Shown here: positions 1 through 64,000 of the stretch, one piece after another
Layout: each line of letters starts with the position of its first letter
Position numbering within the stretch: position 1 is the stretch's first letter
Source of the DNA: Mycolicibacterium fortuitum subsp. fortuitum
GTDB lineage: Bacteria > Actinomycetota > Actinomycetes > Mycobacteriales > Mycobacteriaceae
NCBI RefSeq assembly: GCF_022179545.1
Contig: NZ_AP025518.1
Span: forward strand, 5,394,001 to 5,458,000
DNA: 64,000 nt
Direction of reading: 5' to 3'
Notes under the pieces: model-generated
What the model saw: the letters and a program-made list of their open reading frames with translations, nothing else
The model's database searches: none
What the model was told of the DNA's origin: nothing
Program-made: the position numbers and the translations under genes

Positions 1-42
1 TTGTGGGGCCTGGTCCCCGAGATCCCCGGGATGGGAATGTGA
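1..42 (+). CDS. C-terminal end of upstream gene, probably YrbE-type (MlaE-like) permease (partial)
   Basis: The first 42 bases are open in frame 1 and end at TGA 40-42, giving a short tail (LWGLVPEIPGMGM). The stop overlaps the GTG start of mceA in a GTGA junction, the same coupling used elsewhere in this operon. In mce operons the gene just before mceA is yrbEB, an inner-membrane permease subunit, so this identity rests on position alone; too little sequence is visible to confirm it. Confidence 0.5.
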   Translation: MWGLVPEIPGMGM

Positions 43-1490
43 AGCGCCCCAAGCTGTTCGGTCGAACCCGCAAGTATTCGGAACCCAGCCGGACACGTCT
101 GGCGGTGCGCGGCCTGGCCGCGGCGACGGTGGCGGTGGCGGTGGCCTCCGTGCTGGTGGCCAGAGCGTCTGGCCATCTCGACCGCAGTGCCGACGTGTTC
201 GTCGGAGTCCCGGTGTCGGCCGGATTGATCACCGGCGGATCTCCGGTTCGCTACCACGGCGTCAACGTCGGGCGCATCGCCGAAATCGAGTCGGGCACCC
301 GCACATCGCGGGTCCGACTGGCGATCGAACCCGACAGCCTCGGCATCATCCCGTCCTCGGCGGTCGCGCGGATCGTGCCCCGCACGTTCTTCGGCGACAT
401 CTACCTGCAACTCGTCGACCCTCAAGGCAGCCGCTCGACAACGGGCCTGCGGCCAGGAGACACCGTGGCGATCGACGACAGTCCCGATGCCATGGCCCTC
501 TACGACGTGTTCACCAAAATCGTCGCACTGTTCTCCCAGATCAAACCGGAGCGCATGCAGACCGCACTCACGGCGATCAGCCAGTCCCTCCGCAACCGCG
601 GCACCGAACTGGGCACCACGATCGACAACCTGAGCGCCAGCGCCGAGGTGCTGACGCCGTCACTGGTGCGGTTCCTCGACACCACCCCGCAATTCCGTGA
701 TGTGATGGCCTCACTGAACGCCGCCACCCCGGACATCATCTCCACGCTGTCGGCCGCCACCTCGGTGTCCAACCGGATGGTCGACGACCAGAAGAAGTTC
801 GCCTCGGCACTGGACGGCTTCGCCCGCTTCTCCTCGGTGCTCACCGCATTCCTGTCCGATCACCGCCAACAGCTGATCACCGTGGTGGACTCGGCCGGCA
901 AGATCATGGCGACCACCGCCGCTCAGCCACTCGGGCTGATCGACACCCTGGCCGGCGCGCAGTCGTTCGGTGAGGCCGGTGCCAAGGTGTTCGCCACCGG
1001 CAAGTTCAACATCACCGCCGTGGCGACCTTCGCCGGTCCGATGCCGTACTCGCTTCAGGATTGCCCGGTCTATGGCGCCACGCAAGGTGCACGCTGCGCC
1101 GAATCCGCTCCGTCGGGCCAGGTTCCGGATCAGCCGGCCGACGTGCTGGCCCGCCCGGCCGCTGATCTACCGGTCACACCGTTCACGCCACCGGTCCCGC
1201 ACATGCCGACGAACTCGTTCCTGCCGCCCGGGCCCGGACTGCCCCAGTCCGCACCGCTACCCACCGAACCGCTTCCCGCCGAGGCAGTTCCAGGCGCGGC
1301 ACCCGCGTCATCGATTCCCGAGGCTGCGCCCGCGTCGGCGGTCGTCGATGCCGACGGCCAGGCTCACGCCCTGGCGGTCCTGCAGGACGAACTCCTTCCC
1401 CCGGCAGGTGCTCCTTCAACCCAACCGAACATCGCCACGGTGCTCATGCTGGGCCCGCTGGTGCGCGGCACGGAAGTGCAGGTCTCATGA
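39..1490 (+). CDS. mceA: Mce family protein, MceA position
   Basis: First of six consecutive MCE-domain proteins, about 483 aa. GTG 39 is chosen because it overlaps the preceding stop (GTGA) and leaves a short basic N-terminus before one membrane helix (about residues 25-45, RGLAAATVAVAVASVLVA). An MCE/MlaD domain follows (about 50-130), then a long helical region, and a Pro/Ala-rich tail from about residue 340 that is typical of MceA. Mce proteins form a periplasmic channel carrying lipids or sterols to YrbE permeases energised by MceG. The subtype is not certain; the position next to the menaquinone genes suggests the mce5-like set of fast growers. Confidence 0.9.
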   Translation: MKRPKLFGRTRKYSEPSRTRLAVRGLAAATVAVAVASVLVARASGHLDRSADVFVGVPVSAGLITGGSPVRYHGVNVGRIAEIESGTRTSRVRLAIEPDSLGIIPSSAVARIVPRTFFGDIYLQLVDPQGSRSTTGLRPGDTVAIDDSPDAMALYDVFTKIVALFSQIKPERMQTALTAISQSLRNRGTELGTTIDNLSASAEVLTPSLVRFLDTTPQFRDVMASLNAATPDIISTLSAATSVSNRMVDDQKKFASALDGFARFSSVLTAFLSDHRQQLITVVDSAGKIMATTAAQPLGLIDTLAGAQSFGEAGAKVFATGKFNITAVATFAGPMPYSLQDCPVYGATQGARCAESAPSGQVPDQPADVLARPAADLPVTPFTPPVPHMPTNSFLPPGPGLPQSAPLPTEPLPAEAVPGAAPASSIPEAAPASAVVDADGQAHALAVLQDELLPPAGAPSTQPNIATVLMLGPLVRGTEVQVS

Positions 1491-2539
1491 ACCGGAACGG
1501 TGGCTGGCAGTCATGGGCCAAGCTGGGCGCCTTCGGCACCGCCGGGGTGCTCAGTGCTGTGCTGGTGATGAACACCCTGTCGGTACCGGTGCGCGGCAAC
1601 ACCGTGACCTACCAGGCGCAGTTCACCAGCGTCGAAGGCCTCAACGCCGGAAACCCGGTGACCATGAACGGCATTCGGATCGGGCGGGTGGACTCGATCC
1701 GGTTCGCCCCCAACGGCGACGGCACCAGCCGCGCCGACGTCGACATCGAGGTCAACTCTGACTTCACCCTGACCAGCAATGTCACCGCAGCCGTGCGCTA
1801 CGGCGACATGCTCGGCGCCCGCTATGTGGCGCTGTCCGATCCGGGCGGGGCAATCATGGACGTGTCCACCGACGAACCACCGGCGCGCCTGGCCGCCGGC
1901 GGTGTCATACCGCTGGCCCAGACGTCACCTGCCGTCGACCTGACCGCACTGCTCAACGGGTTCAAGCCGTTGTTCGACGCGCTGGCACCCGAACAGGTCA
2001 ACACCCTGACCCGGGGATTCGTCGAGACGTTCAGCGGCCAGGCCCAGACCCTGACGACACTGCTGACCCAGATCGCGGCCATGACATCGAGTTTGAGCAA
2101 CAACGCGGGCATTTTCACCCAGCTCATCGACAACATGTCGACGTTGATGAGCACCATGCACACCCGCCAGCCGCAGCTGGAAGAGATGCTGCACGGGCTC
2201 AACCGGCTCAGCGCGGCGGTGACCTCCGGCGACCAGCAGTTCGGGATGCTCATCGACCAGGGCAACGCCGTACTGGCCACCCTGGCCAACACGGTCAACA
2301 ACTCCAGCGCGGCCTACGGAGATACCATCACCAACCTCAATGCCATGCTGCAGGCCTGGCAGCCCAACACCGAGGAATTCACCAAGCTGCTGGCCCGGCT
2401 GCCGGAGTTCGGCAACGCGATCAACCGGACCTCCAGCTACGGCGGGTTCGTCAGCCTGTACCTGTGCAACTTCACCCTCAAGATCCGCAGCCATGAAGCC
2501 AACATCTTCGGTTACACGCATTCCGAGGTGTGTCAGTAG
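1487..2539 (+). CDS. mceB: Mce family protein, MceB position
   Basis: 350 aa. The ATG overlaps the mceA stop (ATGA). One N-terminal membrane helix (about 11-30) precedes an MCE domain (about 35-115, starting near YQAQFTSVEGLNAGNPV) and a long alpha-helical region typical of the coiled tube of Mce complexes. A C-terminal Cys pair lies in the YLCNF and EVCQ segments. It should form one wall of the heteromeric Mce lipid channel with its operon partners. Confidence 0.9.
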   Translation: MNRNGGWQSWAKLGAFGTAGVLSAVLVMNTLSVPVRGNTVTYQAQFTSVEGLNAGNPVTMNGIRIGRVDSIRFAPNGDGTSRADVDIEVNSDFTLTSNVTAAVRYGDMLGARYVALSDPGGAIMDVSTDEPPARLAAGGVIPLAQTSPAVDLTALLNGFKPLFDALAPEQVNTLTRGFVETFSGQAQTLTTLLTQIAAMTSSLSNNAGIFTQLIDNMSTLMSTMHTRQPQLEEMLHGLNRLSAAVTSGDQQFGMLIDQGNAVLATLANTVNNSSAAYGDTITNLNAMLQAWQPNTEEFTKLLARLPEFGNAINRTSSYGGFVSLYLCNFTLKIRSHEANIFGYTHSEVCQ

Positions 2540-3595
2540 ATGTTCCTCGTCAAACTGATCGACCTCTTCGTCGGCGCGGTGATCTTTCTCTTCGTCAAAG
2601 ATCAGCGCAAACACAACCCGTCAATCCCGTTGGCGCTGGGCATGATCGGCACCATCACACTGGTCGCCATCATGGTGGTCTCGATCGGGATCCCCCGTGC
2701 GGTCTACCACGCGCGCACCAACGCCTATGTCGCCGAACTGGCCAATGCCAGTGGCCTGACCGGTGGTGACCCGGTGTATGTCGCGGGGGTGCCGGCCGGG
2801 CGGGTGGAGGACGTGGCGCTGGCCGTCGACCGGGTCCGGGTCGGCTTCCGGCTGGACAAGGCGCAGGCACTGGGCAACCGCACCACCGTGACGGTGCGGC
2901 TGCGGACCGTGCTGGGCAAGCGGTTCCTCGACGTGATGCCGGCCGGGACCTTCAATGGGCTGGACTCCAACGTGATCCCGCTGTCACGCACCACGGTTCC
3001 CTACAGCCTCGACGAGGTGGGCCGTAAGGCCGCCGACACCGCAGAGCATGTGGACCAGCAGCCGTTGACCGCCATGATGAACACCCTGGCCGAGACCATG
3101 CCCGGAAACAGTACCGAGCTCGGCAAGGCGCTGGCCGGAATCAGCGCGGCCAGTTCGGCCTTCGCCGACAACGGCGACAAGATCGACGAGATCCTGCGGA
3201 TCAGCCGGCAGATGGCCGAAATGCTCTCGCACCAAACCGATTCGCTGGCAGACACCGCCGCCAATGCGCAGTACATCGTGTCCTCGTTGGCCGCGCGACG
3301 TCAGGCCCTGACCGACATCGTCCACAACCTCACCGCGATCATGCGCCACCTGGCCGCGATCTATACCGAGAAGCAGGCCGATTTCGGCAGCTTGATCGCC
3401 GGCCTCACCGCGGTCACCGGAACCCTGAAAGCCAACGTGGACAAGATCGATCAGACCCTGCAGCAGATGCCGCCCGCGATCCGCGCCGTCACCAACGCCA
3501 CCGGCAACGGCAACTGGGCCGACGTCAACTCACCGTCCGTGGTGATGCCCGACAACCTGTTGTGCTTCCTCAACGTTCAGCGGGAGTGCCGATGA
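2540..3595 (+). CDS. mceC: Mce family protein, MceC position
   Basis: 351 aa; the ATG follows the mceB TAG with no gap. The N-terminus has about 30 residues before the membrane helix (LALGMIGTITLVAIMVVSIG), then the MCE domain (about 60-145, with LANASGLTGGDPVYVAGVPA) and a helical region. It ends with a Cys pair (LLCFLN, RECR). Translationally coupled to both neighbours. Confidence 0.9.
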   Translation: MFLVKLIDLFVGAVIFLFVKDQRKHNPSIPLALGMIGTITLVAIMVVSIGIPRAVYHARTNAYVAELANASGLTGGDPVYVAGVPAGRVEDVALAVDRVRVGFRLDKAQALGNRTTVTVRLRTVLGKRFLDVMPAGTFNGLDSNVIPLSRTTVPYSLDEVGRKAADTAEHVDQQPLTAMMNTLAETMPGNSTELGKALAGISAASSAFADNGDKIDEILRISRQMAEMLSHQTDSLADTAANAQYIVSSLAARRQALTDIVHNLTAIMRHLAAIYTEKQADFGSLIAGLTAVTGTLKANVDKIDQTLQQMPPAIRAVTNATGNGNWADVNSPSVVMPDNLLCFLNVQRECR

Positions 3596-4710
3596 AACGC
3601 AGAATTGCACTTTCGAGGGCCGTGACGGCGATCCTGACGATCCTGTGCGTGGGCGTGGGTGGCTGGTACGTGTTCGGCCGCACCGACCGGGCGCGGACGG
3701 TACATGCCGACTTCGGCTACATCAACGGCATCTACCCGGGCAGCAAGGTCACCGTGCTCGGGGTGCCGGTGGGGCGGGTCACCGCGGTGACACCGCAGGG
3801 CACCACGGTGCGGGTCACCATGACGCTGCCCGACGATGTCCTGCTGCCCGCCGAACCCGACGCCTATGTGGTGAGCCCGGCGCTGATCAGTGACCGCAGT
3901 GTTGAACTCGGCCCGGCCTACAGCGGAACAGGGCCCACCCTGGCCGATGGGCACGTCATCGGAGCCGACCACAGCCACTCGCCGATCACCTTCGACAGCA
4001 TGCTCGGCAGCCTGAGCACGCTGACCTCGGCGATCGGGCCGCAACAGGGTGACATCGGCGCGGTGCTGACCCGCGGTGCCGACCAGTGGCGCGATCAGGG
4101 CAAGCTGTTCAACTCCGCGATGCGCAATCTCAGCGCGGCCAGCGGCGTCCTCGGCGCCCGGGCCGAGGACATCGGCACGGTGGTGGACAACCTCAGCACG
4201 CTGATGGCCGCCTTCAACCAACGTCAGGTGTCGTTGAACCAGATGGTCGACGAACTCGGCCAGGTGGGTGGCAGCTGGGCCGATGCAAACGTCGACATCG
4301 CCCAGCCGATGGCCGATCTCAAAGTGGTGCTGGATCAGGTCGACACATTCGTCTCCCAGCACGGTGACGACCTCGGCACCATCGCGGCCAACCTCAACGC
4401 CGTCGGAGACGTGCTGACCGCCAAGCAACCGCAGTTGGCCGAGTTCATGGACCTGGTTCCGCTGATGATGCAGAACCTCTCCAACACCATCGGTCCCGAC
4501 CGGCGCGGCCGGATCCGGCTCAACGTGTCCACCGTGCTCAGCCAGTTCGCCGCCGCCCAGAACTTCTGCGACCGCACCATGCTGCCGATGTGTGTAGGTG
4601 CCGGGATCACCAACCCGATCTCCTACCCGATCAGCCGATCGGACCCGCTGGGCATCGTCTCCGCCGTCACCGGCAACGCCCCGGCACCGAACCCGAAGTA
4701 CCCGAGGTGA
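3592..4710 (+). CDS. mceD: Mce family protein, MceD position
   Basis: 372 aa from ATG 3592, which overlaps the mceC stop (ATGA); a longer open frame from 3562 would run into mceC and lacks such coupling. A membrane helix spans about residues 9-26, followed by an MCE domain (about 35-115, containing GIYPGSKVTVLGVPVGRV) and a long helical domain, ending in a Cys-containing segment (NFCDRTMLPMCVG) and a Pro-rich tail. Confidence 0.9.
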   Translation: MKRRIALSRAVTAILTILCVGVGGWYVFGRTDRARTVHADFGYINGIYPGSKVTVLGVPVGRVTAVTPQGTTVRVTMTLPDDVLLPAEPDAYVVSPALISDRSVELGPAYSGTGPTLADGHVIGADHSHSPITFDSMLGSLSTLTSAIGPQQGDIGAVLTRGADQWRDQGKLFNSAMRNLSAASGVLGARAEDIGTVVDNLSTLMAAFNQRQVSLNQMVDELGQVGGSWADANVDIAQPMADLKVVLDQVDTFVSQHGDDLGTIAANLNAVGDVLTAKQPQLAEFMDLVPLMMQNLSNTIGPDRRGRIRLNVSTVLSQFAAAQNFCDRTMLPMCVGAGITNPISYPISRSDPLGIVSAVTGNAPAPNPKYPR

Positions 4711-4716
4711 ACGGAA

Positions 4717-5799
4717 ATGCGTAAATCCCTGCCCAAGCCCAGCCTGCGGGGCGCTGCTACCGGCTGCGTCGTGGTGGTGGCGGCCGCGATCCCATTCGCG
4801 TTGAGCGGCAACATTTTCAAGCTTGGCATTCAGGACCTTCCTCTCGGCCGCACCTCCCCGAGCGACACCATGGCTGTCACTGTCGTGCTGCCGACCGCCG
4901 ACGGCATCACCATCGGCGCCGACGTGCGCAACGGGCAGAAGGTGGTCGGCCGGGTCAGCGGCATGAGTCTGGCCGCTTCCGGGGCTTCGGTGCAGCTCAG
5001 CCTCGCCGACGCCGACGGCCTGGACGCCGGGACCGTGGCCAGCGTGGAACTGCCTTCGGCCCTTGGCAATCCGTTCGTTCGGCTCTCCAGCGCGCAACTG
5101 GCACCGCAGCGCGCCCTACGCGACGGCGACGTGATCCCACCCAGTCACACCGAACTCGGTCCGCAAATCGAAAGTGCGCTGGCCACCTTCGGCGCGCTGC
5201 TGTCCCGCAGCGGTGTCGACCAGCTGGCCACCATCGTCACAGAACTGGACAAGGCGTTCGTCGGCCGCTCGGACAAGGTGCGCGGGCTGATCGACTCGAT
5301 GTCACTGCTGGCGGCGAAAGCCTCCGAGCACCAAGTCGAATTCGACCAGGCGATGAGTTTGGCCGCCAACATCACCGGGCAATTCGGCCAGGAGCAGAAG
5401 ACCGTGGCCGGATACCTCGATGCGGTGCCCAAGGTGGTGGCGATGCTCGACGTGCAGCGCGCCAAACTGCAGACCCTGTTCTCCTCCACCACCGCACTGG
5501 CCGCCACCGCCAACAGCGTGCTGTCGTCCGCCGACCTCGACACCATGGTCACCGACGCCGGCACCGTGGTACAGACGATGGGCGCTTTCAATGACCGGTT
5601 GGGCGGCATGCTCACCGCGATGAACGACTTCCTGGAGAAGTTCGGCAACTCGGTGCACGGCGACTACCTGATGTTCGATGGCGCACTGGACATTCCGGGG
5701 ACTATCGACAAACTCCTCACCGGAGGCCTGATCGTCAACGGCACCCCGATCACCGGGGATGTCGCCCTGGAAGGGTTCTTGTCGGGAGGTCTGAATTGA
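4717..5799 (+). CDS. mceE: Mce family protein, MceE position, without a clear lipobox
   Basis: 360 aa, starting 6 nt after the mceD stop. MceE proteins are normally lipoproteins. Here the N-terminal hydrophobic segment ends AIPFALSGN, with Asn (codon AAC, about 4810) where the lipid-modified Cys would be expected, before the usual IQDLPLG-like sequence. The only nearby Cys lies earlier in the hydrophobic stretch (ATGC) and is poorly placed for lipidation. The MCE domain follows (about 48-125, with TVVLPTADGITIGADV) and then the helical region. The protein may be anchored by an uncleaved helix. Confidence 0.88.
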   Translation: MRKSLPKPSLRGAATGCVVVVAAAIPFALSGNIFKLGIQDLPLGRTSPSDTMAVTVVLPTADGITIGADVRNGQKVVGRVSGMSLAASGASVQLSLADADGLDAGTVASVELPSALGNPFVRLSSAQLAPQRALRDGDVIPPSHTELGPQIESALATFGALLSRSGVDQLATIVTELDKAFVGRSDKVRGLIDSMSLLAAKASEHQVEFDQAMSLAANITGQFGQEQKTVAGYLDAVPKVVAMLDVQRAKLQTLFSSTTALAATANSVLSSADLDTMVTDAGTVVQTMGAFNDRLGGMLTAMNDFLEKFGNSVHGDYLMFDGALDIPGTIDKLLTGGLIVNGTPITGDVALEGFLSGGLN

Positions 5800-7019
5800 G
5801 ACGCCTGGTAGTGGTTCAGCTGGCGATCTTCGCGGTGATCGCCGCGATCGTCATCCCGTTCGGTATCCGCTATGTGGCCGGACCACTTGGGTTTCGGACG
5901 CCGATGACCCTGACCGCGACCATGACCGACGCGTTCGGTCTGACCACCGGGACCAGCGTCACCGTGCGCGGGGTGCAGGTCGGTACCGTCGACGACGTCT
6001 GGCTGTCCTCCGATGGCACCGCGATGGTGCGGTTGTCGATCGACCCCGACACCAAGATTCCGCGGGACGCGATCCTGACCGTCGGGATGGGCACGGCCGC
6101 AGGCATCCAGAGCGTGGACATCATGCCGCAATCCGACGCCGGGCCTTACCTGGCCTCCGGCGACACCATTGCCGCACCGGCCGACCGTCAACCGATCCAG
6201 ATGGACCGGATCATGGGCGACACCGCGCAATTGGTGAAGGGCATCGACACCCAGGCAGTTCGTGATGTCGGCACCGAGTTGTCGAACGCCTTCGACGGGT
6301 TGGGCCCTGACCTGGCCATGCTGATCGACAACGCGTCGGATATGTCCACCCGCATCCGAAACCAGACCGGTCAACTACAACCGCTGATCGACGGCACCGC
6401 GGAGTTGGTCACCACCATGGCCGGCCAGGGCGACACGTTCATTCGTGGCATGGGTGCCAGCGCGCGCCTGGCCAACCAACTCGACGGCAGCGGCCCGGCG
6501 TTCCTGTACCTGACCGACCGCTCACCCGCCGCGTTGAAGTCACTGCAGCGCGTGCTGGACACCTACCAGGGCACCTTCGGCGCCACCCTGGCCAACCTGG
6601 CCACCGTCACCCCGATCATCGGTGACCGCACCGACTCGCTGCAGACCGGGCTGTCAACGATCCCGAAGGGCCTGCAGGACTTGACCTCGATAGTCAAGCT
6701 CGACGCCACCGGCCAGACGCGGGCAGATTTCTCGTTGATCGCCACCCAGGGGCCGGTGTGCAACTACGACGTGGACCGCCGCGCCATCGGAGATGTCAGC
6801 CCGACCGAACCCAACCTGGTGATGTACTGCCCGCCGGCACCCGACATGCTGATGCGGGGTGCGGTCAACGCGCCCCGGCCCAACGATCTCGGCATGCAGA
6901 ACTCTCAGATCCCCGGATATCCGATCGGACCCGAGGTGGTCAACGACCCGGTCAAGATCCCGACCCTGGCCCAGCTGGCCTACAAATGGCGGAGCATCCT
7001 GAAAGGTGGCCCACAGTGA
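5796..7019 (+). CDS. mceF: Mce family protein, MceF position
   Basis: 407 aa, last of the six MCE proteins. The start is TTG at 5796, overlapping the mceE TGA (TTGA); no better start lies nearby and the next residues (RRLVVVQLAIFAVIAAIVIP) are the expected membrane helix. The MCE domain lies at about 36-120 (FGLTTGTSVTVRGVQVG), then a helical region and a Pro-rich C-terminus. The TTG start may keep expression low relative to its partners. Confidence 0.9.
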   Translation: MRRLVVVQLAIFAVIAAIVIPFGIRYVAGPLGFRTPMTLTATMTDAFGLTTGTSVTVRGVQVGTVDDVWLSSDGTAMVRLSIDPDTKIPRDAILTVGMGTAAGIQSVDIMPQSDAGPYLASGDTIAAPADRQPIQMDRIMGDTAQLVKGIDTQAVRDVGTELSNAFDGLGPDLAMLIDNASDMSTRIRNQTGQLQPLIDGTAELVTTMAGQGDTFIRGMGASARLANQLDGSGPAFLYLTDRSPAALKSLQRVLDTYQGTFGATLANLATVTPIIGDRTDSLQTGLSTIPKGLQDLTSIVKLDATGQTRADFSLIATQGPVCNYDVDRRAIGDVSPTEPNLVMYCPPAPDMLMRGAVNAPRPNDLGMQNSQIPGYPIGPEVVNDPVKIPTLAQLAYKWRSILKGGPQ

Positions 7020-7612
7020 GCAAATCCGACGATGAATCCGCCGACGACCGTGGTGAATCGCTACTGACGTTGGAGGATCCCACCGACGACACCGAAGAAG
7101 CGCCCGACGCGCTTGAGGAGTCCGAACCCAGCGGTCTCAAGCGCCTTCTGGTGGCGGGGACAGTCGCCCTGGTCGCCCTCGCTGCCGCGGCCGCGATCGT
7201 GGTGTTGTCGCTCGGCGAGTACCAGCACCGGCTGGACGATGCGTTGCGCGCCGAGGCCGTGTCCACGTCGCGCGACTATCTGATCGCGATGGCCGGCTTC
7301 GACTACCAGAAGATGGATGCCAACCGGGATCACATCGTCTCGGGTTCCACCCCAGCTTTCGCGGCCAAGTACGACGAGATGGTCAAGGCGCTCCGCGACA
7401 TCGTGGTGACCAGCAAGGGCGTCGCGATCGCCACCGCCGACCGGGTGGCCGTCGATGCGCTCGACGGTGACACCGCGACCGTTATCGCCTTCGTCGATCA
7501 GCATGTCACCAATGTGACTGCGCCACAGGGTAGTAACCAGAAGTACCGGATGGTGGTCAAGCTCGTACGCAGCGGCGACCGCTGGATCGTCGACGACGTG
7601 CAGACCGTCTAA
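7016..7612 (+). CDS. Mce-associated membrane protein (Mas)
   Basis: 198 aa from GTG 7016, overlapping the mceF stop (GTGA). A very acidic cytoplasmic N-terminus (about residues 1-42) is followed by one membrane helix (about 45-70) and an extracytoplasmic domain (EALRAEAVSTSRDYLIAMAG and onward) of the SnoaL/NTF2-like type common in Mas proteins. Mas proteins are encoded at the ends of mce operons and are thought to stabilise the transporter. Usually two such genes occur; only one is present here before the DUF2236 pair. Confidence 0.8.
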   Translation: MSKSDDESADDRGESLLTLEDPTDDTEEAPDALEESEPSGLKRLLVAGTVALVALAAAAAIVVLSLGEYQHRLDDALRAEAVSTSRDYLIAMAGFDYQKMDANRDHIVSGSTPAFAAKYDEMVKALRDIVVTSKGVAIATADRVAVDALDGDTATVIAFVDQHVTNVTAPQGSNQKYRMVVKLVRSGDRWIVDDVQTV

Positions 7613-7642
7613 CGCCATAGTTCGTCCACCGAGAGGAGTCCC

Positions 7643-8548
7643 ATGCCAGCGACGTACGTGGATCTGTCCGCCGAGCCGCGGCTGACCACCGCCGAAACCC
7701 GGATCACCGTCACTCAGCGGGTGCCGAGGTGGATCCGCAAGAAGCATGTCGACCTCTCCGACGCCCTGGACTTCTGGTCCGCCGCAGGGGCCGCAGCCAA
7801 CGTCATCATGCAGATGAGCTGGCCCGAGGTCGGCTATGGAGTCGCCGAAAGCCGCGTGGAATCAGGAAGTCTGGTGCACCATCCGTGGAAGCGGCTGCGC
7901 ACCACCGCGCAGTATCTGACCGTTGCGATCCTCGGCTCCGACGAGGAGAAGAACGCCTATCGCGAGGCCGTCAATGTCGCACACCGGCAGGTCCGGTCCA
8001 CCGAGGACAGTCCCGTCAAGTACAACGCGTTCAACCGAGAGCTGCAGTTGTGGGTGGCGGCTTGCCTTTTCATCTTCTACGAGGACACCCACCAACTCCT
8101 GTACGGCACGATGACCGAGGAGCAGGCCGAGACCTTCTACCAGAGTGCGATGACCATCGGCACCACGCTGCAGGTGCTCGAGGAGATGTGGCCGGCCACC
8201 CGCGCCGACTTCGACGCGTACTGGAACACCGCATGCGAACGCGTCGAGATGACCCCGTTCGTGCGGGATTACCTCATGGTCCTGGTGGAACTGCGGATGA
8301 TCAACTGGCCGATGCGGAAGATGCTGGCGCCGTTGTTGCGGTTCCTGACCATCGGCTTCCTGGCGCCGGTGTTTCGTGACGCGATGGAATTCGAGTGGAC
8401 CGACACCGACCGCCGCCGGTTCGAACATCTCTTCTTGTTCGTGGCGTTCGTCAACCGCTTCCTGCCGAAGTCGCTACGCACCGGCAACTACTCGGTACTG
8501 ATGAAGGATCTGCGCCGCCGGATCCGCCGTAAGAAGGCGCTGATCTGA
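7643..8548 (+). CDS. DUF2236 / MpaB-type oxygenase family protein, copy 1
   Basis: 301 aa, with a good ribosome binding site (GAGAGGAG) before ATG 7643. It fits the PF09995 fold (ER-bound oxygenase MpaB, latex-clearing Lcp): an Arg/Thr-rich helix (RLRTTAQYLTVAILGSDEE) followed by the region that in Lcp-like members carries the proximal haem His. Here that region reads ELQLWVAACLF, with Ala-Ala where WVHAT is seen in haem-binding members. It may therefore bind haem differently or not at all. It lies 30 nt after the mce operon, suggesting action on a substrate handled by that transporter. Confidence 0.75.
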   Translation: MPATYVDLSAEPRLTTAETRITVTQRVPRWIRKKHVDLSDALDFWSAAGAAANVIMQMSWPEVGYGVAESRVESGSLVHHPWKRLRTTAQYLTVAILGSDEEKNAYREAVNVAHRQVRSTEDSPVKYNAFNRELQLWVAACLFIFYEDTHQLLYGTMTEEQAETFYQSAMTIGTTLQVLEEMWPATRADFDAYWNTACERVEMTPFVRDYLMVLVELRMINWPMRKMLAPLLRFLTIGFLAPVFRDAMEFEWTDTDRRRFEHLFLFVAFVNRFLPKSLRTGNYSVLMKDLRRRIRRKKALI

Positions 8549-8553
8549 CCACC

Positions 8554-9252
8554 GTGGGGAGTGGGCTCGGCCCGGACACCCTGCTGTCGCGCTATCTGCA
8601 GGACCGGCGGTTCCTGTTCGTCCTGCCGAGGGCGGTCTGCCTGCAGTCACTGCATCCGACGATCGCCACCGGTATCACGCAGCACGCTCTTCTGCACCGG
8701 CGAGTGTGGTTGCACCACAAACGCACCGTGACCCAGGCGATCAGGATCGCGTTCACCGACGTCGACATGCGCCCGTACATCCGGTTCGCCCATGAAGAGG
8801 TCAAGGGCCGCGACCCGGCCGGGCACAAATACCACGCGCTCAATCCCGACGTCTTCCACTTCCAGCACGCCACCTATGTGGAAAGCCTTGTGATGATGGT
8901 CAATACCTTCATCCGGAAGCTCGATGAACGCGAACACGAGCAGCTCTACCAGCAGTGCTGTGCGTGGTATCGCCGCTACGGCATCTCGACGCGACCGATG
9001 CCGGCCAGCTGGGCCGAGTTCGGCGAGTACTTCGAGGACGCATGCCGCACCCAGCTGTCTGTCGGCGAGCATTTCGAGCCGTTCCGCCGGCAGATGTTCG
9101 CGCCAACGGACTGGTGGCCACGGGCCGTGCCACACCGCGCGATCCGGGCCATGCAACATCCGCGGGCCGCCGAGCTGACAGGGACATCGGTGAGCGCCCG
9201 CGATCGCCGGACGCTGCGGCGGTTCGTGTTGACCACCCGGATGATGTCGTGA
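8554..9252 (+). CDS. DUF2236 / MpaB-type oxygenase family protein, copy 2
   Basis: 232 aa from GTG 8554, 5 nt after copy 1, so cotranscribed with it. It shares the family architecture but keeps His in the haem-ligand region (VFHFQHATYVESL), with the upstream basic/Thr helix (HHKRTVTQAIRIAF). It is divergent from and shorter than copy 1, so the two may form a heteromeric or division-of-labour pair. Family members oxidatively cleave C=C bonds in polyisoprenoids or prenyl side chains; the substrate here is unknown. Confidence 0.72.
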   Translation: MGSGLGPDTLLSRYLQDRRFLFVLPRAVCLQSLHPTIATGITQHALLHRRVWLHHKRTVTQAIRIAFTDVDMRPYIRFAHEEVKGRDPAGHKYHALNPDVFHFQHATYVESLVMMVNTFIRKLDEREHEQLYQQCCAWYRRYGISTRPMPASWAEFGEYFEDACRTQLSVGEHFEPFRRQMFAPTDWWPRAVPHRAIRAMQHPRAAELTGTSVSARDRRTLRRFVLTTRMMS

Positions 9253-9266
9253 AGTCGCACCGCAGC

Positions 9267-9306
9267 GGGCGCCAAAACCCCCGACCGCGGAGAGTGGGGT
9301 GCGCCC
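9267..9306. terminator. Hairpin between convergent MpaB-type gene and menG
   Basis: GGGCGC (9267-9272) pairs with GCGCCC (9301-9306), and an inner CCCC pairs with GGGG (9296-9299), around an A-rich/GC loop. It lies between two convergent genes and could terminate both, as a mycobacterial-type hairpin without a U-tract. Confidence 0.45.
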
Positions 9307-9310
9307 GAGG

Positions 9311-10003
9311 CTAGGCAGGCGGCTTGGTGGCCGCGTGCAGCGCAACGATACCGCCGGTCAGGTTGCGCCACTTGACCTGTGACCATCCGGCCTCTCCGAT
9401 GCGCCGGGCCAGCTCCGCCTGATCCGGCCAGGCCCGGATCGACTCGGCCAGATACACGTAGGCATCGGGGTTGCTCGACACCGCGGTGGCCATCCGCGGC
9501 AGAGCCTGCATCAGGTACTCCTTGTACAGCTTGGCGAACGCCCGGTTTGTCGGTGTGGAGAACTCGCACACCACCAGCCGGCCGCCGGGCCGGGTCACCC
9601 GGGCCATCTCCCGCAGGCCCGCAACATGGTCGACCACGTTGCGCAGCCCGAAGCTGATGGTGACCGCGTCGAACACCCCGTCGGCGAACGGCAGCCGGGT
9701 CGCGTCTGCGCCGACCTTGGGCACCGGGCGCGACGCTCCCGCGGCCAGCATGCCCACCGAGAAGTCCGCGGCCACACACCAGGCACCCGAGGTCGCGAGC
9801 TCTACCGTCGACACCGCGGTGCCGGCCGCCAGGTCGAGCACCTTGTCGCCGGGACCGATGCCGAGCGCCGCACGGGTCTGCCGGCGCCAGAACCGGTCCT
9901 GGCCGAGCGAAAGCACGGTATTGGTCAGGTCGTAGCGCCGCGCAACGGCATCGAACATCGATGCCACTTCGTGGGGGTTCTTCTCCAGGCTCGCTCGGCT
10001 CAC
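9311..10003 (-). CDS. menG: Demethylmenaquinone methyltransferase
   Basis: 230 aa from GTG at 10003 ([18 protein letters not shown]), the start matching the known mycobacterial ortholog (Rv0558, also called menH or ubiE); a longer in-frame extension has no homology. Class I SAM methyltransferase with the UbiE/COQ5 signatures [18 protein letters not shown], the SAM-binding [15 protein letters not shown], and [10 protein letters not shown]. It C-methylates demethylmenaquinone in the last menaquinone step. Unlike the other men genes nearby it stands alone, divergent from an SDR. Confidence 0.93.
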
Positions 10004-10085
10004 GCCGCCGACGCTACCCGTAGCGCTCCCTGTGAACTTCCTGCGACCGGGAATTGGCGTTCGTCGCGGCGCCTTGAACCTGATC

Positions 10086-10910
10086 ATGAGCGAAAAAGTG
10101 TGGTTCATCACCGGTGCGTCGAGGGGTTTCGGCCGGGAGTGGGCGATCGCGGCCCTGGAGCGCGGGGACAAGGTGGCCGCCACCGCGCGCGATACCGCGA
10201 CGCTGGCCGACCTGGCCGACAAGTACGGCGACTCGCTGCTGCCGATCAAATTGGACGTGACCGACCGCGAAGCGGACTTCGCCGCCGTCAAACAGGCCCA
10301 CGAGCGGTTCGGCCGGCTGGATGTCGTCGTCAACAACGCGGGCTACGGCCAGTTCGGGTTCATCGAGGAGTTGTCGGAGGCCGACGCCCGGGACCAGATC
10401 GAGACGAACGTGTTCGGCGCGCTGTGGGTCACCCAGGCCGCGCTGCCGTACCTACGGGCCCAGCGCAGCGGGCACATCATCCAGGTGTCCTCGATCGGCG
10501 GGATCACCGCGTTCCCGTTGGTCGGCATGTATCACGCCTCCAAATGGGCGCTGGAAGGGTTCTCGCAGTCGCTGGCCGCCGAGGTCGCGCCCTTCGGCGT
10601 ACATGTGACGTTGATCGAGCCGGGTGGGTTCTCCACCGACTGGGCCGGTTCCTCGGCCAGACATGCTGCCCCACTTGCCGATTACGACGAGGCGCGTGAG
10701 GCCGCGCAACGCGCCCGGGCTCAGCGCAGCGCCAAGCCCGGCGATCCGAAAGCGTCGGCTGCGGCGGTCCTGAAGATCGTGGACGCCGAGAACCCGCCGC
10801 TGCGGGTGTTCTTCGGCGAGCTGCCGTTGCAGCTGGCCAAGGCGGACTACGAGAGCCGGCTGGCGACGTGGGAGCAGTGGCAGCCGGTGTCGGTGCTCGC
10901 CCAGGGCTAG
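10086..10910 (+). CDS. Short-chain dehydrogenase/reductase
   Basis: 274 aa; ATG 10086 ([16 protein letters not shown]) is chosen as the first start immediately before the Rossmann fold. TGxxxGxG cofactor motif near residues 9-15, NNAG motif (VVNNAGYG), catalytic Ser in VSSIGG, and YHASK catalytic Tyr/Lys. Classical oxidoreductase of the type often annotated as SDR family, NAD(P)-dependent. Substrate unknown. Divergent from menG across 82 bp. Confidence 0.85.
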
Positions 10911-10949
10911 CGACGTTTCATCCGGCAACACCCGGGGAAGCCTCGGTAC

Positions 10950-12905
10950 ATGCCGGAGACCGTGACACAGAAGTTGATCGGGTCCCATCTCGTCTCCGGG
11001 TCGATGACACCCGGGGACGAGATCTCGATCCGGATCGATCAGACGCTGACCCAGGACGCCACGGGCACGCTGGTGATGCAGGAACTCGAAGCGCTGGGCC
11101 TGGACCGGGCCCGTACCGAGGTCAGCGTGCAGTATGTCGACCACAACCTGCTGCAGACCGACGAGAAGAACGCCGAGGACCACGAGTACCTGCGGACGGC
11201 GGCTGAACATTTCGGGTTGTGGTTCTCCAAACCCGGCAACGGGGTCTCGCACCCGACGCACATGCAGCGGTTCGGCATACCCGGCAAGACGATGGTGGGT
11301 TCGGACTCTCACACCCCGGCGGCCGGGTCGCTGGGGATGCTGGCCATCGGTGTCGGCGGCCTGGAAGTGGCGCTGGCCATCGCCGGCGAACCGCTGCACC
11401 TTCGCGCACCCGAGGTGTGGGGTGTGCGGCTGGAAGGCGAACTCCCGCAATGGTGTTCTGCGAAGGACGTGATCCTGGAGATGCTGCGGCGCCATGACGT
11501 CAAAGGCGGCGTCAACCGGATCATCGAGTATTACGGCCCGGGCCTGGCGGGGCTGACAGCCATGGATCGGCACGTCATCGCGAACATGGGTGCCGAACTC
11601 GGGGCGACGACGACGGTGTTCCCCAGCGACGACGCGGTGCGGGAGTTCCTCATCGGCGAAGACCGCGGCGACGACTGGGTGGAGCTCGTCGCCGACGACG
11701 GCGCACGGTACGACATCGACGAGGCGATCGACCTGTCGGCGCTCGAACCGCTGATCGCCAAACCCTCCTCGCCGGGCAACGTCGTCCCGGTGTCGGAGGT
11801 GGCCGGTGAACCTGTCGCCCAGGTTGTCATCGGCTCCAGCGCCAACCCCGGCCTCCGGGACTTCGCGATCGCTGCAGCGATGGTGCGCGGTCATCAGACC
11901 TCGCCCAACGTCAGCTTCGACGTCAACCCGACCTCTCGCGAGATCCTCACCGACCTGACCAAGATGGGCGCCACCACCGAACTCGTCATCAACGGTGCGC
12001 GCATCCACCAGGCCGGCTGCATGGGCTGCATCGGTATGGGGCAGGCCCCGGCCACCGGTCGCAACTCACTGCGCACCATGCCACGCAACTTCCCCGGCCG
12101 GTCGGGCACCAGAGAGGATTCGGTCTGGCTGTGCTCACCGGAAACCGCTGCCGCATCGGCGATCACGGGCGTCATCACCGATCCGCGGCAATGGGCCGCC
12201 GACAACGGGATCGAGTATCCGGAGCTGGATCTGCCAACGCATTTCAGTGTCAACACCGCGATGTTGGTCGCCCCGGCGACACCTGAACAGGCCGGCGACG
12301 TCGAAGTCGTCAAAGGCCCCAACATCTCCAGCCTTCCCGAGCTCACACCGCTACCGGATGTGATGGAGGCACCGGTGCTGCTCAAGGTCGGCGACAACAT
12401 CTCGACCGACGAGATCTCCCCCGCAGGAGCGCGGGCGCTGCCGTTCCGGTCGAACATCCCCAAACTGGCCATGTTCAGCTTCACCCAGATCGACGAGACC
12501 TATCCGCAACGCGCGCAGGCCACACCATCGGGGCACATCATCGTCGGCGGAGAGAACTACGGCCAGGGTTCGTCCCGCGAACACGCCGCGATCGCGCCCC
12601 GCTACCTCGGGCTGCAAGCGGTGATCGCCAAGTCTTACGCCCGCATCCATTGGCAGAATCTCGCCAATTTCGGTGTGCTGGCACTGGAATTCGCTGACCC
12701 CGCCGACTATGACGCGGTGGCGCAGGGCGACGTCCTCGCGCTTTCCGACCTGCGTCGAACCTTGGCGGCCGGAGAGCCGCTCATGGTCGCCAACACCACA
12801 CGGAACACATCTTTCGCGGTGCGCCATCGCCTTTCATCGCGACAGATTGAGCATGTCCTGGCCGGCGGCCTCATTCCATGGCTTGCCGCGCAGCCGACAA
12901 ACTAG
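10950..12905 (+). CDS. Aconitate hydratase, short 650-aa aconitase family
   Basis: 651 aa, much shorter than the roughly 900-aa AcnA; it fits the Aquifex-type short aconitases. N-terminal Fe-S domains include MQRFGIPGKTMVGSDSHTPA and the CxxC ligand pair in HQAGCMGCIGMGQAP (about residue 360). The swivel domain carries GGENYGQGSSREHAA and the DNISTDEISPAGA segment. The third cluster ligand is normally Cys in GSCTN; here it reads VVIGSSANPG, with Ser. It therefore could hydrate aconitate or a related hydroxy-acid with an altered cluster site. It is 39 nt downstream of the SDR. Confidence 0.8.
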   Translation: MPETVTQKLIGSHLVSGSMTPGDEISIRIDQTLTQDATGTLVMQELEALGLDRARTEVSVQYVDHNLLQTDEKNAEDHEYLRTAAEHFGLWFSKPGNGVSHPTHMQRFGIPGKTMVGSDSHTPAAGSLGMLAIGVGGLEVALAIAGEPLHLRAPEVWGVRLEGELPQWCSAKDVILEMLRRHDVKGGVNRIIEYYGPGLAGLTAMDRHVIANMGAELGATTTVFPSDDAVREFLIGEDRGDDWVELVADDGARYDIDEAIDLSALEPLIAKPSSPGNVVPVSEVAGEPVAQVVIGSSANPGLRDFAIAAAMVRGHQTSPNVSFDVNPTSREILTDLTKMGATTELVINGARIHQAGCMGCIGMGQAPATGRNSLRTMPRNFPGRSGTREDSVWLCSPETAAASAITGVITDPRQWAADNGIEYPELDLPTHFSVNTAMLVAPATPEQAGDVEVVKGPNISSLPELTPLPDVMEAPVLLKVGDNISTDEISPAGARALPFRSNIPKLAMFSFTQIDETYPQRAQATPSGHIIVGGENYGQGSSREHAAIAPRYLGLQAVIAKSYARIHWQNLANFGVLALEFADPADYDAVAQGDVLALSDLRRTLAAGEPLMVANTTRNTSFAVRHRLSSRQIEHVLAGGLIPWLAAQPTN

Positions 12906-12952
12906 GTCGTGATCTGGCCTCCAGCAGCCGAAATGCGCGTACCGTCGAATAC

Positions 12953-13789
12953 ATGCCCAAGATCACGACTTCTGACAATGTCGAGATTTTCTATCGGGAC
13001 TGGGGTTCGGGCCAGCCCATCGTGTTCAGCCACGGATGGCCGTTGTCCGCCGACGACTGGGACACGTTCATGCTGTTCTTCCTGCAGCACGGCTACCGCG
13101 TCGTCGCCCACGACCGGCGCGGCCACGGACGCTCCTCCCATGTGGCCGACGGCCACGACATGGACCACTATGCCGACGACCTCGCCGCGGTGGTCGAGCA
13201 CCTGGACCTGCACGACGCCGTTCACGTCGGGCACTCGACCGGGGGCGGTGAGCTGGTGCATTATCTGGCGCGGCACGGGTTGGACCGGGCCGCGCATGCG
13301 GTCCTGATCAGCTCGGTGCCACCGCTGATGGTCAAGACCGAGGCCAACCCGGGAGGCCTGCCCAAGTCGGTATTCGACGATCTGCAGGCGCAGTTGGCGG
13401 CCAACCGCTCGGTGTTCTACCGTGCCCTGCCGTCGGGCCCGTTCTACGGGTTCAACCGGGCACAGGAGAAGACCCCACAGCCTGCCCGCGAGGCGATCAT
13501 CGCCAACTGGTGGCGCCAGGGAATGATGGGTGACCCAAAGGCCCACTACGACGGCATCGTGGCGTTCTCCCAGACGGACTTCACCGAGGACCTCAAGAAG
13601 ATCACCCTGCCGTCACTGGTGATGCACGGTGAAGACGACCAGATCGTGCCGTACGCGGATTCCGGTCCGCTCTCGGCGAAGCTGCTGCCCAACGGGACCC
13701 TCAAGAGCTACCCGGATTTCCCGCACGGCATGCCGACCACTCAGGCCGAGACCATCATGGCCGATCTGCTGGAGTGGCTGCGCTCCTGA
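12953..13789 (+). CDS. Alpha/beta hydrolase, non-haem chloroperoxidase/perhydrolase type
   Basis: 278 aa from ATG 12953. Typical haloperoxidase-like serine hydrolase: oxyanion-hole HGWPLSADDW, AHDRRGHGRS, nucleophile elbow GHSTGGGE (Ser about residue 95), acid in GEDDQIVPY and His in DFPHGMP near the C-terminus. Such enzymes hydrolyse esters and can form peracids; physiological halogenation is doubtful. It follows the aconitase by 47 nt. Confidence 0.85.
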   Translation: MPKITTSDNVEIFYRDWGSGQPIVFSHGWPLSADDWDTFMLFFLQHGYRVVAHDRRGHGRSSHVADGHDMDHYADDLAAVVEHLDLHDAVHVGHSTGGGELVHYLARHGLDRAAHAVLISSVPPLMVKTEANPGGLPKSVFDDLQAQLAANRSVFYRALPSGPFYGFNRAQEKTPQPAREAIIANWWRQGMMGDPKAHYDGIVAFSQTDFTEDLKKITLPSLVMHGEDDQIVPYADSGPLSAKLLPNGTLKSYPDFPHGMPTTQAETIMADLLEWLRS

Positions 13790-13811
13790 AATCGATTGCG
13801 GCTCAGGTCAG

Positions 13812-14939
13812 TCAGGCCGCACGCAGCCGGCGCATGCCCTGCACGGCCTCGTAGTGCCCGATCAGCTCATCGCAGATGGCCGGCCAGGTGCGGGCCAGCA
13901 CGCTGCGCCGCGCGGCCAACGAGTAACGCGATCGCTCGGCGATCAGGTGCTCCGCGGAAGCGGGCAGGGCGGACTCGAATTCGGCCACGGGAAGCAGCAG
14001 CCCGGTGCGATACGGCGCCACCAGATCTCGGGGCCCGCCGGCATCGGGCGCGATCACCGGCAGGCCGGACGCCATCGCCTCCTGCACGGCCTGGCAGAAC
14101 GTCTCGTGCTCACCGGGGTGGACGAACACATCCATGCTCGCGTAGGCCGCGGCCAGCGCAGGCCCGTGCAGTTCACCGGTGAAAACGGCGGTGGGCAGGA
14201 CGGTTTGGAGCTTCGCGCGGTCCACTCCGTCACCCACCACCACCAGCTGCAGGTCGTCGCGCCCGGCCAGCGCGGCCAGCCGTTCCACGTGCTTCTCCGG
14301 TGCCAGCCGTCCGACGAACCCGACGATCGGCCTGCCTTCCGGAGACCACGACGCCCGCAGCTGCTCATCGCGGGCCGATGGCGCGAAACCGGTGATGTCC
14401 ACCCCGCGTCCCCACTTGAACACGCGGGGAATCCGGTGGGCCTCAAGGTTTTCCATTGCCGAGGTGGACGGCGCCAGGGTGCGGTCGGCCTTGCTGTGCA
14501 GGCGGCGGGTCCACGCCCACGACGCCCGCGAGAGCACGCCCACACCGTAGCTTTCGGCGAAACCGGCGACATCGGTCTGGAACACCGCGACCGTCGGCAC
14601 CCCCAGATGACGGGCGGCATGTACGCCACCCCAGCCGAGCAGCGCCGGCGAGGCCAGATGCACGACGTCGGGGTCGAAACCGCGCAGCACGTTCACCATG
14701 CGGGGCCTTGGCACGCCCAGCGGCAGTGAGGTGACCTTGGGGAACATCCGTGACGGCACGCGGTGCACCCGCACACCGTCGTGCACACGTTCGGCCGGCG
14801 GCTGACCTCGCGGGGTGTCCGGGGCGATGACGAGTACCTCGTGGCCGGTGCGGCGGAGATGCTCGATCACCCGAAGCACCGAGTTGGTGACGCCGTTGAC
14901 ATTCGGGAGGAAGGACTCTGCAACGATTGCAACGTGCAC
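13812..14939 (-). CDS. mgtA: GDP-mannose-dependent alpha-mannosyltransferase, GT4
   Basis: 375 aa. GT-B fold: N-terminal [18 protein letters not shown] (typical of MgtA/PimB'), C-terminal [16 protein letters not shown] and the EX7E donor motif in [19 protein letters not shown]. It matches Rv0557, which transfers mannose onto glucuronosyl/other diacylglycerol acceptors in envelope glycolipid synthesis at the cytoplasmic membrane face. In M. tuberculosis it also lies between menD/Rv0556 and menG. It is divergent from the lipoprotein gene at 15029. Confidence 0.88.
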
Positions 14940-15028
14940 ACCTGGATGTTCTCAGCGACACCTGTCGCCGAGGTAGCGTCTGGGGATACGACACGCTAAA
15001 ACCTGATGCCCGGGGCTACTGTTGCGGC

Positions 15029-15721
15029 ATGCGAATGTCCCGCGTTGCTGCAGCGATGCTGGCCCTGGTGACCCTCGGCGTTGCCGGGTCCACCACCGGT
15101 TGCACCCGTCTGGTCGACGGCACCGCCCAGGCCAACAGCAACAAGCCCGGCAGCGCGATCACCGATGACGGCTGGGGCGTTCAGATCGGCTTTCCCGACG
15201 CGCCCGCCCAGATCGAGTTCTTCACCGAACCGCAGTGCCCGGCCTGCGCCCACTTGCAGCACGAGTCCGGCGACGCCATCGCCTCCGCTGTCGGCCAGGG
15301 CCAACTCGCGGTGACCTACCGACCCCTGACCTTCCTGGACCGGTTGGGCACCGAGTATTCGGCCCACGTCGCCAACGCCCTCTTCCTGGCCGCCGGCCCG
15401 AGCACGACCGGCACGGCGTTCCAGGCGTTCGTGCAGGATCTGTGGGGCCACCAGGAACCCGAAGGCTCGCCCGGCCCGACGGACGAGGCAATGGCCCAGA
15501 TGGCCTCCGAGAACGGCGTCGGCTCCGAAGAAACCGACAAGATCGCCGCCGGCGCCCAGGCCATCGATTCCCAGGAGCTCAACGACGCCAACGCCGAACT
15601 GCTCGGCGAAACGCAAGATTCGGTATCCACCCCGACGATCTACGACCTGGTCGGCGAGCAGGTCGTGGACACCAGCGACCCGGACTGGCTGGCCAAACTG
15701 CTGTCTACGCCGAGGAGTTGA
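15029..15721 (+). CDS. Lipoprotein with DsbA-like thioredoxin domain
   Basis: 230 aa from ATG 15029 (ATG 15035 also possible). The N-terminal signal ends at GSTTGC, an imperfect lipobox but a plausible lipidation Cys. The mature part has a thioredoxin fold with active site QCPAC (about residues 71-75) and a cis-Pro region VSTPTIYD near the C-terminus. It probably introduces or shuffles disulfides in exported proteins. It is inserted between the mgtA and Rv0556 equivalents relative to M. tuberculosis, and overlaps the end of the convergent gene by 17 bp. Confidence 0.8.
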   Translation: MRMSRVAAAMLALVTLGVAGSTTGCTRLVDGTAQANSNKPGSAITDDGWGVQIGFPDAPAQIEFFTEPQCPACAHLQHESGDAIASAVGQGQLAVTYRPLTFLDRLGTEYSAHVANALFLAAGPSTTGTAFQAFVQDLWGHQEPEGSPGPTDEAMAQMASENGVGSEETDKIAAGAQAIDSQELNDANAELLGETQDSVSTPTIYDLVGEQVVDTSDPDWLAKLLSTPRS

Positions 15722-16226
15722 CCCGGCTGAGCCGTCGTTGCAAGTAGGCCAGCAACGTCAGCGCCGCGGCCGCGACCAGCCAACCCACTACAGCGATCGA
15801 CCCGGCCGGGATGATCGCCAGCGATGCGTTGCGGTCCCGTACCCGAACCAGATCGGGATTGTGCTTGTCGTACTCCACATAGATCCGCATCCCGGTGTCG
15901 AGCTCAGAGGGATACAGCACCCCGAGCTCTGGACGGTAGGTGACCCGGTCGGGCGTGACGAACTCGATGGTCGAGCGCCGCGGACCCGCGCTGAGCACCT
16001 CGGCCGCGGCCACACCCATGTTCCGCTCGATCTGCTGATCGTTGCGCCAGGCGCCCATCACCAAAAGCATCGACTGCAACGTGACCAGGCAGGCAGCGAT
16101 CACCACCCCGATTCGCACCCGCCGGATGATCCGCTGCGAACGCGTCTCCCCCGGTTCGCCGTACAGGTGCGGGATCAGCGCCTGCACCATCGCCCGGAAC
16201 CGCGCCGCGATCTGCGAGGGCCTCAC
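15705..16226 (-). CDS. DUF3592-type membrane protein (Rv0556-like)
   Basis: 173 aa from GTG 16226, whose GTGA overlaps the menD stop; the open frame upstream of this start lies inside menD and is noise. Two membrane helices (about residues 31-51 and 143-163) flank an extracytoplasmic domain with [20 protein letters not shown], typical of DUF3592. Position and length match Rv0556. Function unknown; the coupling to menD is conserved. Confidence 0.8.
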
Positions 16227-17929
16227 AGAGCGGCCTTGATCGACGCGTGCAGGGCACGCAGCGACGACCGGTCGGCCTTCACCTCCAGCACCCGCATGCC
16301 GTCGAAGGGCTCGGCCAACGCCGCACCGAGCGCGGCGGCCTCCACCTGCCCGCACTCGACGTGATAGGCGCGGCACAACGCCGCCACATCCACATCGTGC
16401 GGGGTGCCGAAGATCCGCGACGACACGTCGGAAAATCTCGGATCGCCCTGCTCCAACAGCTCGAAGATGCCGCCGCCGTTGTCGTTGGACACCACGATGG
16501 TCAGATTGCGGGGCGTCGGCTCGGTGGGGCCGATCAGCAGCCCCGAGCTGTCGTGCACGAAGGTCAGGTCGCCGATCAGCGCGATGGTGCGGCGCGGCCC
16601 GTCCCCGGCGTCGCCGCGATCATGTGCCAGTGCCGCACCGATCGCCGTCGACACCGTGCCGTCGATACCGGCCACACCGCGGTTGGACCGCACCTTGATG
16701 CCCTCGGTGCCCAGGCCGACCAGGGCGGCGTCACGCACCGGGTTGGACGCTCCCAGCACCAGTTGATCGCCCGGGCGCAGAGCATCGGCGACCGCCGCGG
16801 CCACATGCAGACCGGTGGTCAGCGGATGCGCGGCGAGCTGATCGCGGACCGCCGCGACCGCGTTCTTGTTGAGCTCCCCGCAGCGGGCCAGCCAGGCCGG
16901 ATCCGGGGTGCCGGAGGTGACCGCCCGGGTTCCGGTGGCCATCGAGTTGCCCGAGACGTCGGGCCAGCGCGGACCCGTCGTCAACGCGTAGACGGGCACC
17001 GCCGGATCGGCCAGCAGCGCCGACACCGGCCGGTGCAGTGTGGGCCGGCCCAGCATGATGACCTGCTCGGGATGCACGAGGCGGAGCGCCAGCGGGTGCA
17101 GCGGGTTCTCCGGACGCGGAGCGGTGGGCTCGGCCACCGTCGGCAGTCCGGCCAGGTTGGGGTGCGCGCCGGCACCGTGCCCGGCGATCACCACGGTGTC
17201 CGGGGTGAGGTCGATCTCCAGCGGCTGATCGAAGCTCACCGGAGGGGTGTAGGTCCAGGGCTTGCCGTTCGGGCGGCCTTCCGACGAGCGCTCGCGCGAG
17301 GAGCCGACAAACCCCGGGAACGACGTGTCCCCGTGCGCGCTGTCGGGGACCAGCGGCTCGCGCAGCGGGATGTCGAACTGCACCGGCCCCGCATTGGCGG
17401 TGCGCGAGCCGGTGGCCGCCGCCAGCACCCGGCAGGTCGCCGAACGCCATTGGGCATTGAGCGAATCAAGTTCGCCGGGCGGCCCTCCGGTGATATCGGG
17501 GGCCAGGCCGAGGCTGATGTTGGCCCGCACCTGCGTACCGAAGTAACCCAACTGCTCGAAGGTCTGGTTGGCTCCGGTGCCCAGCAACTCATAGGGACGG
17601 TTGGCGCTCAGCACGATCAGCGGCACGCGGGCGTAGTTCGCCTCGACCACCGCGGGGCCGAGGTTGGCCACCGCAGTGCCCGAGGTCATGGCGATGCAAA
17701 CAGGGGACCGCTCGTCTGTGCCTCCCCCGACCGCCAGGCCGATGGCCAGGTAACCCGCCGTCCTCTCGTCGATGCGCACGTGCAGCCGGATCCGGCCCGC
17801 CCGGTCGGCGTCGGACAGCGCGAACGCCAGCGGGGCGTTACGCGAACCGGGGCACAGCACGACGTCGCGGACACCGCCGCGGATGAGTTCGTCGACGACT
17901 ACGCGCGCCTGTGCCGTCGAGGGGTTCAC
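16223..17929 (-). CDS. menD: 2-succinyl-5-enolpyruvyl-6-hydroxy-3-cyclohexene-1-carboxylate synthase
   Basis: About 568 aa. GTG 17929 ([19 protein letters not shown]) matches the known mycobacterial start; GTG 17932 just before it is nearly on top of the AAGG ribosome site. ThDP-dependent enzyme with N-terminal [15 protein letters not shown], activating Glu in [15 protein letters not shown], and a C-terminal ThDP site including [13 protein letters not shown] and [14 protein letters not shown]. It joins isochorismate and 2-oxoglutarate in the first committed menaquinone step. A DUF3592 gene is translationally coupled behind it. Confidence 0.95.
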
Positions 17930-17969
17930 CACTCCACCTTATTGGTCTGTCTGATCGTCGGCCTATTCG

Positions 17970-18752
17970 TCAGGGCTGGCCCGCGAGGAACTCGAGCAGC
18001 GCGGCGTTGACCGCGTCCGGCTTCTCGATGAAACCGAGGTGGCCGGTGTCGGGAATTTCCAGGTACCGCGCATTGGGGATGGCGTCGGCCACCTCGCGCC
18101 CGAGGTGAGGCGGCAGGACCACGTCATCAGCGAAGCCGATGACCAGCACCGGAGCGGTGATCGCGCGATAGGCCGGCAGCCTGTTGCCGACCGGCGCGGC
18201 GTCGGACTGGGCCACCAGGCCGGGAGTCTGTTTGGTGGGCCACATGGTGAACATCTCACTCCAGTCGCGCACCAGCACGTCGTCGTTGAGGGTCTTGGGC
18301 GAGAAGCTCTCCAGCATCCGGACCTTCGCGTCGAACGTCGGCGGCAGCTGAACGCCGGAGGCCGCAAGGTCGCGCTCGGCGGTTCGGAAGAACTCACGGG
18401 CCCGGTCATGACGGCCGCGGGTTGCCATCAACACCGCCGATCGGACCAGGTCAGGACGTGCCAACATGAGTTCCTGGGCGATGAACGACCCCATCGAGAC
18501 GCCCACCACGTGCGCCGGGGCCGCGCCGAGCTTCTCGATCAGCTCGGCGGTGTCGGCCACCATCTGTTCGGTGCCGAAGCCCTCGGCGTTCTCCGTCGCG
18601 CCGACCCCGCGATTATCGAAGGTGATGACGCGGTAACCGGCCCGCTGCAGTGCCGGGACCTGGTGCAGGTGCCAGGTGCGGCCGGCGCCTCCGCGACCGG
18701 CGATGAACAGCACCGGGTCGCCCTTGCCTCGCTCGTCATATGCCAGATTCAC
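17970..18752 (-). CDS. bpoC: Alpha/beta hydrolase BpoC, candidate MenH function
   Basis: 260 aa, close in sequence to Rv0554 as recalled (FIAGRGGAGRTWH, FDNRGVGATENAEGF, VLMATRGR). Nucleophile elbow GVSMGSF, acid in IGFADDVV, His in DTGHLGFIEKP. Named bromoperoxidase but really a serine hydrolase. It lies 40 bp upstream of menD in the same direction and no other MenH (SHCHC synthase) is visible among the men genes here, so a role in the step after MenD is a reasonable inference, not shown. Confidence 0.85.
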   Translation of the reverse strand: MNLAYDERGKGDPVLFIAGRGGAGRTWHLHQVPALQRAGYRVITFDNRGVGATENAEGFGTEQMVADTAELIEKLGAAPAHVVGVSMGSFIAQELMLARPDLVRSAVLMATRGRHDRAREFFRTAERDLAASGVQLPPTFDAKVRMLESFSPKTLNDDVLVRDWSEMFTMWPTKQTPGLVAQSDAAPVGNRLPAYRAITAPVLVIGFADDVVLPPHLGREVADAIPNARYLEIPDTGHLGFIEKPDAVNAALLEFLAGQP

Positions 18753-18777
18753 CCGGCCGACGCTACTTGATCGGTGC

Positions 18778-19512
18778 TTACGCGCTGCGCCGCCCGCGCA
18801 CCTTCCTGATCGCCTGATCCCAGGCCAGCAAAACCCCGGCCTTGAGCGGTTCGGGCTTGATCATGTCCTTGCTCAGCAGCGCGGTGGCGCCGGCCTTGGT
18901 GGCGGCACTTGCCTTCGACACGTGCCCGGAATCGAACGGCGGCTGCGGGTCGTACTCGATCATCAGCTGGATGGCCTTGGCCTTCGCCTCACCGCCGATC
19001 TGACCGGCCAACCACACCGCCAGGTCGATACCCGCCGAGACACCTGCCGCCGTGATCACCTTGCCGTCCGGGTCGGCACGCACGATGCGCTGGTCGCCCA
19101 CCGGCGTCACACCCATCAGCTTCAACGCGCTCAGCACCGACCAGTGCGACGTGGCGCGCTTGCCGTCGAGCAGACCCGCCGCGGCCAGCACCACCGATCC
19201 CGAGCACACCGACGCCATCCAGGTGGTCCCCGGATACACCCGGCGCAGCCAGTCGAGGACCTTTTCGTCGCGGGCCGCCATGGTGGTGCCGGGTCCGCCG
19301 GGGACGAGCACCAGATCGGGTGACGGGGTTTCGCCGAAGCTGTGGGTGGCCCCCACTGTCAGCACCCCGGAGTCCGCGGTGACGGGACCGGGCTCGTGCC
19401 AGACGAACCGCACCTCGGCGTCAGGCAGATTGCGCAGTACCTCGTAGGGCCCGATGAAGTCCAGTGCGGTGAAGCTGGGGTACAACACGATCGCGATCTG
19501 CATGTGGGTCAT
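18778..19512 (-). CDS. DJ-1/PfpI family protein (isonitrile hydratase-like)
   Basis: 244 aa. DJ-1/PfpI fold: IVLYPSFTALDFIGPYEVL, then acidic LVLVPGGPGT and nucleophile elbow SVCSGSVVLAAAGLLDG with Cys about residue 109; THWSVL follows as in isonitrile hydratase InhA and GlxA-type proteins. It starts 6 nt after the stop of a GlxA-like regulator, so the two are cotranscribed. Substrate unknown. The C-terminal region (about 200-244) is basic and unlike the core domain. Confidence 0.78.
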   Translation of the reverse strand: MTHMQIAIVLYPSFTALDFIGPYEVLRNLPDAEVRFVWHEPGPVTADSGVLTVGATHSFGETPSPDLVLVPGGPGTTMAARDEKVLDWLRRVYPGTTWMASVCSGSVVLAAAGLLDGKRATSHWSVLSALKLMGVTPVGDQRIVRADPDGKVITAAGVSAGIDLAVWLAGQIGGEAKAKAIQLMIEYDPQPPFDSGHVSKASAATKAGATALLSKDMIKPEPLKAGVLLAWDQAIRKVRGRRSA

Positions 19513-19517
19513 TCCTT

Positions 19518-20513
19518 TCAGGCGGTTAAATCTCTGCTCCGCGCGTGTGCGGAAGTCTTGCGGTACTGGTCAGGTGAAATACCAAGGCGCCGAATGAAGT
19601 TGCGTCGCATGGTCTCGGCGGTGCCGAACCCGCAGCGGGCCGCGATGACGGTGACGGTGTCATCCGACTCTTCGAGCTGGCGGCGCGCGGCATCGGTGCG
19701 GATACGTTCGACGTAGGCGCCGGGCGCCTCACCTACCTCGTCGGTGAACACCCGGGTGAAATGCCGCGGGCTCATCGCGGCGCGCCGCGCCAGTTCGGAA
19801 ATGCTATGTGTGTCACCGGGTGCGACCTCGATGGCTTCCTGCGCTTCACGGATCGGGGCACGTTTGGCCCGCGGCATCCACACTGGCGCGGCGAACTGGG
19901 TCTGGCCACCGGGGCGGCGCAGGTACAGCACGAGATAGCGGGCGACGGTCTGGGCGACTTCGGTGCCGTAGTCGTCTTCGACGAGCGCCAAAGCCAGGTC
20001 GATACCTGCGGTCACCCCGGCCGCCGTCCATACCCGTTCCGAGCTTCTGACGAAGATCGGTTCGGGATCGACTGCGACCGAGGGAAATTCGTCGGCCATC
20101 CGGCGGGCGTAGGACCAATGGGTGGTGGCTGGGCAACCGTCGAGCAGCCCCGCCTGGGCGGCCAGGAATGCACCGGTGCACACGCTGACTACGCGGCGGG
20201 CGTGGTGCGCGGCAGCCTTGATCCAGTCGACGACCGCGGGGTTGGCCCGGGCGGCATCGGCTCCGATACCGCCCGGGATGACGATGGTGTCGATCGGATG
20301 GTGCGGGTCGGGCAGCGGCGCGGCGACGAACTCCAACCCGGTGAGGGTGGCGACGGGTTGGCCGTCGACGGAAGCCACCGTGACGGAGTAGCCGTCGCCG
20401 GTCCGACCCTGACCGGCCAGCGCGAGCGTCGCGGTGGAGAACACGTCGAAGGGCCCCGCCAGGTCGAGCGCCTGCACTCCGGCGTAGCCCAGGATCATCA
20501 CCGATCGTGTCAC
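19518..20513 (-). CDS. GlxA-like transcription factor, DJ-1/PfpI plus AraC domains
   Basis: 331 aa. The N-terminal DJ-1/PfpI-like sensor (about 1-195) has VIPGGIGAD and VSVCTGAFLAAQAGLLDG; the C-terminal AraC/XylS DNA-binding domain (about 225-325) has two helix-turn-helix motifs (ISELARRAAMSPRHFTRVF and TVIAARCGFGTAETMRRNF). The start is GTG 20513. It is upstream of a second DJ-1 protein in the same unit and probably controls it. The pair is absent from the M. tuberculosis men cluster. Confidence 0.85.
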   Translation of the reverse strand: MTRSVMILGYAGVQALDLAGPFDVFSTATLALAGQGRTGDGYSVTVASVDGQPVATLTGLEFVAAPLPDPHHPIDTIVIPGGIGADAARANPAVVDWIKAAAHHARRVVSVCTGAFLAAQAGLLDGCPATTHWSYARRMADEFPSVAVDPEPIFVRSSERVWTAAGVTAGIDLALALVEDDYGTEVAQTVARYLVLYLRRPGGQTQFAAPVWMPRAKRAPIREAQEAIEVAPGDTHSISELARRAAMSPRHFTRVFTDEVGEAPGAYVERIRTDAARRQLEESDDTVTVIAARCGFGTAETMRRNFIRRLGISPDQYRKTSAHARSRDLTA

Positions 20514-20585
20514 GTCTTCAGTGTTCGCGACGCCGACGATGTCGTCTATGCCATGTACCCCACAAATCAGGACATGGCCGTGCTG

Positions 20586-21542
20586 TCAGATGACATAGGG
20601 GTAGCACTCACGTACCCGGTCGATCCACCATTGCCGACGCTGCGGCGTCGCCGCCAGGCCCGACAGCCGGGCAGGGTCCGGCACCACGGCCCCCACGCGC
20701 AGGTATCCGTCGACCGGCGTGGGAACCTCAGCCACGTCCTCGACGAAGAATCCGCCCGTGCCCAGCCCACAGGCATGGTGCAGCGAGGGAAGCGCCGCGG
20801 CGGCCAGCAGCCCGCGCGCGATACCGACCGCGGAATCCAGTGCACTGGACACCACGATCGGGATGTCGATCTGCGCGGCGATGTCCAGCATCCGCGACAC
20901 GCCACCCAGCGGCGCCACCTTGAGCACCGCGACGTCAGCGGCACGAGCCCGCACCACCCGCAACGGGTCTTCGGCCTTGCGGATCGATTCGTCGGCAGCG
21001 ATCGGCACGGCCACCTGAGTGCGCAACGCGGCCAACTCGTCGACCGTGGCACACGGCTGTTCGAGGTATTCGAGCTCCCCGTCTGCGGTCAACGCGCCCG
21101 CCGCGGCGACGGCCTGCCGCACGGTCCAGCCACCGTTGGCGTCGACGCGGACCACCGGGACGTGTGCGCGCACGGCATTGACCCGCGCGACGTCGTCGGC
21201 CAGGGTCTGCCCCGGTTCGGCGACCTTGACCTTCGCGGTGCGTGCCCCCGGGAAGCGAGCCAGGACCTCGGGAACCTGGACGGCGGGCACGGCGGGCACC
21301 GTGGCGTTGATCGGGACGCGGTCACGATGGACGGCCGGCACCGGCCGGTATGCGGCCTCGATCCCGGCGGACAGCCAGGCCGCGGCCTCGGGCGGTTCGT
21401 ATTCGAGGAATGCACCGAACTCACCCCACCCGGCCGGGCCGTCGATCAGTGCGACTTCACGAACGGTGATGCCGCGGAAGCGAACTCGCATCGGCAGGGA
21501 GACGACATGAAGGCGGTCCAGGACGTCGTCTAGCGCGGGCAC
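20586..21542 (-). CDS. menC: o-Succinylbenzoate synthase
   Basis: 318 aa, enolase superfamily. Catalytic Lys in AKVKVAEPG, metal ligands in VVRVDANGG, LEYLEQP and IAADESI, second Lys in VAVLKVAPLGGV. It dehydrates SHCHC to o-succinylbenzoate, upstream of MenE. It ends 72 bp after the start of the GlxA-type gene region, with no sign of coupling; in M. tuberculosis it sits directly beside bpoC-menD. Confidence 0.93.
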   Translation of the reverse strand: MPALDDVLDRLHVVSLPMRVRFRGITVREVALIDGPAGWGEFGAFLEYEPPEAAAWLSAGIEAAYRPVPAVHRDRVPINATVPAVPAVQVPEVLARFPGARTAKVKVAEPGQTLADDVARVNAVRAHVPVVRVDANGGWTVRQAVAAAGALTADGELEYLEQPCATVDELAALRTQVAVPIAADESIRKAEDPLRVVRARAADVAVLKVAPLGGVSRMLDIAAQIDIPIVVSSALDSAVGIARGLLAAAALPSLHHACGLGTGGFFVEDVAEVPTPVDGYLRVGAVVPDPARLSGLAATPQRRQWWIDRVRECYPYVI

Positions 21543-21556
21543 AGGGTCAATGATGC

Positions 21557-22612
<1,056 letters not shown>

Positions 22613-24178
22613 CTATACGGTGGCGCGGTCGCGGCCCTCCCAGTACGGCTTGCGCAGATCCTTCTTGAGGATTTTCCCCGTCGGGTTACGGGGCAATTCG
22701 TCGACGATGTCAACCGATTTCGGGCACTTGTAGGCCGCCAGATGCTCGCGGGCGAAGGCGATCAGATCCCGTTCGGAAACATCCCCGTCCAGTGTCACAA
22801 CAGCTTTCACCGACTCACCCCATTTTTCGTCCGGCACACCGATCACCGCGACCTCGGTGACAGCGGGATGTTCGGCCAGCACCCGCTCGACCTCGATCGA
22901 ATAGATGTTCTCCCCGCCCGAGATGATCATGTCCTTGAGGCGGTCCTCGACGAAGATGTAGCCCCCGTCGTCGACTCGGCCGATGTCGCCCGTGCGGAAC
23001 CAGCCCTCGGGCGTGATGGACTCCGCCGTGGCATCCGGTCGGTTGAGATAGCCCTTCATCAATTGCGGTGAACGGAACCACAATTCACCCTGCTCCCCGA
23101 CCGGCACCTCGACACCGGTGTCCGGGTCGACGACCTTCACCTCGGAACCGGGAACCACGGTGCCCGCACTCATGAGCCGCGCCTCGCTCGCCCCGCGATG
23201 ATCGTCCGGACCCAAGCGGCTTATCGCCCCGGACACCTCCGTCAGCCCGTACACCTGGATGAATTCCGTTTCCGGCCATGCCTGCAACGCAGAGCGCAAC
23301 AGCGGCAAGGGCATTGGTGAGGCACCGTAGGCGAAGGTCTTGAGCGCACCGAACAGCTTCACCGCATCCTCACCGGTGTCGAAAACCTTGGCCAACACAG
23401 CAGGCACGAGGAACGTCCGATTCGCCCCGGCCAGAATGCCACCGGCAAGTGCCATCCCGTCCACATCACGGGTCATGTACGTCGGCGCCCCGTGGTGCAG
23501 GCCCCACTGCATGTACGACGAACCACCGACGTGGAACAGCGGCATGGCCACCAGGCTCTTGTCGCCCGCACTGAGCGTCCAGCCCTCGAATGCGTTGATG
23601 GTGTGGGCGATGACGTTGGCATGGGACAGCGCAATGCCTTTGGGCCGGCCCGTGGTGCCCGAGGAGTACATGATGATGGCGGTGTCACCGGATTGCACAT
23701 CCGGCGACCGGCCGACCGGCGACGCGCTTGCCAGCAGCGCCTCGTACTCGTCCCCGTCGCCACCCTCGGGGGTCACCGTGACGATGTGCTCGACGGAGGT
23801 GAGCCGGTCGGCGATGGCGTCGATGCCGCCCCGGAGTTCCTCACCGACCACCAGTACCTTGGCCCCGCAGTCGTTGAGCACGTAATCCAGCTCGTCGGCG
23901 GCCAGCCGGAAGTTGATGATGGCGGTGCCGGCTCCCAGCGACGCCGCGGCGATGGTGGTCTCCACGCAGGCCGGGTGGTTCTTGTCGAGGAACGCCACGA
24001 CATCGCCACGGCCCACACCCCACGCGCTCAACGCGCCGGCCAGCCGCTGGATGCGGTCGTACCACTGCGACCAGGTCCAGGTGCGGCTGAGATAGGTGAC
24101 CGCCTCCTCGTCAGGCTTGGTCGCTGCCCAGTGAGCGACGCGTTCGTCCAGAAACTTCGGAGTCGGCAAATCTGACAT
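22613..24178 (-). CDS. Acyl-CoA/fatty-acid ligase (FadD family)
   Basis: 521 aa from ATG 24178 (MSDLPTPKFLDERVAHW). ANL superfamily: P-loop-like IIMYSSGTTGRPKGIALSH, IQVYGLTEVSG, motif WFRTGDIGRVDDGGYIFVED, hinge RLKDMIISGGENIYSIEVE, and C-terminal Lys in NPTGKILKKDLR. It activates a carboxylic acid as acyl-AMP then acyl-CoA. Downstream by 84 bp is the Ag85C-like gene. Although in the neighbourhood, it is not the FadD8 ortholog, which is at 27833. Confidence 0.87.
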   Translation of the reverse strand: MSDLPTPKFLDERVAHWAATKPDEEAVTYLSRTWTWSQWYDRIQRLAGALSAWGVGRGDVVAFLDKNHPACVETTIAAASLGAGTAIINFRLAADELDYVLNDCGAKVLVVGEELRGGIDAIADRLTSVEHIVTVTPEGGDGDEYEALLASASPVGRSPDVQSGDTAIIMYSSGTTGRPKGIALSHANVIAHTINAFEGWTLSAGDKSLVAMPLFHVGGSSYMQWGLHHGAPTYMTRDVDGMALAGGILAGANRTFLVPAVLAKVFDTGEDAVKLFGALKTFAYGASPMPLPLLRSALQAWPETEFIQVYGLTEVSGAISRLGPDDHRGASEARLMSAGTVVPGSEVKVVDPDTGVEVPVGEQGELWFRSPQLMKGYLNRPDATAESITPEGWFRTGDIGRVDDGGYIFVEDRLKDMIISGGENIYSIEVERVLAEHPAVTEVAVIGVPDEKWGESVKAVVTLDGDVSERDLIAFAREHLAAYKCPKSVDIVDELPRNPTGKILKKDLRKPYWEGRDRATV

Positions 24179-24207
24179 GCCCAGAGCGTGCCACGGCACC
24201 CCGGCCG

Positions 24208-25827
24208 TCAACCGGCTTTCGGATAAACCTGCCGGCCCGCCAGGAAAGTGGCCTGTACCTCCAGGTCGGCGATGCTCTCCGGGGCGGTCTGCCTCGGGTC
24301 GCCCGACACGACCACCAGGTCGGCGTACTTGCCGACCTCAAGCGATCCGATCACGTTGTCGGCGAACAACTGCCACGCCGCATCGATGGTCTGCGCGCGG
24401 ATCCCCTGCTCCACGGTCAGCCGCTCCTGCGGGGCCAGGACGCGTCCGCTCGGGGCGGTTCGGGTGACCGCGACGCTGATGTTGCGCAACGGCTCTTCCG
24501 GGGTGACCGGCGGATCGTTGTGCAGGGAGATCCGCATGCCGGTCGCCACCGCCGAGCCCGCGGGCATCCAGCGCTCACCGTGCTCGGGCCCGAACAGCCC
24601 GTCGACAAGCACATCGCCCCAGTAGTGCAGATGGTCGACGAACAGACTGCACGTGACGCCGAGGCCGTGCGCACGCCGCAACTGCTCGGGCGTGATGGCG
24701 CCGACGTGTTCCAGCCGCAGCCGATGATCCTCACGCGGATGCGCGCGCAAGGCCTCTTCGTAGACGTCGAGGATGGTGTCGACCCCGGCATCGCCGTGCA
24801 CATGGCAGGCCAGCTGCCAACCCTTCGGGAAGAACGTGCCGACGATCTCGGCGAGTTGCTCCTTCGTGTAGTTGGCGTGGCCGCACGAGCCGGGCACCAC
24901 ACCGATGGTCCGGGTGGCATCGGTGTCCAGGTACGGAAACGTCAGGTCGATGTTGCCCACCCACGGCGACCCGTCGACCCAGATCTTGATGCCGATCTGC
25001 CGCACCATGTCGTCGCCCTCGGCCGGGCTGGCGTCGGTGTGCAGCGCGGGGGTCGACATCTCGTAGGTGCGCAACCGGACCGTCAACTGGTCATGCAGCT
25101 GCGCCAGCAGCGGCCGGAACATCGGGTCGAACGCCATCTCCGAGCAGGTGGTCAACCCTGCCCGGTTCAGCCGCGCACACTCCGCGGCCAGCATCTCCGG
25201 GTAATCCTTGGCCGAGATGGCATCACCGAGCAGCGGGAACACCGCCCCGGTCTCCTCGGCGGTGCCGTCGAGCTCGCCGTCGGCGGTGCGTCCGTACTTC
25301 GCCCCCTTGGGGTCCGGGGTGTCGCGGGTCAGCCCGGCACGGCGGGCCGCCGCGCTGTTGAAGTACGCCTTGTGACCCGAGTTGTGCACGATCACCAGCG
25401 GGGTGTCCGGCGCGATGCCGTCCAGCCAGGCCAGGGTGGGCTCGGGCAACCCGTGTTGCAACAACGGATCCCAGCCGTTCAAGAAGGCGCCGTCCGCCCC
25501 ACGTTTGGCCACCTCGGCGCGGATCGCGGCCAGCACCTCCTCCGCCTGAGGCAGCGTGACCGGACGTATGTCGACGATGCGGCCCGACAACGCGACTGCC
25601 TCCATGAGCGGATGACCATGCGCTTCAACGAAACCCGGCATCACGCAGCCGTCGACCTCACGAACCTCGGTGCGCTCCCCGACCCACTCGGCAACCTCGG
25701 CCCGGGACCCTACGGCGACGATCCGACCACCCGACACCGCGAGTGCCTCGGCAGTGGGCTGCGCGGTGTCGACGGTGAGAATGGTTCCGTAGAAGACGAG
25801 ATCGGCGGATTCGATCGGGCTGGTCAT
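24208..25827 (-). CDS. Amidohydrolase, YtcJ-like (Rv0552-like)
   Basis: 539 aa. Metal-dependent amidohydrolase family 3: N-terminal beta-sandwich, metal ligands in GFVEAHGHP, His in LACHVHGDAG and LRLEHVGAI, and Asp in ISLHNDPPVT; the C-terminus returns to the beta-sandwich (GKYADLVVVSGDP). It matches Rv0552 in length and location near fadD8/menC. Substrate unknown; YtcJ-type enzymes act on N-acyl or formamide-like amides. It follows the beta-propeller-like gene by 9 nt and precedes a fadD by 29 nt, so all three are probably one transcript. Confidence 0.85.
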   Translation of the reverse strand: MTSPIESADLVFYGTILTVDTAQPTAEALAVSGGRIVAVGSRAEVAEWVGERTEVREVDGCVMPGFVEAHGHPLMEAVALSGRIVDIRPVTLPQAEEVLAAIRAEVAKRGADGAFLNGWDPLLQHGLPEPTLAWLDGIAPDTPLVIVHNSGHKAYFNSAAARRAGLTRDTPDPKGAKYGRTADGELDGTAEETGAVFPLLGDAISAKDYPEMLAAECARLNRAGLTTCSEMAFDPMFRPLLAQLHDQLTVRLRTYEMSTPALHTDASPAEGDDMVRQIGIKIWVDGSPWVGNIDLTFPYLDTDATRTIGVVPGSCGHANYTKEQLAEIVGTFFPKGWQLACHVHGDAGVDTILDVYEEALRAHPREDHRLRLEHVGAITPEQLRRAHGLGVTCSLFVDHLHYWGDVLVDGLFGPEHGERWMPAGSAVATGMRISLHNDPPVTPEEPLRNISVAVTRTAPSGRVLAPQERLTVEQGIRAQTIDAAWQLFADNVIGSLEVGKYADLVVVSGDPRQTAPESIADLEVQATFLAGRQVYPKAG

Positions 25828-25836
25828 GCCCGGATG

Positions 25837-27006
25837 CTAGAGCGTGGTGACGTTTGCCCGGGTGCGTCCCCAGAAATCCGTGTCGCCGATCTGGGTCATC
25901 GTGCTCCGGCCGTCCGGATGCACGACGATCGCCCGGTCGTTGTCCAGCCCCGAGCCTTCCGCGGCGCCGATGATCAGGATCGATCCATCCGGGGTCGCGG
26001 TGGCACGCTCATAGCCGTCGATGCCACCGATCACCGCGAGGGCGTCCCCGGTGTCCACATCGAACAGCCGGAACTCCTCGGTGCCCGGTCTCTCGGCGGG
26101 CTCGCCGTGCACCAGCACCACACCGTGGTCGATCCCGAGCGGCACCGCCGACGAATGATGGTGGGTGAACATTCCGGTGCCCTCCCTGAGCTGCTCGGGT
26201 GTGGCCAATGCCGCCGGCGTGCGCACCACCTCGTACACGAGCTCTCTGCCGACCAGCCCGTCGAGCCGGGCCAGCGTTCTGCCACCGCGCATCAATTGCG
26301 GATCGGGTGACCGGTACGGCTCGGGCACCGAGACGAGATCTCCGCCGGGCAACACCATCCCATGCGGCATCGCAGCGGGATCGACGTGAATGGTCCCGAA
26401 ATCGGCGTCACCCGTCGGCGAGGAGTCACCGATCAGCGTTTGGCGCCACCCGTCGGCGATGTCGTCGCTCACCGCTGCGACATCCGTCGTCCCCAGCGGC
26501 ACTGCCGCCACGGCGCCCGAATCGGTCAGGGCGACAACCGCGTTGATCCTCGGATCGACGTTGTAGCCGTTGAAGGACTCGACGTAGTCGTCACCGAGAT
26601 CGTCGACGACGACGCTGCCGTCGTCGGTCTTGAGCACGGACAGTCCCTCGTCGGTCGCCACGTACGCCAGGCCGCCGGCCACCGCCAGCACACCCCGCTC
26701 CCAACCCTCGCTGTCATGCAACTGGACGTCCCAGAGCAGCTCGCCACTGTCCAAGGAGACCGCGGCCACCCGTTCCTGCCAGGTGTCGTTCGAACCGAAG
26801 GGCGGACCGATCGTGCCGCCGGTCCGGCCGTAGGCCAGCAGCACCGCGTTCTGATCGTGCACCGTCGCGTAACCAACGACCGGGCCCAAAGTGACCATGG
26901 GGCGCCCCGTCAGCCTGGTGAGCGCGAACATGCCGCCGACCGACACGACCACCACTGCCAGCGCGCCGGCAACCTGCCGCAGCTTGGGCCCCGTCTCGTT
27001 GGTCAT
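25837..27006 (-). CDS. Membrane-anchored PQQ-like beta-propeller protein, function unknown
   Basis: 389 aa. One N-terminal helix (about residues 11-30, VAGALAVVVVSVGGMFAL) anchors a large extracytoplasmic region of repeated beta-rich blades such as VSLDSGELLWDVQLHD, VAGGLAYVATDEGLSVL and FRLFDVDTGDALAVIGG. This pattern resembles PQQ/WD-type propellers (PA2928-like proteins are a candidate family). No catalytic motif is apparent. It is the first gene of a unit with the amidohydrolase. Confidence 0.65.
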   Translation of the reverse strand: MTNETGPKLRQVAGALAVVVVSVGGMFALTRLTGRPMVTLGPVVGYATVHDQNAVLLAYGRTGGTIGPPFGSNDTWQERVAAVSLDSGELLWDVQLHDSEGWERGVLAVAGGLAYVATDEGLSVLKTDDGSVVVDDLGDDYVESFNGYNVDPRINAVVALTDSGAVAAVPLGTTDVAAVSDDIADGWRQTLIGDSSPTGDADFGTIHVDPAAMPHGMVLPGGDLVSVPEPYRSPDPQLMRGGRTLARLDGLVGRELVYEVVRTPAALATPEQLREGTGMFTHHHSSAVPLGIDHGVVLVHGEPAERPGTEEFRLFDVDTGDALAVIGGIDGYERATATPDGSILIIGAAEGSGLDNDRAIVVHPDGRSTMTQIGDTDFWGRTRANVTTL

Positions 27007-27084
27007 GGATCCACATCTATCCGCGGTGTCTAAGACCCTTCTGGCCTGCGGATTCGAAAAACTTCAAAAAGTTTCCGCCTGGCC

Positions 27085-27112
27085 TGTCGATTTGGGTGGG
27101 TCCTCGTTCGAC
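27085..27112 (+). promoter_or_regulatory. Candidate ECF42-type promoter upstream of the YCII/DGPF gene
   Basis: TGTCGA at 27085-27090 and CGAC at 27109-27112 are separated by 18 bp. This fits the TGTCGA / CGA-type -35/-10 described for ECF42 sigma factors, which typically control a DGPF/YCII gene. The predicted start of transcription is about 60 nt before the gene at 27179, and an ECF42-like sigma factor is encoded at 29550. Confidence 0.5.
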
Positions 27113-27178
27113 GTAGTAGCGAGGGCCGCTTGAACAACAATGGGCGAGCCCCTTCCCGAGACAAGAAGGAGACAGACA

Positions 27179-27637
27179 ATGCCGCGCTACATGCTGATCA
27201 TGCGTTCCACCCCCGAAGCCGAGATCGCGATGGCCGAGCAGAACATCGACTTCGACGAGATCATCGCGTCGATGGGCCGCTACAACGAGGAGCTCATCAA
27301 GGCCGGCGTGCTGTTGGCCGGCGAGGGACTGACCGGCCCCGAGGAAGGCTTCGTCGTCGATTTCAACGCCGATCCCCCGGTCGTCACCGACGGGCCCTAC
27401 ACCGAAGCCAAAGAACTGTTCAACGGATTCTGGATCCTCGATGTGTCCTCCAAGGAGGAAGCCAAGCAATGGGCCCGGAAGTGCCCACTGGGCTGCGGGG
27501 TGAAGCTGGAGGTCCGCCGGGTAAGCGAGACAGACGAGTTCCCGCAGGACAACGAGTGGGTTCAGAAAGAGCTCCGGTGGAAAGCCGACCTGGCCGAGAA
27601 GATCGCCAAGCAGGCTCGCGAGGCCGCCAACCGCTGA
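27179..27637 (+). CDS. YCII/DGPF-family protein
   Basis: 152 aa; ATG 27179 is preceded by a strong GAAGGAGA ribosome site. YCII-related domain with YMLIMRSTPEAE near the start and the family hallmark VVTDGPYTEAKELFNGFW (DGPF motif, here DGPY). The C-terminus after about residue 115 is charged and helical. DGPF proteins are usually encoded next to ECF42 sigma factors. Function unknown; the fold suggests small-molecule binding. The upstream ECF42-like promoter and the sigma gene 1.9 kb downstream support that link. Confidence 0.85.
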   Translation: MPRYMLIMRSTPEAEIAMAEQNIDFDEIIASMGRYNEELIKAGVLLAGEGLTGPEEGFVVDFNADPPVVTDGPYTEAKELFNGFWILDVSSKEEAKQWARKCPLGCGVKLEVRRVSETDEFPQDNEWVQKELRWKADLAEKIAKQAREAANR

Positions 27638-27649
27638 GCCGAGCACAAG

Positions 27650-27675
27650 CCCCGGCGGTCCCTAACCCGCCGGGG
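27650..27675 (+). terminator. Hairpin terminator after the YCII gene
   Basis: CCCCGGCGG (27650-27658) and CCGCCGGGG (27667-27675) form a perfect 9-bp stem around an 8-nt loop, 12 nt after the stop codon. No U-tract follows, as is common in mycobacteria. Confidence 0.6.
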
Positions 27676-27807
27676 CCCGGCTCCCACCCCCACATCAAGC
27701 ACACTAAACAGCGCCGACCAGCGCGACGTGAGTAGCGCACTACCTGTATTTCGATCGGCAGCGACGGCGTGTTACCGATCACATCGGGGGATCGGTACAA
27801 CAATTTC

Positions 27808-27825
27808 TGGAACACGTTCTAATCT
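27808..27825 (+). promoter_or_regulatory. KstR-like operator overlapping a leaderless fadD8 promoter
   Basis: TGGAACACGTTCTA at 27808-27821 fits the KstR palindrome consensus TNNAACNNGTTNNA exactly. It overlaps a TANNNT -10 hexamer (TAATCT, 27820-27825) placed 7 nt before the fadD8 ATG at 27833, which implies a leaderless mRNA. KstR represses cholesterol-catabolism genes until bound by a sterol-derived CoA ester. Confidence 0.6.
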
Positions 27826-27832
27826 GGACTCC

Positions 27833-29443
27833 ATGAGTGATGCGCTGCTGCACCATCCCATCCATTCCGGCCACCTCACGGTCAGTGCGCTCAAGCGCAA
27901 CAAAGACAAACCCGTGCTGTTTCTCGGCGACACCACCCTGACCGGCGGCGAGCTCGCGGAACGCATCAGCCAGTACATTCAGGCCTTCGAGGCACTCGGA
28001 GCCGGCACCGGCGCAGGCGTCGGCCTGCTGTCGCTGAACCGCCCAGAGGTACTGATGATCATCGGTGCCGGCCAGACCCAGGGGTACCGCCGCACGGCAC
28101 TACACCCTCTCGGTTCGCTGGACGACCACGCCTACGTGTTGTCCGACGCCGAGGTGTCCACCCTGATCATCGACCCCACTCCCGCGTTCGTCGAGCGAGC
28201 CCTGGGGTTGCTGGAGAAGGTGCCGTCACTTCGCCAGATTCTGACGATCGGCCCGGTGCCCGAGGCCCTGGCCACCTCCAGCGCGTCGGTCTCCGACCTG
28301 ACGGCCGAGGCCGCCAAGTACCCCCCCGTCCCCCTCGTGGCCGCCGAACTGGACCCCGATCACGTCGGCGGGCTGACCTACACCGGCGGCACCACCGGTA
28401 AGCCCAAGGGTGTGATGGGCACGGTGCGGTCGATCTCCACCATGACCACCATTCAGCTCGCCGAGTGGGAATGGCCCGAGAACCCGCGCTTCCTCATGTG
28501 CACGCCGCTGTCGCATGCCGGGGCGGCGTTCTTCACCCCGACCATCGTCAAGGGCGGCGAGCTGGTGGTGCTGACCAAGTTCGACCCGGCCGAGGTGCTG
28601 CGGGTGATCGAAGAGCAACGCATCACCGCGACCATGCTGGTGCCGTCGATGATCTACGCGCTGATGGACCACCCCGACTCACACACCCGCGACCTGTCGT
28701 CGCTGGAGACCGTGTACTACGGCGCCTCGGCGATGAACCCGGTGCGGCTGGCCGAGGCACTCAAGCGGTTCGGGCCGATCTTCGCGCAGTACTACGGCCA
28801 GTCCGAAGCCCCCATGGTCATCTCCTACCTCGGCAAGAAAGACCACGACGAGAAGCGGCTGACCTCCTGCGGCAGGCCGACCCTGTTCGCGCGCACCGCA
28901 TTGCTGGACGCCGAAGGCAACCCCGTACCCAAGGGCGAGGTCGGTGAGATCTGCGTGTCCGGGCCGCTGCTGGCCGGCGGTTACTGGAAGCTGCCCGAGG
29001 CCACCGCCGACACCTTCAAGGACGGCTGGCTGCACACCGGCGACATGGCCCGCGAGGACGAGGACGGCTACTGGTTCATCGTCGACCGGGTCAAGGACAT
29101 GATCGTCACCGGCGGGTTCAACGTGTTTCCCCGTGAGGTGGAAGACGTTGTCGCCGAACATCCTTCGGTGGCCCAGGTGTGCGTGATCGGCACTCCCGAC
29201 GAGAAGTGGGGCGAGGCCGTGACCGCGGTGATCGTGCTGCGTCCCGATGCGGCATCCGACGACGAGGCCGTGGCCAAGGTGACCGCCGAGATCCAGGCCG
29301 CCGTCAAGGAACGCAAGGGCTCGGTGCAAGCGCCCAAGCAGGTGATCGTCGTCGACTCCGTACCGGTGACCGCACTCGGCAAGCCGGACAAGAAGGCCGT
29401 GCGGGCCCAGTTCTGGGAGGGCGCCGCCCGCGCTGTGGGCTGA
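27833..29443 (+). CDS. fadD8: Acyl-CoA synthetase FadD8
   Basis: 536 aa from ATG 27833 (MSDALLHHPIHSGHLTVSAL), a start shared with the recalled Rv0551c sequence. ANL enzyme: LTYTGGTTGKPKGVMGT, AQYYGQSEAPMV, WLHTGDMAREDEDGYWFIV, hinge DRVKDMIVTGGFNVFPREV, C-terminal catalytic Lys in TALGKPDKKAV. Substrate not established here. The KstR-like operator suggests a role in sterol or related lipid breakdown. It lies between the YCII gene and its presumed sigma factor. Confidence 0.93.
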   Translation: MSDALLHHPIHSGHLTVSALKRNKDKPVLFLGDTTLTGGELAERISQYIQAFEALGAGTGAGVGLLSLNRPEVLMIIGAGQTQGYRRTALHPLGSLDDHAYVLSDAEVSTLIIDPTPAFVERALGLLEKVPSLRQILTIGPVPEALATSSASVSDLTAEAAKYPPVPLVAAELDPDHVGGLTYTGGTTGKPKGVMGTVRSISTMTTIQLAEWEWPENPRFLMCTPLSHAGAAFFTPTIVKGGELVVLTKFDPAEVLRVIEEQRITATMLVPSMIYALMDHPDSHTRDLSSLETVYYGASAMNPVRLAEALKRFGPIFAQYYGQSEAPMVISYLGKKDHDEKRLTSCGRPTLFARTALLDAEGNPVPKGEVGEICVSGPLLAGGYWKLPEATADTFKDGWLHTGDMAREDEDGYWFIVDRVKDMIVTGGFNVFPREVEDVVAEHPSVAQVCVIGTPDEKWGEAVTAVIVLRPDAASDDEAVAKVTAEIQAAVKERKGSVQAPKQVIVVDSVPVTALGKPDKKAVRAQFWEGAARAVG

Positions 29444-29450
29444 CGTTCGC

Positions 29451-29530
29451 TGCGCGAGCAGTCCCCCGCAAGCGGGAGGGGCCCCCAGCAGAACTGCCCG
29501 TTTCTCTTGGGAAATGGGCAGTTTTGCGTC
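29451..29530 (+). repeat. Terminator-like dispersed palindrome after fadD8
   Basis: A 13-bp stem AACTGCCCGTTTC (29492-29504) / GAAATGGGCAGTT (29511-29523), one G-T mismatch, loop TCTTGG, is followed by TTGCGTCTGGTCGG. Upstream GCGCGAGCAG (about 29452-29461) is separated from the stem by a second GC hairpin (CCCGC-AA-GCGGG). The same arm sequences occur at 56881-56942, so this looks like one copy of a repeat family that also serves as a terminator, here with a nested insertion. Confidence 0.65.
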
Positions 29531-29549
29531 TGGTCGGCACAATGACGAC

Positions 29550-30785
29550 GTGGTCGACATGCGAGAAACTCTCGACGCGGTGTGGCGGATGGAGGCGGCC
29601 AAGATCCTGGCCACGCTGACCCGCACCGTCGGCGATGTCGGCCTGGCCGAGGATCTGGCCTCCGATGCCCTGCTCGACGCGCTCACGCAGTGGCCGGAAA
29701 CCGGCGTGCCGCGCAACCCCGGCGCCTGGCTGACCACCGTGGCCAAACGCAAGGCCATCGACCACTGGCGGCGCACGGAAAACCTCGACGCCAAATACGC
29801 CGTGCTGGCCCATGATCTGGCCGAACACGTCGACGAGGCATGGGACCCAGACTGCATCGACGACGACGTCCTGCGCCTCATCTTCATCACCGCACACCCG
29901 GTGTTGTCGCGTGAGGCCCAGGTCGCACTGACGTTGCGCATGGTCGGTGGACTGAGCACCGACGAGATCGCCCGTGCCTTCCTGATCTCGACCGCGACCG
30001 CGGCAGCACGTATCACCCGCGCCAAAAAAACACTGGCACAAGCGAACCCTCCCTTCGAGGTGCCGCCGCGTGACGAGTACCCGCAACGGCTGTCGACGGT
30101 GCTGTCGGTCATCTACCTGATCTACAACGAGGGCTACTCGGCGTCAGCCGGTCAACGCTGGATCCGCGACGAACTATGCAGCGAAGCCCTGAGGCTCGGC
30201 CGGGTGCTGGCGGCACTGGTACCCGAGGAACCGGAGGTCCACGGCCTACTGGCCCTGATGGAGTTCCAGTCATCCCGCTTTGCGGCACGCACCGATGCCG
30301 AGGGCCGGCCGATCCTGCTGGAGGACCAGGACCGGGCCAGGTGGGACCGAGCGCAGATCCAACGCGGCATCAACGCGCTGGCCCGCTCCAATGCCGCACG
30401 GCGGCAACGCGGCTGGGGACCGTATGCCCTGCAGGCCGCACTCGCCGAATGCCACGCGGTGGCCCCGACCACCGCCGACACCGACTGGGCGCGCATCGTC
30501 GCCCTCTATGACGCACTGCTTCAGATCACCCCGTCGCCCGTGGTGCAACTCAACCGGGCAGTGGCCGTCGCGATGCTCTCCGGTCCGCATGAGGCACTGG
30601 CCATCGTCGACGGCATCGAAGGCCTCGACGGTTCGTATCTGCTGCCCAGTGTGCGCGGCGAACTGCTGTCCCGGCTGGGCCGGCACCTCGAGGCGGCCGA
30701 ACAGTTCGACCGGGCCGCGGCCATGGCCGACAACGACCGTGAGCGAGACATACTGGTGGACAAGGCCATCCGCGAACGCGGCTGA
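29550..30785 (+). CDS. ECF42-type RNA polymerase sigma factor with C-terminal TPR-like domain
   Basis: About 411 aa; GTG 29550 (VVDMRETLDAVWRMEAAKI) fits the family start, since frames beginning earlier cross the upstream hairpin, while ATG 29559 is an alternative. Sigma2 region with DVGLAEDLASDALLDAL and NPGAWLTTVAKRKAIDHWRR; sigma4 with LTLRMVGGLSTDEIARAFL. The linker YLIYNEGYSAS and the roughly 200-residue helical C-terminal extension are hallmarks of ECF42, which has no anti-sigma factor. CACAAT (29538-29543) could be the -10 of a leaderless mRNA. Confidence 0.87.
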   Translation: MVDMRETLDAVWRMEAAKILATLTRTVGDVGLAEDLASDALLDALTQWPETGVPRNPGAWLTTVAKRKAIDHWRRTENLDAKYAVLAHDLAEHVDEAWDPDCIDDDVLRLIFITAHPVLSREAQVALTLRMVGGLSTDEIARAFLISTATAAARITRAKKTLAQANPPFEVPPRDEYPQRLSTVLSVIYLIYNEGYSASAGQRWIRDELCSEALRLGRVLAALVPEEPEVHGLLALMEFQSSRFAARTDAEGRPILLEDQDRARWDRAQIQRGINALARSNAARRQRGWGPYALQAALAECHAVAPTTADTDWARIVALYDALLQITPSPVVQLNRAVAVAMLSGPHEALAIVDGIEGLDGSYLLPSVRGELLSRLGRHLEAAEQFDRAAAMADNDRERDILVDKAIRERG

Positions 30786-30807
30786 GCCCGGGCGGCGTCG
30801 TGGCACG

Positions 30808-31497
30808 ATGGCGGACATGGTGGCCGCAGTGTTGTTCGACTTTTCCGGGACCCTGTTCCGCCTCGAGGAACAGGACAGCTGGTTCGCCGGGATGGCCGTC
30901 GATGAACGCGAGGTCGACGGCCACGTGCAAGCCGAGTTGATGCGCCGGCTCACCGCCCCCACCGGGCGATCCGTGAAAATGACCGACGAGCAGTACCGGG
31001 CCTGGGCCAACCGCGACCTGGCACCACACCTGCACCGCGAGGCCTATCTGCATGTGCTGCGGGAATCCGGACTGGCCGACCACCACGCCGAATCGCTGTA
31101 CGACCGCGTGATCGATCCGGACAGCTGGACCGCCTACCCGGACACCGTGCAGGTCTTCAAAGGCCTCAAAGCACAAGGGATCCGAACCGCCGTCGTCTCC
31201 AACATCGCCTTCGACGTGCGTCCCGCCTTCACGACGATCGGCGCCGCTGAACACGTCGACGAGTACGTGCTGTCCTTCGAAGTCGGTGTGATCAAACCCG
31301 ACCCCGCGATCTTCACCACGGCGTTGGACCGCCTGGGCGTATCGGCTCGGGACTCGCTGATGATCGGGGACAGTGAGGAAGCCGACGGCGGCGCCCGCGC
31401 GGTGGGTTGCCGATTCGCCCTGGTCGACCCGTTGCCCACCGCGCAGCGACCCGACGGGCTGATCACGGCCCTGCGGAGCGCCGGTATCCGCGCCTAG
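30808..31497 (+). CDS. HAD-family hydrolase
   Basis: 229 aa from ATG 30808 (ATG 30817 possible). HAD motifs: I FDFSGTLF (second Asp of DxD replaced by Ser), II VVSNIAF, III Lys in GVIKPDPAIF, IV MIGDSEEADGGARAVG. A helical cap occupies about residues 20-95. The Ser in motif I is seen in HAD branches that are not standard phosphatases, so the reaction may differ. It starts 22 nt after the sigma factor gene. Confidence 0.8.
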   Translation: MADMVAAVLFDFSGTLFRLEEQDSWFAGMAVDEREVDGHVQAELMRRLTAPTGRSVKMTDEQYRAWANRDLAPHLHREAYLHVLRESGLADHHAESLYDRVIDPDSWTAYPDTVQVFKGLKAQGIRTAVVSNIAFDVRPAFTTIGAAEHVDEYVLSFEVGVIKPDPAIFTTALDRLGVSARDSLMIGDSEEADGGARAVGCRFALVDPLPTAQRPDGLITALRSAGIRA

Positions 31498-31506
31498 TGT
31501 GGAGCC

Positions 31507-31956
31507 ATGGCTGACGACCGCATCCGGCCGCCGTGGTGGCTGAAGTACGTCAACAAGGTGATGATCGGGCTGAACAAGCTCGGTATCGGTGGCGACAAGG
31601 GCCCGGTGGTACTGACGGTGCCGGGTCGCAAGACCGGGAAACCCCGCTCGACGCCGGTCACGCCGACGACCGTCGATGGCCACCGCTACGTCGTAGGTGG
31701 CTTACCCAAGGGCGACTGGGCGGCCAACGCCCGCGCCGCGGGCGAAGCCACGGTGCACCAGGGCCGCCGCGAACAGCGCGTGCGGATGGTGGAGATCCCC
31801 GCCGAACAGGCCCGGCCGCTGTTGCGCCAATTCCCGGTCCTGGTTCCGACCGGCGTCGGCTTCATGCGCAACGCCGGCCTGGTGACCGGGCCCAACCCCG
31901 ACGAATTCGAGGCACTCGCCGGGCGGTGCCCCGTATTCCGGCTGGACCCGGTCTAG
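31507..31956 (+). CDS. Ddn-like deazaflavin (F420)-dependent reductase, DUF385
   Basis: 149 aa. Split beta-barrel F420-binding family with GPVVLTVPGRKTGKPRSTPVTP (F420/FMN phosphate contact), VDGHRYVVGGLPKGDWAAN and ARAAGEATVHQGRREQRVR. Proteins of this family use F420H2 to reduce quinones or nitro compounds at or near the membrane; the substrate here is unknown. It lies 9 nt after the HAD gene. Confidence 0.82.
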   Translation: MADDRIRPPWWLKYVNKVMIGLNKLGIGGDKGPVVLTVPGRKTGKPRSTPVTPTTVDGHRYVVGGLPKGDWAANARAAGEATVHQGRREQRVRMVEIPAEQARPLLRQFPVLVPTGVGFMRNAGLVTGPNPDEFEALAGRCPVFRLDPV

Positions 31957-31963
31957 GCCCGCA

Positions 31964-32242
31964 TCAGCTCAGGTGCGGCGCCTCCTTGATCTTGGAGTCC
32001 TGCTTGCCCGCCGTCTGGCAGAACGTCTGGACGGCCAACCGGGTGCCGGTGATCTCCAGCTGCGCGGCCTCGGCGCCCTTCTCATCCTTGAGCATCTTGG
32101 CCACGGCGTCGTTCTGCGTCTTCTCGTCCTGCCCGATGAAGTCCTTGCACTTGGTGTCGCCACCGGTCACCTCGGGTGTGCATCCCACGAGCACGACGCC
32201 CGCGGCCAAACCCGACATCAACACACTCGCCAGCTTCTTCAT
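31964..32242 (-). CDS. Small HdeA-like lipoprotein
   Basis: 92 aa. Signal peptide with lipobox LVGC (Cys about residue 21). The mature part has KCKDFIGQDEKTQNDAVAKM and a later QTFCQ, a Cys pair and spacing reminiscent of HdeA/HdeB-type acid-stress chaperones, a comparison based on pattern only. It would be attached to the outer face of the membrane. It is divergent from menB and convergent with the DUF385 gene. Confidence 0.7.
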   Translation of the reverse strand: MKKLASVLMSGLAAGVVLVGCTPEVTGGDTKCKDFIGQDEKTQNDAVAKMLKDEKGAEAAQLEITGTRLAVQTFCQTAGKQDSKIKEAPHLS

Positions 32243-32339
32243 CGTGGCCCTCTCTCCTCTGGTGGTGCGCGGTACGCACCATCGCGCCGGGTTTGGTACC
32301 CCGCCGCGGTACCTCTGAAACCTCTGGACCCGTTCGCTC

Positions 32340-32345
32340 TACAGT
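32340..32345 (+). promoter_or_regulatory. -10 element of a leaderless menB promoter
   Basis: TACAGT (TANNNT) ends 7 nt before the GTG start at 32353, so the transcript probably begins at the start codon. No strong ribosome site precedes the GTG, which supports leaderless translation. Confidence 0.45.
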
Positions 32346-32352
32346 CGAGCAC

Positions 32353-33270
32353 GTGAGTGCAGACAACCCGTTCGACCCCACAGCCTGGGAGCCGGTGCCC
32401 GGCTTCGATGATCTGACCGACATCACCTATCACCGCCACGTCGCCGACGGCGCCCGGCAACCCACGGTGCGGGTCGCGTTCGACCGGCCCGAGGTGCGCA
32501 ACGCCTTCCGGCCGCACACCGTCGACGAGCTGTACCGCGTCCTCGACCACGCCCGGATGTCGCCCGACGTCGGTGTGGTGCTCCTGACGGGCAACGGCCC
32601 GTCGCAAAAGGACGGCGGCTGGGCGTTCTGCTCCGGCGGCGACCAGCGCATCCGCGGCCGGTCGGGCTACCAGTACGCGGCGGGCGAGACCGCCGAGACG
32701 GTCGATCCGGCGCGCGCCGGCCGGTTGCACATCCTCGAAGTGCAGCGGCTGATCCGGTTCATGCCCAAGGTGGTGATCTGCCTGGTCAACGGCTGGGCCG
32801 CCGGTGGCGGACACAGCCTGCACGTCACCTGCGACCTGACCCTGGCCAGCCGCCAGCACGCCCGGTTCAAGCAGACCGACGCCGATGTCGGCAGCTTCGA
32901 CGGCGGGTTCGGCAGCGCCTACCTGGCACGCCAGACCGGGCAGAAGTTCGCCCGCGAGATCTTCTTCCTGGGCCGTGCCTACGACGCCGAGACCATGTAT
33001 CAGATGGGCGCGGTCAACGACGTCGTCGATCACGCCGAGCTGGAGAGCGTCGGCCTGCAATGGGCGGCAGAGATCAACGGCAAGTCGCCCCAGGCGATCC
33101 GGATGCTGAAGTTCTCGTTCAACCTGATCGACGACGGCCTGGTGGGCCAGCAGGTGTTCGCCGGCGAGGCCACCCGCTTGGCGTACATGACCGACGAGGC
33201 CGTCGAGGGCCGGGACGCGTTCCTGGAGAAGCGCGATCCGGATTGGAGCGGTTTTCCCCGCTATTTCTGA
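32353..33270 (+). CDS. menB: 1,4-Dihydroxy-2-naphthoyl-CoA synthase
   Basis: 305 aa from GTG 32353 (VSADNPFDPTAWEPV). Crotonase fold: WAFCSGGDQRIRG (oxyanion region), GWAAGGGHSLHVTCDLTLAS, the MenB-specific DADVGSFDGGFGSAYLARQTG, and C-terminal WSGFPRYF. It cyclises o-succinylbenzoyl-CoA. It stands alone, followed by a strong hairpin. Confidence 0.95.
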   Translation: MSADNPFDPTAWEPVPGFDDLTDITYHRHVADGARQPTVRVAFDRPEVRNAFRPHTVDELYRVLDHARMSPDVGVVLLTGNGPSQKDGGWAFCSGGDQRIRGRSGYQYAAGETAETVDPARAGRLHILEVQRLIRFMPKVVICLVNGWAAGGGHSLHVTCDLTLASRQHARFKQTDADVGSFDGGFGSAYLARQTGQKFAREIFFLGRAYDAETMYQMGAVNDVVDHAELESVGLQWAAEINGKSPQAIRMLKFSFNLIDDGLVGQQVFAGEATRLAYMTDEAVEGRDAFLEKRDPDWSGFPRYF

Positions 33271-33323
33271 GTGATTTCGGTGCGTTTACCGGCGCTGACC
33301 GCCGGTAAACGCACCGAAATCAC
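33271..33323. terminator. 23-bp perfect-stem bidirectional terminator
   Basis: The arms 33271-33293 and 33301-33323 are exact reverse complements (beginning GTGATTTCGGTGCG, ending CACCGAAATCAC) around a 7-nt loop GCTGACC. It starts directly after the menB stop and ends 4 bp before the stop of the convergent PPOX gene, so it serves both. Such a long perfect stem is unusual for a plain terminator. Confidence 0.75.
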
Positions 33324-33327
33324 CAGG

Positions 33328-33822
33328 CTAGAACCGAAAGACGGTCTGACCATGCGGTGACTTCGCGAACGCGAGCACCTTGGCGGGGGTGACCCGGTAG
33401 ACGAGGGCCGCCTCACCCTGCGGGTCGAAAACCTCGTCGTCACAATCGAAATCCCAGTCATCGCCGTACTTGGTCCGGTACGCGTCGGCCAGGGTTCTCA
33501 GCCGCTGTAGCCCGGTCACCCGGGCGGCAGTACCTTCGACCACGATGTCGAGGCCGGAGTTCCAGGCGTTGGTACCGGTCGTGACGACGACGCCCATGCC
33601 GGCCCGCAAGTTGCGGGCCTTCTGCTCGGAGGGCCCGGTGCAGAACACGAACGCATTGTCGGTCCAAACCCCGACCAGCGGTGTGACGTGGGGCCGCCCG
33701 TCGCCGCGGACGGTCGTGAGCCAGTACAGCCCGGCGGCGTCGAGGACGGCTACCGCGGCCTGCCAACTCGTCGCTTCGGTCGCCTCACTGAAGCGCTGGT
33801 CAAGCTTGCCGATGATCGTCAT
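33328..33822 (-). CDS. Pyridoxamine 5'-phosphate oxidase family protein
   Basis: 164 aa from ATG 33822; GTG/ATG 33849 would add 9 residues. Split-barrel flavin/F420-binding fold with YWLTTVRGDGRPHVTPLVGVW (cofactor contact), FVFCTGPSEQKARNL and NSGLDIVVEGTAARV. Likely FMN- or F420-dependent; substrate unknown. Convergent with menB. Confidence 0.75.
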   Translation of the reverse strand: MTIIGKLDQRFSEATEATSWQAAVAVLDAAGLYWLTTVRGDGRPHVTPLVGVWTDNAFVFCTGPSEQKARNLRAGMGVVVTTGTNAWNSGLDIVVEGTAARVTGLQRLRTLADAYRTKYGDDWDFDCDDEVFDPQGEAALVYRVTPAKVLAFAKSPHGQTVFRF

Positions 33823-33887
33823 AGCGATACCGACCCGGGCCGGGCCCACAAGTCATCGCGGAAAGCTAGGCCTCCTAAACTCGGCAC

Positions 33888-34757
33888 ATGAGCAAGAGCC
33901 CGCTGCGCCGGCTGTCCGAACAGTTGTTGCTGACCAGCATGCGTCCGCCCCTGACCGAGCGGCTGCAGGCCCGTGACGACATCGACGTCGCCGGCAAGCG
34001 GATCCTGCTGACCGGCGCCTCTTCGGGTATCGGCGAGGCTGCGGCCGAGAAGTTCGCCGCCAAGGGCGCGACAGTGGTCGCAGTGGCACGGCGTCAGGAG
34101 CTGCTCGACGATCTGGTCGGACGCATCACGGCCAAGGGCGGCGACGCCCGGGCCCACGCGGTGGATCTGTCCGACATGGATGCCATCGACGACCTGGTCG
34201 CCACCGTCGAACGCGACCTGGGTGGCGTCGACATCCTGATCAACAATGCGGGCCGGTCGATTCGGCGTCCGCTGGCCGAATCGCTGGACCGCTGGCACGA
34301 CGTCGAGCGCACGATGACGCTCAACTACTACTCCCCGCTGCGGCTCATCCGCGGCCTCGCCCCGGGCATGCGTGAACGCCGCGACGGGCACATCATCAAC
34401 GTCGCCACGTGGGGCGTGATGAACGAATCCTCGCCGTTGTTCGCCGTCTACAACGCGTCCAAGGCCGCGCTGGCAGCGGTGAGCCGGGTCATCGAAACCG
34501 AATGGGCCTCTGTCGGCGTGCATTCAACGACGCTCTACTACCCCCTGGTGAAGACTCCGATGATCGCCCCGACCCGGGCCTACGACGGGCTGCCTGGGTT
34601 GTCGGCAGCCGAGGCCGCCGACTGGATGCTGACCGCAGTGCGCACCCGTCCGGTGCAGATCGCGCCGCGCATGGCGGTGACGGCCAAGGCGCTCAACACC
34701 GTCGCCCCCGGTCTGGTCGACGCCGTGATGAAACGGCAACGGGTCCAGCCGGTCTGA
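33888..34757 (+). CDS. Short-chain dehydrogenase/reductase (Rv0547c-like)
   Basis: 289 aa. Rossmann fold begins about residue 36 (KRILLTGASSGIGEAAAEKF), with NNAG (ILINNAGRS) and YNASK (Tyr about 182). The usual catalytic-Ser segment reads INVATWGV, with Ala-Thr where Ser-Ser is normal, so Thr may substitute. The N-terminal 35 residues are an extension. It matches Rv0547c by position next to the glyoxalase/pitA genes. It ends just before the deacetylase remnant on the other strand. Confidence 0.82.
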   Translation: MSKSPLRRLSEQLLLTSMRPPLTERLQARDDIDVAGKRILLTGASSGIGEAAAEKFAAKGATVVAVARRQELLDDLVGRITAKGGDARAHAVDLSDMDAIDDLVATVERDLGGVDILINNAGRSIRRPLAESLDRWHDVERTMTLNYYSPLRLIRGLAPGMRERRDGHIINVATWGVMNESSPLFAVYNASKAALAAVSRVIETEWASVGVHSTTLYYPLVKTPMIAPTRAYDGLPGLSAAEAADWMLTAVRTRPVQIAPRMAVTAKALNTVAPGLVDAVMKRQRVQPV

Positions 34758-34979
34758 TCACGGCTTGGTGATGCTGCGGGGCTCAAGTCCGAGCGTCCGC
34801 ACATGCTCGGCGATCGCCCCGAGGTTCGTGATTCACACATCGGTGTGGTCGCGCACGTATCGCATGAGGTGGTCGAGTTCGGCTGCCCGCGAGGCCCGCC
34901 CGGACAGGAACGGGTGGTCAGCGCCCAGCACGCCCCGGCGCGGCGGAGTTTCGAGGACCAAGCCGCGTCCGCCATCGGA
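34758..34979 (-). pseudogene. Remnant of a polysaccharide deacetylase-like C-terminus, with internal stop
   Basis: On the minus strand a frame reads GGRGLVLETPPRRG, then HPFLSGRASRAAELDHLM and RYVRDHTDV, a stop (TGA, 34833-34835), then ITNLGAIAEHVRTLGLEP to TGA 34758. The TGA falls where family members have Trp (VWI/VWF), so one base change (TGG to TGA) explains it. A stop at 34980-34982 and loss of homology show the rest of the gene is gone. Resembles NodB-like deacetylases; family call by pattern only. The remaining 140 bp up to 35122 show nothing else clear. Confidence 0.55.
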
Positions 34980-35122
34980 TTACGGGCCAGCGACCGGGCC
35001 CGCCGGATGCCGGGCAGCCCAGCTGACCGTTGCGGTATGCGAAAAACAGGTTGGCAACTTCGCGGAGTTTGTGAATACTTCGGTGCGGCAAGAGATTTGG
35101 ACCCCTTTCCGCACCGCATGCG

Positions 35123-35998
35123 ATGGAGATACAGATACGAATGACCCAGGAACCACGATTGGGCTGCGGGGCGGCGATCATGCGAGACGGCGCCCTGCTG
35201 CTGGTTCGGCGTCGTTGTGATCCCGAAGCCGGCCACTGGGGACTCCCCGGCGGAAAAGTCGACTGGTTGGAGCCGGTGCAGGCGGCGGTGGTACGCGAGA
35301 TTCGCGAAGAACTCGGCATCGAGCTGGAATCCGTCGAGCTGCTGTGCGTCGCCGATCAGATCGACGCCGCCAAGCCCGAACACTGGGTGGCTCCGGTCTA
35401 CCTGGCGAGGCAGTTCAGCGGGGAACCGAGGATCGTCGAGCCCGACAAGCACGCCGAGTGGGGTTGGTTCCCCCTTCGCCGACTCCCCGAGCCGCTGACC
35501 ATGGCGACACGTGTTGCGCTGCCGCATCTCGCCGAATTGTTCGAGAATCGGTTTCACGTCCGGCCGATGGTGCGCTCCGATTGGCCTTGGATATCTGATT
35601 GGTTCCGCGACGCCGAGCTTGATCGCCAGTTGGGGCCCATAGACGACGAGTGGCTGGAACATGTTCTCTCCGACCACGGCGGCGTGGAACTCGTCGTCGA
35701 GGACGATCACGGGCAACCAGCGGCACTGGTGGGATGTGTGTGGGATCGATCGGGCGATGAGCATGCGATCACCGATCTCGCGGTCAAACCTCGACTTCGG
35801 CGTTCCGGCATCGGGCGTGAGGCCGTCACGGCGACGCTGGCCTGGGCTGGGCATCCTGCGGCGAAGTGTTGGATCGCGTTCGTCGACGTGGACAATCCCG
35901 CCGCGTTCAGGTTCTTCTCCGCGATCGGCTGGCGCCACGAGGGCCTCGACGACGGCATGCACCGGTTCTGCCGTGAGATTGAGGCACCCCGGCGCTGA
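35123..35998 (+). CDS. NUDIX hydrolase fused to GNAT acetyltransferase
   Basis: 291 aa from ATG 35123, or 285 aa from ATG 35141, which has a GGAG 12 nt upstream. Residues about 10-140 are a NUDIX domain with a perfect box: GKVDWLEPVQAAVVREIREE followed by LG, fitting GX5EX7REUXEEXGU. Residues about 148-285 are a GNAT fold with HVRPMVRSDWPWISDW, ITDLAVKPRLRRSGIGREAV and VDNPAAFRFFSAIGW. The fusion would couple nucleotide or cofactor hydrolysis with acyl transfer; the reaction is unknown. Each domain looks intact. Confidence 0.85.
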   Translation: MEIQIRMTQEPRLGCGAAIMRDGALLLVRRRCDPEAGHWGLPGGKVDWLEPVQAAVVREIREELGIELESVELLCVADQIDAAKPEHWVAPVYLARQFSGEPRIVEPDKHAEWGWFPLRRLPEPLTMATRVALPHLAELFENRFHVRPMVRSDWPWISDWFRDAELDRQLGPIDDEWLEHVLSDHGGVELVVEDDHGQPAALVGCVWDRSGDEHAITDLAVKPRLRRSGIGREAVTATLAWAGHPAAKCWIAFVDVDNPAAFRFFSAIGWRHEGLDDGMHRFCREIEAPRR

Positions 35999-36046
35999 CC
36001 CGTGTCGCGGATTCGCGCGGCGACCCGACGGTGGTAGACAAGGGAC

Positions 36047-36427
36047 ATGGAGATCCTGGCCAGCCGGATGCTGATACGGCCGGTCGACTATCCGAAGTCG
36101 GTCGAGTTCTATCGTGACCGGATAGGTCTGGCCATCGCCCGCGAATACGGTGCCGGCACAGTCTTTTACGCTGGCCAGTCGCTGATCGAGCTGGCCGGCC
36201 ATCACAGCCCGAGCGAGCCGGGGGTGTTTCCCGGCGCACTGTGGTTGCAGGTGCGCGACGTCTACGCCACCCAGGCGGAGTTGGAGAGCCGCGGCGTGGC
36301 CATCGCCCGGGCCGCCACGCAGGAGCCCTGGGGTTTGCACGAGATGCACGTGACCGACCCCGACGGCATCACCCTGATCTTCGTGCAGGTGCCCGACACC
36401 CACCCACTGCGCCGGGATTCGCGTTGA
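36047..36427 (+). CDS. VOC/glyoxalase-fold protein (Rv0546c-like)
   Basis: 126 aa. Single VOC domain made of two beta-alpha-beta-beta-beta modules: MLIRPVDYPKSVEFYRDRIG, ALWLQVRDVYATQAEL, and MHVTDPDGITLIFVQV. The closing DPDG region carries the usual metal-ligand position. It matches Rv0546c in size and neighbourhood (pitA side). Function unknown. Confidence 0.82.
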   Translation: MEILASRMLIRPVDYPKSVEFYRDRIGLAIAREYGAGTVFYAGQSLIELAGHHSPSEPGVFPGALWLQVRDVYATQAELESRGVAIARAATQEPWGLHEMHVTDPDGITLIFVQVPDTHPLRRDSR

Positions 36428-36495
36428 CTCAGAACTGACGCTGCACTTCTACGAGTAGCGGTGTGCGTGGGTTCAAAGTCAACAGCCGGATGCCG

Positions 36496-36804
36496 TCAGC
36501 GCACCGGGGTCGACAGCGGCCAACCGACCGAGGCCAGCCGAGCGGCGACCTGGTTGATCTCTTCGGGGTTGGGATCCTTGTCGATGACATTGCGCACCGC
36601 CAGACGGATCTCGTCGTCGGTGACAGGGCTGTCGCCGGTGCTGGACTTCAAGATGTCGTGGGTGGCCTTGACCACCTCGTCCTCGGTCAGCGACCGGGTC
36701 AAAAGGGCCAGCAGGGCGAACTGATCGGTGGGCGGCACACCTTCGGGGTAGCCCGCGCGCAACCAGTTCAGGACGTTGTCCAGGAAACTCGTCGTCTCGG
36801 TCAC
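36496..36804 (-). CDS. DUF3349 protein
   Basis: 102 aa. DUF3349 with FLDNVLNWLRAGYPEGVPPTDQ, LLALLTRSLTEDEVV and C-terminal ARLASVGWPL. A second DUF3349 protein is at 38667, so the pair brackets the pitA region. Small helical domain, unknown function, found in actinobacteria. It follows the small membrane-protein gene by 10 nt. Confidence 0.82.
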   Translation of the reverse strand: MTETTSFLDNVLNWLRAGYPEGVPPTDQFALLALLTRSLTEDEVVKATHDILKSSTGDSPVTDDEIRLAVRNVIDKDPNPEEINQVAARLASVGWPLSTPVR

Positions 36805-36814
36805 GGTGCTCAGC

Positions 36815-37099
36815 TCACTTCTTGGGCAGGAACGGGAAGAGGTCGACGCCGGTGTGGTGGATGATCGTGGTCCGCGTGATCCAGGCGATGGCGACCAGGA
36901 TCACGAAGCCGACCAAGAAGAACAGCACCATGCCGAGGAACTTCAACGCGGGGTTGGGGGCATGGGTGGTGCCGTCGGCGTTCACGCCGCCCTCACCGTT
37001 GGAGTAGGCCACGAGCCCCGCGGCGAACACCGCGGGCAGACCGGCGCCCAGGATCAGTCCGACGACGAGCACCTTGAAAATGGCTTCCAGATAAGTCAT
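36815..37099 (-). CDS. Small membrane protein (Rv0544c-like)
   Basis: 94 aa with two predicted helices (about 9-31, and 53-75 LKFLGMVLFFLVGFVILVAI) joined by a short polar extracytoplasmic loop. Length and position beside pitA match Rv0544c. It is 36 nt downstream of pitA and in the same direction, so probably a partner or accessory of the phosphate transporter, which is inference from linkage. Confidence 0.8.
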   Translation of the reverse strand: MTYLEAIFKVLVVGLILGAGLPAVFAAGLVAYSNGEGGVNADGTTHAPNPALKFLGMVLFFLVGFVILVAIAWITRTTIIHHTGVDLFPFLPKK

Positions 37100-37135
37100 T
37101 GCGATTCCTTGTGTCCGCTGGTGCGATCGGGGTGA

Positions 37136-38401
37136 TCAGACGCTGGCTTTATCGGCGCCGGGCTTCTTCTCGGCAGAGGGCTTGGCGCCCTCGCGCACGT
37201 CGGCGGGCACCACCGAGTTGGTGGAGTGGTCCCAATCGGCGTTGACGTTGCTGTGGTCGACCTTCTGCTGCTGGGCGCGCCACCACATGTATCCGGACAG
37301 GGCGACCAGGACCAGGAAGATGAGGCCGTCGCCGGCGAGCGCCGAGGACGTCAGGGACTCGACGCCGTGAGACAGCCAGAAGGCCAGCGCGCCGACGATG
37401 CCGGCGGCGGGCAGGGTCACCAGCCAGGCCACGGCCATGCGGCCGGCCACCGCCCAGCGCACCTCAGCACCGGGCTTGCCGACGCCGCTGCCCAGGATCG
37501 AACCGGTTGCCACGTGGGTGGTCGACAGCGCCATACCGGCGGCGCTGGAGCTCAGGATGATCGCGGCCGAAGATGCCTCGGCGGCCAGGCCCTGCGGGGA
37601 CTCGATCTCGACCAGACCCTTGCCCAGGGTGCGGATGACGCGCCAACCGCCGATGTAGGTGCCAAGGCCGATGGCCAGCGCGCAGGACGCGATGATCCAG
37701 AACGGCAGTCCGTCGTTCTTCACGTCACCGCCGAGGTGACCGGTGGTGATGAGCGCGAGCGCGATGACGCCCATGGTCTTCTGCGCGTCGTTGGTGCCGT
37801 GCGAGAGCGCGACCAGCGATGCGGTGGCGATCTGTCCCCAGCGGAACCCGGCCTCGCGCCGCTTCTGCGCGACGTTGCGGGTGATGCGGTAGACCAGCCA
37901 GGTGCCGCAGCCGGCCACCAGGCAGGCGATCACCGGGGCGGCCACTGCCGGGATCAATACCTTCTGGGTGACGCCGGACCAGTTCACGCCCGCCAATCCG
38001 ATCGCGGCGAGGCCCGCGCCGATCAGGCCGCCGAAGAGCGCATGCGAGGAACTCGACGGAATGCCGAACAGCCACGTCAGCAGGTTCCACAAGATGCCGC
38101 CGATCAGGCCGGCGAAGATGATGGTCAGCCCTGTCGAGGCGTCGATCGAAGGAATGAGGGCTCCGGACTTGGAGTCCTGAATCTTCAGCACCGAGCTCGT
38201 GACGGTGATGGCGACCTCCACCGAGAGGAACGCGCCGACGAGGTTCAGCACGCCCGCCAGCAGCACCGCCGTCTTCGGCTTGAGAGCGCGAGTGGCGATC
38301 GAGGTGGCCATGGCGTTGCCGGTGTCGTGAAAGCCATTTGTGAAGTCAAAAGCCAGGGCTGTTGCTACCAACAGCACCAGGACGATCAGCTCAGCGCTCA
38401 T
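37136..38401 (-). CDS. pitA: Low-affinity inorganic phosphate transporter
   Basis: 421 aa from ATG 38401 (MSAELIVLVLLVATALAFDF); a 30-residue upstream extension lacks homology. Pit family with the duplicated signature: DFTNGFHDTGNAMATSIATR near the N-terminus and LVALSHGTNDAQKTMGVIAL in the middle. About ten membrane helices; the C-terminus is charged and cytoplasmic. Proton- or sodium-coupled phosphate uptake. It is the first gene of a unit with the Rv0544c-like and DUF3349 genes; a Pho-box-like repeat lies upstream. Confidence 0.93.
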   Translation of the reverse strand: MSAELIVLVLLVATALAFDFTNGFHDTGNAMATSIATRALKPKTAVLLAGVLNLVGAFLSVEVAITVTSSVLKIQDSKSGALIPSIDASTGLTIIFAGLIGGILWNLLTWLFGIPSSSSHALFGGLIGAGLAAIGLAGVNWSGVTQKVLIPAVAAPVIACLVAGCGTWLVYRITRNVAQKRREAGFRWGQIATASLVALSHGTNDAQKTMGVIALALITTGHLGGDVKNDGLPFWIIASCALAIGLGTYIGGWRVIRTLGKGLVEIESPQGLAAEASSAAIILSSSAAGMALSTTHVATGSILGSGVGKPGAEVRWAVAGRMAVAWLVTLPAAGIVGALAFWLSHGVESLTSSALAGDGLIFLVLVALSGYMWWRAQQQKVDHSNVNADWDHSTNSVVPADVREGAKPSAEKKPGADKASV

Positions 38402-38485
38402 GGCGGTAATTCTGTAGGACCACTGGCAATTTTGACCAGCCGGAAACACCTCGCTGAGCTGGGAATTCGGATACGCTCCGAATGA

Positions 38486-38501
38486 GTTCACCGAGTGTTC
38501 A
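38486..38501. promoter_or_regulatory. GTTCA direct repeat, Pho-box-like (candidate RegX3 site)
   Basis: GTTCA occurs at 38486-38490 and again at 38497-38501, an 11-bp spacing like the GTTCACC direct repeats bound by PhoB-type regulators in actinobacteria. It is about 90 bp upstream of the pitA start, between divergent pitA and DUF3349 genes. Only two units are present, so the call is tentative. Confidence 0.35.
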
Positions 38502-38666
38502 TCTGTCTACCCCGGATTGTTCGCCGGGGCGGTTTGCCGATCCCCGAGCGGGCTATAAGTTCACTGCGAGCCAGAGTCGGCGGACAGCACTACCATCAAG
38601 GCGGTCCTCCGGCTCCAACTCGTATGTCCGGAGAAACCTCGCTCGGGTGCATCAGGAGTAGGCACA

Positions 38667-39029
38667 GTGAACGCTTTTCTCGCGAAGATCGCGGCCTGGC
38701 TCAATGCCGGGTACCCCGAGGGGGTGCCCGGGCCAGACCGGGTGCCGCTGTTGGCGCTGCTGACCCGGCGCCTGACCAACGACGAAGTCAAGGCCGTAGC
38801 ACGGGATCTCATCGATCGCGGTGATTTCGATCACATCGACATCGGGGTACTGATCACCCAGATCACCGATGAGCTGCCCCGCGCCGAGGACGTCGAGCGC
38901 GTACGGGAACGACTGGCCGCCAAGGGATGGCCGTTGGATGATCCGCGCGACGCCGAGGACGCCCTCGACACCGACGACACCGGGCGCCACAACGGGGACG
39001 ACCCGAAAGAGCCGGGGGGCCCGGCATAG
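38667..39029 (+). CDS. DUF3349 protein (Rv0543c-like)
   Basis: 120 aa. Same domain as the gene at 36496: FLAKIAAWLNAGYPEGVPGPD, LALLTRRLTNDEVK and RERLAAKGWPLD, plus an acidic tail rich in Asp (about 95-120). It is immediately upstream of menE; its TAG (39027-39029) lies inside the region of conserved MenE frame, suggesting an overlap of the two genes. Same arrangement as Rv0543c-menE in M. tuberculosis. Confidence 0.83.
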   Translation: MNAFLAKIAAWLNAGYPEGVPGPDRVPLLALLTRRLTNDEVKAVARDLIDRGDFDHIDIGVLITQITDELPRAEDVERVRERLAAKGWPLDDPRDAEDALDTDDTGRHNGDDPKEPGGPA

Positions 39030-39124
39030 CCGTCCTTCGCCCCGTCGCCGTCGGATCCACGGCGCACGAACTGCCTGCGGCACTCGACGAGGTCCTCACC
39101 GGACGCGGCTCGGCGATCCTGCCG

Positions 39125-40165
39125 GTGCCCGCCGACGATGCCCGCCAGAGCGCTTTGCTGACAACCACTTTGCGTGCCGGGCAGGCCATCGACGACGACG
39201 TCGCCGTGGTGGTCTCGACGTCCGGCACCACCGGTACTCCCAAAGGCGCGCTGCTGACCGCCGATGCGCTGCGCGCCAGCGCGACGGCCACCCACGCCCG
39301 GCTGGGCGGTGACGGGAGGTGGCTGCTCGCGCTGCCCGCCTATCACATTGCCGGTCTTCAGGTTCTGGTACGCAGCACGCTGGCCGGCACCACTCCCGTC
39401 ACCGTGCCGGCATCCTTCGATCCGCGTGAATTGCCTTCCGCGGTGGCCGCTCTGGGCAGCGGACGGCGCTATGCCTCGCTCGTGGCGGTCCAGTTGGACA
39501 AGTGTTTGCAGGCCCCGGCCGCCGCGGAGGCACTGGCAGATCTCGACGCCGTGCTGATCGGGGGCGGGCCGATGCCGGCTGGGATGAGCGAACGCGCAGA
39601 AGCCGCCGGGGTGACCGTCGTGCGCACCTATGGGATGAGCGAGACCGCGGGCGGCTGCGTGTACGACGGCGTGCCACTCGACGGCGTGGAGGTGCGTATC
39701 GACAACTCGCGCGTCCTGCTCGGCGGGGCCACCGTGGCCAAGGGCTATCGCAACCCGGTCAGTCCTGACCCGTTTGCCGAACCAGGCTGGTTCCGCACCG
39801 ACGACCTTGGCGCCGTGGACGATTCAGGCGTGCTTCGGGTTTTGGGACGGGTCGACGACGCGGTCAGCACCGGCGGGCTGACGGTGTTGCCGCAGCTGGT
39901 CGAGGCGGCACTTGCCGACCATCCCGCGATCGCGGACTGCGCCGTGTTCGGGGTCCCCGACGAGCGGCTCGGCCAGCGGGTGGTGGCCGCGCTGGTCCTG
40001 AAACCCGGCACATCGGCACCCGACGTGGCCGAGCTGCGCGCCCATGTGGCGCGGACCCACGACGCGACCGCAGCGCCGCGCGAGGTGCACATCGTCGACG
40101 AGTTGCCCCGCCGCGGCATCGGCAAGCTGGACCGGCGTGCGCTGGCCGCCCGGTACAAGGGCTGA
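39125..40165 (+). CDS. menE: o-Succinylbenzoate-CoA ligase
   Basis: 346 aa from GTG 39125, the first recognised start codon. ANL enzyme, shorter than FadDs as usual for mycobacterial MenE: VVVSTSGTTGTPKGALLT, LALPAYHIAGLQVLV, VVRTYGMSETAGGCVYDGVP, WFRTDDLGAVDDSGV, C-terminal RGIGKLDRRAL. The MenE-like frame continues upstream without a stop back to about 38943 and reads LRPVAVGSTAHELPAALDEV before 39125, but with no ATG, GTG or TTG; the true start is therefore unclear. Confidence 0.9.
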   Translation: MPADDARQSALLTTTLRAGQAIDDDVAVVVSTSGTTGTPKGALLTADALRASATATHARLGGDGRWLLALPAYHIAGLQVLVRSTLAGTTPVTVPASFDPRELPSAVAALGSGRRYASLVAVQLDKCLQAPAAAEALADLDAVLIGGGPMPAGMSERAEAAGVTVVRTYGMSETAGGCVYDGVPLDGVEVRIDNSRVLLGGATVAKGYRNPVSPDPFAEPGWFRTDDLGAVDDSGVLRVLGRVDDAVSTGGLTVLPQLVEAALADHPAIADCAVFGVPDERLGQRVVAALVLKPGTSAPDVAELRAHVARTHDATAAPREVHIVDELPRRGIGKLDRRALAARYKG

Positions 40166-40222
40166 GCCGGGCCCCGTTCCCCGTCCAGACAATTCACTTG
40201 TCGGCTTCGGCATGATGGAGAC

Positions 40223-40837
40223 ATGCGCCGAGAAGTGACCTCCGCAGACGAGCTGCGTGCCATCGTCGGAGAACCCACCGCAGCCGTCGCCAAGAAGGTG
40301 ACCGACCGCCTCTCGCCGGCGCAGCAGGGCTGGCTCAAGCAGTCACCGCTGGGCTTTGTGGCGACCACCGACGCCCACGGCCGCGTCGACGTCTCCCCCA
40401 AAGGTGACCCGCCGGGTTTCGTCCAGATCATCGACGACACCACGATCGCCATCCCGGAGCGGCCGGGCAACCGGCGCGTCGACGGCTTCCTCAATGTGCT
40501 GCAGCGCCCGCACGTGGGCACGGTGTTCGTCATCCCCGGTCGCGGTGACACGCTGCGGATCAACGGCACCGCCCGGATCCTCTCGGACGCCGACTATTTC
40601 GAAGCCATGGTGGTGGACGGCAAACGGCCCATCCTGGCCTTGGAAATCGCCATCGAAGAGGTGTTCTTCCACTGCCCCAAGGCGTTCCTGCGCTCGGACG
40701 CGTGGAAACCCGAGAGCTGGAATCCGACGGCGGTGCCCTCTGTGGCGCAGATGGCCAAGGCTTTCAAACCCGATCAGAGCCAGGCCGAGCTCGACGCGTA
40801 TTACAGCGAAGACAATCTGCGCAAGCTTCTCTACTGA
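40223..40837 (+). CDS. Pyridoxamine 5'-phosphate oxidase-type protein
   Basis: 204 aa. Family with RLSPAQQGWLKQSPLGFVAT, DVSPKGDPPGFVQIIDDTTI and DGFLNVLQRPHVGTVFVIPG; C-terminal region (about 150-204) with FHCPKAFLRSDAWKPESW, as in the MSMEG_1024-like PPOX group. FMN or F420 binding likely; function unknown. Its end overlaps the convergent GNAT gene by 7 bp. Confidence 0.8.
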   Translation: MRREVTSADELRAIVGEPTAAVAKKVTDRLSPAQQGWLKQSPLGFVATTDAHGRVDVSPKGDPPGFVQIIDDTTIAIPERPGNRRVDGFLNVLQRPHVGTVFVIPGRGDTLRINGTARILSDADYFEAMVVDGKRPILALEIAIEEVFFHCPKAFLRSDAWKPESWNPTAVPSVAQMAKAFKPDQSQAELDAYYSEDNLRKLLY

Positions 40838-41691
40838 ACCGCCGCGGCCGGTTTCACCAGGATCGCCCGGGTGTAGAGCAGCTGGAAACCGCGGCGCTGC
40901 ACGTTGTGCTGCGATTTGGAGCCGGGTGCCGTTGTCACCACTGCGATCTCACAACCGGCGTCGGCGGCTTCACGCAGCCGCGCCGCCAACAGCGCAGCCT
41001 GGACCCCGCGACGCCGGTAGGCTGGTGCCGTCGCGGCGCCGGCCAGCTGGGCGATCCCGTCGGTCAGCCGCATCATCGCGCCTCCGGCAACGACTCCGTC
41101 GCACAGCGCGACATATGGTGTCGCCCCGGCCTTTTCCATATCGCGTTCGGCCCGCTCGATGATGTCGGCGGGAAACTGCTCGTGGCTGACCGGCCCCTCC
41201 CCGTCGGGATGGGCGAAGCCCTCCACCACGACGTTCACCCAGATGGTGAGATCGTCGGCCCGACGCACGTCCACCTCCGTCACCGGCGGCGTCTCGGCTC
41301 CGAGCCGGCGACCGAGGACGTTCTCGAACTCGAGGAGGCGATAGCCGCGGCCCGACAACAGCGCGACGACCTCGGGATCTGCCAAATTGGACAGCTCCAC
41401 CCGGGTTTCCGCACCCCTGGCAGCGAACGCCCGCTCGACCTCGCCCAGCACCGCCTCGTCCGGAACGCCGTCGAACCCGAGGCCGACCACCTTGTTCATC
41501 GGTGAATCCGCCTCGGCGAAACAGGCGAACCCGCCGGCCAGCGGCAATGCCAATCCGTCGGCGCCACGGCCGTGAGCGGCCCTGGTGGCCGCGACGATCA
41601 GGTCTGCCTCCGCCTTCTCGATACGCCGGGCCAGCTCGACACCACAGAACAACTGACCTTCACGCACGTCTGCATCACCATTGATCGCCAC
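40831..41691 (-). CDS. GNAT family N-acetyltransferase, probably two-domain
   Basis: 286 aa from GTG 41691 (VAINGDADVREGQLF); upstream residues show no GNAT pattern. The N-terminal half (about 1-140) resembles a degenerate GNAT domain; the C-terminal half carries the acetyl-CoA motif QLAGAATAPAYRRRGVQAAL and VTTAPGSKSQHNVQRRGFQ. Substrate unknown. It lies 41 bp downstream of the tetR gene, in the same direction, and could be cotranscribed with it. Confidence 0.78.
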   Translation of the reverse strand: MAINGDADVREGQLFCGVELARRIEKAEADLIVAATRAAHGRGADGLALPLAGGFACFAEADSPMNKVVGLGFDGVPDEAVLGEVERAFAARGAETRVELSNLADPEVVALLSGRGYRLLEFENVLGRRLGAETPPVTEVDVRRADDLTIWVNVVVEGFAHPDGEGPVSHEQFPADIIERAERDMEKAGATPYVALCDGVVAGGAMMRLTDGIAQLAGAATAPAYRRRGVQAALLAARLREAADAGCEIAVVTTAPGSKSQHNVQRRGFQLLYTRAILVKPAAAVQ

Positions 41692-41731
41692 GTGGATATT
41701 GTGCCCACACAAGCATTTCCGAAACGTCAGA

Positions 41732-42394
41732 TCACCGAGGCGGCCCGGCCGGCTCCCAGCACTGCATCGCGATGTCGAGCGCTTCACTGTCGAGCGCTTT
41801 CACCGGAATCGGGGACTGATCAGCGTGGTACCGCATGCCCTCCAGCAGGATCGCCACGTATCGGCGCCACAGTTCAGAGTCGACGTGGCCGGCGAATTCG
41901 CTGACCGTCCCGGCCAGAAGCCCGAACAGCGGCATGTCTGTCGATGACACCTCTGGACGTAGATACCCGTCGCCCTGGGCCCGCTCGACCAGCTTGGTCA
42001 AGACCGGGACTAGGCGCTCCTGGCAGGCCTTGACCCGGTCGCACCCGTAGGACTTGCTGAACGCGATTTCCCGCAATCCACGGTCAGTCGCGGTGATCTC
42101 GCACATCTTCTCGACGTACCACGCGAATCCCTGCCATGAATCTTCTTGTTCCAAAGCTGATTCAGCCAGCGCGGTGAGCTGCTCCATACCATCCACGAAG
42201 ATGGCCGCGATCAGCTCTTCCTTCGTGGCGAAACGGCGGTACACCGTGCCCACCCCGACATTGGCATAGCGCGCAACATCATTGAGCGTCGCCTCAAGAC
42301 CTTTCTCGGCAAACAGCTCCCTCGCAGCGTCGAGCACCCGCTGACGGTTGCGCTCTGCGTCCTTGCGCAGCGCGGGTCTTGTCTCCTCGGTCAT
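41732..42394 (-). CDS. TetR-family repressor of the MmpS/MmpL module
   Basis: 220 aa. N-terminal HTH: RVLDAARELFAEKGLEATLN, ANVGVGTVYRRFATKEEL, then a helical ligand-binding domain. Divergent from mmpS across 190 bp that hold a 27-bp palindrome. The arrangement parallels Rv0452 beside mmpS4/mmpL4. It probably represses both directions until an effector, perhaps an exported substrate or drug, binds. Confidence 0.88.
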   Translation of the reverse strand: MTEETRPALRKDAERNRQRVLDAARELFAEKGLEATLNDVARYANVGVGTVYRRFATKEELIAAIFVDGMEQLTALAESALEQEDSWQGFAWYVEKMCEITATDRGLREIAFSKSYGCDRVKACQERLVPVLTKLVERAQGDGYLRPEVSSTDMPLFGLLAGTVSEFAGHVDSELWRRYVAILLEGMRYHADQSPIPVKALDSEALDIAMQCWEPAGPPR

Positions 42395-42421
42395 ATCTCT
42401 CAGTCCAAAGTGAGCGGCGTC

Positions 42422-42448
42422 ATAAGTGGATTGATCCTATCCACTTAT
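42422..42448. promoter_or_regulatory. 27-bp palindromic TetR operator
   Basis: ATAAGTGGAT (42422-42431) and its exact reverse complement ATCCACTTAT (42439-42448) flank TGATCCT. It is 28 bp from the tetR start and about 136 bp from mmpS, in the only intergenic space of the module, and is AT-richer than its surroundings. Confidence 0.75.
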
Positions 42449-42584
42449 TCCGATAACTTTACCCCTCGAAGTGCGTAGGCCGCCTAATAGCAGGTTGTCG
42501 CGATCGCATCGAAACGTCGGGAGGCCCACCAGTGACACCTGTCCTCGATATGCCCGCCGTGGACGTCCCCTCGGGGCAGCCAAA

Positions 42585-43010
42585 ATGCTGAAGGCCATCC
42601 GCCGAATATGGCTCCCGGTACTGATCGTCATCGCCATGGGGGCCGGCGTTCTGATCGTGATGAACGTGCGCAAGGTCTTCGGCGCACACCCCGTGATCAT
42701 CACCGAAACCACGTCGGACAACGCCGAGGACTTCAACCCCAAGTTCGTGAAGTACGAAATCTTCGGTAACGGCGGCACTGCCGTCATCAACTACATGGAT
42801 CTCGAAGGCAAACCCCAGCGCACCGGAACTGTGCCGCTGCCATGGACTTTGACGCTGCAGACCACTTTGCCGTCAGTGCAGCCCAACATCATGGCCCAGG
42901 GCGACGGGGACAGCATCAGTTGCCGAGTCACTGTCGATGACGAGGTCAAAGAAGAGAGAACGGCTACTGGATTGAACGCACAGACCTTCTGCTTTGTGAA
43001 GGCAGCATGA
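42585..43010 (+). CDS. mmpS: MmpS family membrane protein
   Basis: 141 aa from ATG 42585 ([20 protein letters not shown]). One N-terminal helix anchors a periplasmic beta-sandwich with [51 protein letters not shown] and a conserved Cys pair ([20 protein letters not shown]). MmpS proteins assist MmpL transporters. The stop overlaps the mmpL start (ATGA), so the two are coupled. Confidence 0.93.
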
Positions 43011-45910
43011 GCGCGCCCACGGACGACACCCCGACCGACGCCATCCCGACCGGGCGCCACGCCGCCCCGCCACGACCACTGATCCCGCGATTCATCCGGG
43101 CGTTCGCCCTGCCGATCATGCTGATCTGGATCGTCATCGTCGCGCTGCTCAACACCGTCGTCCCGCAACTCGAGGTCGTCGGAAAGATGCGCGCGGTGTC
43201 GATGAGTCCCAACGACGCGCCGTCGATGATCGCCATCAAAGAGGTCGGCAAGAAGTTCCAGGAATACGACACCAGCAGCTCGGTGATGGTCGTGCTCGAA
43301 GGCGAAAAGCCGCTGGGCCTGGAAGCGCACATGTTCTACGACCAGATGGTCCGTGACCTGCGCGCTGACACCACCCATGTGCAGCACGTACAGGACTTCT
43401 GGGGCGACACGCTGACCGCCAAGGGCGCCCAGAGCCGTGACGGCAAGGCCGCCTACGTGCAGGTCTACATCGCCGGTGACCAGGGCGAGACGCTGGCCAA
43501 CGAGTCAGTCGAGGCGGTGCGGCGCATCGCCACCGAAAGCCCGGCCCCCGATGGCGTGAAGGCGTACGTCACCGGATCGGCGGCCTCCAGCACCGACCAG
43601 AACATCGTCGGCGACGAGAGCATGGAGCTGATCGAGCTCGTCACCTTCGGCGTCATCGCGGTGATGCTGCTCGGCGTCTACCGGTCGATCATCACCACCC
43701 TGATCGTGCTGCTGATGGTCGTGCTCGAACTGTCCGGCGCCCGTGGCCTCGTCGCGCTGCTGGGCTACCACAACTTCTTCGGTCTCACGACATTCGCGAC
43801 CAACATGCTGGTGACCTTGGCCATCGCCGCGGCCACCGACTACGCGATCTTCCTGATCGGCCGATATCAGGAAGCACGAAGAACCGGCGAGGACAAAGAA
43901 GCGGCCTACTACGACATGTTCCACGGCACGGCCCATGTCGTGCTCGCATCGGGCCTGACCATCGCCGGTGCGACGTTCTGCCTGCACTTCACCCGCCTGC
44001 CGTACTTCCAGACCATGGGCATTCCCCTGGCGATCGGAATGACGATGGTCGTCGCCATGGCACTGACCCTCGGGCCGGCCGTCATCTCGGTGGCCAGCCG
44101 GTTCGGCAAGACCCTTGAGCCCAAGCGGCATTCGAAGTCCCGCGGATGGCACCGGGTCGGTACCGCGACCGTCCGTTGGCCGGGCGCGATCCTGGTGTGC
44201 GCCATCGTGGCGGCGTTGGTCGGTCTGCTCGCCCTGCCCGGCTACCACACCACCTACAACGACCGCATCTTCCTGCCCAAGGACGTCGGGACGAACATCG
44301 GATACGACGCCGCGTTCCGGCACTTCTCGCAGGCCAAGATGAACCCGGACCTGATGATGATCGAGTCCGACCGTGATCTGCGGAACCCGGCGGATTTCCT
44401 GGTGATCGACAAGATCGCCAAGGCACTCAAGAACGTTCACGGTATCGCCCAGGTGCAGACCATCACCCGTCCCGACGGTGATCCGATCAAGCACTCGACG
44501 ATCCCGTACACGCTGGGCCAGAGCGGCACGACCCAGCTGATGAACAACGACTACCTGCAGAACAATCTGGACAACATCCTCAAGCAGGCCAACGATCTGC
44601 AAACCAGCATCGACTCGATGACCGAGATGATGAACATCCAGACCGAACTGGCCGCGGTGTCGCAGCGGATGGCCGACAAGATGAAGACCACGTCCGGCGA
44701 CATGTCCGAAGTACGCGACCACCTCGCCGATTTCGACGATTTCTTCCGGCCGATCCGCAACTACTTCTACTGGGAACCACACTGCTTCGACATCCCGGTC
44801 TGCTGGTCGATGCGGTCGATCTTCGAAAGCCTCGACGGCATCAACACGATGTCCGACGACTTCCAGGACCTGGTCCCCGAGATGCAGCGCATGGCCGACC
44901 TGATGCCGCGGATGGTCGCTGTGTTGCCCGCGCAGATCCAGACCATGAAGAACCAGAAGCAGATCCTGCTGAACCAGTATCAGGTGCAGAAGGCCCAACA
45001 GGACCAGACGATGGCGATGCAGAACACCGCCACCGCCATGAGCGAAGCGTTCGATACGGCCAAGAACGACGATTCGTTCTACCTGCCACCGGAGGCCTTC
45101 GGAACCGACGACTTCCAGCGGGGCCTCAAGCTGTTCATGTCGCCTGACGGACATGCGGTGCGGTTCACCATCATTCACCAGGGTGATCCGCTGACGCCGG
45201 AAGGCACCGCCCGCATCGCCCCGCTCAAGGTCGCGGCGACCGACGCGATCAAGGGCACACCGCTGGAGGGATCCAAGATCTACCTCGGCGGCAGCTCGGC
45301 GACGTACGCCGACATGCAGCAAGGCGCCGACTACGACCTGATCATCGTCGGTGCGGCAGCACTGATCCTGATCTTCATCATCATGCTGGTGCTCACCCGG
45401 GCCGTGGTGGCCTCAGCGGTGATCGTCGGCACGGTGGTGCTGAGTCTGGCTTCCGCGTTCGGACTTTCGGTCCTGCTGTGGCAGCACATCGTGGGAATCC
45501 CATTGCACTGGATGGTGATGCCGATGTCGATCATCGTCCTGCTGGCAGTAGGTGCGGACTACAACCTGCTGCTGGTCTCACGAATAAAGGAGGAGATCCA
45601 CGCCGGGCTCAAGACCGGGATCATCCGGGCCATGGTCGGCACCGGCGCCGTGGTCACCTCGGCAGGTTTGGTGTTCGCCTTCACCATGGGATCGATGGCA
45701 GTCAGCAGTTTGATCGTTATCGGTCAGGTCGGAACGACGATCGGCCTAGGCTTGTTGTTCGACACCCTCGTGGTTCGGTCGCTGATGACGCCGTCCATCG
45801 CCACGCTTCTCGGGCGGTGGTTCTGGTGGCCACAGCGGGTGCGCCAACGTCCGGTGCCGCAACCTTGGCCGAAGCCCGTTCAACGCGACCCCGAGGAGGC
45901 CCTGGCCTGA
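43007..45910 (+). CDS. mmpL: MmpL family RND transporter, MmpL4/5 type
   Basis: 967 aa. Two repeats of a helix plus periplasmic domain plus helix bundle. Proton-relay Asp-Tyr pairs: [17 protein letters not shown] in the first bundle and [17 protein letters not shown] in the second. The second periplasmic domain holds a long helical hairpin (about 495-690, rich in Gln/Met, such as [20 protein letters not shown]), as in MmpL4/MmpL5. A Trp/Pro/Arg-rich tail ends the protein. The MmpL4/5 type and its operon partners suggest siderophore or lipid/drug export. Confidence 0.93.
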
Positions 45911-46239
45911 TGAAGCGCCTGGTCATTGCCCTGTCAATCTGTGCCGCAACCGGTCTGGCGGTCTCGGCCCCGGCCTACGCCGACCCAGATACCGATTTCG
46001 CCAATGAGCTGCACACCTTCGGTATCTACGGGCAGCGTGACTACAACGCCTGGATCGCCAAGATCATGTGCAAGCGGTTGCACAACGGCGTCGACCACAC
46101 CGCCCAGGACTCGGTGAAGTTCGTCAAGAACCAGCTGGCCAAGGACAGCACCGACGCCCAGTCCTGGCAGTTCACCGGCACCGCCATCAACTACTACTGC
46201 CCCGATCAGCGCTTCGTCTACGAACAGGCCGCGCACTAA
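45910..46239 (+). CDS. DUF732 secreted protein
   Basis: 109 aa; ATG 45910 overlaps the mmpL stop by one base (TGATG). Sec signal peptide ending ...APAYA (about residue 24), then a small helical DUF732 domain (DPDTDFANELHTFGIYG) with two Cys (IMCKRL, NYYCPDQR) likely disulfide-bonded. DUF732 proteins occur in mycobacterial envelopes; some are haemophore-like. Cotranscription with mmpL suggests a periplasmic adaptor, inferred from position. Confidence 0.83.
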   Translation: MKRLVIALSICAATGLAVSAPAYADPDTDFANELHTFGIYGQRDYNAWIAKIMCKRLHNGVDHTAQDSVKFVKNQLAKDSTDAQSWQFTGTAINYYCPDQRFVYEQAAH

Positions 46240-46256
46240 CCAACCGTGGGAGCACC

Positions 46257-46721
46257 ATGTCCAACCGCACCAGCGTCAAAAACCTGATCCGCACCGGCGT
46301 GGCCACCTGCGCGGTGGCCGCCAGCCTGGCCGGCGCCGGCATCGCAAGCGCCGACGCCACCGACGACTACCCGATCCCCAACCGGATCCTGCGCACCCCC
46401 TGCACCGCCGAACAGATCATGGCCGCCGCCCGCGACGTCGAACCCGTCTACTACGAGCGCTACATGATCGACTACAACAACAAGCCCGTCGCCGACCAGC
46501 AAGGCGCCCAGGACCGCATCCACTGGTTCTTCTCCATGGACTACGCCGGCCGCCGCCAATACTCCGAGAACATGGCCACCAACGCCTTCTTCGAGAACAT
46601 GTCCTGGCGCTGGCCGAACTGGGCCAAGCTGTTCTTCAACAACAAGGGCGTCGCCGCCAACACCACCGACGTCTGCCAGAACTACCCACCCAACGACATG
46701 TCCGTCTGGGACTGGCACTGA
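46257..46721 (+). CDS. Rv0455c-like periplasmic protein (DUF5078)
   Basis: 154 aa from ATG 46257. Signal peptide ends near GIASADA; the mature part matches recalled Rv0455c strongly: VYYERYMIDYNN, IHWFFSMDYAGRRQYSE, AKLFFNNKGVA, CQNYPPNDMSVWDWH, with two Cys (TPCTAEQ, TDVCQNY) for the fold-locking disulfide. Rv0455c is needed for siderophore secretion with MmpS4/L4 and MmpS5/L5 and is encoded near mmpS4/L4. Here the homologue is the last gene of an mmpS-mmpL operon, 17 nt after the DUF732 gene. Confidence 0.88.
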   Translation: MSNRTSVKNLIRTGVATCAVAASLAGAGIASADATDDYPIPNRILRTPCTAEQIMAAARDVEPVYYERYMIDYNNKPVADQQGAQDRIHWFFSMDYAGRRQYSENMATNAFFENMSWRWPNWAKLFFNNKGVAANTTDVCQNYPPNDMSVWDWH

Positions 46722-46731
46722 CGCGAGCGGC

Positions 46732-47859
46732 TCAGTCCGGAAGCGAGTTGCTCAACCTTTCGGTGGCGGCGAGGTAGTCCTCGATGAACTCGCGGACCAC
46801 CTCGCGGGCCGGCTTGACCTTGTTCATCAAGCCAACGCCCTGACCGACGAAGTAGGTGGCCAGCGCCTGGGCGCCCGGGTGCCCCTGGGCGGCAAGCACA
46901 TCCACGCGCCGGATGACCGGCTCGGCCAGCATGTTCTGCAGCGGTAGCGGAAGGGTCTGGTGGCCACCGGGATTCGGTTGCCAGGCATCGGTCCACTCCG
47001 ATTTGAGCTGGCGGGCCGGCTTACCGGTCCGCCCGGTCGAGCGCACCGTGTCGCGCGAGGTCGCCTCCAGCATCTTCTGCACGGTGTGCGGCGCGGTCTC
47101 GGCCTCCTCGGTGGTCAGCCACACCGAGCCGGTCCAGGCGCCGGCCGCACCCATCGCCACCGCGGCCGCCATCTGCCGTCCCGTGACGATGCCGCCTGCG
47201 GCCAGCACCGGGATGTCGCTGCCGGCCTGCTCAAGCGTCTCAAGAACTTCCGGGACGAGCACCAGCGTCGACACCTCACCGCAGTGCCCGCCCGCCTCGG
47301 TGCCCTGCGCGATGATCAGGTCCACGCCGGCATGCACCTGCTTGAGCGCATGCTCGCGGGCACCCACCAGCGCCGCCACCGGAACTCCGCGCTCACGACC
47401 GGCCTCGATCATGTAATCCGGTGGCACCCCGAGCGCGTTGGCGATCAGCTTGATCGGGTGACTCATCGCCACGTCCAACAGCTCGCGGCCGGTGTCGCCG
47501 GACAACGACGAGCCTCCGAAGCGCTGCTTGGCCTCGGGCTCGATCCCGTGATCGGCCAGCAGTTGCGCCACGAACTCGCGGTACTCGGCAGGGATGCGGT
47601 CGGTGAGCTGTCCGCGCGACAGCTTCTCGCCCTTGCCCTCGAACTTCGCCGGCACGATGATGTCGGCGCCGTAGGGCTTGCCGCCGACCTGTTCGTCGAT
47701 CCAGGACAGCTCCTGGTCCAACTGCTCGGGTGTGTAGGCCGTGGCCCCCAGCACGCCGAAGCCGCCGGCGTTGGTCACCGCGGCGACCACGTCACGGCAG
47801 TGGCTGAACGCGAAGAGCGGAAAGTCGATACCGAACTGCTCACAGATGGCGGGTTTCAC
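46732..47859 (-). CDS. Nitronate monooxygenase / 2-nitropropane dioxygenase family
   Basis: 375 aa from GTG 47859. FMN-binding TIM barrel: PLFAFSHCRDVVAAVTNAGG (FMN contact), GTEAGGHCGEVSTLVLVPE (active-site His in GGHCG), VLAAGGIVTGRQMAAAVAMG. Enzymes here oxidise alkyl nitronates or act as enoyl-type flavoproteins in CoA thioester metabolism; the substrate cannot be told. A -35/-10 pair (TTGACA, 47891-47896; AATACT, 47866-47871) suggests a leaderless mRNA starting at the GTG. Confidence 0.83.
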   Translation of the reverse strand: MKPAICEQFGIDFPLFAFSHCRDVVAAVTNAGGFGVLGATAYTPEQLDQELSWIDEQVGGKPYGADIIVPAKFEGKGEKLSRGQLTDRIPAEYREFVAQLLADHGIEPEAKQRFGGSSLSGDTGRELLDVAMSHPIKLIANALGVPPDYMIEAGRERGVPVAALVGAREHALKQVHAGVDLIIAQGTEAGGHCGEVSTLVLVPEVLETLEQAGSDIPVLAAGGIVTGRQMAAAVAMGAAGAWTGSVWLTTEEAETAPHTVQKMLEATSRDTVRSTGRTGKPARQLKSEWTDAWQPNPGGHQTLPLPLQNMLAEPVIRRVDVLAAQGHPGAQALATYFVGQGVGLMNKVKPAREVVREFIEDYLAATERLSNSLPD

Positions 47860-47871
47860 CCCGTCAGTATT

Positions 47872-47907
47872 GGCACCCCGACTTGACGGGTGTCAAGAGG
47901 GGGTGCC
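47872..47907 (-). promoter_or_regulatory. Dyad overlapping the nitronate monooxygenase promoter
   Basis: GGCACCCC (47872-47879) and CTTGAC (47882-47887) pair with GTCAAG (47892-47897) and GGGGTGCC (47900-47907), a 14-bp interrupted palindrome with a 4-nt centre GGGT. It covers the -35 and spacer of the minus-strand promoter and ends 13 bp before the start codon, so it is a better operator than a terminator, though it also follows the MTAP gene end. Confidence 0.45.
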
Positions 47908-47918
47908 GACGCCGGCTG

Positions 47919-48695
47919 TCAGGGCAGTTCGAACGGCAGCTTCACCCCGTCGTGGGCCAGGCAGTGCGTGCAGGTGCGCTCGGCGTCGACGGTTTCCAGC
48001 GCCTCGTGCACGAGCTTCTTGAACGGCACGATGTTGCGTTCGAACTCGGCGAAGACGTCGACCGTCGTCACCCCGGAACCGGCCTCGATCCCCGCATCCA
48101 GATCGGTCACCAAAGCGATTGCCGCATAACACATCTCAAGTTCACGAGCCAGCACCGCCTCGGGGTAGCCGGTCATGTTGACCAGGGTGAAACCCTGGTC
48201 GGCGAACCACCGGCTCTCCGCGCGCGTGGAAAATCGAGGCCCCTGGATCACCACCATGGTGCCGCCGTCGACCACCCCGGGAAGACCGGCCGCGGCCGAC
48301 CGCAGAGCCGGACAGTACGGATCCGCGAATCCGACGTGGATGCCGCCGGAATCGAAATACGTGTCCGCACGCCCCCGGGTACGGTCCACCAACTGATCTG
48401 GCACCACGATCGAACCCGGCCCCAGCTCGGCGGTCAAACTGCCCACCGCACAGGGAGCCAGGATCCGTCGCACCCCCAGCGTGCGCAACGCCCACATGTT
48501 GGCCCGATACGGGACGGTGTGGGGTGAGAACTCGTGGTTGACCCCGTGCCGAGGCAGAAAAGCCACCTCGTGCCCACCGACCGCGCCGACCGTGATGGCC
48601 GCACTCGGGGCCCCGTACGGGGTGTCCACAGTGACGGTGCGAGCCTCGGGCCCGAAGAACGAATAGAACCCACTACCGCCGATGACGCCGAGCAT
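47919..48695 (-). CDS. S-methyl-5'-thioadenosine phosphorylase (MTAP)
   Basis: 258 aa. Class I nucleoside phosphorylase with [13 protein letters not shown], phosphate-binding [29 protein letters not shown], and the MTAP-type [22 protein letters not shown]. It splits methylthioadenosine to adenine and methylthioribose 1-phosphate in methionine salvage. It matches Rv0535. It lies just downstream of the small acidic protein gene (6 bp gap). Confidence 0.92.
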
Positions 48696-48701
48696 GCAGA
48701 G

Positions 48702-48998
48702 TTATTCGGCCTTGTCCGGGGTCGCGACATCCGTCTTGATGTCGACGTCGTCGGCCTGCGGGGCGTCGAGATCATCGTCGAAGTCGTCATCGAAATCGTC
48801 GCCGAAATCCTCGTTGGCCTTGCGGGCGCCGTCGGCGATCTCGAAGACATCGGTGGCCAGGCCACCGATGGCCGTCGCGACGTCCTTGACGGCCGTGGTG
48901 ATGATCGAGGTGACCTGCCCGACCGTGGAGGCCACTGCCTCGACGGATTCCTGCAGCACGTCCTTGCCGATCTCGGTCTTGCTGAGCTGCTCCTTCAT
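48702..48998 (-). CDS. Small acidic protein, function unknown
   Basis: 98 aa from ATG 48998 ([20 protein letters not shown]). N-terminal half is amphipathic helical with Val/Ala/Thr-rich stretches; the C-terminal half (about 60-98) is strongly acidic with repeated Asp-Phe units ([20 protein letters not shown]). No family recognised. It sits 6 bp before the MTAP gene in the same direction and is divergent from menA by 28 bp. Confidence 0.6.
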
Positions 48999-49026
48999 GA
49001 CGCTCAGTGTAAGGCGGCATGAAACG

Positions 49027-49905
49027 ATGGCGCTCGTGGCCAGTTTCGCGCAATGGATCTCCGGCGCTCGTCCCCGCACCCTGCCCAACGCTGTCGCCCC
49101 AGTGATCGCGGGTACCGGGGCCGCCGCATGGCTGGGGTCTGCCGTGTGGTGGAAAGCGTTGCTGGCGTTGGCCGTATCGCTCGCACTGATCATCGGCGTG
49201 AACTACGCCAACGACTATTCCGACGGCATCCGCGGCACCGACGACGTGCGGTCCGGCCCGTTGCGCCTGGTGGGTTCCAAGCTGGCCTCGCCGCGGGCGG
49301 TGCTGACCGCGGCGGTGGTCAGCCTGGCGATCGGCGCGGTGGCCGGGTTGGTGCTGGCGGCGGTGAGCGCGCCGTGGCTGATCGCGGTCGGCGCGGTGTG
49401 CATCGCCGGGGCCTGGCTCTACACCGGCGGCAAGAAACCCTACGGCTACCTCGGCCTGGGCGAGGTAGCGGTGTTCATCTTCTTCGGCCTGGTCGCGGTG
49501 CTGGGCACGCAGTACACCCAGGCCCTGCGCGTCGACTGGGTCGGGCTGGTCGCCGCGGTGGCCATGGGCGCGCTGTCGTCGGCCGTGCTGGTGGCCAACA
49601 ATCTGCGCGACATCCCCACCGACAGCCAGTCCGGCAAGATCACCCTGGCGGTCCGCCTCGGCGATGCGCGCACCCGGCTGCTGTATCAGCTGCTGGTCGG
49701 CGTGGCCCTGGTACTGCCCCTGGTGCTGATCCTGGCCACCCCGTGGTGTGCTCTCGGCCTGCTGGCGCTGGCGCCGGCGGTGCGTGGGCTGCGGCCGGTG
49801 CGCGACGGCAGCACCGGCGCCCAACTGATCCCGGTGCTGCGCGACACCGGGCTGACCATGCTCGTGTGGGCCGTGACGGTGTCCCTGGCACTGTTCCTCG
49901 GTTAG
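49027..49905 (+). CDS. menA: 1,4-Dihydroxy-2-naphthoate polyprenyltransferase
   Basis: 292 aa from ATG 49027, the same length as the M. tuberculosis protein. UbiA superfamily with about nine helices and two Asp-rich prenyl diphosphate sites: [15 protein letters not shown] and [20 protein letters not shown]. It joins DHNA to a polyprenyl diphosphate, giving demethylmenaquinone for MenG. It stands alone; a hairpin follows. Confidence 0.95.
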
Positions 49906-49933
49906 CTTTCTCTCGCGGGCGGCCTCCCGCCGA

Positions 49934-49984
49934 TTTCTACCTGCGGGTTGGGGTTCGTCGCTGTCGGCGACCCAGCGGTAGAAA
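49934..49984. terminator. Hairpin between convergent menA and Clp-N genes
   Basis: TTTCTACC (49934-49941) pairs with GGTAGAAA (49977-49984); an inner GGGT (49945-49948) pairs with ACCC (49970-49973). The long GC loop makes it less certain than the menB hairpin, but its place between two converging stops supports a shared terminator. Confidence 0.5.
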
Positions 49985-49998
49985 CCGGCGAGTCCGGA

Positions 49999-50565
49999 TC
50001 ACGCCGCGTCGTCGAGGAGTCCCACGATGCCGGTGCGCAATTCGCCCGCACCGACATGCTCGGTGATCAGAGCGACAGCCCGCTCGTCTCCCCCGCGCAG
50101 GATTCCGAGCAGGATGTGCTCGCAGCCGATGTAGCCGTCCTTGTGCGCCAACGATTCCCGCAGCGCCAACTCCAACACCTTCTTGGCGGACTTGGTGAAC
50201 GGCAGGTGGCCGCGGCGCCTGCGCCGGCGACCGGTACTGCGCAGTGCGTTGTCGAACGCGCCGTCGCCGAAGGTGCGGTCGACATTGGCCCGCACGGCCC
50301 GCAGGTCGATGCCGATGGACCGCAGCGCCTCTGCGTCGCCGTCGAAAGACTCGTCCCCGGGTGCATCGGCGGCCGCCAACTCCGTTCGGACCACATCTGA
50401 GGTCAGGCCGAAACCGGCGACGAGGGCGGATAATTCGCGTCCGGAGCTCTGCAGCACGCCTACCAGGATGTGCTCGGGCCGGATCTCGTTGGCCCCCAGT
50501 TCACGGGCCTCTTCCTGGGCCAGAACCACCGCGATGCGCGCATGACGGCTGAACCGTTCGAACAT
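49999..50565 (-). CDS. Stand-alone double Clp N-domain protein
   Basis: 188 aa from ATG 50565 with GGAAGGG upstream. Two Clp-N repeats: MFERFSRHARIAVVLAQEEA with ANEIRPEHILVGVLQ, and LPFTKSAKKVLELALRESLA with DGYIGCEHILLGILRGG, joined by a basic segment (RSTGRRRRRRGH). No AAA+ domain, so it may be an adaptor or a titrator of Clp substrates. It starts 1 nt after the stop of an HTH gene and is translationally coupled to it. Confidence 0.83.
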   Translation of the reverse strand: MFERFSRHARIAVVLAQEEARELGANEIRPEHILVGVLQSSGRELSALVAGFGLTSDVVRTELAAADAPGDESFDGDAEALRSIGIDLRAVRANVDRTFGDGAFDNALRSTGRRRRRRGHLPFTKSAKKVLELALRESLAHKDGYIGCEHILLGILRGGDERAVALITEHVGAGELRTGIVGLLDDAA

Positions 50566-50566
50566 G

Positions 50567-50782
50567 TCATCCCTTCCGATTGTGCTTCTGATGCACCGCC
50601 TGGCGGCTGACCTCGAGTGCCTCGGCGATCGCCTGCCAACTCCATCCCTGTTCCCGGGCATTGGCGACGTGTATTGCCTCGAGCCGCTCCTGTAGCCGCT
50701 GCAGGGCCCGCACCGCCCGGAGTCCCACGGCGGGATCCGGGCTGCTGACGCCCTCGGCGATCAGCGCATCGACTTCGTCCAC
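50567..50782 (-). CDS. Small HTH transcription factor paired with the Clp-N protein
   Basis: About 71 aa from GTG 50782. A TTG 50830 would extend the frame by 16 residues, but that stretch is palindromic promoter DNA (-35 50812-50817, -10 50789-50794), and GTG 50782 lies 6 nt after the -10, as expected for a leaderless start. C-terminal HTH in GWSWQAIAEALEVSRQAVHQ; N-terminal part (VRALQRLQERLEAIHVANA) helical, probably for dimerisation. Probably an autoregulator of this two-gene unit. Confidence 0.7.
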   Translation of the reverse strand: MDEVDALIAEGVSSPDPAVGLRAVRALQRLQERLEAIHVANAREQGWSWQAIAEALEVSRQAVHQKHNRKG

Positions 50783-50785
50783 TCT

Positions 50786-50828
50786 GTCAAGATAACTTGA
50801 CACAGTGGAGGCGTCAAGAAAAGTTGAC
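50786..50828 (-). promoter_or_regulatory. Leaderless promoter covered by two near-identical 16-bp operators
   Basis: On the minus strand TTGACG (50812-50817), 17-bp spacer, TATCTT (50789-50794), then GACAGA and the GTG start at 50782. Two palindromic sites, GTCAAGATAACTTGAC (50786-50801) and GTCAAGAAAAGTTGAC (50813-50828), match at 14 of 16 bases, one over the -10 and one over the -35, centres 27 bp apart. Confidence 0.75.
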
Positions 50829-50930
50829 AACTCATCCAGGACGGCCGGAGGCCGATTCCCCGCCGCGCATCAGCGGTTGCACTAACGTGGCCGTCGGCCG
50901 AGGCAACGCCGACCACCATGGGAGATGCGC

Positions 50931-52277
50931 ATGACCACTTCGACCGAGGCGCATCAGCCGGCACCCTCGGGTCGCGCCGAAACCCGCCGCGCCATCTGGA
51001 ACACGATCAGAGGCTCGTTGGGGAACCTTGTCGAGTGGTACGACGTGTACGTCTACACCGTGTTCGCCGGCTACTTCGAGGCACAGTTCTTCGGCGAGGA
51101 CCCGAACTCGACGGTGTACGTGTACGCCGTCTTCGCGATCACGTTCCTCACCCGCCCGCTCGGCTCCTGGTTCTTCGGGCGCTTCGCCGACCGTCGCGGC
51201 CGCCGTGCCGCACTGACCGTCAGTGTCTCGCTGATGGCGGCGTGCTCGTTGGTCATCGCGTTGGTGCCCTCGCGTGAAACCATCGGTGCCGCAGCGCCGA
51301 TCATCCTGATCCTGTGCCGGCTGGTGCAGGGCTTCGCGACCGGTGGCGAGTACGGCACCTCGGCGACCTACATGTCCGAGGCGGCCACCCGGGAACGCCG
51401 CGGCTTCTTCTCCTCATTCCAGTACGTGACGCTGGTGGGCGGCCACGTGCTCGCCCAGTTCACGCTGTTGCTCATCCTGACCGCCTTCGAGACCGCGCAG
51501 GTTCACGAATTCGGTTGGCGCATCGGCTTCGCCATCGGTGGTGTGGCCGCCATCGTGGTGTTCTGGCTACGCCGCACCATGGACGAATCCCTGTCGGCGG
51601 AACAACTCGAAGCGGTCAAGGCCGGCGAGGACAAGAGCGCGGGCTCGCTCGCCGAACTGCTCACCCGCTACTTCAAGCCCCTGCTGCTGTGCTTCCTGAT
51701 CACCATGGGCGGCACCCTGGCGTTCTACGCCTACAGCGTCAACGCCCCGGCGATCGTCAAGTCCACCTACCAGGACCAGGCGATGACGGCCACCTGGGTG
51801 AATCTCATCGGGCTGATCTTCCTGATGTGCATCCAGCCCGTCGGCGGGATGATCAGCGACAAAGTGGGCCGCAAGCCGCTGTTGGTGTTCTTCGGCATCA
51901 GCGGGGTGATCTACACCTACGTCTTGTTCACGTATCTGCCGCAGACACATTCGCCGATTCTGTCGTTCCTCCTGGTCGCGGTCGCATACGTGATCCTGAC
52001 CGGCTACACCTCGATCAACGCCCTGGTGAAATCCGAACTGTTCCCCTCACATGTGCGCGCTCTCGGGGTGGGAATCGGCTACGCGCTGGCCAATTCGATG
52101 TTCGGAGGAACCGCGCCGGTGATCTACAAGGCGCTCGAGAAGGGCGGCCACGTGCCGTGGTTCATCGCCTACGTCACCGTGTGCATCGCCATCTCACTGG
52201 CGGTATACGTGCTGTTCCTCAAGAACAAGTCCGAGACCTACCTGGACCAGGAAAAGGGCGCGGCCTTCATCAGATAG
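50931..52277 (+). CDS. MFS transporter, metabolite:proton symporter type (KgtP/ShiA-like)
   Basis: About 448 aa; ATG 50931 chosen, as GGAG lies 6 nt before it and ATG 50925 is too close. Twelve helices with the MHS-family signatures GSLGNLVEWYDVYVYT near the N-terminus, FGRFADRRGRRAALT in loop 2-3, RLVQGFATGGEYGTSATYMS, and SDKVGRKPLLVFFGI in loop 8-9. Family members take up dicarboxylates, shikimate or similar acids. It lies 150 bp from the HTH/Clp-N promoter, in the opposite direction. Confidence 0.88.
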   Translation: MTTSTEAHQPAPSGRAETRRAIWNTIRGSLGNLVEWYDVYVYTVFAGYFEAQFFGEDPNSTVYVYAVFAITFLTRPLGSWFFGRFADRRGRRAALTVSVSLMAACSLVIALVPSRETIGAAAPIILILCRLVQGFATGGEYGTSATYMSEAATRERRGFFSSFQYVTLVGGHVLAQFTLLLILTAFETAQVHEFGWRIGFAIGGVAAIVVFWLRRTMDESLSAEQLEAVKAGEDKSAGSLAELLTRYFKPLLLCFLITMGGTLAFYAYSVNAPAIVKSTYQDQAMTATWVNLIGLIFLMCIQPVGGMISDKVGRKPLLVFFGISGVIYTYVLFTYLPQTHSPILSFLLVAVAYVILTGYTSINALVKSELFPSHVRALGVGIGYALANSMFGGTAPVIYKALEKGGHVPWFIAYVTVCIAISLAVYVLFLKNKSETYLDQEKGAAFIR

Positions 52278-52320
52278 CGACGCGACGAAAGACACTGCGC
52301 CGCAACCTCCGTACCGGAGC

Positions 52321-52629
52321 TCAGCTCTCGGCCGGCGGCTCGTCGCCACGCAGCCGGGCCTGCAGCTGCTCACGGTCCTTGCGCCGCCGCTCGTCGACCT
52401 GGGCGATGGAGGCCGTAGCGCGCTCACGCAGCGGCCGGAACAGCCAGATGCCCAACGGCAACGCGATCACGATGGCGAACAGCAGCGCCACGACGACCGG
52501 AAAATCTGCTACTACCAGCTGCCCCACCCCGTAGATCGCCGCTGCCAGCACAGCGACCAGCACCAGCCGGGCAACGAGGTAAACCACGACGTCGGTGACC
52601 ATCCGGGAGGTCGAACCACTTCCTGACAC
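52321..52629 (-). CDS. DUF4229 membrane protein (Rv0531-like)
   Basis: 102 aa. Two hydrophobic helices (about 17-37 YLVARLVLVAVLAAAIYGVG and 42-64 DFPVVVALLFAIVIALPLGI), then a charged cytoplasmic tail (RPLRERATASIAQVDERRRK). ATG 52602 is an alternative start. Position next to the Rv0530A/Rv0530 equivalents fits Rv0531. Function unknown. It is divergent from the 53-aa gene. Confidence 0.75.
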   Translation of the reverse strand: MSGSGSTSRMVTDVVVYLVARLVLVAVLAAAIYGVGQLVVADFPVVVALLFAIVIALPLGIWLFRPLRERATASIAQVDERRRKDREQLQARLRGDEPPAES

Positions 52630-52677
52630 GCTCCGAGCCTACCGACGGCGCGTATATTCGGATCAAGGAGGTTTCGA

Positions 52678-52839
52678 GTGGCATATCTACTCCTGCTCAT
52701 TGCCGCAGCAAGCCTGGTGTATCTCGGCTGGCGGCTGGCGCGGGTCTCGGGCAGTCGACCCAAAACGCGGGTGATCGGCCCCGACGACGACCCGGAATTC
52801 CTGCGTCGCCTCGGGCACGGCGACAACCCCCGCAACTAG
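52678..52839 (+). CDS. 53-aa membrane protein (Rv0530A-like)
   Basis: GTG 52678 preceded by AAGGAGG, an excellent ribosome site. One N-terminal helix (MAYLLLLIAAASLVYLGWRL), then a polar tail with RPKTRVIGPDDDPEFLRRL. Recognised as Rv0530A from size, position and sequence memory. Its TAG lies in a CTAG shared with the convergent MinD-like gene. Confidence 0.72.
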   Translation: MAYLLLLIAAASLVYLGWRLARVSGSRPKTRVIGPDDDPEFLRRLGHGDNPRN

Positions 52840-54200
52840 CGCGCGTCAGGCGCGCGATTCACTGAGCGCCGGGCCCCGGCGAAGTCGGACGCCACCACGG
52901 CGGCCAGCTCGATCAATGCCTCCCGGGTACCGGGCTTGAGCCGCTCCAGGCTGATCTCGGCGCCCTCCTCCAGATGCGGATCGAACGGCACCAGCCGCAC
53001 GGCACGGCACCGCCGGGAGAAGTGGTCGACCACCTTGGACAGATCGACCTTGCCCGAGCGCGGGCGCACCGCATTGATCACCGCGATGGAATTGCGCACC
53101 AGATCCTGATGCCCGTGGGCATCGAGCCAATCCAGCGTCGCGGACGCACTGCGCGCCCCGTCCACCGAACCCGAGCTGATCACCACCAGCACATCGGCCT
53201 TGGACAACACCGCCGACATCGCCGAGTGCATCAGACCCGTACCGCAATCCGTGAGCACCAGGCTGTAGAACCGCTCGAGCACCTCGAGCGCGCGCAGATA
53301 ATCGTCCGAGCTGAATGCCTCCGACACCGCCGGATCGCTCTCGGAGGCCAGCACCTCAAGGCGGCTCGGCCCCTGCGAGGTGTACGACCGCACATCGCTG
53401 TACCGCTCGATGCCCTCGGCGTCGCGCAGCAGGTGCCGCACCGTCGCGGCCGTCTCCAATGGCACCTTCTGGCTCAGCGTGCCCCGATCGGGGTTGGCAT
53501 CCACCGCGACCACCCGATCTCCGCGGATCGAGGCGAACGTGGCCCCCAGCGTCGCGGTGATCGTGGTCTTGCCGACGCCGCCCTTCAGCGACATCAGCGC
53601 GATCCGATAGCACCCCTGCAAAGGCTGGCTGACCTCGGCGAGCAGGTTGTTGTGGTGCGTGGCCTTGGGGCTCTCACCGACGTTGATCTGCTTGAACGAC
53701 GCGACGTAGAGGGCCTTGCGCCAGCCCGAGGTGGGCGGATTCTTGCGCTGGCCCAGCAGGGCATCGGTGGACAGGTCGCGGTAGGGCGTCGCGAAGTCGC
53801 CCGCGGGCCAACCAGCCGCGGCGTGCGGGGCGGCTGCGACAGGCCGGCCGTGCGGCGGGCCGGCGAGGAGCCCGGGCGGAGGCCCTTCGAAGCTCGCAGG
53901 CACCGCCGGGGCGGTGATCACCGGGGCGCCGTGCGGCGGCGTCGGAGCGGTCCACTCGGCGGGCAGCGGCGTCGAGACGCCCGGCTCAGCTGGGTTGCTG
54001 AACCGCTGCTGACTGCGGAAACCGGGTATCGGGGCGAACACCGAGGGCACGGGCGGCGGCTCGGAGACCGCAGGTGTGGCCGGCTGGATCAGAGTCGGCT
54101 CCTCGACGGGTGCCTGCGCCGGCGGCTCGCTGATCTCCTGCGGCGCAGCCTGCTGCTCTTCGGACGGCTCCACTACGGGCTCATGCTCTGGCTCGGACAC
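52836..54200 (-). CDS. MinD/ParA-like ATPase with Pro-rich N-terminus (Rv0530-like)
   Basis: 454 aa from GTG 54200. Residues about 1-150 are low-complexity Pro/Ala/Glu, then a MinD-type ATPase with deviant Walker A MSLKGGVGKTTITATLGATF, VVAVDANPDRGTLSQ, VLTDCGTGLMHSAMSAVL and VRNSIAVINAVRP. Similar to ESX-linked and EspI-like proteins with an acidic/Pro-rich extension. A role in positioning or signalling at the envelope is inferred only. Conserved neighbour of the cytochrome c genes. Confidence 0.83.
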   Translation of the reverse strand: MSEPEHEPVVEPSEEQQAAPQEISEPPAQAPVEEPTLIQPATPAVSEPPPVPSVFAPIPGFRSQQRFSNPAEPGVSTPLPAEWTAPTPPHGAPVITAPAVPASFEGPPPGLLAGPPHGRPVAAAPHAAAGWPAGDFATPYRDLSTDALLGQRKNPPTSGWRKALYVASFKQINVGESPKATHHNNLLAEVSQPLQGCYRIALMSLKGGVGKTTITATLGATFASIRGDRVVAVDANPDRGTLSQKVPLETAATVRHLLRDAEGIERYSDVRSYTSQGPSRLEVLASESDPAVSEAFSSDDYLRALEVLERFYSLVLTDCGTGLMHSAMSAVLSKADVLVVISSGSVDGARSASATLDWLDAHGHQDLVRNSIAVINAVRPRSGKVDLSKVVDHFSRRCRAVRLVPFDPHLEEGAEISLERLKPGTREALIELAAVVASDFAGARRSVNRAPDAR

Positions 54201-54289
54201 GAATTCCCCACTTTCCCACACGCTTCCGAACGGACCGCGGCCCCGCCCCGACCTCCGGACGCACGGTCATCTCACCAATCCGACAGCGA

Positions 54290-55291
54290 CTAGCCGACTC
54301 CCGCGTACGAGTGCAGACCGACGGTCACCAGGTTGATGAAGAACAAGTTGAACACCATCGCGACGAAGCCGACAACGTTGATCCAGGCCGACTTGCGGTC
54401 CCGCCAACCCGCGGTCGAGCGGGCATGCAGGTACGCCGCATACACCACCCACGCGATGAACGACACCGTCTCCTTGGGGTCCCAGCCCCAGTACCGGCCC
54501 CACGCCTCCTCGGCCCAGATGGCGCCGAAGATCACGCCGAAGCCGAAGATCGGGAACGCGAAGATGGTCGTGCGGTAGGCAATCCGGTCCAGGGTCTGTG
54601 CGTCGGGCAGGCGACCGATGACGCGTCCGAGCGCGTTGTCGCGATCGGCCAACGGCGACATCTTGAGCAGGAACAGGATGCTGGCCACACCGGCCACCAG
54701 GAACACGCCGGAACCGAGGCTCACCACGGACACGTGGATGGGCAGCCAGTACGACTGCAGCGCGGGCATCACCGGGGCGGCGTTGGAGTACAGCCAGCGT
54801 CCCGACACCGTGAGCAGGATCAGCACCGGGACGAGGACGAACACCCACAGCGCGCGGTACTGGGGCTTGCGCAACACCACCGCAGCGGCGATCAGGCCGC
54901 AGAAGCTGGTCAGGTTGATGAACTCGTACATGTTGCCCCACGGCACCCGGGAGGTCGCCAGGCCGCGTAACACGATGCAGATGAACAGCATGCCGATGCC
55001 GACGTAGGTCAGCGCCAGGCCCGTTTTGCCGACCCGCTCGTCGAACGGACGGCGGGGCTCCTCCACGACGACACCGGGGGTGGCGCTGTCGGCACCGACG
55101 GTGGCGCCGACCAGTTCCCTGGATGCTCCAGCCATTTGCTCTTCGCGCGAGCGCTCATCGACGCGACGGCCGCGGCTGTAGGCCAGTTCGACGGCGAGCA
55201 GGACCAGCGCACCGACCAGAACGACGACCGATGAAGTGAACGCCCAGTCGGAGTACCTGGCCAGTCCGATGTCGATGTGCTCGGTATTCAC
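54290..55291 (-). CDS. ccsB: Cytochrome c biogenesis protein CcsB (CcsA/ResC type)
   Basis: 333 aa. ATG 55291 overlaps the resB stop (ATGA). Helices flank a periplasmic WWD-type domain (EEAWGRYWGWDPKETVSFIA) with conserved His at VPWGNMYEF-following and LPIHVSVVS and WVVYAAYLHARST positions, which carry haem to the apocytochrome. System II haem lyase with ResB. Matches Rv0529. Confidence 0.92.
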   Translation of the reverse strand: MNTEHIDIGLARYSDWAFTSSVVVLVGALVLLAVELAYSRGRRVDERSREEQMAGASRELVGATVGADSATPGVVVEEPRRPFDERVGKTGLALTYVGIGMLFICIVLRGLATSRVPWGNMYEFINLTSFCGLIAAAVVLRKPQYRALWVFVLVPVLILLTVSGRWLYSNAAPVMPALQSYWLPIHVSVVSLGSGVFLVAGVASILFLLKMSPLADRDNALGRVIGRLPDAQTLDRIAYRTTIFAFPIFGFGVIFGAIWAEEAWGRYWGWDPKETVSFIAWVVYAAYLHARSTAGWRDRKSAWINVVGFVAMVFNLFFINLVTVGLHSYAGVG

Positions 55292-56958
55292 TGCTCCGCC
55301 TTCTTCTCTCCTGCCGCCGGCTGCGCGTAGCCCTCCAACAACCGCTCGGTCAGTTTCTCGAACTCATCGCCCCAGCCGGAGTTGTCGGTACGGGCCAGCC
55401 CGCCCAGCTCGACGTTCACCGTACCTTCTGGAGGAGGCCGGCCTGTCCGTGATGTCGCCGCCGGGGCGGCTCCGACCCGAACCCAGATCCGGCGCCGCCG
55501 CACCACCAAGGACACCAGCAACCCGGCCATCATCGACATGGCGAACACCAGCACCCAGACCTGGGCCGGGTCGTGGGAAACCTGCAGGTTCACGAACGGC
55601 ACCGCGCCGTCGAACCGCACCCTGGTGCCGTCGTCGAGACGGGTGTCCTGGCCTTTCACCAAGTTGACGCGGGCTGCCTTGGTCAGCTGCTTGCGATCGA
55701 TCAGCCGGGGATCGAGGGAGAACAGCGACTGCGGCCTGCCGGTGTCCAGACCCGTGTCGCCACGGTAGATGTCGATGGCGACGGCGGGGTCGTTGAGCGC
55801 GGGGAAACTCGACGACAACAGCGTGCCCTCGAGTTCCTTTGTGGGCGCGAACAGGCCCTGGATCGCGATCTGGTGTTTGCGCCGCTCGTCGGCGTCGGGA
55901 TAGGTGCCCGCCGGCGGGTCGATGCGCACGACGCCCGAGGACAGCAGCGTGAGCTGATCGTCGGGCCGCCACTGGATGGTCTGGGTGCGTTCCCGGCCGT
56001 CGGGGAACGTCACGGTGAACGTCGGCGCGTAGCCGTGCCCCTGCAGATACACCCGGTCCCCGCCGATGCGCAGCGGATGGTTGACCTCGAGGCGGTAGGG
56101 CCGCCACGTGTCGGCGGCGATGTCTGCCCCGGCCTGGTAATCGATGTCGGCGGCGAAGGACAACGCCTGCCCGGTGGGCAGATAGTGCGCGTCGAAGTTG
56201 TTGACGCGCAGGCAGACCGGGCTCAGCGAGGTGCCGTCGACGGTGTTGCCCGCGCGGAACGAGTCGAACGCCGCCGGAGAGGCCGAACAGAAGCCGGGCC
56301 CGCCGTCGGCGATGACGATGACATTGCCCTCATAGCCGAACAGCTTGCCCGCGGCCACGGCCACCAGCAGCCCCAGCAGCGAGAAGTGGAAAACGATGTT
56401 GCCGAACTCCCGCAGATAGCCCTTCTCGGCTGAAACTTCGATGACGCCGCCCTGGCTGCGGGTTACCGTGCGCCAGCCCTTCAACCGTCGCGTCACGGTG
56501 GTGGCGATCTCGTCGGCCTCGCCGGTCACCTGGTCGGCATGATGCTTGGGCAGCCGGCCCAGATTGCGCGGCGCCGGCACCGGCACCGCCCGCAGGCTGC
56601 GGAAATGCTCGATCATCCGGGGTGTCAGGCAGCCCACCAGCGAGATGAACAGCAGCACGTAGATCGAGGTGAACCAGAAGCTGGAGAACACGTCGAAGGC
56701 CTGCACGCGGTCCAGCCACGGCCCCAGTGTGGGGTGAGCCGCCAGGTATTCGTCGACCTTGGACTCGTTGAGGCTGCGTTGCGGCAACAACGCGCCCGGG
56801 ATCGCGCCGAGGGCCAGCAGGAACAGCAGCACCAGCGCGGTGCCCATCGAGGTCAGGGTGCGCCACGTGTTGCGCATCAGCGCGAGCAGACGTGAAACTG
56901 CCCCAAACCGGGGATCTTTGGGCAGTTTTGTATCTGCTCGCGCATCAGAAGTGACCAT
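55288..56958 (-). CDS. resB: Cytochrome c biogenesis protein ResB
   Basis: 556 aa. ATG 56958 overlaps the ccdA stop (ATGA), which supports this start. Helices begin at about residue 38 (STMGTALVLLFLLALG); a large periplasmic domain has the usual TWRPYRLEVNHPLRIGGDRV and a C-terminal helix precedes a cytoplasmic tail. Codons 6-26 (ARADTKLPKDPRFGAVSRLL) are encoded by a 62-bp palindromic repeat, an unusual N-terminal extension. With CcsB it attaches haem to cytochrome c. Matches Rv0528. Confidence 0.9.
   Translation of the reverse strand: MVTSDARADTKLPKDPRFGAVSRLLALMRNTWRTLTSMGTALVLLFLLALGAIPGALLPQRSLNESKVDEYLAAHPTLGPWLDRVQAFDVFSSFWFTSIYVLLFISLVGCLTPRMIEHFRSLRAVPVPAPRNLGRLPKHHADQVTGEADEIATTVTRRLKGWRTVTRSQGGVIEVSAEKGYLREFGNIVFHFSLLGLLVAVAAGKLFGYEGNVIVIADGGPGFCSASPAAFDSFRAGNTVDGTSLSPVCLRVNNFDAHYLPTGQALSFAADIDYQAGADIAADTWRPYRLEVNHPLRIGGDRVYLQGHGYAPTFTVTFPDGRERTQTIQWRPDDQLTLLSSGVVRIDPPAGTYPDADERRKHQIAIQGLFAPTKELEGTLLSSSFPALNDPAVAIDIYRGDTGLDTGRPQSLFSLDPRLIDRKQLTKAARVNLVKGQDTRLDDGTRVRFDGAVPFVNLQVSHDPAQVWVLVFAMSMMAGLLVSLVVRRRRIWVRVGAAPAATSRTGRPPPEGTVNVELGGLARTDNSGWGDEFEKLTERLLEGYAQPAAGEKKAEQ
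56881..56942 (-). repeat. Palindromic repeat within the 5' end of resB
   Basis: Arms 56881-56907 (CGCGAGCAGACGTGAAACTG then CCCCAAA) and 56917-56942 are nearly complementary: CGCGAGCAGA and AAACTGCCC match in both, with a 4-nt mismatched stretch and one extra C. It shares GGGCAGTTTTG and TCTG(C/G)TCG with the repeat at 29451-29530. The palindrome is in frame and untruncated inside resB. Confidence 0.75.
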
Positions 56959-57737
56959 CAGATCGGCAGCCTCACATCACTGACGAATGCGTCGCGGACC
57001 CACGACACGAACTCGTTCCACAGGCCGGTCACCAGCGCGGTGCCCACCAGGATCAGCAGCACTCCGCCGAAGATCTGGATGGTCCTGGTGTGCCTGCGCA
57101 GCCAGCCCAGGCCCGTCACCGCCCGAGCCGACCCAAGTGCCAGCAGCACGAACGGAATGCCGAGACCCAGGCAGTACGCGAGCACCAGCACCACCCCGCG
57201 CGCCACGGTGGCGCCGTCGGTGGCCGAGGCCACCGCGATCACCCCGGTCAGCGTCGGGCCCAGGCACGGCGTCCAACCCAGCGCGAACACCGCGCCCAAC
57301 AGCGGCGCTCCCGCCATCGTCGACCACTGCCGCGGGGCGAACCGCGCCTGACGTTGCAACGCCGGGACGAACCCGACGAACACCAGGCCCATCAGGATCG
57401 TGACGACACCGCCGATGCGTTGCAGCAGAACCTGATTGGCGATCAGGGTGGTCGTCATCCCCAGCACCGCCACCGCGCCCAGCAGGAACACGACCGTGAA
57501 GCCCGCGACGAACAACGCCGCCGCGCCGGCCACCCGCAGCCGCGCGGGCCTGGTGGCCACAGTTCCCGCCACCGCCGGGTCCTCCTGCACGCCGACGACT
57601 GCGGCCAGATACGACAAGTAGCCGGGCACCAGCGGCACCACACACGGCGACGCGAACGACACCAAGCCGGCCAGCACGCTGATCCCGAGCGCCAGCAGCA
57701 CCGGACCGGCCGCGGCGATCTCGGCGAATCCGGTCAT
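56958..57737 (-). CDS. ccdA: Cytochrome c biogenesis / thiol transport protein CcdA
   Basis: 259 aa, about six to seven helices. Cys in FASPCVVPLVPGYLSYL and LGWTPCLGPTLTGVIA form the thiol-reduction pair across the membrane. It hands electrons from cytoplasmic thioredoxin to exported thioredoxin-like proteins such as its neighbour. The start overlaps the TlpA-like stop by 4 nt. Matches Rv0527. Confidence 0.93.
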   Translation of the reverse strand: MTGFAEIAAAGPVLLALGISVLAGLVSFASPCVVPLVPGYLSYLAAVVGVQEDPAVAGTVATRPARLRVAGAAALFVAGFTVVFLLGAVAVLGMTTTLIANQVLLQRIGGVVTILMGLVFVGFVPALQRQARFAPRQWSTMAGAPLLGAVFALGWTPCLGPTLTGVIAVASATDGATVARGVVLVLAYCLGLGIPFVLLALGSARAVTGLGWLRRHTRTIQIFGGVLLILVGTALVTGLWNEFVSWVRDAFVSDVRLPI

Positions 57738-58339
57738 GGCTGCCGCCCTTCGGCCGCCAACCGCTCGACGACCGGTTGCAGATCCTCGGCCAGCAACTCA
57801 CGCAGGAACACCGCCGCTACCCGATGCTGACGGTCCAGCACCACCGTCGAAGGGATCACCGTGGTCGGGTACTTGCCGCCGAACGCGATCATCGTGCGCA
57901 TCGCCGGGTCGTAGATGGACGGGAAGGTGACGTTGCGGTCGGTGACGAAATCGACTGCGGCATCGCGGTTGTTGTCCCGCACATCGATGCCCAGAAATTC
58001 GACACCGAGGCCCCGCGTAGCGTCGTACACCTGCTGCAACTGACCGATCTCGGCCCGGCACGGCCCACACCACTGACCCCACACGTTGATCACCACGACC
58101 TTGCCGGCGAAATCCTCCAGCGAGATGGTCTGGCTCGGGTCCGTCAGCTCCGGCCCGCTCAATTTACCTGGGGTGCCGCGCTTTTCGGGTGGATCGTAGA
58201 AGATGTCGGTCTTGCCGCCGGGAGCGACGAACTCGAAGGTGCCGCCCTGGGCCACCGCATCGTCACCGGTCGAGCATCCGGTGAGCAGCACCAGCCCCGC
58301 CAGCACCGCCGCACTCGCCCGGGCGACCAACGACCTCAT
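57734..58339 (-). CDS. Thioredoxin-like lipoprotein (TlpA/ResA type)
   Basis: 201 aa. Signal peptide with lipobox LLTGC (Cys about residue 22); thioredoxin domain with ISLEDFAGKVVVINVWGQWCGPCRAEI (quoted in part: active site WCGPC) and cis-Pro in TTVIPSTVVLD. It reduces apocytochrome c cysteines outside the membrane using electrons from CcdA. It begins at the base next to the phosphatase stop. Matches Rv0526. Confidence 0.9.
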   Translation of the reverse strand: MRSLVARASAAVLAGLVLLTGCSTGDDAVAQGGTFEFVAPGGKTDIFYDPPEKRGTPGKLSGPELTDPSQTISLEDFAGKVVVINVWGQWCGPCRAEIGQLQQVYDATRGLGVEFLGIDVRDNNRDAAVDFVTDRNVTFPSIYDPAMRTMIAFGGKYPTTVIPSTVVLDRQHRVAAVFLRELLAEDLQPVVERLAAEGRQP

Positions 58340-58954
58340 TCAGATTCCCCAGGGCTCCGTGTAACCCCATCGGACCAGCTTTGCGTCGTCGAACGTGAAC
58401 GACGTGATCGAGGACAGGTCGCACAACCGGCTGTGCGGCAACGGCAGATGGGCGAGCTTGCGCCCGGTCATCGCGCGGCGCAGGGTCTCGACCGGAAGCT
58501 GGTGGCTGACGCACACCGCCTCGTGACCGGCCGCCTTCTCGCGGGCCCGGTGCATTGCCGCCATCATCCGCGCGGCGACCTCCTCGTACGGCTCGCCCCA
58601 GGAAGGCTTCCTCGGATTGCGCAACCGCGGCCAGTTCCTCGGGTCACGCAGGGCACCGTCGCCAGGGGCCACCCGCTCCCCCTCGAAGACGTTCCACGAC
58701 TCGATCAGTTCTTCATCGGTCGCGATCGGCAGCCCGTGCCGTTCGGCGATCGGCGCGGCCGTCTCCTGGGCGCGCTCCAACGGAGAAGCCACCACGTAGA
58801 CGATGTCCCTGTCGGCCAGCCAGTCCGCCGCCGCGCGCGCCTGGACCTGACCCCGCTCGGAGAGGTGGTATCCGGGCAGCCGGCCGTAGAGCACCTTCTC
58901 CGGGTTGAACACTTCGCCGTGACGCATCACGTGCACTGTCGTTCTGGTGGTCAC
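58340..58954 (-). CDS. Histidine phosphatase (phosphoglycerate mutase-like)
   Basis: 204 aa. Branch-1 histidine phosphatase: catalytic [12 protein letters not shown] (RHG), [13 protein letters not shown], second Arg in [10 protein letters not shown], Glu in ESWNVFEGE, His in [12 protein letters not shown]. Physiological substrate unknown. Start overlaps the hemL stop (ATGA), so it is inside the haem/cytochrome operon. Matches Rv0525. Confidence 0.87.
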
Positions 58955-60261
58955 TGCTTGGCCTCCGCGGCCGCACGCGCCGCGCCGGGCAGGGCGTCGG
59001 CGATGCGCTCGAATGCCGCATCATCCAAAACGCTTGACACGAACCATGTTTCGAACGCGCTACACGGCGGATACACCCCGGCCTCCAACAGGGCGTGGAA
59101 GAACGGCGGGAAACGCCAGGTTTCGGTCGCCTTCGCCGCGGCGAAGTCGTTGACCGGTTCGTCGGTGAAGAAGACGCTGAGCATGTTGCCCGCCCGCTGC
59201 ACGCGGTGCACCACGCCCGCATCGGTGAGCGCATCGGTCAACAGGCCGGCCAAGCGGTCGGCGTTGGCATCCACCCGGGCGTAGGCGGCCTCGTCGGCGT
59301 TGCGCAGGGTGGCCAGCCCGGCAGCCATGGCAACCGGGTTACCGGACAGGGTGCCGGCCTGGTAGACGGGCCCCAGCGGCGCCAACCGCCCCATCACCTC
59401 GGCACTGCCGCCGAACGCCGCGGCAGGCAGGCCACCGCTCATCACCTTGCCGAACGTGAAGATGTCGGCGTCCACGGGATCAAGCCCGTACCAACCGGCC
59501 CGGCTCACCCGGAAGCCCGTCATCACCTCGTCGAGGATCAGCAACGCACCGTGGGCCGCGGTGATCCGGCGCAGCACCGCGTTGAAACCGGGCAGCGGGG
59601 GCACCGTGCCCATATTTCCCGGGCTGGCTTCGCTTATCACACAAGCGATCTCGTCGCCGAACCGGCCGAACACCTCTTCCACCGCGACGACGTTGTTGTA
59701 CGGCAGCACGATGGTGTCGGCCGCCGCCGCACCGGTCACGCCGGGTGAGGACGGCAGACCCAGGGTGGCCACACCCGAGCCGGCGTCGGCCAGCAGCGCG
59801 TCACTGTGCCCGTGATAGCAGCCGGAGAACTTGATGATCTTGGCGCGGCCGGTGTAGCCGCGGGCCAGCCGGATGGCACTCATGGTGGCCTCGGTGCCCG
59901 AGTTGACCAGCCGCAGCCGCTCGACCGGGGCCACCCGGTCGATGATCTCCGCGGCAAGCTCGGTCTCCGACGGGGTCGGGGCACCGAAGCTCAGCCCGCT
60001 GACGGCGGCCTTCTGCACCGCCTCCACCACTGCGGGGTGCGCATGGCCGAGCAGTGCCGGACCCCACGAACACACCAGGTCCACGTAGCGGTTGTCATCG
60101 GCGTCCGTCAACCAGTAGCCCTGCGCGGAGGTGATGAACCGGGGTGTACCGCCCACAGAGTTGAAAGCCCGAACCGGGGAGTTCACTCCACCGGGGATGA
60201 CTGCGCAGGCGTCGGCGAACAGTTCGGCCGATCGCTGAGTCTGCGGTTGAGAAACACGCAT
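58951..60261 (-). CDS. hemL: Glutamate-1-semialdehyde 2,1-aminomutase
   Basis: About 436 aa from ATG 60261 (GTG 60267 also possible). PLP fold-type I enzyme: [41 protein letters not shown], Schiff-base Lys in [14 protein letters not shown]. It makes 5-aminolevulinate for haem. It leads the six-gene unit with 4-nt or zero-base junctions to ccsB, tying haem supply to cytochrome assembly. Confidence 0.95.
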
Positions 60262-60318
60262 GGCCACCAGTGTCCCAGCCGGTGCAAATGCGTCAACTAC
60301 AGGGTGTAGTGGTCGCGG

Positions 60319-60705
60319 TCACCGAGCAGGCGTCAGCGCGAACACCGGATGATCGGCATCATCGGGCAGATCCCGGAAGTAGCCCTCCACCACTTTGCCT
60401 GCCAACGGGCGGTAGGCCGCGATTATCGGCGCCCGCTGGTCCACGGGAACCTCCGCCGCGAGGTAGCTGGACTTGCCCAGCGTGACGCGCGGATCGGCCC
60501 GAATGTTGCGCACCCATTCCGATTCGCCGCGGGTTGAGACCAGATACTTGACGCCATCAACTTCTGGAACCACGACGGGGATCTGTTGCGGCTGTTTGCT
60601 CACCCGGGTGGTGACAGTCAACGTCTCGCTGTGGCCCAAGCCGGTGGCCATCGCGATCCGGTTGAACACTGCGCGAACAAACCACGGGGGCTTGAGGTAG
60701 GCCAT
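60319..60705 (-). CDS. Ddn-like deazaflavin-dependent reductase, DUF385
   Basis: 128 aa from ATG 60705 (MAYLKPPWFVRAVFNRIAM). F420-binding split barrel with LGHSETLTVTTRVSKQPQQI, VDGVKYLVSTRGESEWVRNI and DPRVTLGKSS. Divergent from the next DUF385 gene across 16 bp, an inverted pair that may share a promoter region. Confidence 0.8.
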   Translation of the reverse strand: MAYLKPPWFVRAVFNRIAMATGLGHSETLTVTTRVSKQPQQIPVVVPEVDGVKYLVSTRGESEWVRNIRADPRVTLGKSSYLAAEVPVDQRAPIIAAYRPLAGKVVEGYFRDLPDDADHPVFALTPAR

Positions 60706-60721
60706 AACTGCCGAGTTTGAT

Positions 60722-61108
60722 GTGAACATGCAATTACCGCAATCGCTGGCCCGGTTCAACCGTCATGTGACCAACCCCATCCAGCGCCTCTGGGCGGGCT
60801 GGGCTCCGACGTTCGGCATCTTGGAGCACGTCGGCCGAAAATCCGGCACGACCTACCGGACTCCGCTGAGCGTCTTCAGCACCGACGACGGCGTGGCGAT
60901 CATGCTCACGTACGGCCCCGATCGGGACTGGCTGAAGAACATCACCTCGGCGGGTAATGCGAAGATCCGCCGCCACGGCAAGACCATCGAGGTCAGGGAC
61001 CCCCGTGTGGTGTCCAAGGCCGAAGCGGCCGAGCATGTGACGGGCGCGATGCGCCGCCCGTTCGCGCGTCTGCCGTTCGAGCAGGCTGTTCTGCTCAAGA
61101 AGGTGTAG
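60722..61108 (+). CDS. Ddn-like deazaflavin-dependent reductase, DUF385 (second copy)
   Basis: 128 aa from GTG 60722 (ATG 60728 also possible). F420-binding family: FGILEHVGRKSGTTYRTPLS, GVAIMLTYGPDRDWLKNIT and RHGKTIEVRDPRVV. More divergent from the 31507 copy than from its divergent neighbour. Its 3' end overlaps the 47-aa gene on the other strand by 14 bp. Confidence 0.8.
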   Translation: MNMQLPQSLARFNRHVTNPIQRLWAGWAPTFGILEHVGRKSGTTYRTPLSVFSTDDGVAIMLTYGPDRDWLKNITSAGNAKIRRHGKTIEVRDPRVVSKAEAAEHVTGAMRRPFARLPFEQAVLLKKV

Positions 61109-61238
61109 GGGTCACCGGCGCGACGTCGCCCGCTTGCGCGTCCAGGCGACGGTTCTGGCTGATCACCACGCGCCGCAGGCCGAGCAGGATCGTGGCGGGC
61201 ACCGCCATCAGGGCGATGATCTGCAACATCTCACTCAT
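61095..61238 (-). CDS. 47-aa single-helix membrane protein
   Basis: ATG 61238 to TGA 61095, reading MSEMLQIIALMAVPATILLG then a basic segment (LRRVVISQNRR) and a short polar tail. One N-terminal out helix with positive-inside flank. A GGAG-like purine run precedes the start (CTCCGCG on the plus strand). Such small membrane proteins are common in mycobacteria; the family is unknown. The 278 bp between it and 61517 hold a possible -35/-10 (TTGACG then TATGGC, 17-bp spacer) but no gene. Confidence 0.5.
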   Translation of the reverse strand: MSEMLQIIALMAVPATILLGLRRVVISQNRRLDAQAGDVAPVTPTPS

Positions 61239-61516
61239 CGCGGAGCCCTGCCGTGAGAAGCCGGTGTTTCGTCTCGCATACCTGCCGGTCTACCCCTGAC
61301 GCCGGAACTCGTCGTCCCTCCCAACGCTTTCTTGACGGTCGACGATCGAATCCTTATGGCAAGCCCTGGGCCGGTGACTGAGAAACCCCGAGCCGGCAGA
61401 TACAGCAAACCGGCAAACCCCTGTTCACCTGCGAATTCAAGGTCTACCGTAGATAAGCCACTACTGCGGTCGGCAGCAGGGCGCGGCATCTGTCCCATCG
61501 GTGACAGGAGGTCACC

Positions 61517-62286
61517 ATGAAGCGCCTACTCGTCATCGGCTACGGCATCGCGAGCTATCTCCTGTTCGTCGTGGCCTTCCTCTACGCGATCGGCTTCGTC
61601 GGAAGCTTCGTGGTGCCGCGGACGGTCGACTCCGGCATCGCCGCACCGCTCACCGAGGCGGTGCTCGTCAACCTTTTGCTGCTGGCGGTCTTCGCCATCC
61701 AGCACAGCGTGATGGCTCGCCCCTGGTTCAAGGACCGGTGGACGCGGATCGTGCCGCAAGCCATCGAACGCAGTACCTACGTGCTGCTGTCCAGCCTGGC
61801 GTTGCTTCTCTTGTACTGGCAGTGGCGGACCATGCCCGCGACCGTGTGGCACGTGGAATCGACTGCGGGACGGGCGATTCTGTGGGCGCTGTTCTGGGTG
61901 GGGTGGGCGACGGTGTTCGCCTCGACGTTCATGATCAACCACTTCGACCTGTTCGGGCTACGCCAGGTCTGGCTCAACTGGCGCGGGCAGCCGTATCGCG
62001 AACTGGGCTTCCAGACGGTGATGCTCTACCGGGTGATCCGGCACCGATCATGGCGGGATTCATCGTCGCCTTCTGGGCCATCCCGACAATGACCGCCGGC
62101 CATCTGCTGTTCGCAGCCGTGAGCACCGGCTACATCCTGGTGGCGATCCAGCTCGAAGAACGTGACCTGGTGGACAACCTGGGTGATCAGTACCGCGACT
62201 ACCGGCACCGGGTGGCGATGCTGGCTCCCGGCCTCCACCTCGGGCATGACGATCCCACCCCGAAGGTCAGGCACCGGCCGGCCTAG
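61517..62286 (+). pseudogene. mddA: Frameshifted methanethiol S-methyltransferase-like protein
   Basis: ATG 61517 has AGGAGG upstream. The first frame reads MKRLLVIGYGIASYLLFVVA to LYRVIRHR at about 62045, then runs into SWRDSSSP and a stop at 62092. The other frame continues the family sequence IMAGFIVAFWAIPTMTAGHL, LEERDLVDNLGDQYRDYRHR to a stop at 62286. Loss of one C in CACC(C)GATC would give VIRHPIMAGF, the normal ICMT/MddA motif. MddA methylates methanethiol to dimethyl sulfide. A sequencing error is possible. Confidence 0.75.
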
Positions 62287-62390
62287 CGGCGTCTGACCGG
62301 GCACGACCCGTCGAAAACGCCCAACTGGCTTTTAATTTTTTCTGATGTATGGTCGGGCTCAGTGATTGTTTGCGAGCAAAAGGAGCAACG

Positions 62391-62519
62391 ATGGCTGATA
62401 AAGGTCGAGCGCCCAAGAAACCGGCGATGACCATCAAGGAACGGCGCGCAGCGAAACGCGACAAGGCCGCCGAATCCGGTGAAATCATCACCAGAAGGAA
62501 GCGCCCCGACCGCGCCTGA
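62391..62519 (+). CDS. 42-aa basic protein
   Basis: ATG 62391 preceded by AAAAGGAGCAACG; TGA 62517-62519. Sequence MADKGRAPKKPAMTIKERRA, then KRDKAAESGEIITRRKRPDR and A. Lys/Arg-rich and helical, without hydrophobic segment; could bind nucleic acid. AT-rich DNA upstream (62330-62385) suggests a strong promoter. No family recognised. Confidence 0.6.
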   Translation: MADKGRAPKKPAMTIKERRAAKRDKAAESGEIITRRKRPDRA

Positions 62520-62716
62520 GCGGCGCAGAGTGCAGTGCCGCACGGCCCCGCCGAAATTGGTGTGCACTGAATTTCACTTTTCAATCGGTGCATTTTGAAC
62601 GCTCTTCGATAAAAGAGCATCCATTTATTGAACACAGCCGTTTTTGCTGCGAAAAAACAGTTGAACAGCGGCGTGACAATTTTCGGTCAGGGTTGAGAAC
62701 GGCGGGTGGAATTGCA

Positions 62717-63376
62717 GTGGCGGATCGAGAAGCCGCCGGTCCGCAGGTGCTGATGCTCAGTTGGCTCACGGACCTTTCCCGGTCGGTCACCGCAGCGCTG
62801 GAACGACGCGAGATCCCGGTCAAGCACGCGCATCCGCCAGGTTCCGGGACGGCGTTCCGCACACCTCGGCGCAGAGGCGGTTCGGCGGTGCCGCAGCTGA
62901 GTGCGGTCGAGATCGACTCGATCGAGTCGGTCATCGCCGTTTTCGACGAGCACTCCGTGCGATCCAGGTTCGGCGGACGCCAGACCTGTCGCTGGCGCAG
63001 GGCGTTGCGCGCCTACGCGAACGAAGCGGGCGACCTGGTGACGTCAACCGCGCTTACCGTGGGTGCGCGCCGGGTCCTGCTGATCTGTGACGCACGCCGG
63101 CTAGCCTCCGGCCGGCGTGCGTCCGCCACGCGGTGGACCCATGACCTGGCCCGACGGATCAGCTACGAATGCCTGGTCAACGGATTGGCCGGGCACTCCG
63201 CCGGCTACGCGGTGATCGACACCGACGACGAGGTCCACGAAGTTGCCGAGGCCGTGGTCGCCTGGCATGACGGGTACAGCAACGGGCAAGATCCACGCTG
63301 GCCGTTGCATCCGATCGCGGGCGGTCACGGTGTCACGCCCTCCAGTTCAGTACCTCACCGGTCCCCGCGGTCATGA
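62717..63376 (+). CDS. Hypothetical protein
   Basis: 219 aa from GTG 62717 (VADREAAGPQVLMLSW); the frame is open from 62588 but that part is AT-rich, with an unlike composition. Basic N-terminal half, then DSIESVIAVFDEHSVRSRFG, VTSTALTVGARRVLLICDAR, and ISYECLVNGLAGHSAGYAVI. Three Cys, no signal or membrane segment. No family recognised. The last 44 bp overlap the convergent PPOX gene. The 197 bp before the start contain a small AT-rich hairpin (GCTCTT / AAGAGC near 62600) and nothing else clear. Confidence 0.5.
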   Translation: MADREAAGPQVLMLSWLTDLSRSVTAALERREIPVKHAHPPGSGTAFRTPRRRGGSAVPQLSAVEIDSIESVIAVFDEHSVRSRFGGRQTCRWRRALRAYANEAGDLVTSTALTVGARRVLLICDARRLASGRRASATRWTHDLARRISYECLVNGLAGHSAGYAVIDTDDEVHEVAEAVVAWHDGYSNGQDPRWPLHPIAGGHGVTPSSSVPHRSPRS

Positions 63377-63821
63377 CCGTGCCGGGCATGACCCGCAATC
63401 GGTAGGGCGCCAGCCGCAACGCGGCGAACTGCTCGGAGGTCGGTCCTTCGCTCCACTGCGGGATGATGGACGGGTCATAACCCACCGGCGCGGGGCCATT
63501 GGCGAAGCGGTCCCAGACCTGGGTGCAGGTGTCGTCGTCGGTGTACCACTCCACCAGGCAGTCCGCCGCACAGGTGTCGTGGTTGGTGGTCCAGTAGCTG
63601 ATCGAAACGTACGGGTGTACCGCGAGGTGCGCGCGTTTCACCGGGCTGGGCACGGTCGCGATCCAGCCGAACAGGTCGGTGCCGTCCCACTCCCAGATCG
63701 GGTGCAGGATCCGGCTGCGGGGCCGGCCGTCGGCGTCGACGGTGGCCACCGACGCCCAGACGATCTCGTGCGCCATCGTCACGAAAGCGGGGGCAATTCG
63801 TTCGAGCGGGGTCGCAGTCAC
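63333..63821 (-). CDS. Pyridoxamine 5'-phosphate oxidase family protein (general-stress type)
   Basis: 162 aa from GTG 63821, or 168 aa from 63839. Flavin/F420 split barrel: EIVWASVATVDADGRPRSRI, HPIWEWDGTDLFGWIATVPS, VHPYVSISYWTTNHDTCAAD, and C-terminal LAPYRLRVMPG. Cofactor and substrate unknown. Overlaps the convergent hypothetical gene. Confidence 0.75.
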   Translation of the reverse strand: MTATPLERIAPAFVTMAHEIVWASVATVDADGRPRSRILHPIWEWDGTDLFGWIATVPSPVKRAHLAVHPYVSISYWTTNHDTCAADCLVEWYTDDDTCTQVWDRFANGPAPVGYDPSIIPQWSEGPTSEQFAALRLAPYRLRVMPGTVMTAGTGEVLNWRA

Positions 63822-63869
63822 ACCAGCCACAGTAGGCAACGACCCGCCCGCGATGGCCCGGGTTCGCTG

Positions 63870-64000
63870 TTACTCCGAGGTTTCGGGCTTGCCGTAGATC
63901 GGTTCGCCGTCGTCGTCGACCCAGTCGTTGACGGCCGTGCCGGACACCGTGCCGTGACTGCCCGGCAGGGTGACAGTGGGGCGGGAGTCGTCGTAGGCCT
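63870..64000 (-). CDS. Rv0523c-like conserved protein (partial)
   Basis: Open minus-strand frame from the window edge to TAA 63870-63872, reading AYDDSRPTVTLPGSHGTVSG then TAVNDWVDDDGEPIYGKPET. The N-terminal part lies outside the window. Identity is inferred from position beside hemL. Confidence 0.5.
   Translation of the reverse strand, partial: AYDDSRPTVTLPGSHGTVSGTAVNDWVDDDGEPIYGKPETSE

What the first reader, a model, noticed from the sequence alone, without database searches (positions are those of the whole stretch)
41732..46721. TetR-mmpS-mmpL-DUF732-Rv0455c-like operon: a self-contained MmpL export system
Four exported or membrane proteins (mmpS, mmpL, a disulfide-bearing DUF732 protein, an Rv0455c homologue) form one run with overlaps or 17-nt gaps, facing a TetR gene with an exact 27-bp palindrome between. 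Rv0455c is known to be needed for siderophore secretion with MmpS4/5-MmpL4/5. Here it belongs to the transporter operon, and the DUF732 protein between them may be an unrecognised periplasmic partner.
Basis: partly seen in the sequence, partly recalled or inferred. Interest (0 to 1): 0.7.

Follow-up and report, generated by a model that had tools for sequence, protein, structure and literature searches.

The report
Drug pump operon with two helpers
A mycobacterial export pump is encoded in one gene unit together with two small secreted proteins, one already known to be needed for exporting iron-carriers and one not found tied to such pumps in print, which points to a missing part of a pump family behind iron uptake and drug tolerance.

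Summary
Five genes are as described: a TetR repressor facing mmpS-mmpL-DUF732-DUF5078 (the Rv0455c family). The "exact" 27-bp palindrome is really two perfect 10-bp arms around a 7-nt core. TetR, operator, mmpS and mmpL are the counterpart of a known unit (MSMEG_1380-1382; MAB_4384/mmpS5/mmpL5), and Rv0455c homologues near mmpS-mmpL are already published. What my searches did not find in print is the DUF732 partner. It is one subfamily, present in all 111 DUF5078-bearing genomes searched for it, within 6.5 kb of 128 of 185 DUF5078 copies, and equal to it in copy number in 95 of 111 genomes. Synteny identifies it with Rv0559c of M. tuberculosis. Published proteomics of bedaquiline-resistant Rv0678 mutants lists as its four most raised proteins MmpS5, MmpL5, Rv0559c and Rv0455c: the families encoded side by side here. 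Second, DUF5078 is homogenised between pump operons of one genome while adjoining mmpL genes stay diverged (nearest relative in the same genome: DUF5078 35 of 71, MmpL 2 of 71). Best reading: a TetR-controlled MmpS5/MmpL5-type exporter carrying its own pair of periplasmic accessory proteins. Physical contact and substrate are unproven.

The parts
41732..42394 (-). TetR-family repressor gene, divergent from the pump operon
   Evidence: Pfam TetR_N and TetR_C_43; best solved structure 5ovy, E=3.4e-91
42422..42448 (.). Operator-like inverted repeat, 10-bp perfect arms and 7-nt core
   Evidence: 20 of 23 bases equal to the putative M. smegmatis MSMEG_1381 operator printed in PMC7157563; best matches of 15-23 of 23 in the 30 TetR loci scanned, of 55 TetR places
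42585..43010 (+). mmpS (MmpS5 type)
   Evidence: Pfam Mycobact_memb E=4e-48; best solved chain 9mvz_C MmpS5
43007..45910 (+). mmpL (MmpL5 type RND transporter), 967 aa
   Evidence: Pfam MMPL; TIGR00833 above cut-off; best solved chains 9dp6 and 9b46, MmpL5, residues 1-966
45910..46239 (+). DUF732 secreted protein, Rv0559c-type subfamily, signal-peptide-like N-terminus (by eye) and two conserved Cys; overlaps the mmpL stop by 1 nt
   Evidence: Pfam DUF732; subfamily alignment A2; synteny of a relative with the Rv0558-Rv0561c region
46257..46721 (+). DUF5078 (Rv0455c family) secreted protein with the conserved cysteines C49 and C140
   Evidence: Pfam PF16877 E=1.5e-60; MS3494 structure 7ref E=1.5e-72; alignment A1
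45988..46722 (+). Tract nearly identical (724 of 735) to the second cassette of the same genome (G000:C1:3346444-3347178 = L009:8444-9178): mature DUF732, spacer and all of DUF5078, ending at the DUF5078 stop codon

Best explanation
This is a TetR-repressed MmpS5/MmpL5-type RND exporter operon (the counterpart of MSMEG_1380-1381-1382 and MAB_4384/4383c/4382c) that has in addition two secreted partner genes: an Rv0559c-family DUF732 protein and an Rv0455c-family DUF5078 protein. Proposed working: when an inducer releases TetR from the inverted repeat, all four proteins are made in one coupled unit. MmpS and MmpL form the inner-membrane pump with its periplasmic coiled-coil stalk; DUF5078 and DUF732, exported through signal peptides and each probably closed by one disulfide, act on the periplasmic side of that pump, steadying the stalk or linking it to the outer layer, so that siderophores or drug-like molecules leave the cell. 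Shown here: gene identities, operon layout, overlapping junctions, association of the two small proteins across the genus, identity of DUF732 with Rv0559c by synteny, and homogenisation of the DUF5078 gene between pump operons. Inferred: co-transcription, contact with the pump, mechanism and substrate.
For: Operon: overlaps 4 and 1 nt, gap 17 nt; of 85 distinct mmpL-to-DUF732 junctions, taking the in-frame start nearest the mmpL stop, 70 overlap by 1-4 nt, 13 have gaps of 0-30 nt and 2 neither. Known core: TetR best match 5ovy, MmpL 9dp6/9b46, operator 20 of 23 as in M. smegmatis, same design as the 27-bp site bound by MAB_4384 in gel shifts. DUF5078 is needed for siderophore secretion in M. 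tuberculosis (PMC9042941, passages) and is stated to be needed for bedaquiline resistance and modelled on the side of the MmpL5 coiled coil (PMC12501195, passages). The DUF732 subfamily is present in 60 of 60 and 52 of 52 genomes, one genome (G098) being in both, all chosen because they have DUF5078; 128 of 185 DUF5078 copies have it within 6.5 kb, against roughly 0.2% expected per copy; copy numbers are equal in 95 of 111 genomes, Spearman 0.89. Rv0559c identity: L294 has a UbiE-type methyltransferase, DUF732, a SAM methyltransferase and an FAD-binding reductase-like protein in the Rv0558-Rv0561c order. Proteomics of Rv0678 mutants: MmpS5 18.7x, MmpL5 5.9x, Rv0559c 5.5x, Rv0455c 3.3x as the four top proteins (PMC4092087, passage with Table 4). 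The promoter of Rv0560c, whose operon is suggested to include Rv0559c, is induced by salicylate and about 3-fold by iron depletion (PMC3317779, passages).
Against: No direct interaction evidence. 57 of 185 DUF5078 copies have no DUF732 of this subfamily within 6.5 kb; in 29 of the 58 single-copy genomes checked the two genes are 100 kb or more apart. The iron TnSeq study found rv0455c but its main text does not mention rv0559c (PMC7058343). The TetR unit often lacks the cassette: 30 of 55 TetR homologues have no DUF5078 within 6.5 kb, including 7 of 7 at 70-84% identity, so the core pump seems able to do without a local copy; I did not check that every one of these 55 faces an mmpS-mmpL pair. 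The rise of Rv0559c in Rv0678 mutants could be a stress or regulatory effect, and it was weaker in the second strain (1.9x; Rv0455c 1.4x). The presence test outside the genus is confounded: both families are in the same 22 of 200 genomes of the order, all of the genus.
Confidence: 0.62

Rival explanations
1. DUF732 (Rv0559c family) is a co-regulated secreted stress protein that travels with the pump genes but does not act on the pump; only MmpS, MmpL and DUF5078 form the export system.
For: In single-copy genomes DUF732 and DUF5078 are often 100 kb or more apart (29 of 58). Rv0559c is suggested to share an operon with a salicylate-induced methyltransferase gene, and the pair responds to rifampicin and isoniazid (review passage, PMC6391361). 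The iron TnSeq main text does not mention it.
Against: It would have to be placed beside pump operons by chance in several settings: between mmpL and DUF5078, upstream of mmpS, or on the far side of mmpS. Copy numbers track, and its protein rises with MmpS5, MmpL5 and Rv0455c in Rv0678 mutants.
Confidence: 0.2
2. The operon exports a lipid or other envelope molecule rather than siderophores or drugs, and the cassette serves that substrate.
For: No substrate is known for this locus. MSMEG_1381/1382, the closest characterised pump, is reported not to complement bedaquiline sensitivity (PMC12501195). DUF5078 homologues of species described as siderophore-deficient (M. leprae, M. haemophilum) still restore function (PMC9042941).
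Against: The MmpL matches the MmpL5/MmpL4 group; the M. smegmatis counterpart gives resistance to imidazotetrazines by efflux and the M. abscessus one is linked to thiacetazone-derivative resistance.
Confidence: 0.15
3. The within-genome homogenisation of DUF5078 is a neutral by-product of ectopic recombination between short conserved genes and says nothing about function.
For: Gene conversion favours similar sequence and DUF5078 is strongly conserved; in all 24 pairs examined (those of 91% identity or more) the tract ends 1-14 nt after the matched domain, where homology ends.
Against: mmpL pairs at 84-87% identity right beside homogenised genes (G314, G208, G116, G210, G034) stay diverged, and the pattern recurs in 16 of 24 genomes. 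Neither rules out neutrality.
Confidence: 0.4

Closest known systems
M. smegmatis MSMEG_1380-1381-1382 (TetR-mmpS5-mmpL5)
   Same: Divergent TetR, an inverted-repeat operator with 20 of 23 identical bases, and an MmpL whose best solved match is M. smegmatis MmpL5, 9b46, cloned from MSMEG_1382.
   Different: The window operon goes on with DUF732-DUF5078. TetR homologues at 70-84% identity have no DUF5078 within 6.5 kb (0 of 7). M. smegmatis itself was not fetched by name.
M. abscessus MAB_4384 / MAB_4383c-MAB_4382c (MmpS5/MmpL5)
   Same: TetR facing mmpS5-mmpL5 with a 27-bp palindromic operator shown by gel shift (PMC5895659, passages); the window TetR matches 5ovy (that 5ovy is MAB_4384 is recalled).
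   Different: The passages I read describe no DUF732-DUF5078 tail; M. abscessus was not fetched by name.
Rv0455c with MmpS4/L4 and MmpS5/L5 (siderophore secretion)
   Same: DUF5078 protein with the two cysteines of the published cinch fold (C49, C140 in MSMEG_3494; same numbers here); published as always neighbouring mmpS-mmpL.
   Different: Here it is the last gene of the transporter operon itself and is preceded by DUF732; the paper has 0 occurrences of DUF732 in its main text.
Rv0559c (conserved secreted protein, M. tuberculosis)
   Same: Same DUF732 subfamily by profile and synteny; raised together with MmpS5, MmpL5 and Rv0455c in Rv0678 mutants.
   Different: In M. tuberculosis it lies in the Rv0560c region, away from pump genes; its function is called unknown in the two papers where I saw it discussed.

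Membership tests
TetR-regulated MmpS5/MmpL5 efflux unit (MSMEG_1380-1382, MAB_4384 type) | Divergent TetR of the MAB_4384 type | tested here: met
   5ovy E=3.4e-91 over residues 7-217; the link of 5ovy to MAB_4384 is recalled
TetR-regulated MmpS5/MmpL5 efflux unit (MSMEG_1380-1382, MAB_4384 type) | 27-bp inverted-repeat operator between the divergent genes | tested here: met
   42422-42448; 20 of 23 bases as in M. smegmatis
TetR-regulated MmpS5/MmpL5 efflux unit (MSMEG_1380-1382, MAB_4384 type) | MmpS5 and MmpL5 proteins | tested here: met
   9mvz_C MmpS5, 9dp6 and 9b46 MmpL5
TetR-regulated MmpS5/MmpL5 efflux unit (MSMEG_1380-1382, MAB_4384 type) | Repressor mutants raise pump expression and drug tolerance | not testable with these tools
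   Seen in print for M. smegmatis and M. abscessus only
Rv0455c / DUF5078 family | DUF5078 domain | tested here: met
   PF16877, 203 bits against a cut-off of 27
Rv0455c / DUF5078 family | Two conserved cysteines of the cinch disulfide | tested here: met
   C49 and C140 invariant in 14 sequences; published C49-C140 in MSMEG_3494
Rv0455c / DUF5078 family | Required for siderophore secretion | not testable with these tools
   Shown in M. tuberculosis, with conserved function in M. smegmatis, not for this locus
Rv0559c-type DUF732 subfamily | Profile match clearly above other DUF732 paralogues | tested here: met
   In 200 genomes of the order, cut at 1e-6: 26 matches at E of 4.3e-27 or better and 10 at 2.5e-9 to 8.3e-7, none between; the few matches between are partial
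Rv0559c-type DUF732 subfamily | Orthology with Rv0559c by gene neighbourhood | tested here: met
Tripartite pump with an outer-membrane component | A TolC-like or other outer-membrane channel | not tested
   No outer-membrane candidate was looked for beyond the five genes; PMC12501195 calls the partner unknown

The most novel reading that the evidence does not exclude
DUF732 and DUF5078 are the missing periplasmic adaptor pair of MmpL4/MmpL5-type pumps: they dock the methionine-lined coiled-coil stalk to one shared, still unknown outer-membrane exit. Because all pumps of a cell must fit that same exit, the DUF5078 gene (and in part the mature DUF732) is kept identical among paralogous operons by gene conversion, while each MmpS/MmpL diverges for its own substrate and each operon keeps its own regulator. 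The window operon is then the gene-fusion-like clue that names Rv0559c as a pump component in tuberculosis.
Probability: 0.28. Interest if true: 0.9.

Novelty: new variant of a known kind. Interest (0 to 1): 0.72.

Why it matters
MmpS5/MmpL5 pumps export siderophores and are behind tolerance to bedaquiline and clofazimine; two recent structural papers say that an outer-membrane partner is still unknown. This operon puts a second, uncharacterised secreted protein beside the pump and the Rv0455c family, and ties it to Rv0559c, whose transposon mutant grows poorly in macrophages (PMC5405230). A partner that can be deleted and purified in M. smegmatis makes the question directly testable, and the homogenisation of DUF5078 gives a natural handle on which surface must stay constant.

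Tried and rejected
Iron regulation by IdeR at the window: a 19-bp consensus (recalled) was scanned in 450 bp upstream of cassettes and of mmpS; the window, L009 and L010 reached only 10-11 of 19, where most random pieces of the same loci lie at 9-11. A second TetR site at other pump loci of the genome: none at 17 of 23 or better in the five stretches scanned, L009-L013. A solved relative of DUF732: one hit at E=0.4 by sequence and three at 0.12-0.24 by profile, taken as chance. NCBIfam gave no family for mmpS, DUF732 or DUF5078. Promoter and terminator scans of 42300-46900: no promoter-like site, 4 terminator-like sites against 2.7 expected. Considered and rejected: that the DUF5078 identity within genomes is protein-level purifying selection only, because synonymous divergence is 0-0.23 in the six homogenised genomes with a value, against 0.68-0.75 for mmpL in the same pairs. 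Considered and left open: neutral gene conversion. The MAB_2299c unit of M. abscessus was considered first; the MAB_4384 type fits better.

Full report
What is there. The window lies in a 6.4-Mb single-contig mycobacterial genome; the name is not given, and the nearest named records by DUF5078 are M. peregrinum and other Mycolicibacterium, the window's own record possibly being left out. TetR runs leftward; mmpS, mmpL, DUF732 and DUF5078 run rightward with overlaps of 4 and 1 nt and a gap of 17 nt. The next large frame is convergent and ends 10 bp after the DUF5078 stop. The inverted repeat has perfect 10-bp arms and a 7-nt core, not 27 exact bases.

What was already known. The first three genes and the operator are a known unit. 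The MmpL best matches the solved M. smegmatis MmpL5 entries 9dp6 and 9b46 over residues 1-966 (9b46 is MSMEG_1382), MmpS matches 9mvz_C, and TetR matches 5ovy. The operator shares 20 of 23 bases with the putative MSMEG_1381 operator (PMC7157563, passages; count), and the site bound by MAB_4384 is also a 27-bp palindrome of two degenerate arms (PMC5895659, passages). Rv0455c homologues are published as always neighbouring mmpS4-mmpL4 or mmpS5-mmpL5 (PMC9042941, passages).

How general the layout is. DUF5078 occurs in 393 of 395 genomes of the genus. I looked at contexts in three samples: 80 named loci, the best matches to an alignment led by the window protein; 80 regions from 28 genomes that I chose for having several copies; and 60 regions from single-copy genomes. 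The samples are not random and share a few strains (equal contig lengths). DUF732 stands directly upstream of DUF5078 in 57 of 81, 68 of 82 (two genes counted twice) and 22 of 60 cases. DUF5078 follows mmpL on the same strand in 38 of 81, 60 of 82 and 17 of 60; in 28 of 60 single-copy cases it is convergent with mmpL. Of 85 distinct mmpL-to-DUF732 junctions 70 overlap by 1-4 nt, taking the start nearest the mmpL stop; where DUF5078 follows mmpL directly it is 16 of 23. Where DUF732 is not next to DUF5078 it sometimes lies on the far side of mmpS. The TetR version is one form of this: 55 TetR homologues in 49 of 80 genomes, 25 of 55 with DUF5078 within 6.5 kb; 9 of 9 at 85% identity or more, 0 of 7 at 70-84%, 16 of 39 below 70%.

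The DUF732 partner. The cassette DUF732 proteins form one subfamily with a conserved GIYG-Q/P-K/R-DYNAW stretch and two cysteines. A profile of 48 of them hits 60 of 60 and 52 of 52 genomes, 111 different ones, all chosen for having DUF5078; in 200 genomes of the order it and DUF5078 hit the same 22, all in the genus. That last agreement follows genus membership and is weak evidence. Stronger: over the 111 genomes 128 of 185 DUF5078 copies have it within 6.5 kb, and copy numbers are equal in 95 genomes, Spearman 0.89, uncorrected for relatedness. In 29 of 58 single-copy genomes it is 100 kb or more away. In one of these (G349, locus L294) its neighbours are a UbiE-type methyltransferase, a SAM methyltransferase and an FAD-binding protein, the Rv0558-Rv0559c-Rv0560c-Rv0561c order known from M. 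tuberculosis. I therefore equate the subfamily with Rv0559c.

Independent support from print. In bedaquiline-resistant Rv0678 mutants the four most raised proteins were MmpS5 (18.7x), MmpL5 (5.9x), Rv0559c (5.5x) and Rv0455c (3.3x); in the second strain 4.6, 2.3, 1.9 and 1.4 (PMC4092087, passage with Table 4). The authors called the function of the last two unknown. The Rv0560c promoter, in an operon suggested to include Rv0559c, is induced by salicylate and about 3-fold by iron depletion (PMC3317779, passages). An rv0559c transposon mutant grows poorly in macrophages (PMC5405230, passages). What is in print: Rv0559c occurs in 11 papers of the library, of which I saw passages of four and the listing of seven; Rv0559c with MmpL5 and Rv0455c occurs in one, PMC4092087; MmpL with DUF732 occurs in one, seen as a listing and on another subject. 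The library holds open-licence papers only. Against: the main text of the iron TnSeq study names rv0455c but not rv0559c (PMC7058343).

Homogenised cassettes. The genome has a second mmpS-mmpL locus (L009) whose cassette lies upstream of mmpS; its MmpL is closest to the solved MmpL4 entry 9b43 of M. smegmatis. Over 735 bp, 45988-46722, the two cassettes differ at 11 positions, with one difference in the last 509 bases up to the stop, while mmpS-mmpL is 73% identical. In 12 genomes with both locus types (the window's and 11) the MmpL tree separates the types with full support, but the DUF5078 tree rejects that split (log-likelihood difference 176.8, AU p 8e-168, one set of identical rows left free) and needs 8 changes. 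In seven of the 12 the two DUF5078 copies are 94-100% identical (window, peregrinum, DL99, URHD0025, senegalense, porcinum, houstonense), against medians of 87 and 90% between species at the same locus; in the other five they are 81-91%, and in the tree the TetR-locus copies of those five group together. Synonymous divergence of DUF5078 is 0-0.23 in six of the seven (one not computable) against 0.68-0.75 for mmpL. In the wider set, the nearest relative lies in the same genome for 35 of 71 DUF5078 copies and 2 of 71 MmpL, 16 of 53 DUF732 and 10 of 70 MmpS; 16 of 24 genomes show it for DUF5078. The tracts all end at the gene's end but start at different places, in five of 24 pairs running up into mmpL genes that are themselves 84-87% identical. 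I read this as repeated gene conversion. Whether it is selected or neutral is open.

Mechanism and limits. The best-supported account is a TetR-controlled MmpS5/MmpL5-type exporter with its own two periplasmic accessory proteins. DUF5078 is experimentally tied to such pumps elsewhere and has been modelled on the MmpL5 coiled coil (PMC12501195, passages). DUF732 is tied by layout, copy number and co-abundance only. Signal peptides were read by eye. Substrate, binding and regulation at this locus are untested.

Noticed in passing
L010:6044-6959 (G000:C1 about 1389044-1389959): A third DUF732-DUF5078 pair in the same genome, on the minus strand 5-6 kb from an mmpS-mmpL pair and about 76% identical to the other two in DUF5078.
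   Followed up: partly
genomes G277, G321, G331, G357, G367: Two of 395 genomes lack DUF5078 at the threshold and three have only weak matches (best E 2.5e-6, 4.5e-17, 5.7e-15), perhaps lineages losing the system, or split genes.
   Followed up: no
G299:C1:5297494-5297893: The TetR-operon DUF732 of this genome matches in two separate partial stretches just before DUF5078, as if frameshifted.
   Followed up: no
L078 and L088: Contigs filed under an Acidobacteria MAG and a Bifidobacterium breve MAG carry mycobacterial-type DUF5078-mmpSL loci, probably misbinned.
   Followed up: no
L184, L187, L206, L207, L208 (about 50 bp upstream of mmpS): A sequence resembling an IdeR iron box (14-15 of 19, consensus recalled) lies upstream of mmpS in five loci whose mmpS-mmpL-DUF5078 lacks DUF732; 1 of 452 random pieces reached 14 and none 15. 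The five are near-identical, so probably one lineage.
   Followed up: no
G179, G260, G364 (loci L124-L127, L159-L160, L164-L166): In six pairs from these genomes the near-identical tract starts 40-78 nt into the matched DUF5078 domain, near the end of the signal peptide, so little more than mature DUF5078 seems exchanged.
   Followed up: partly
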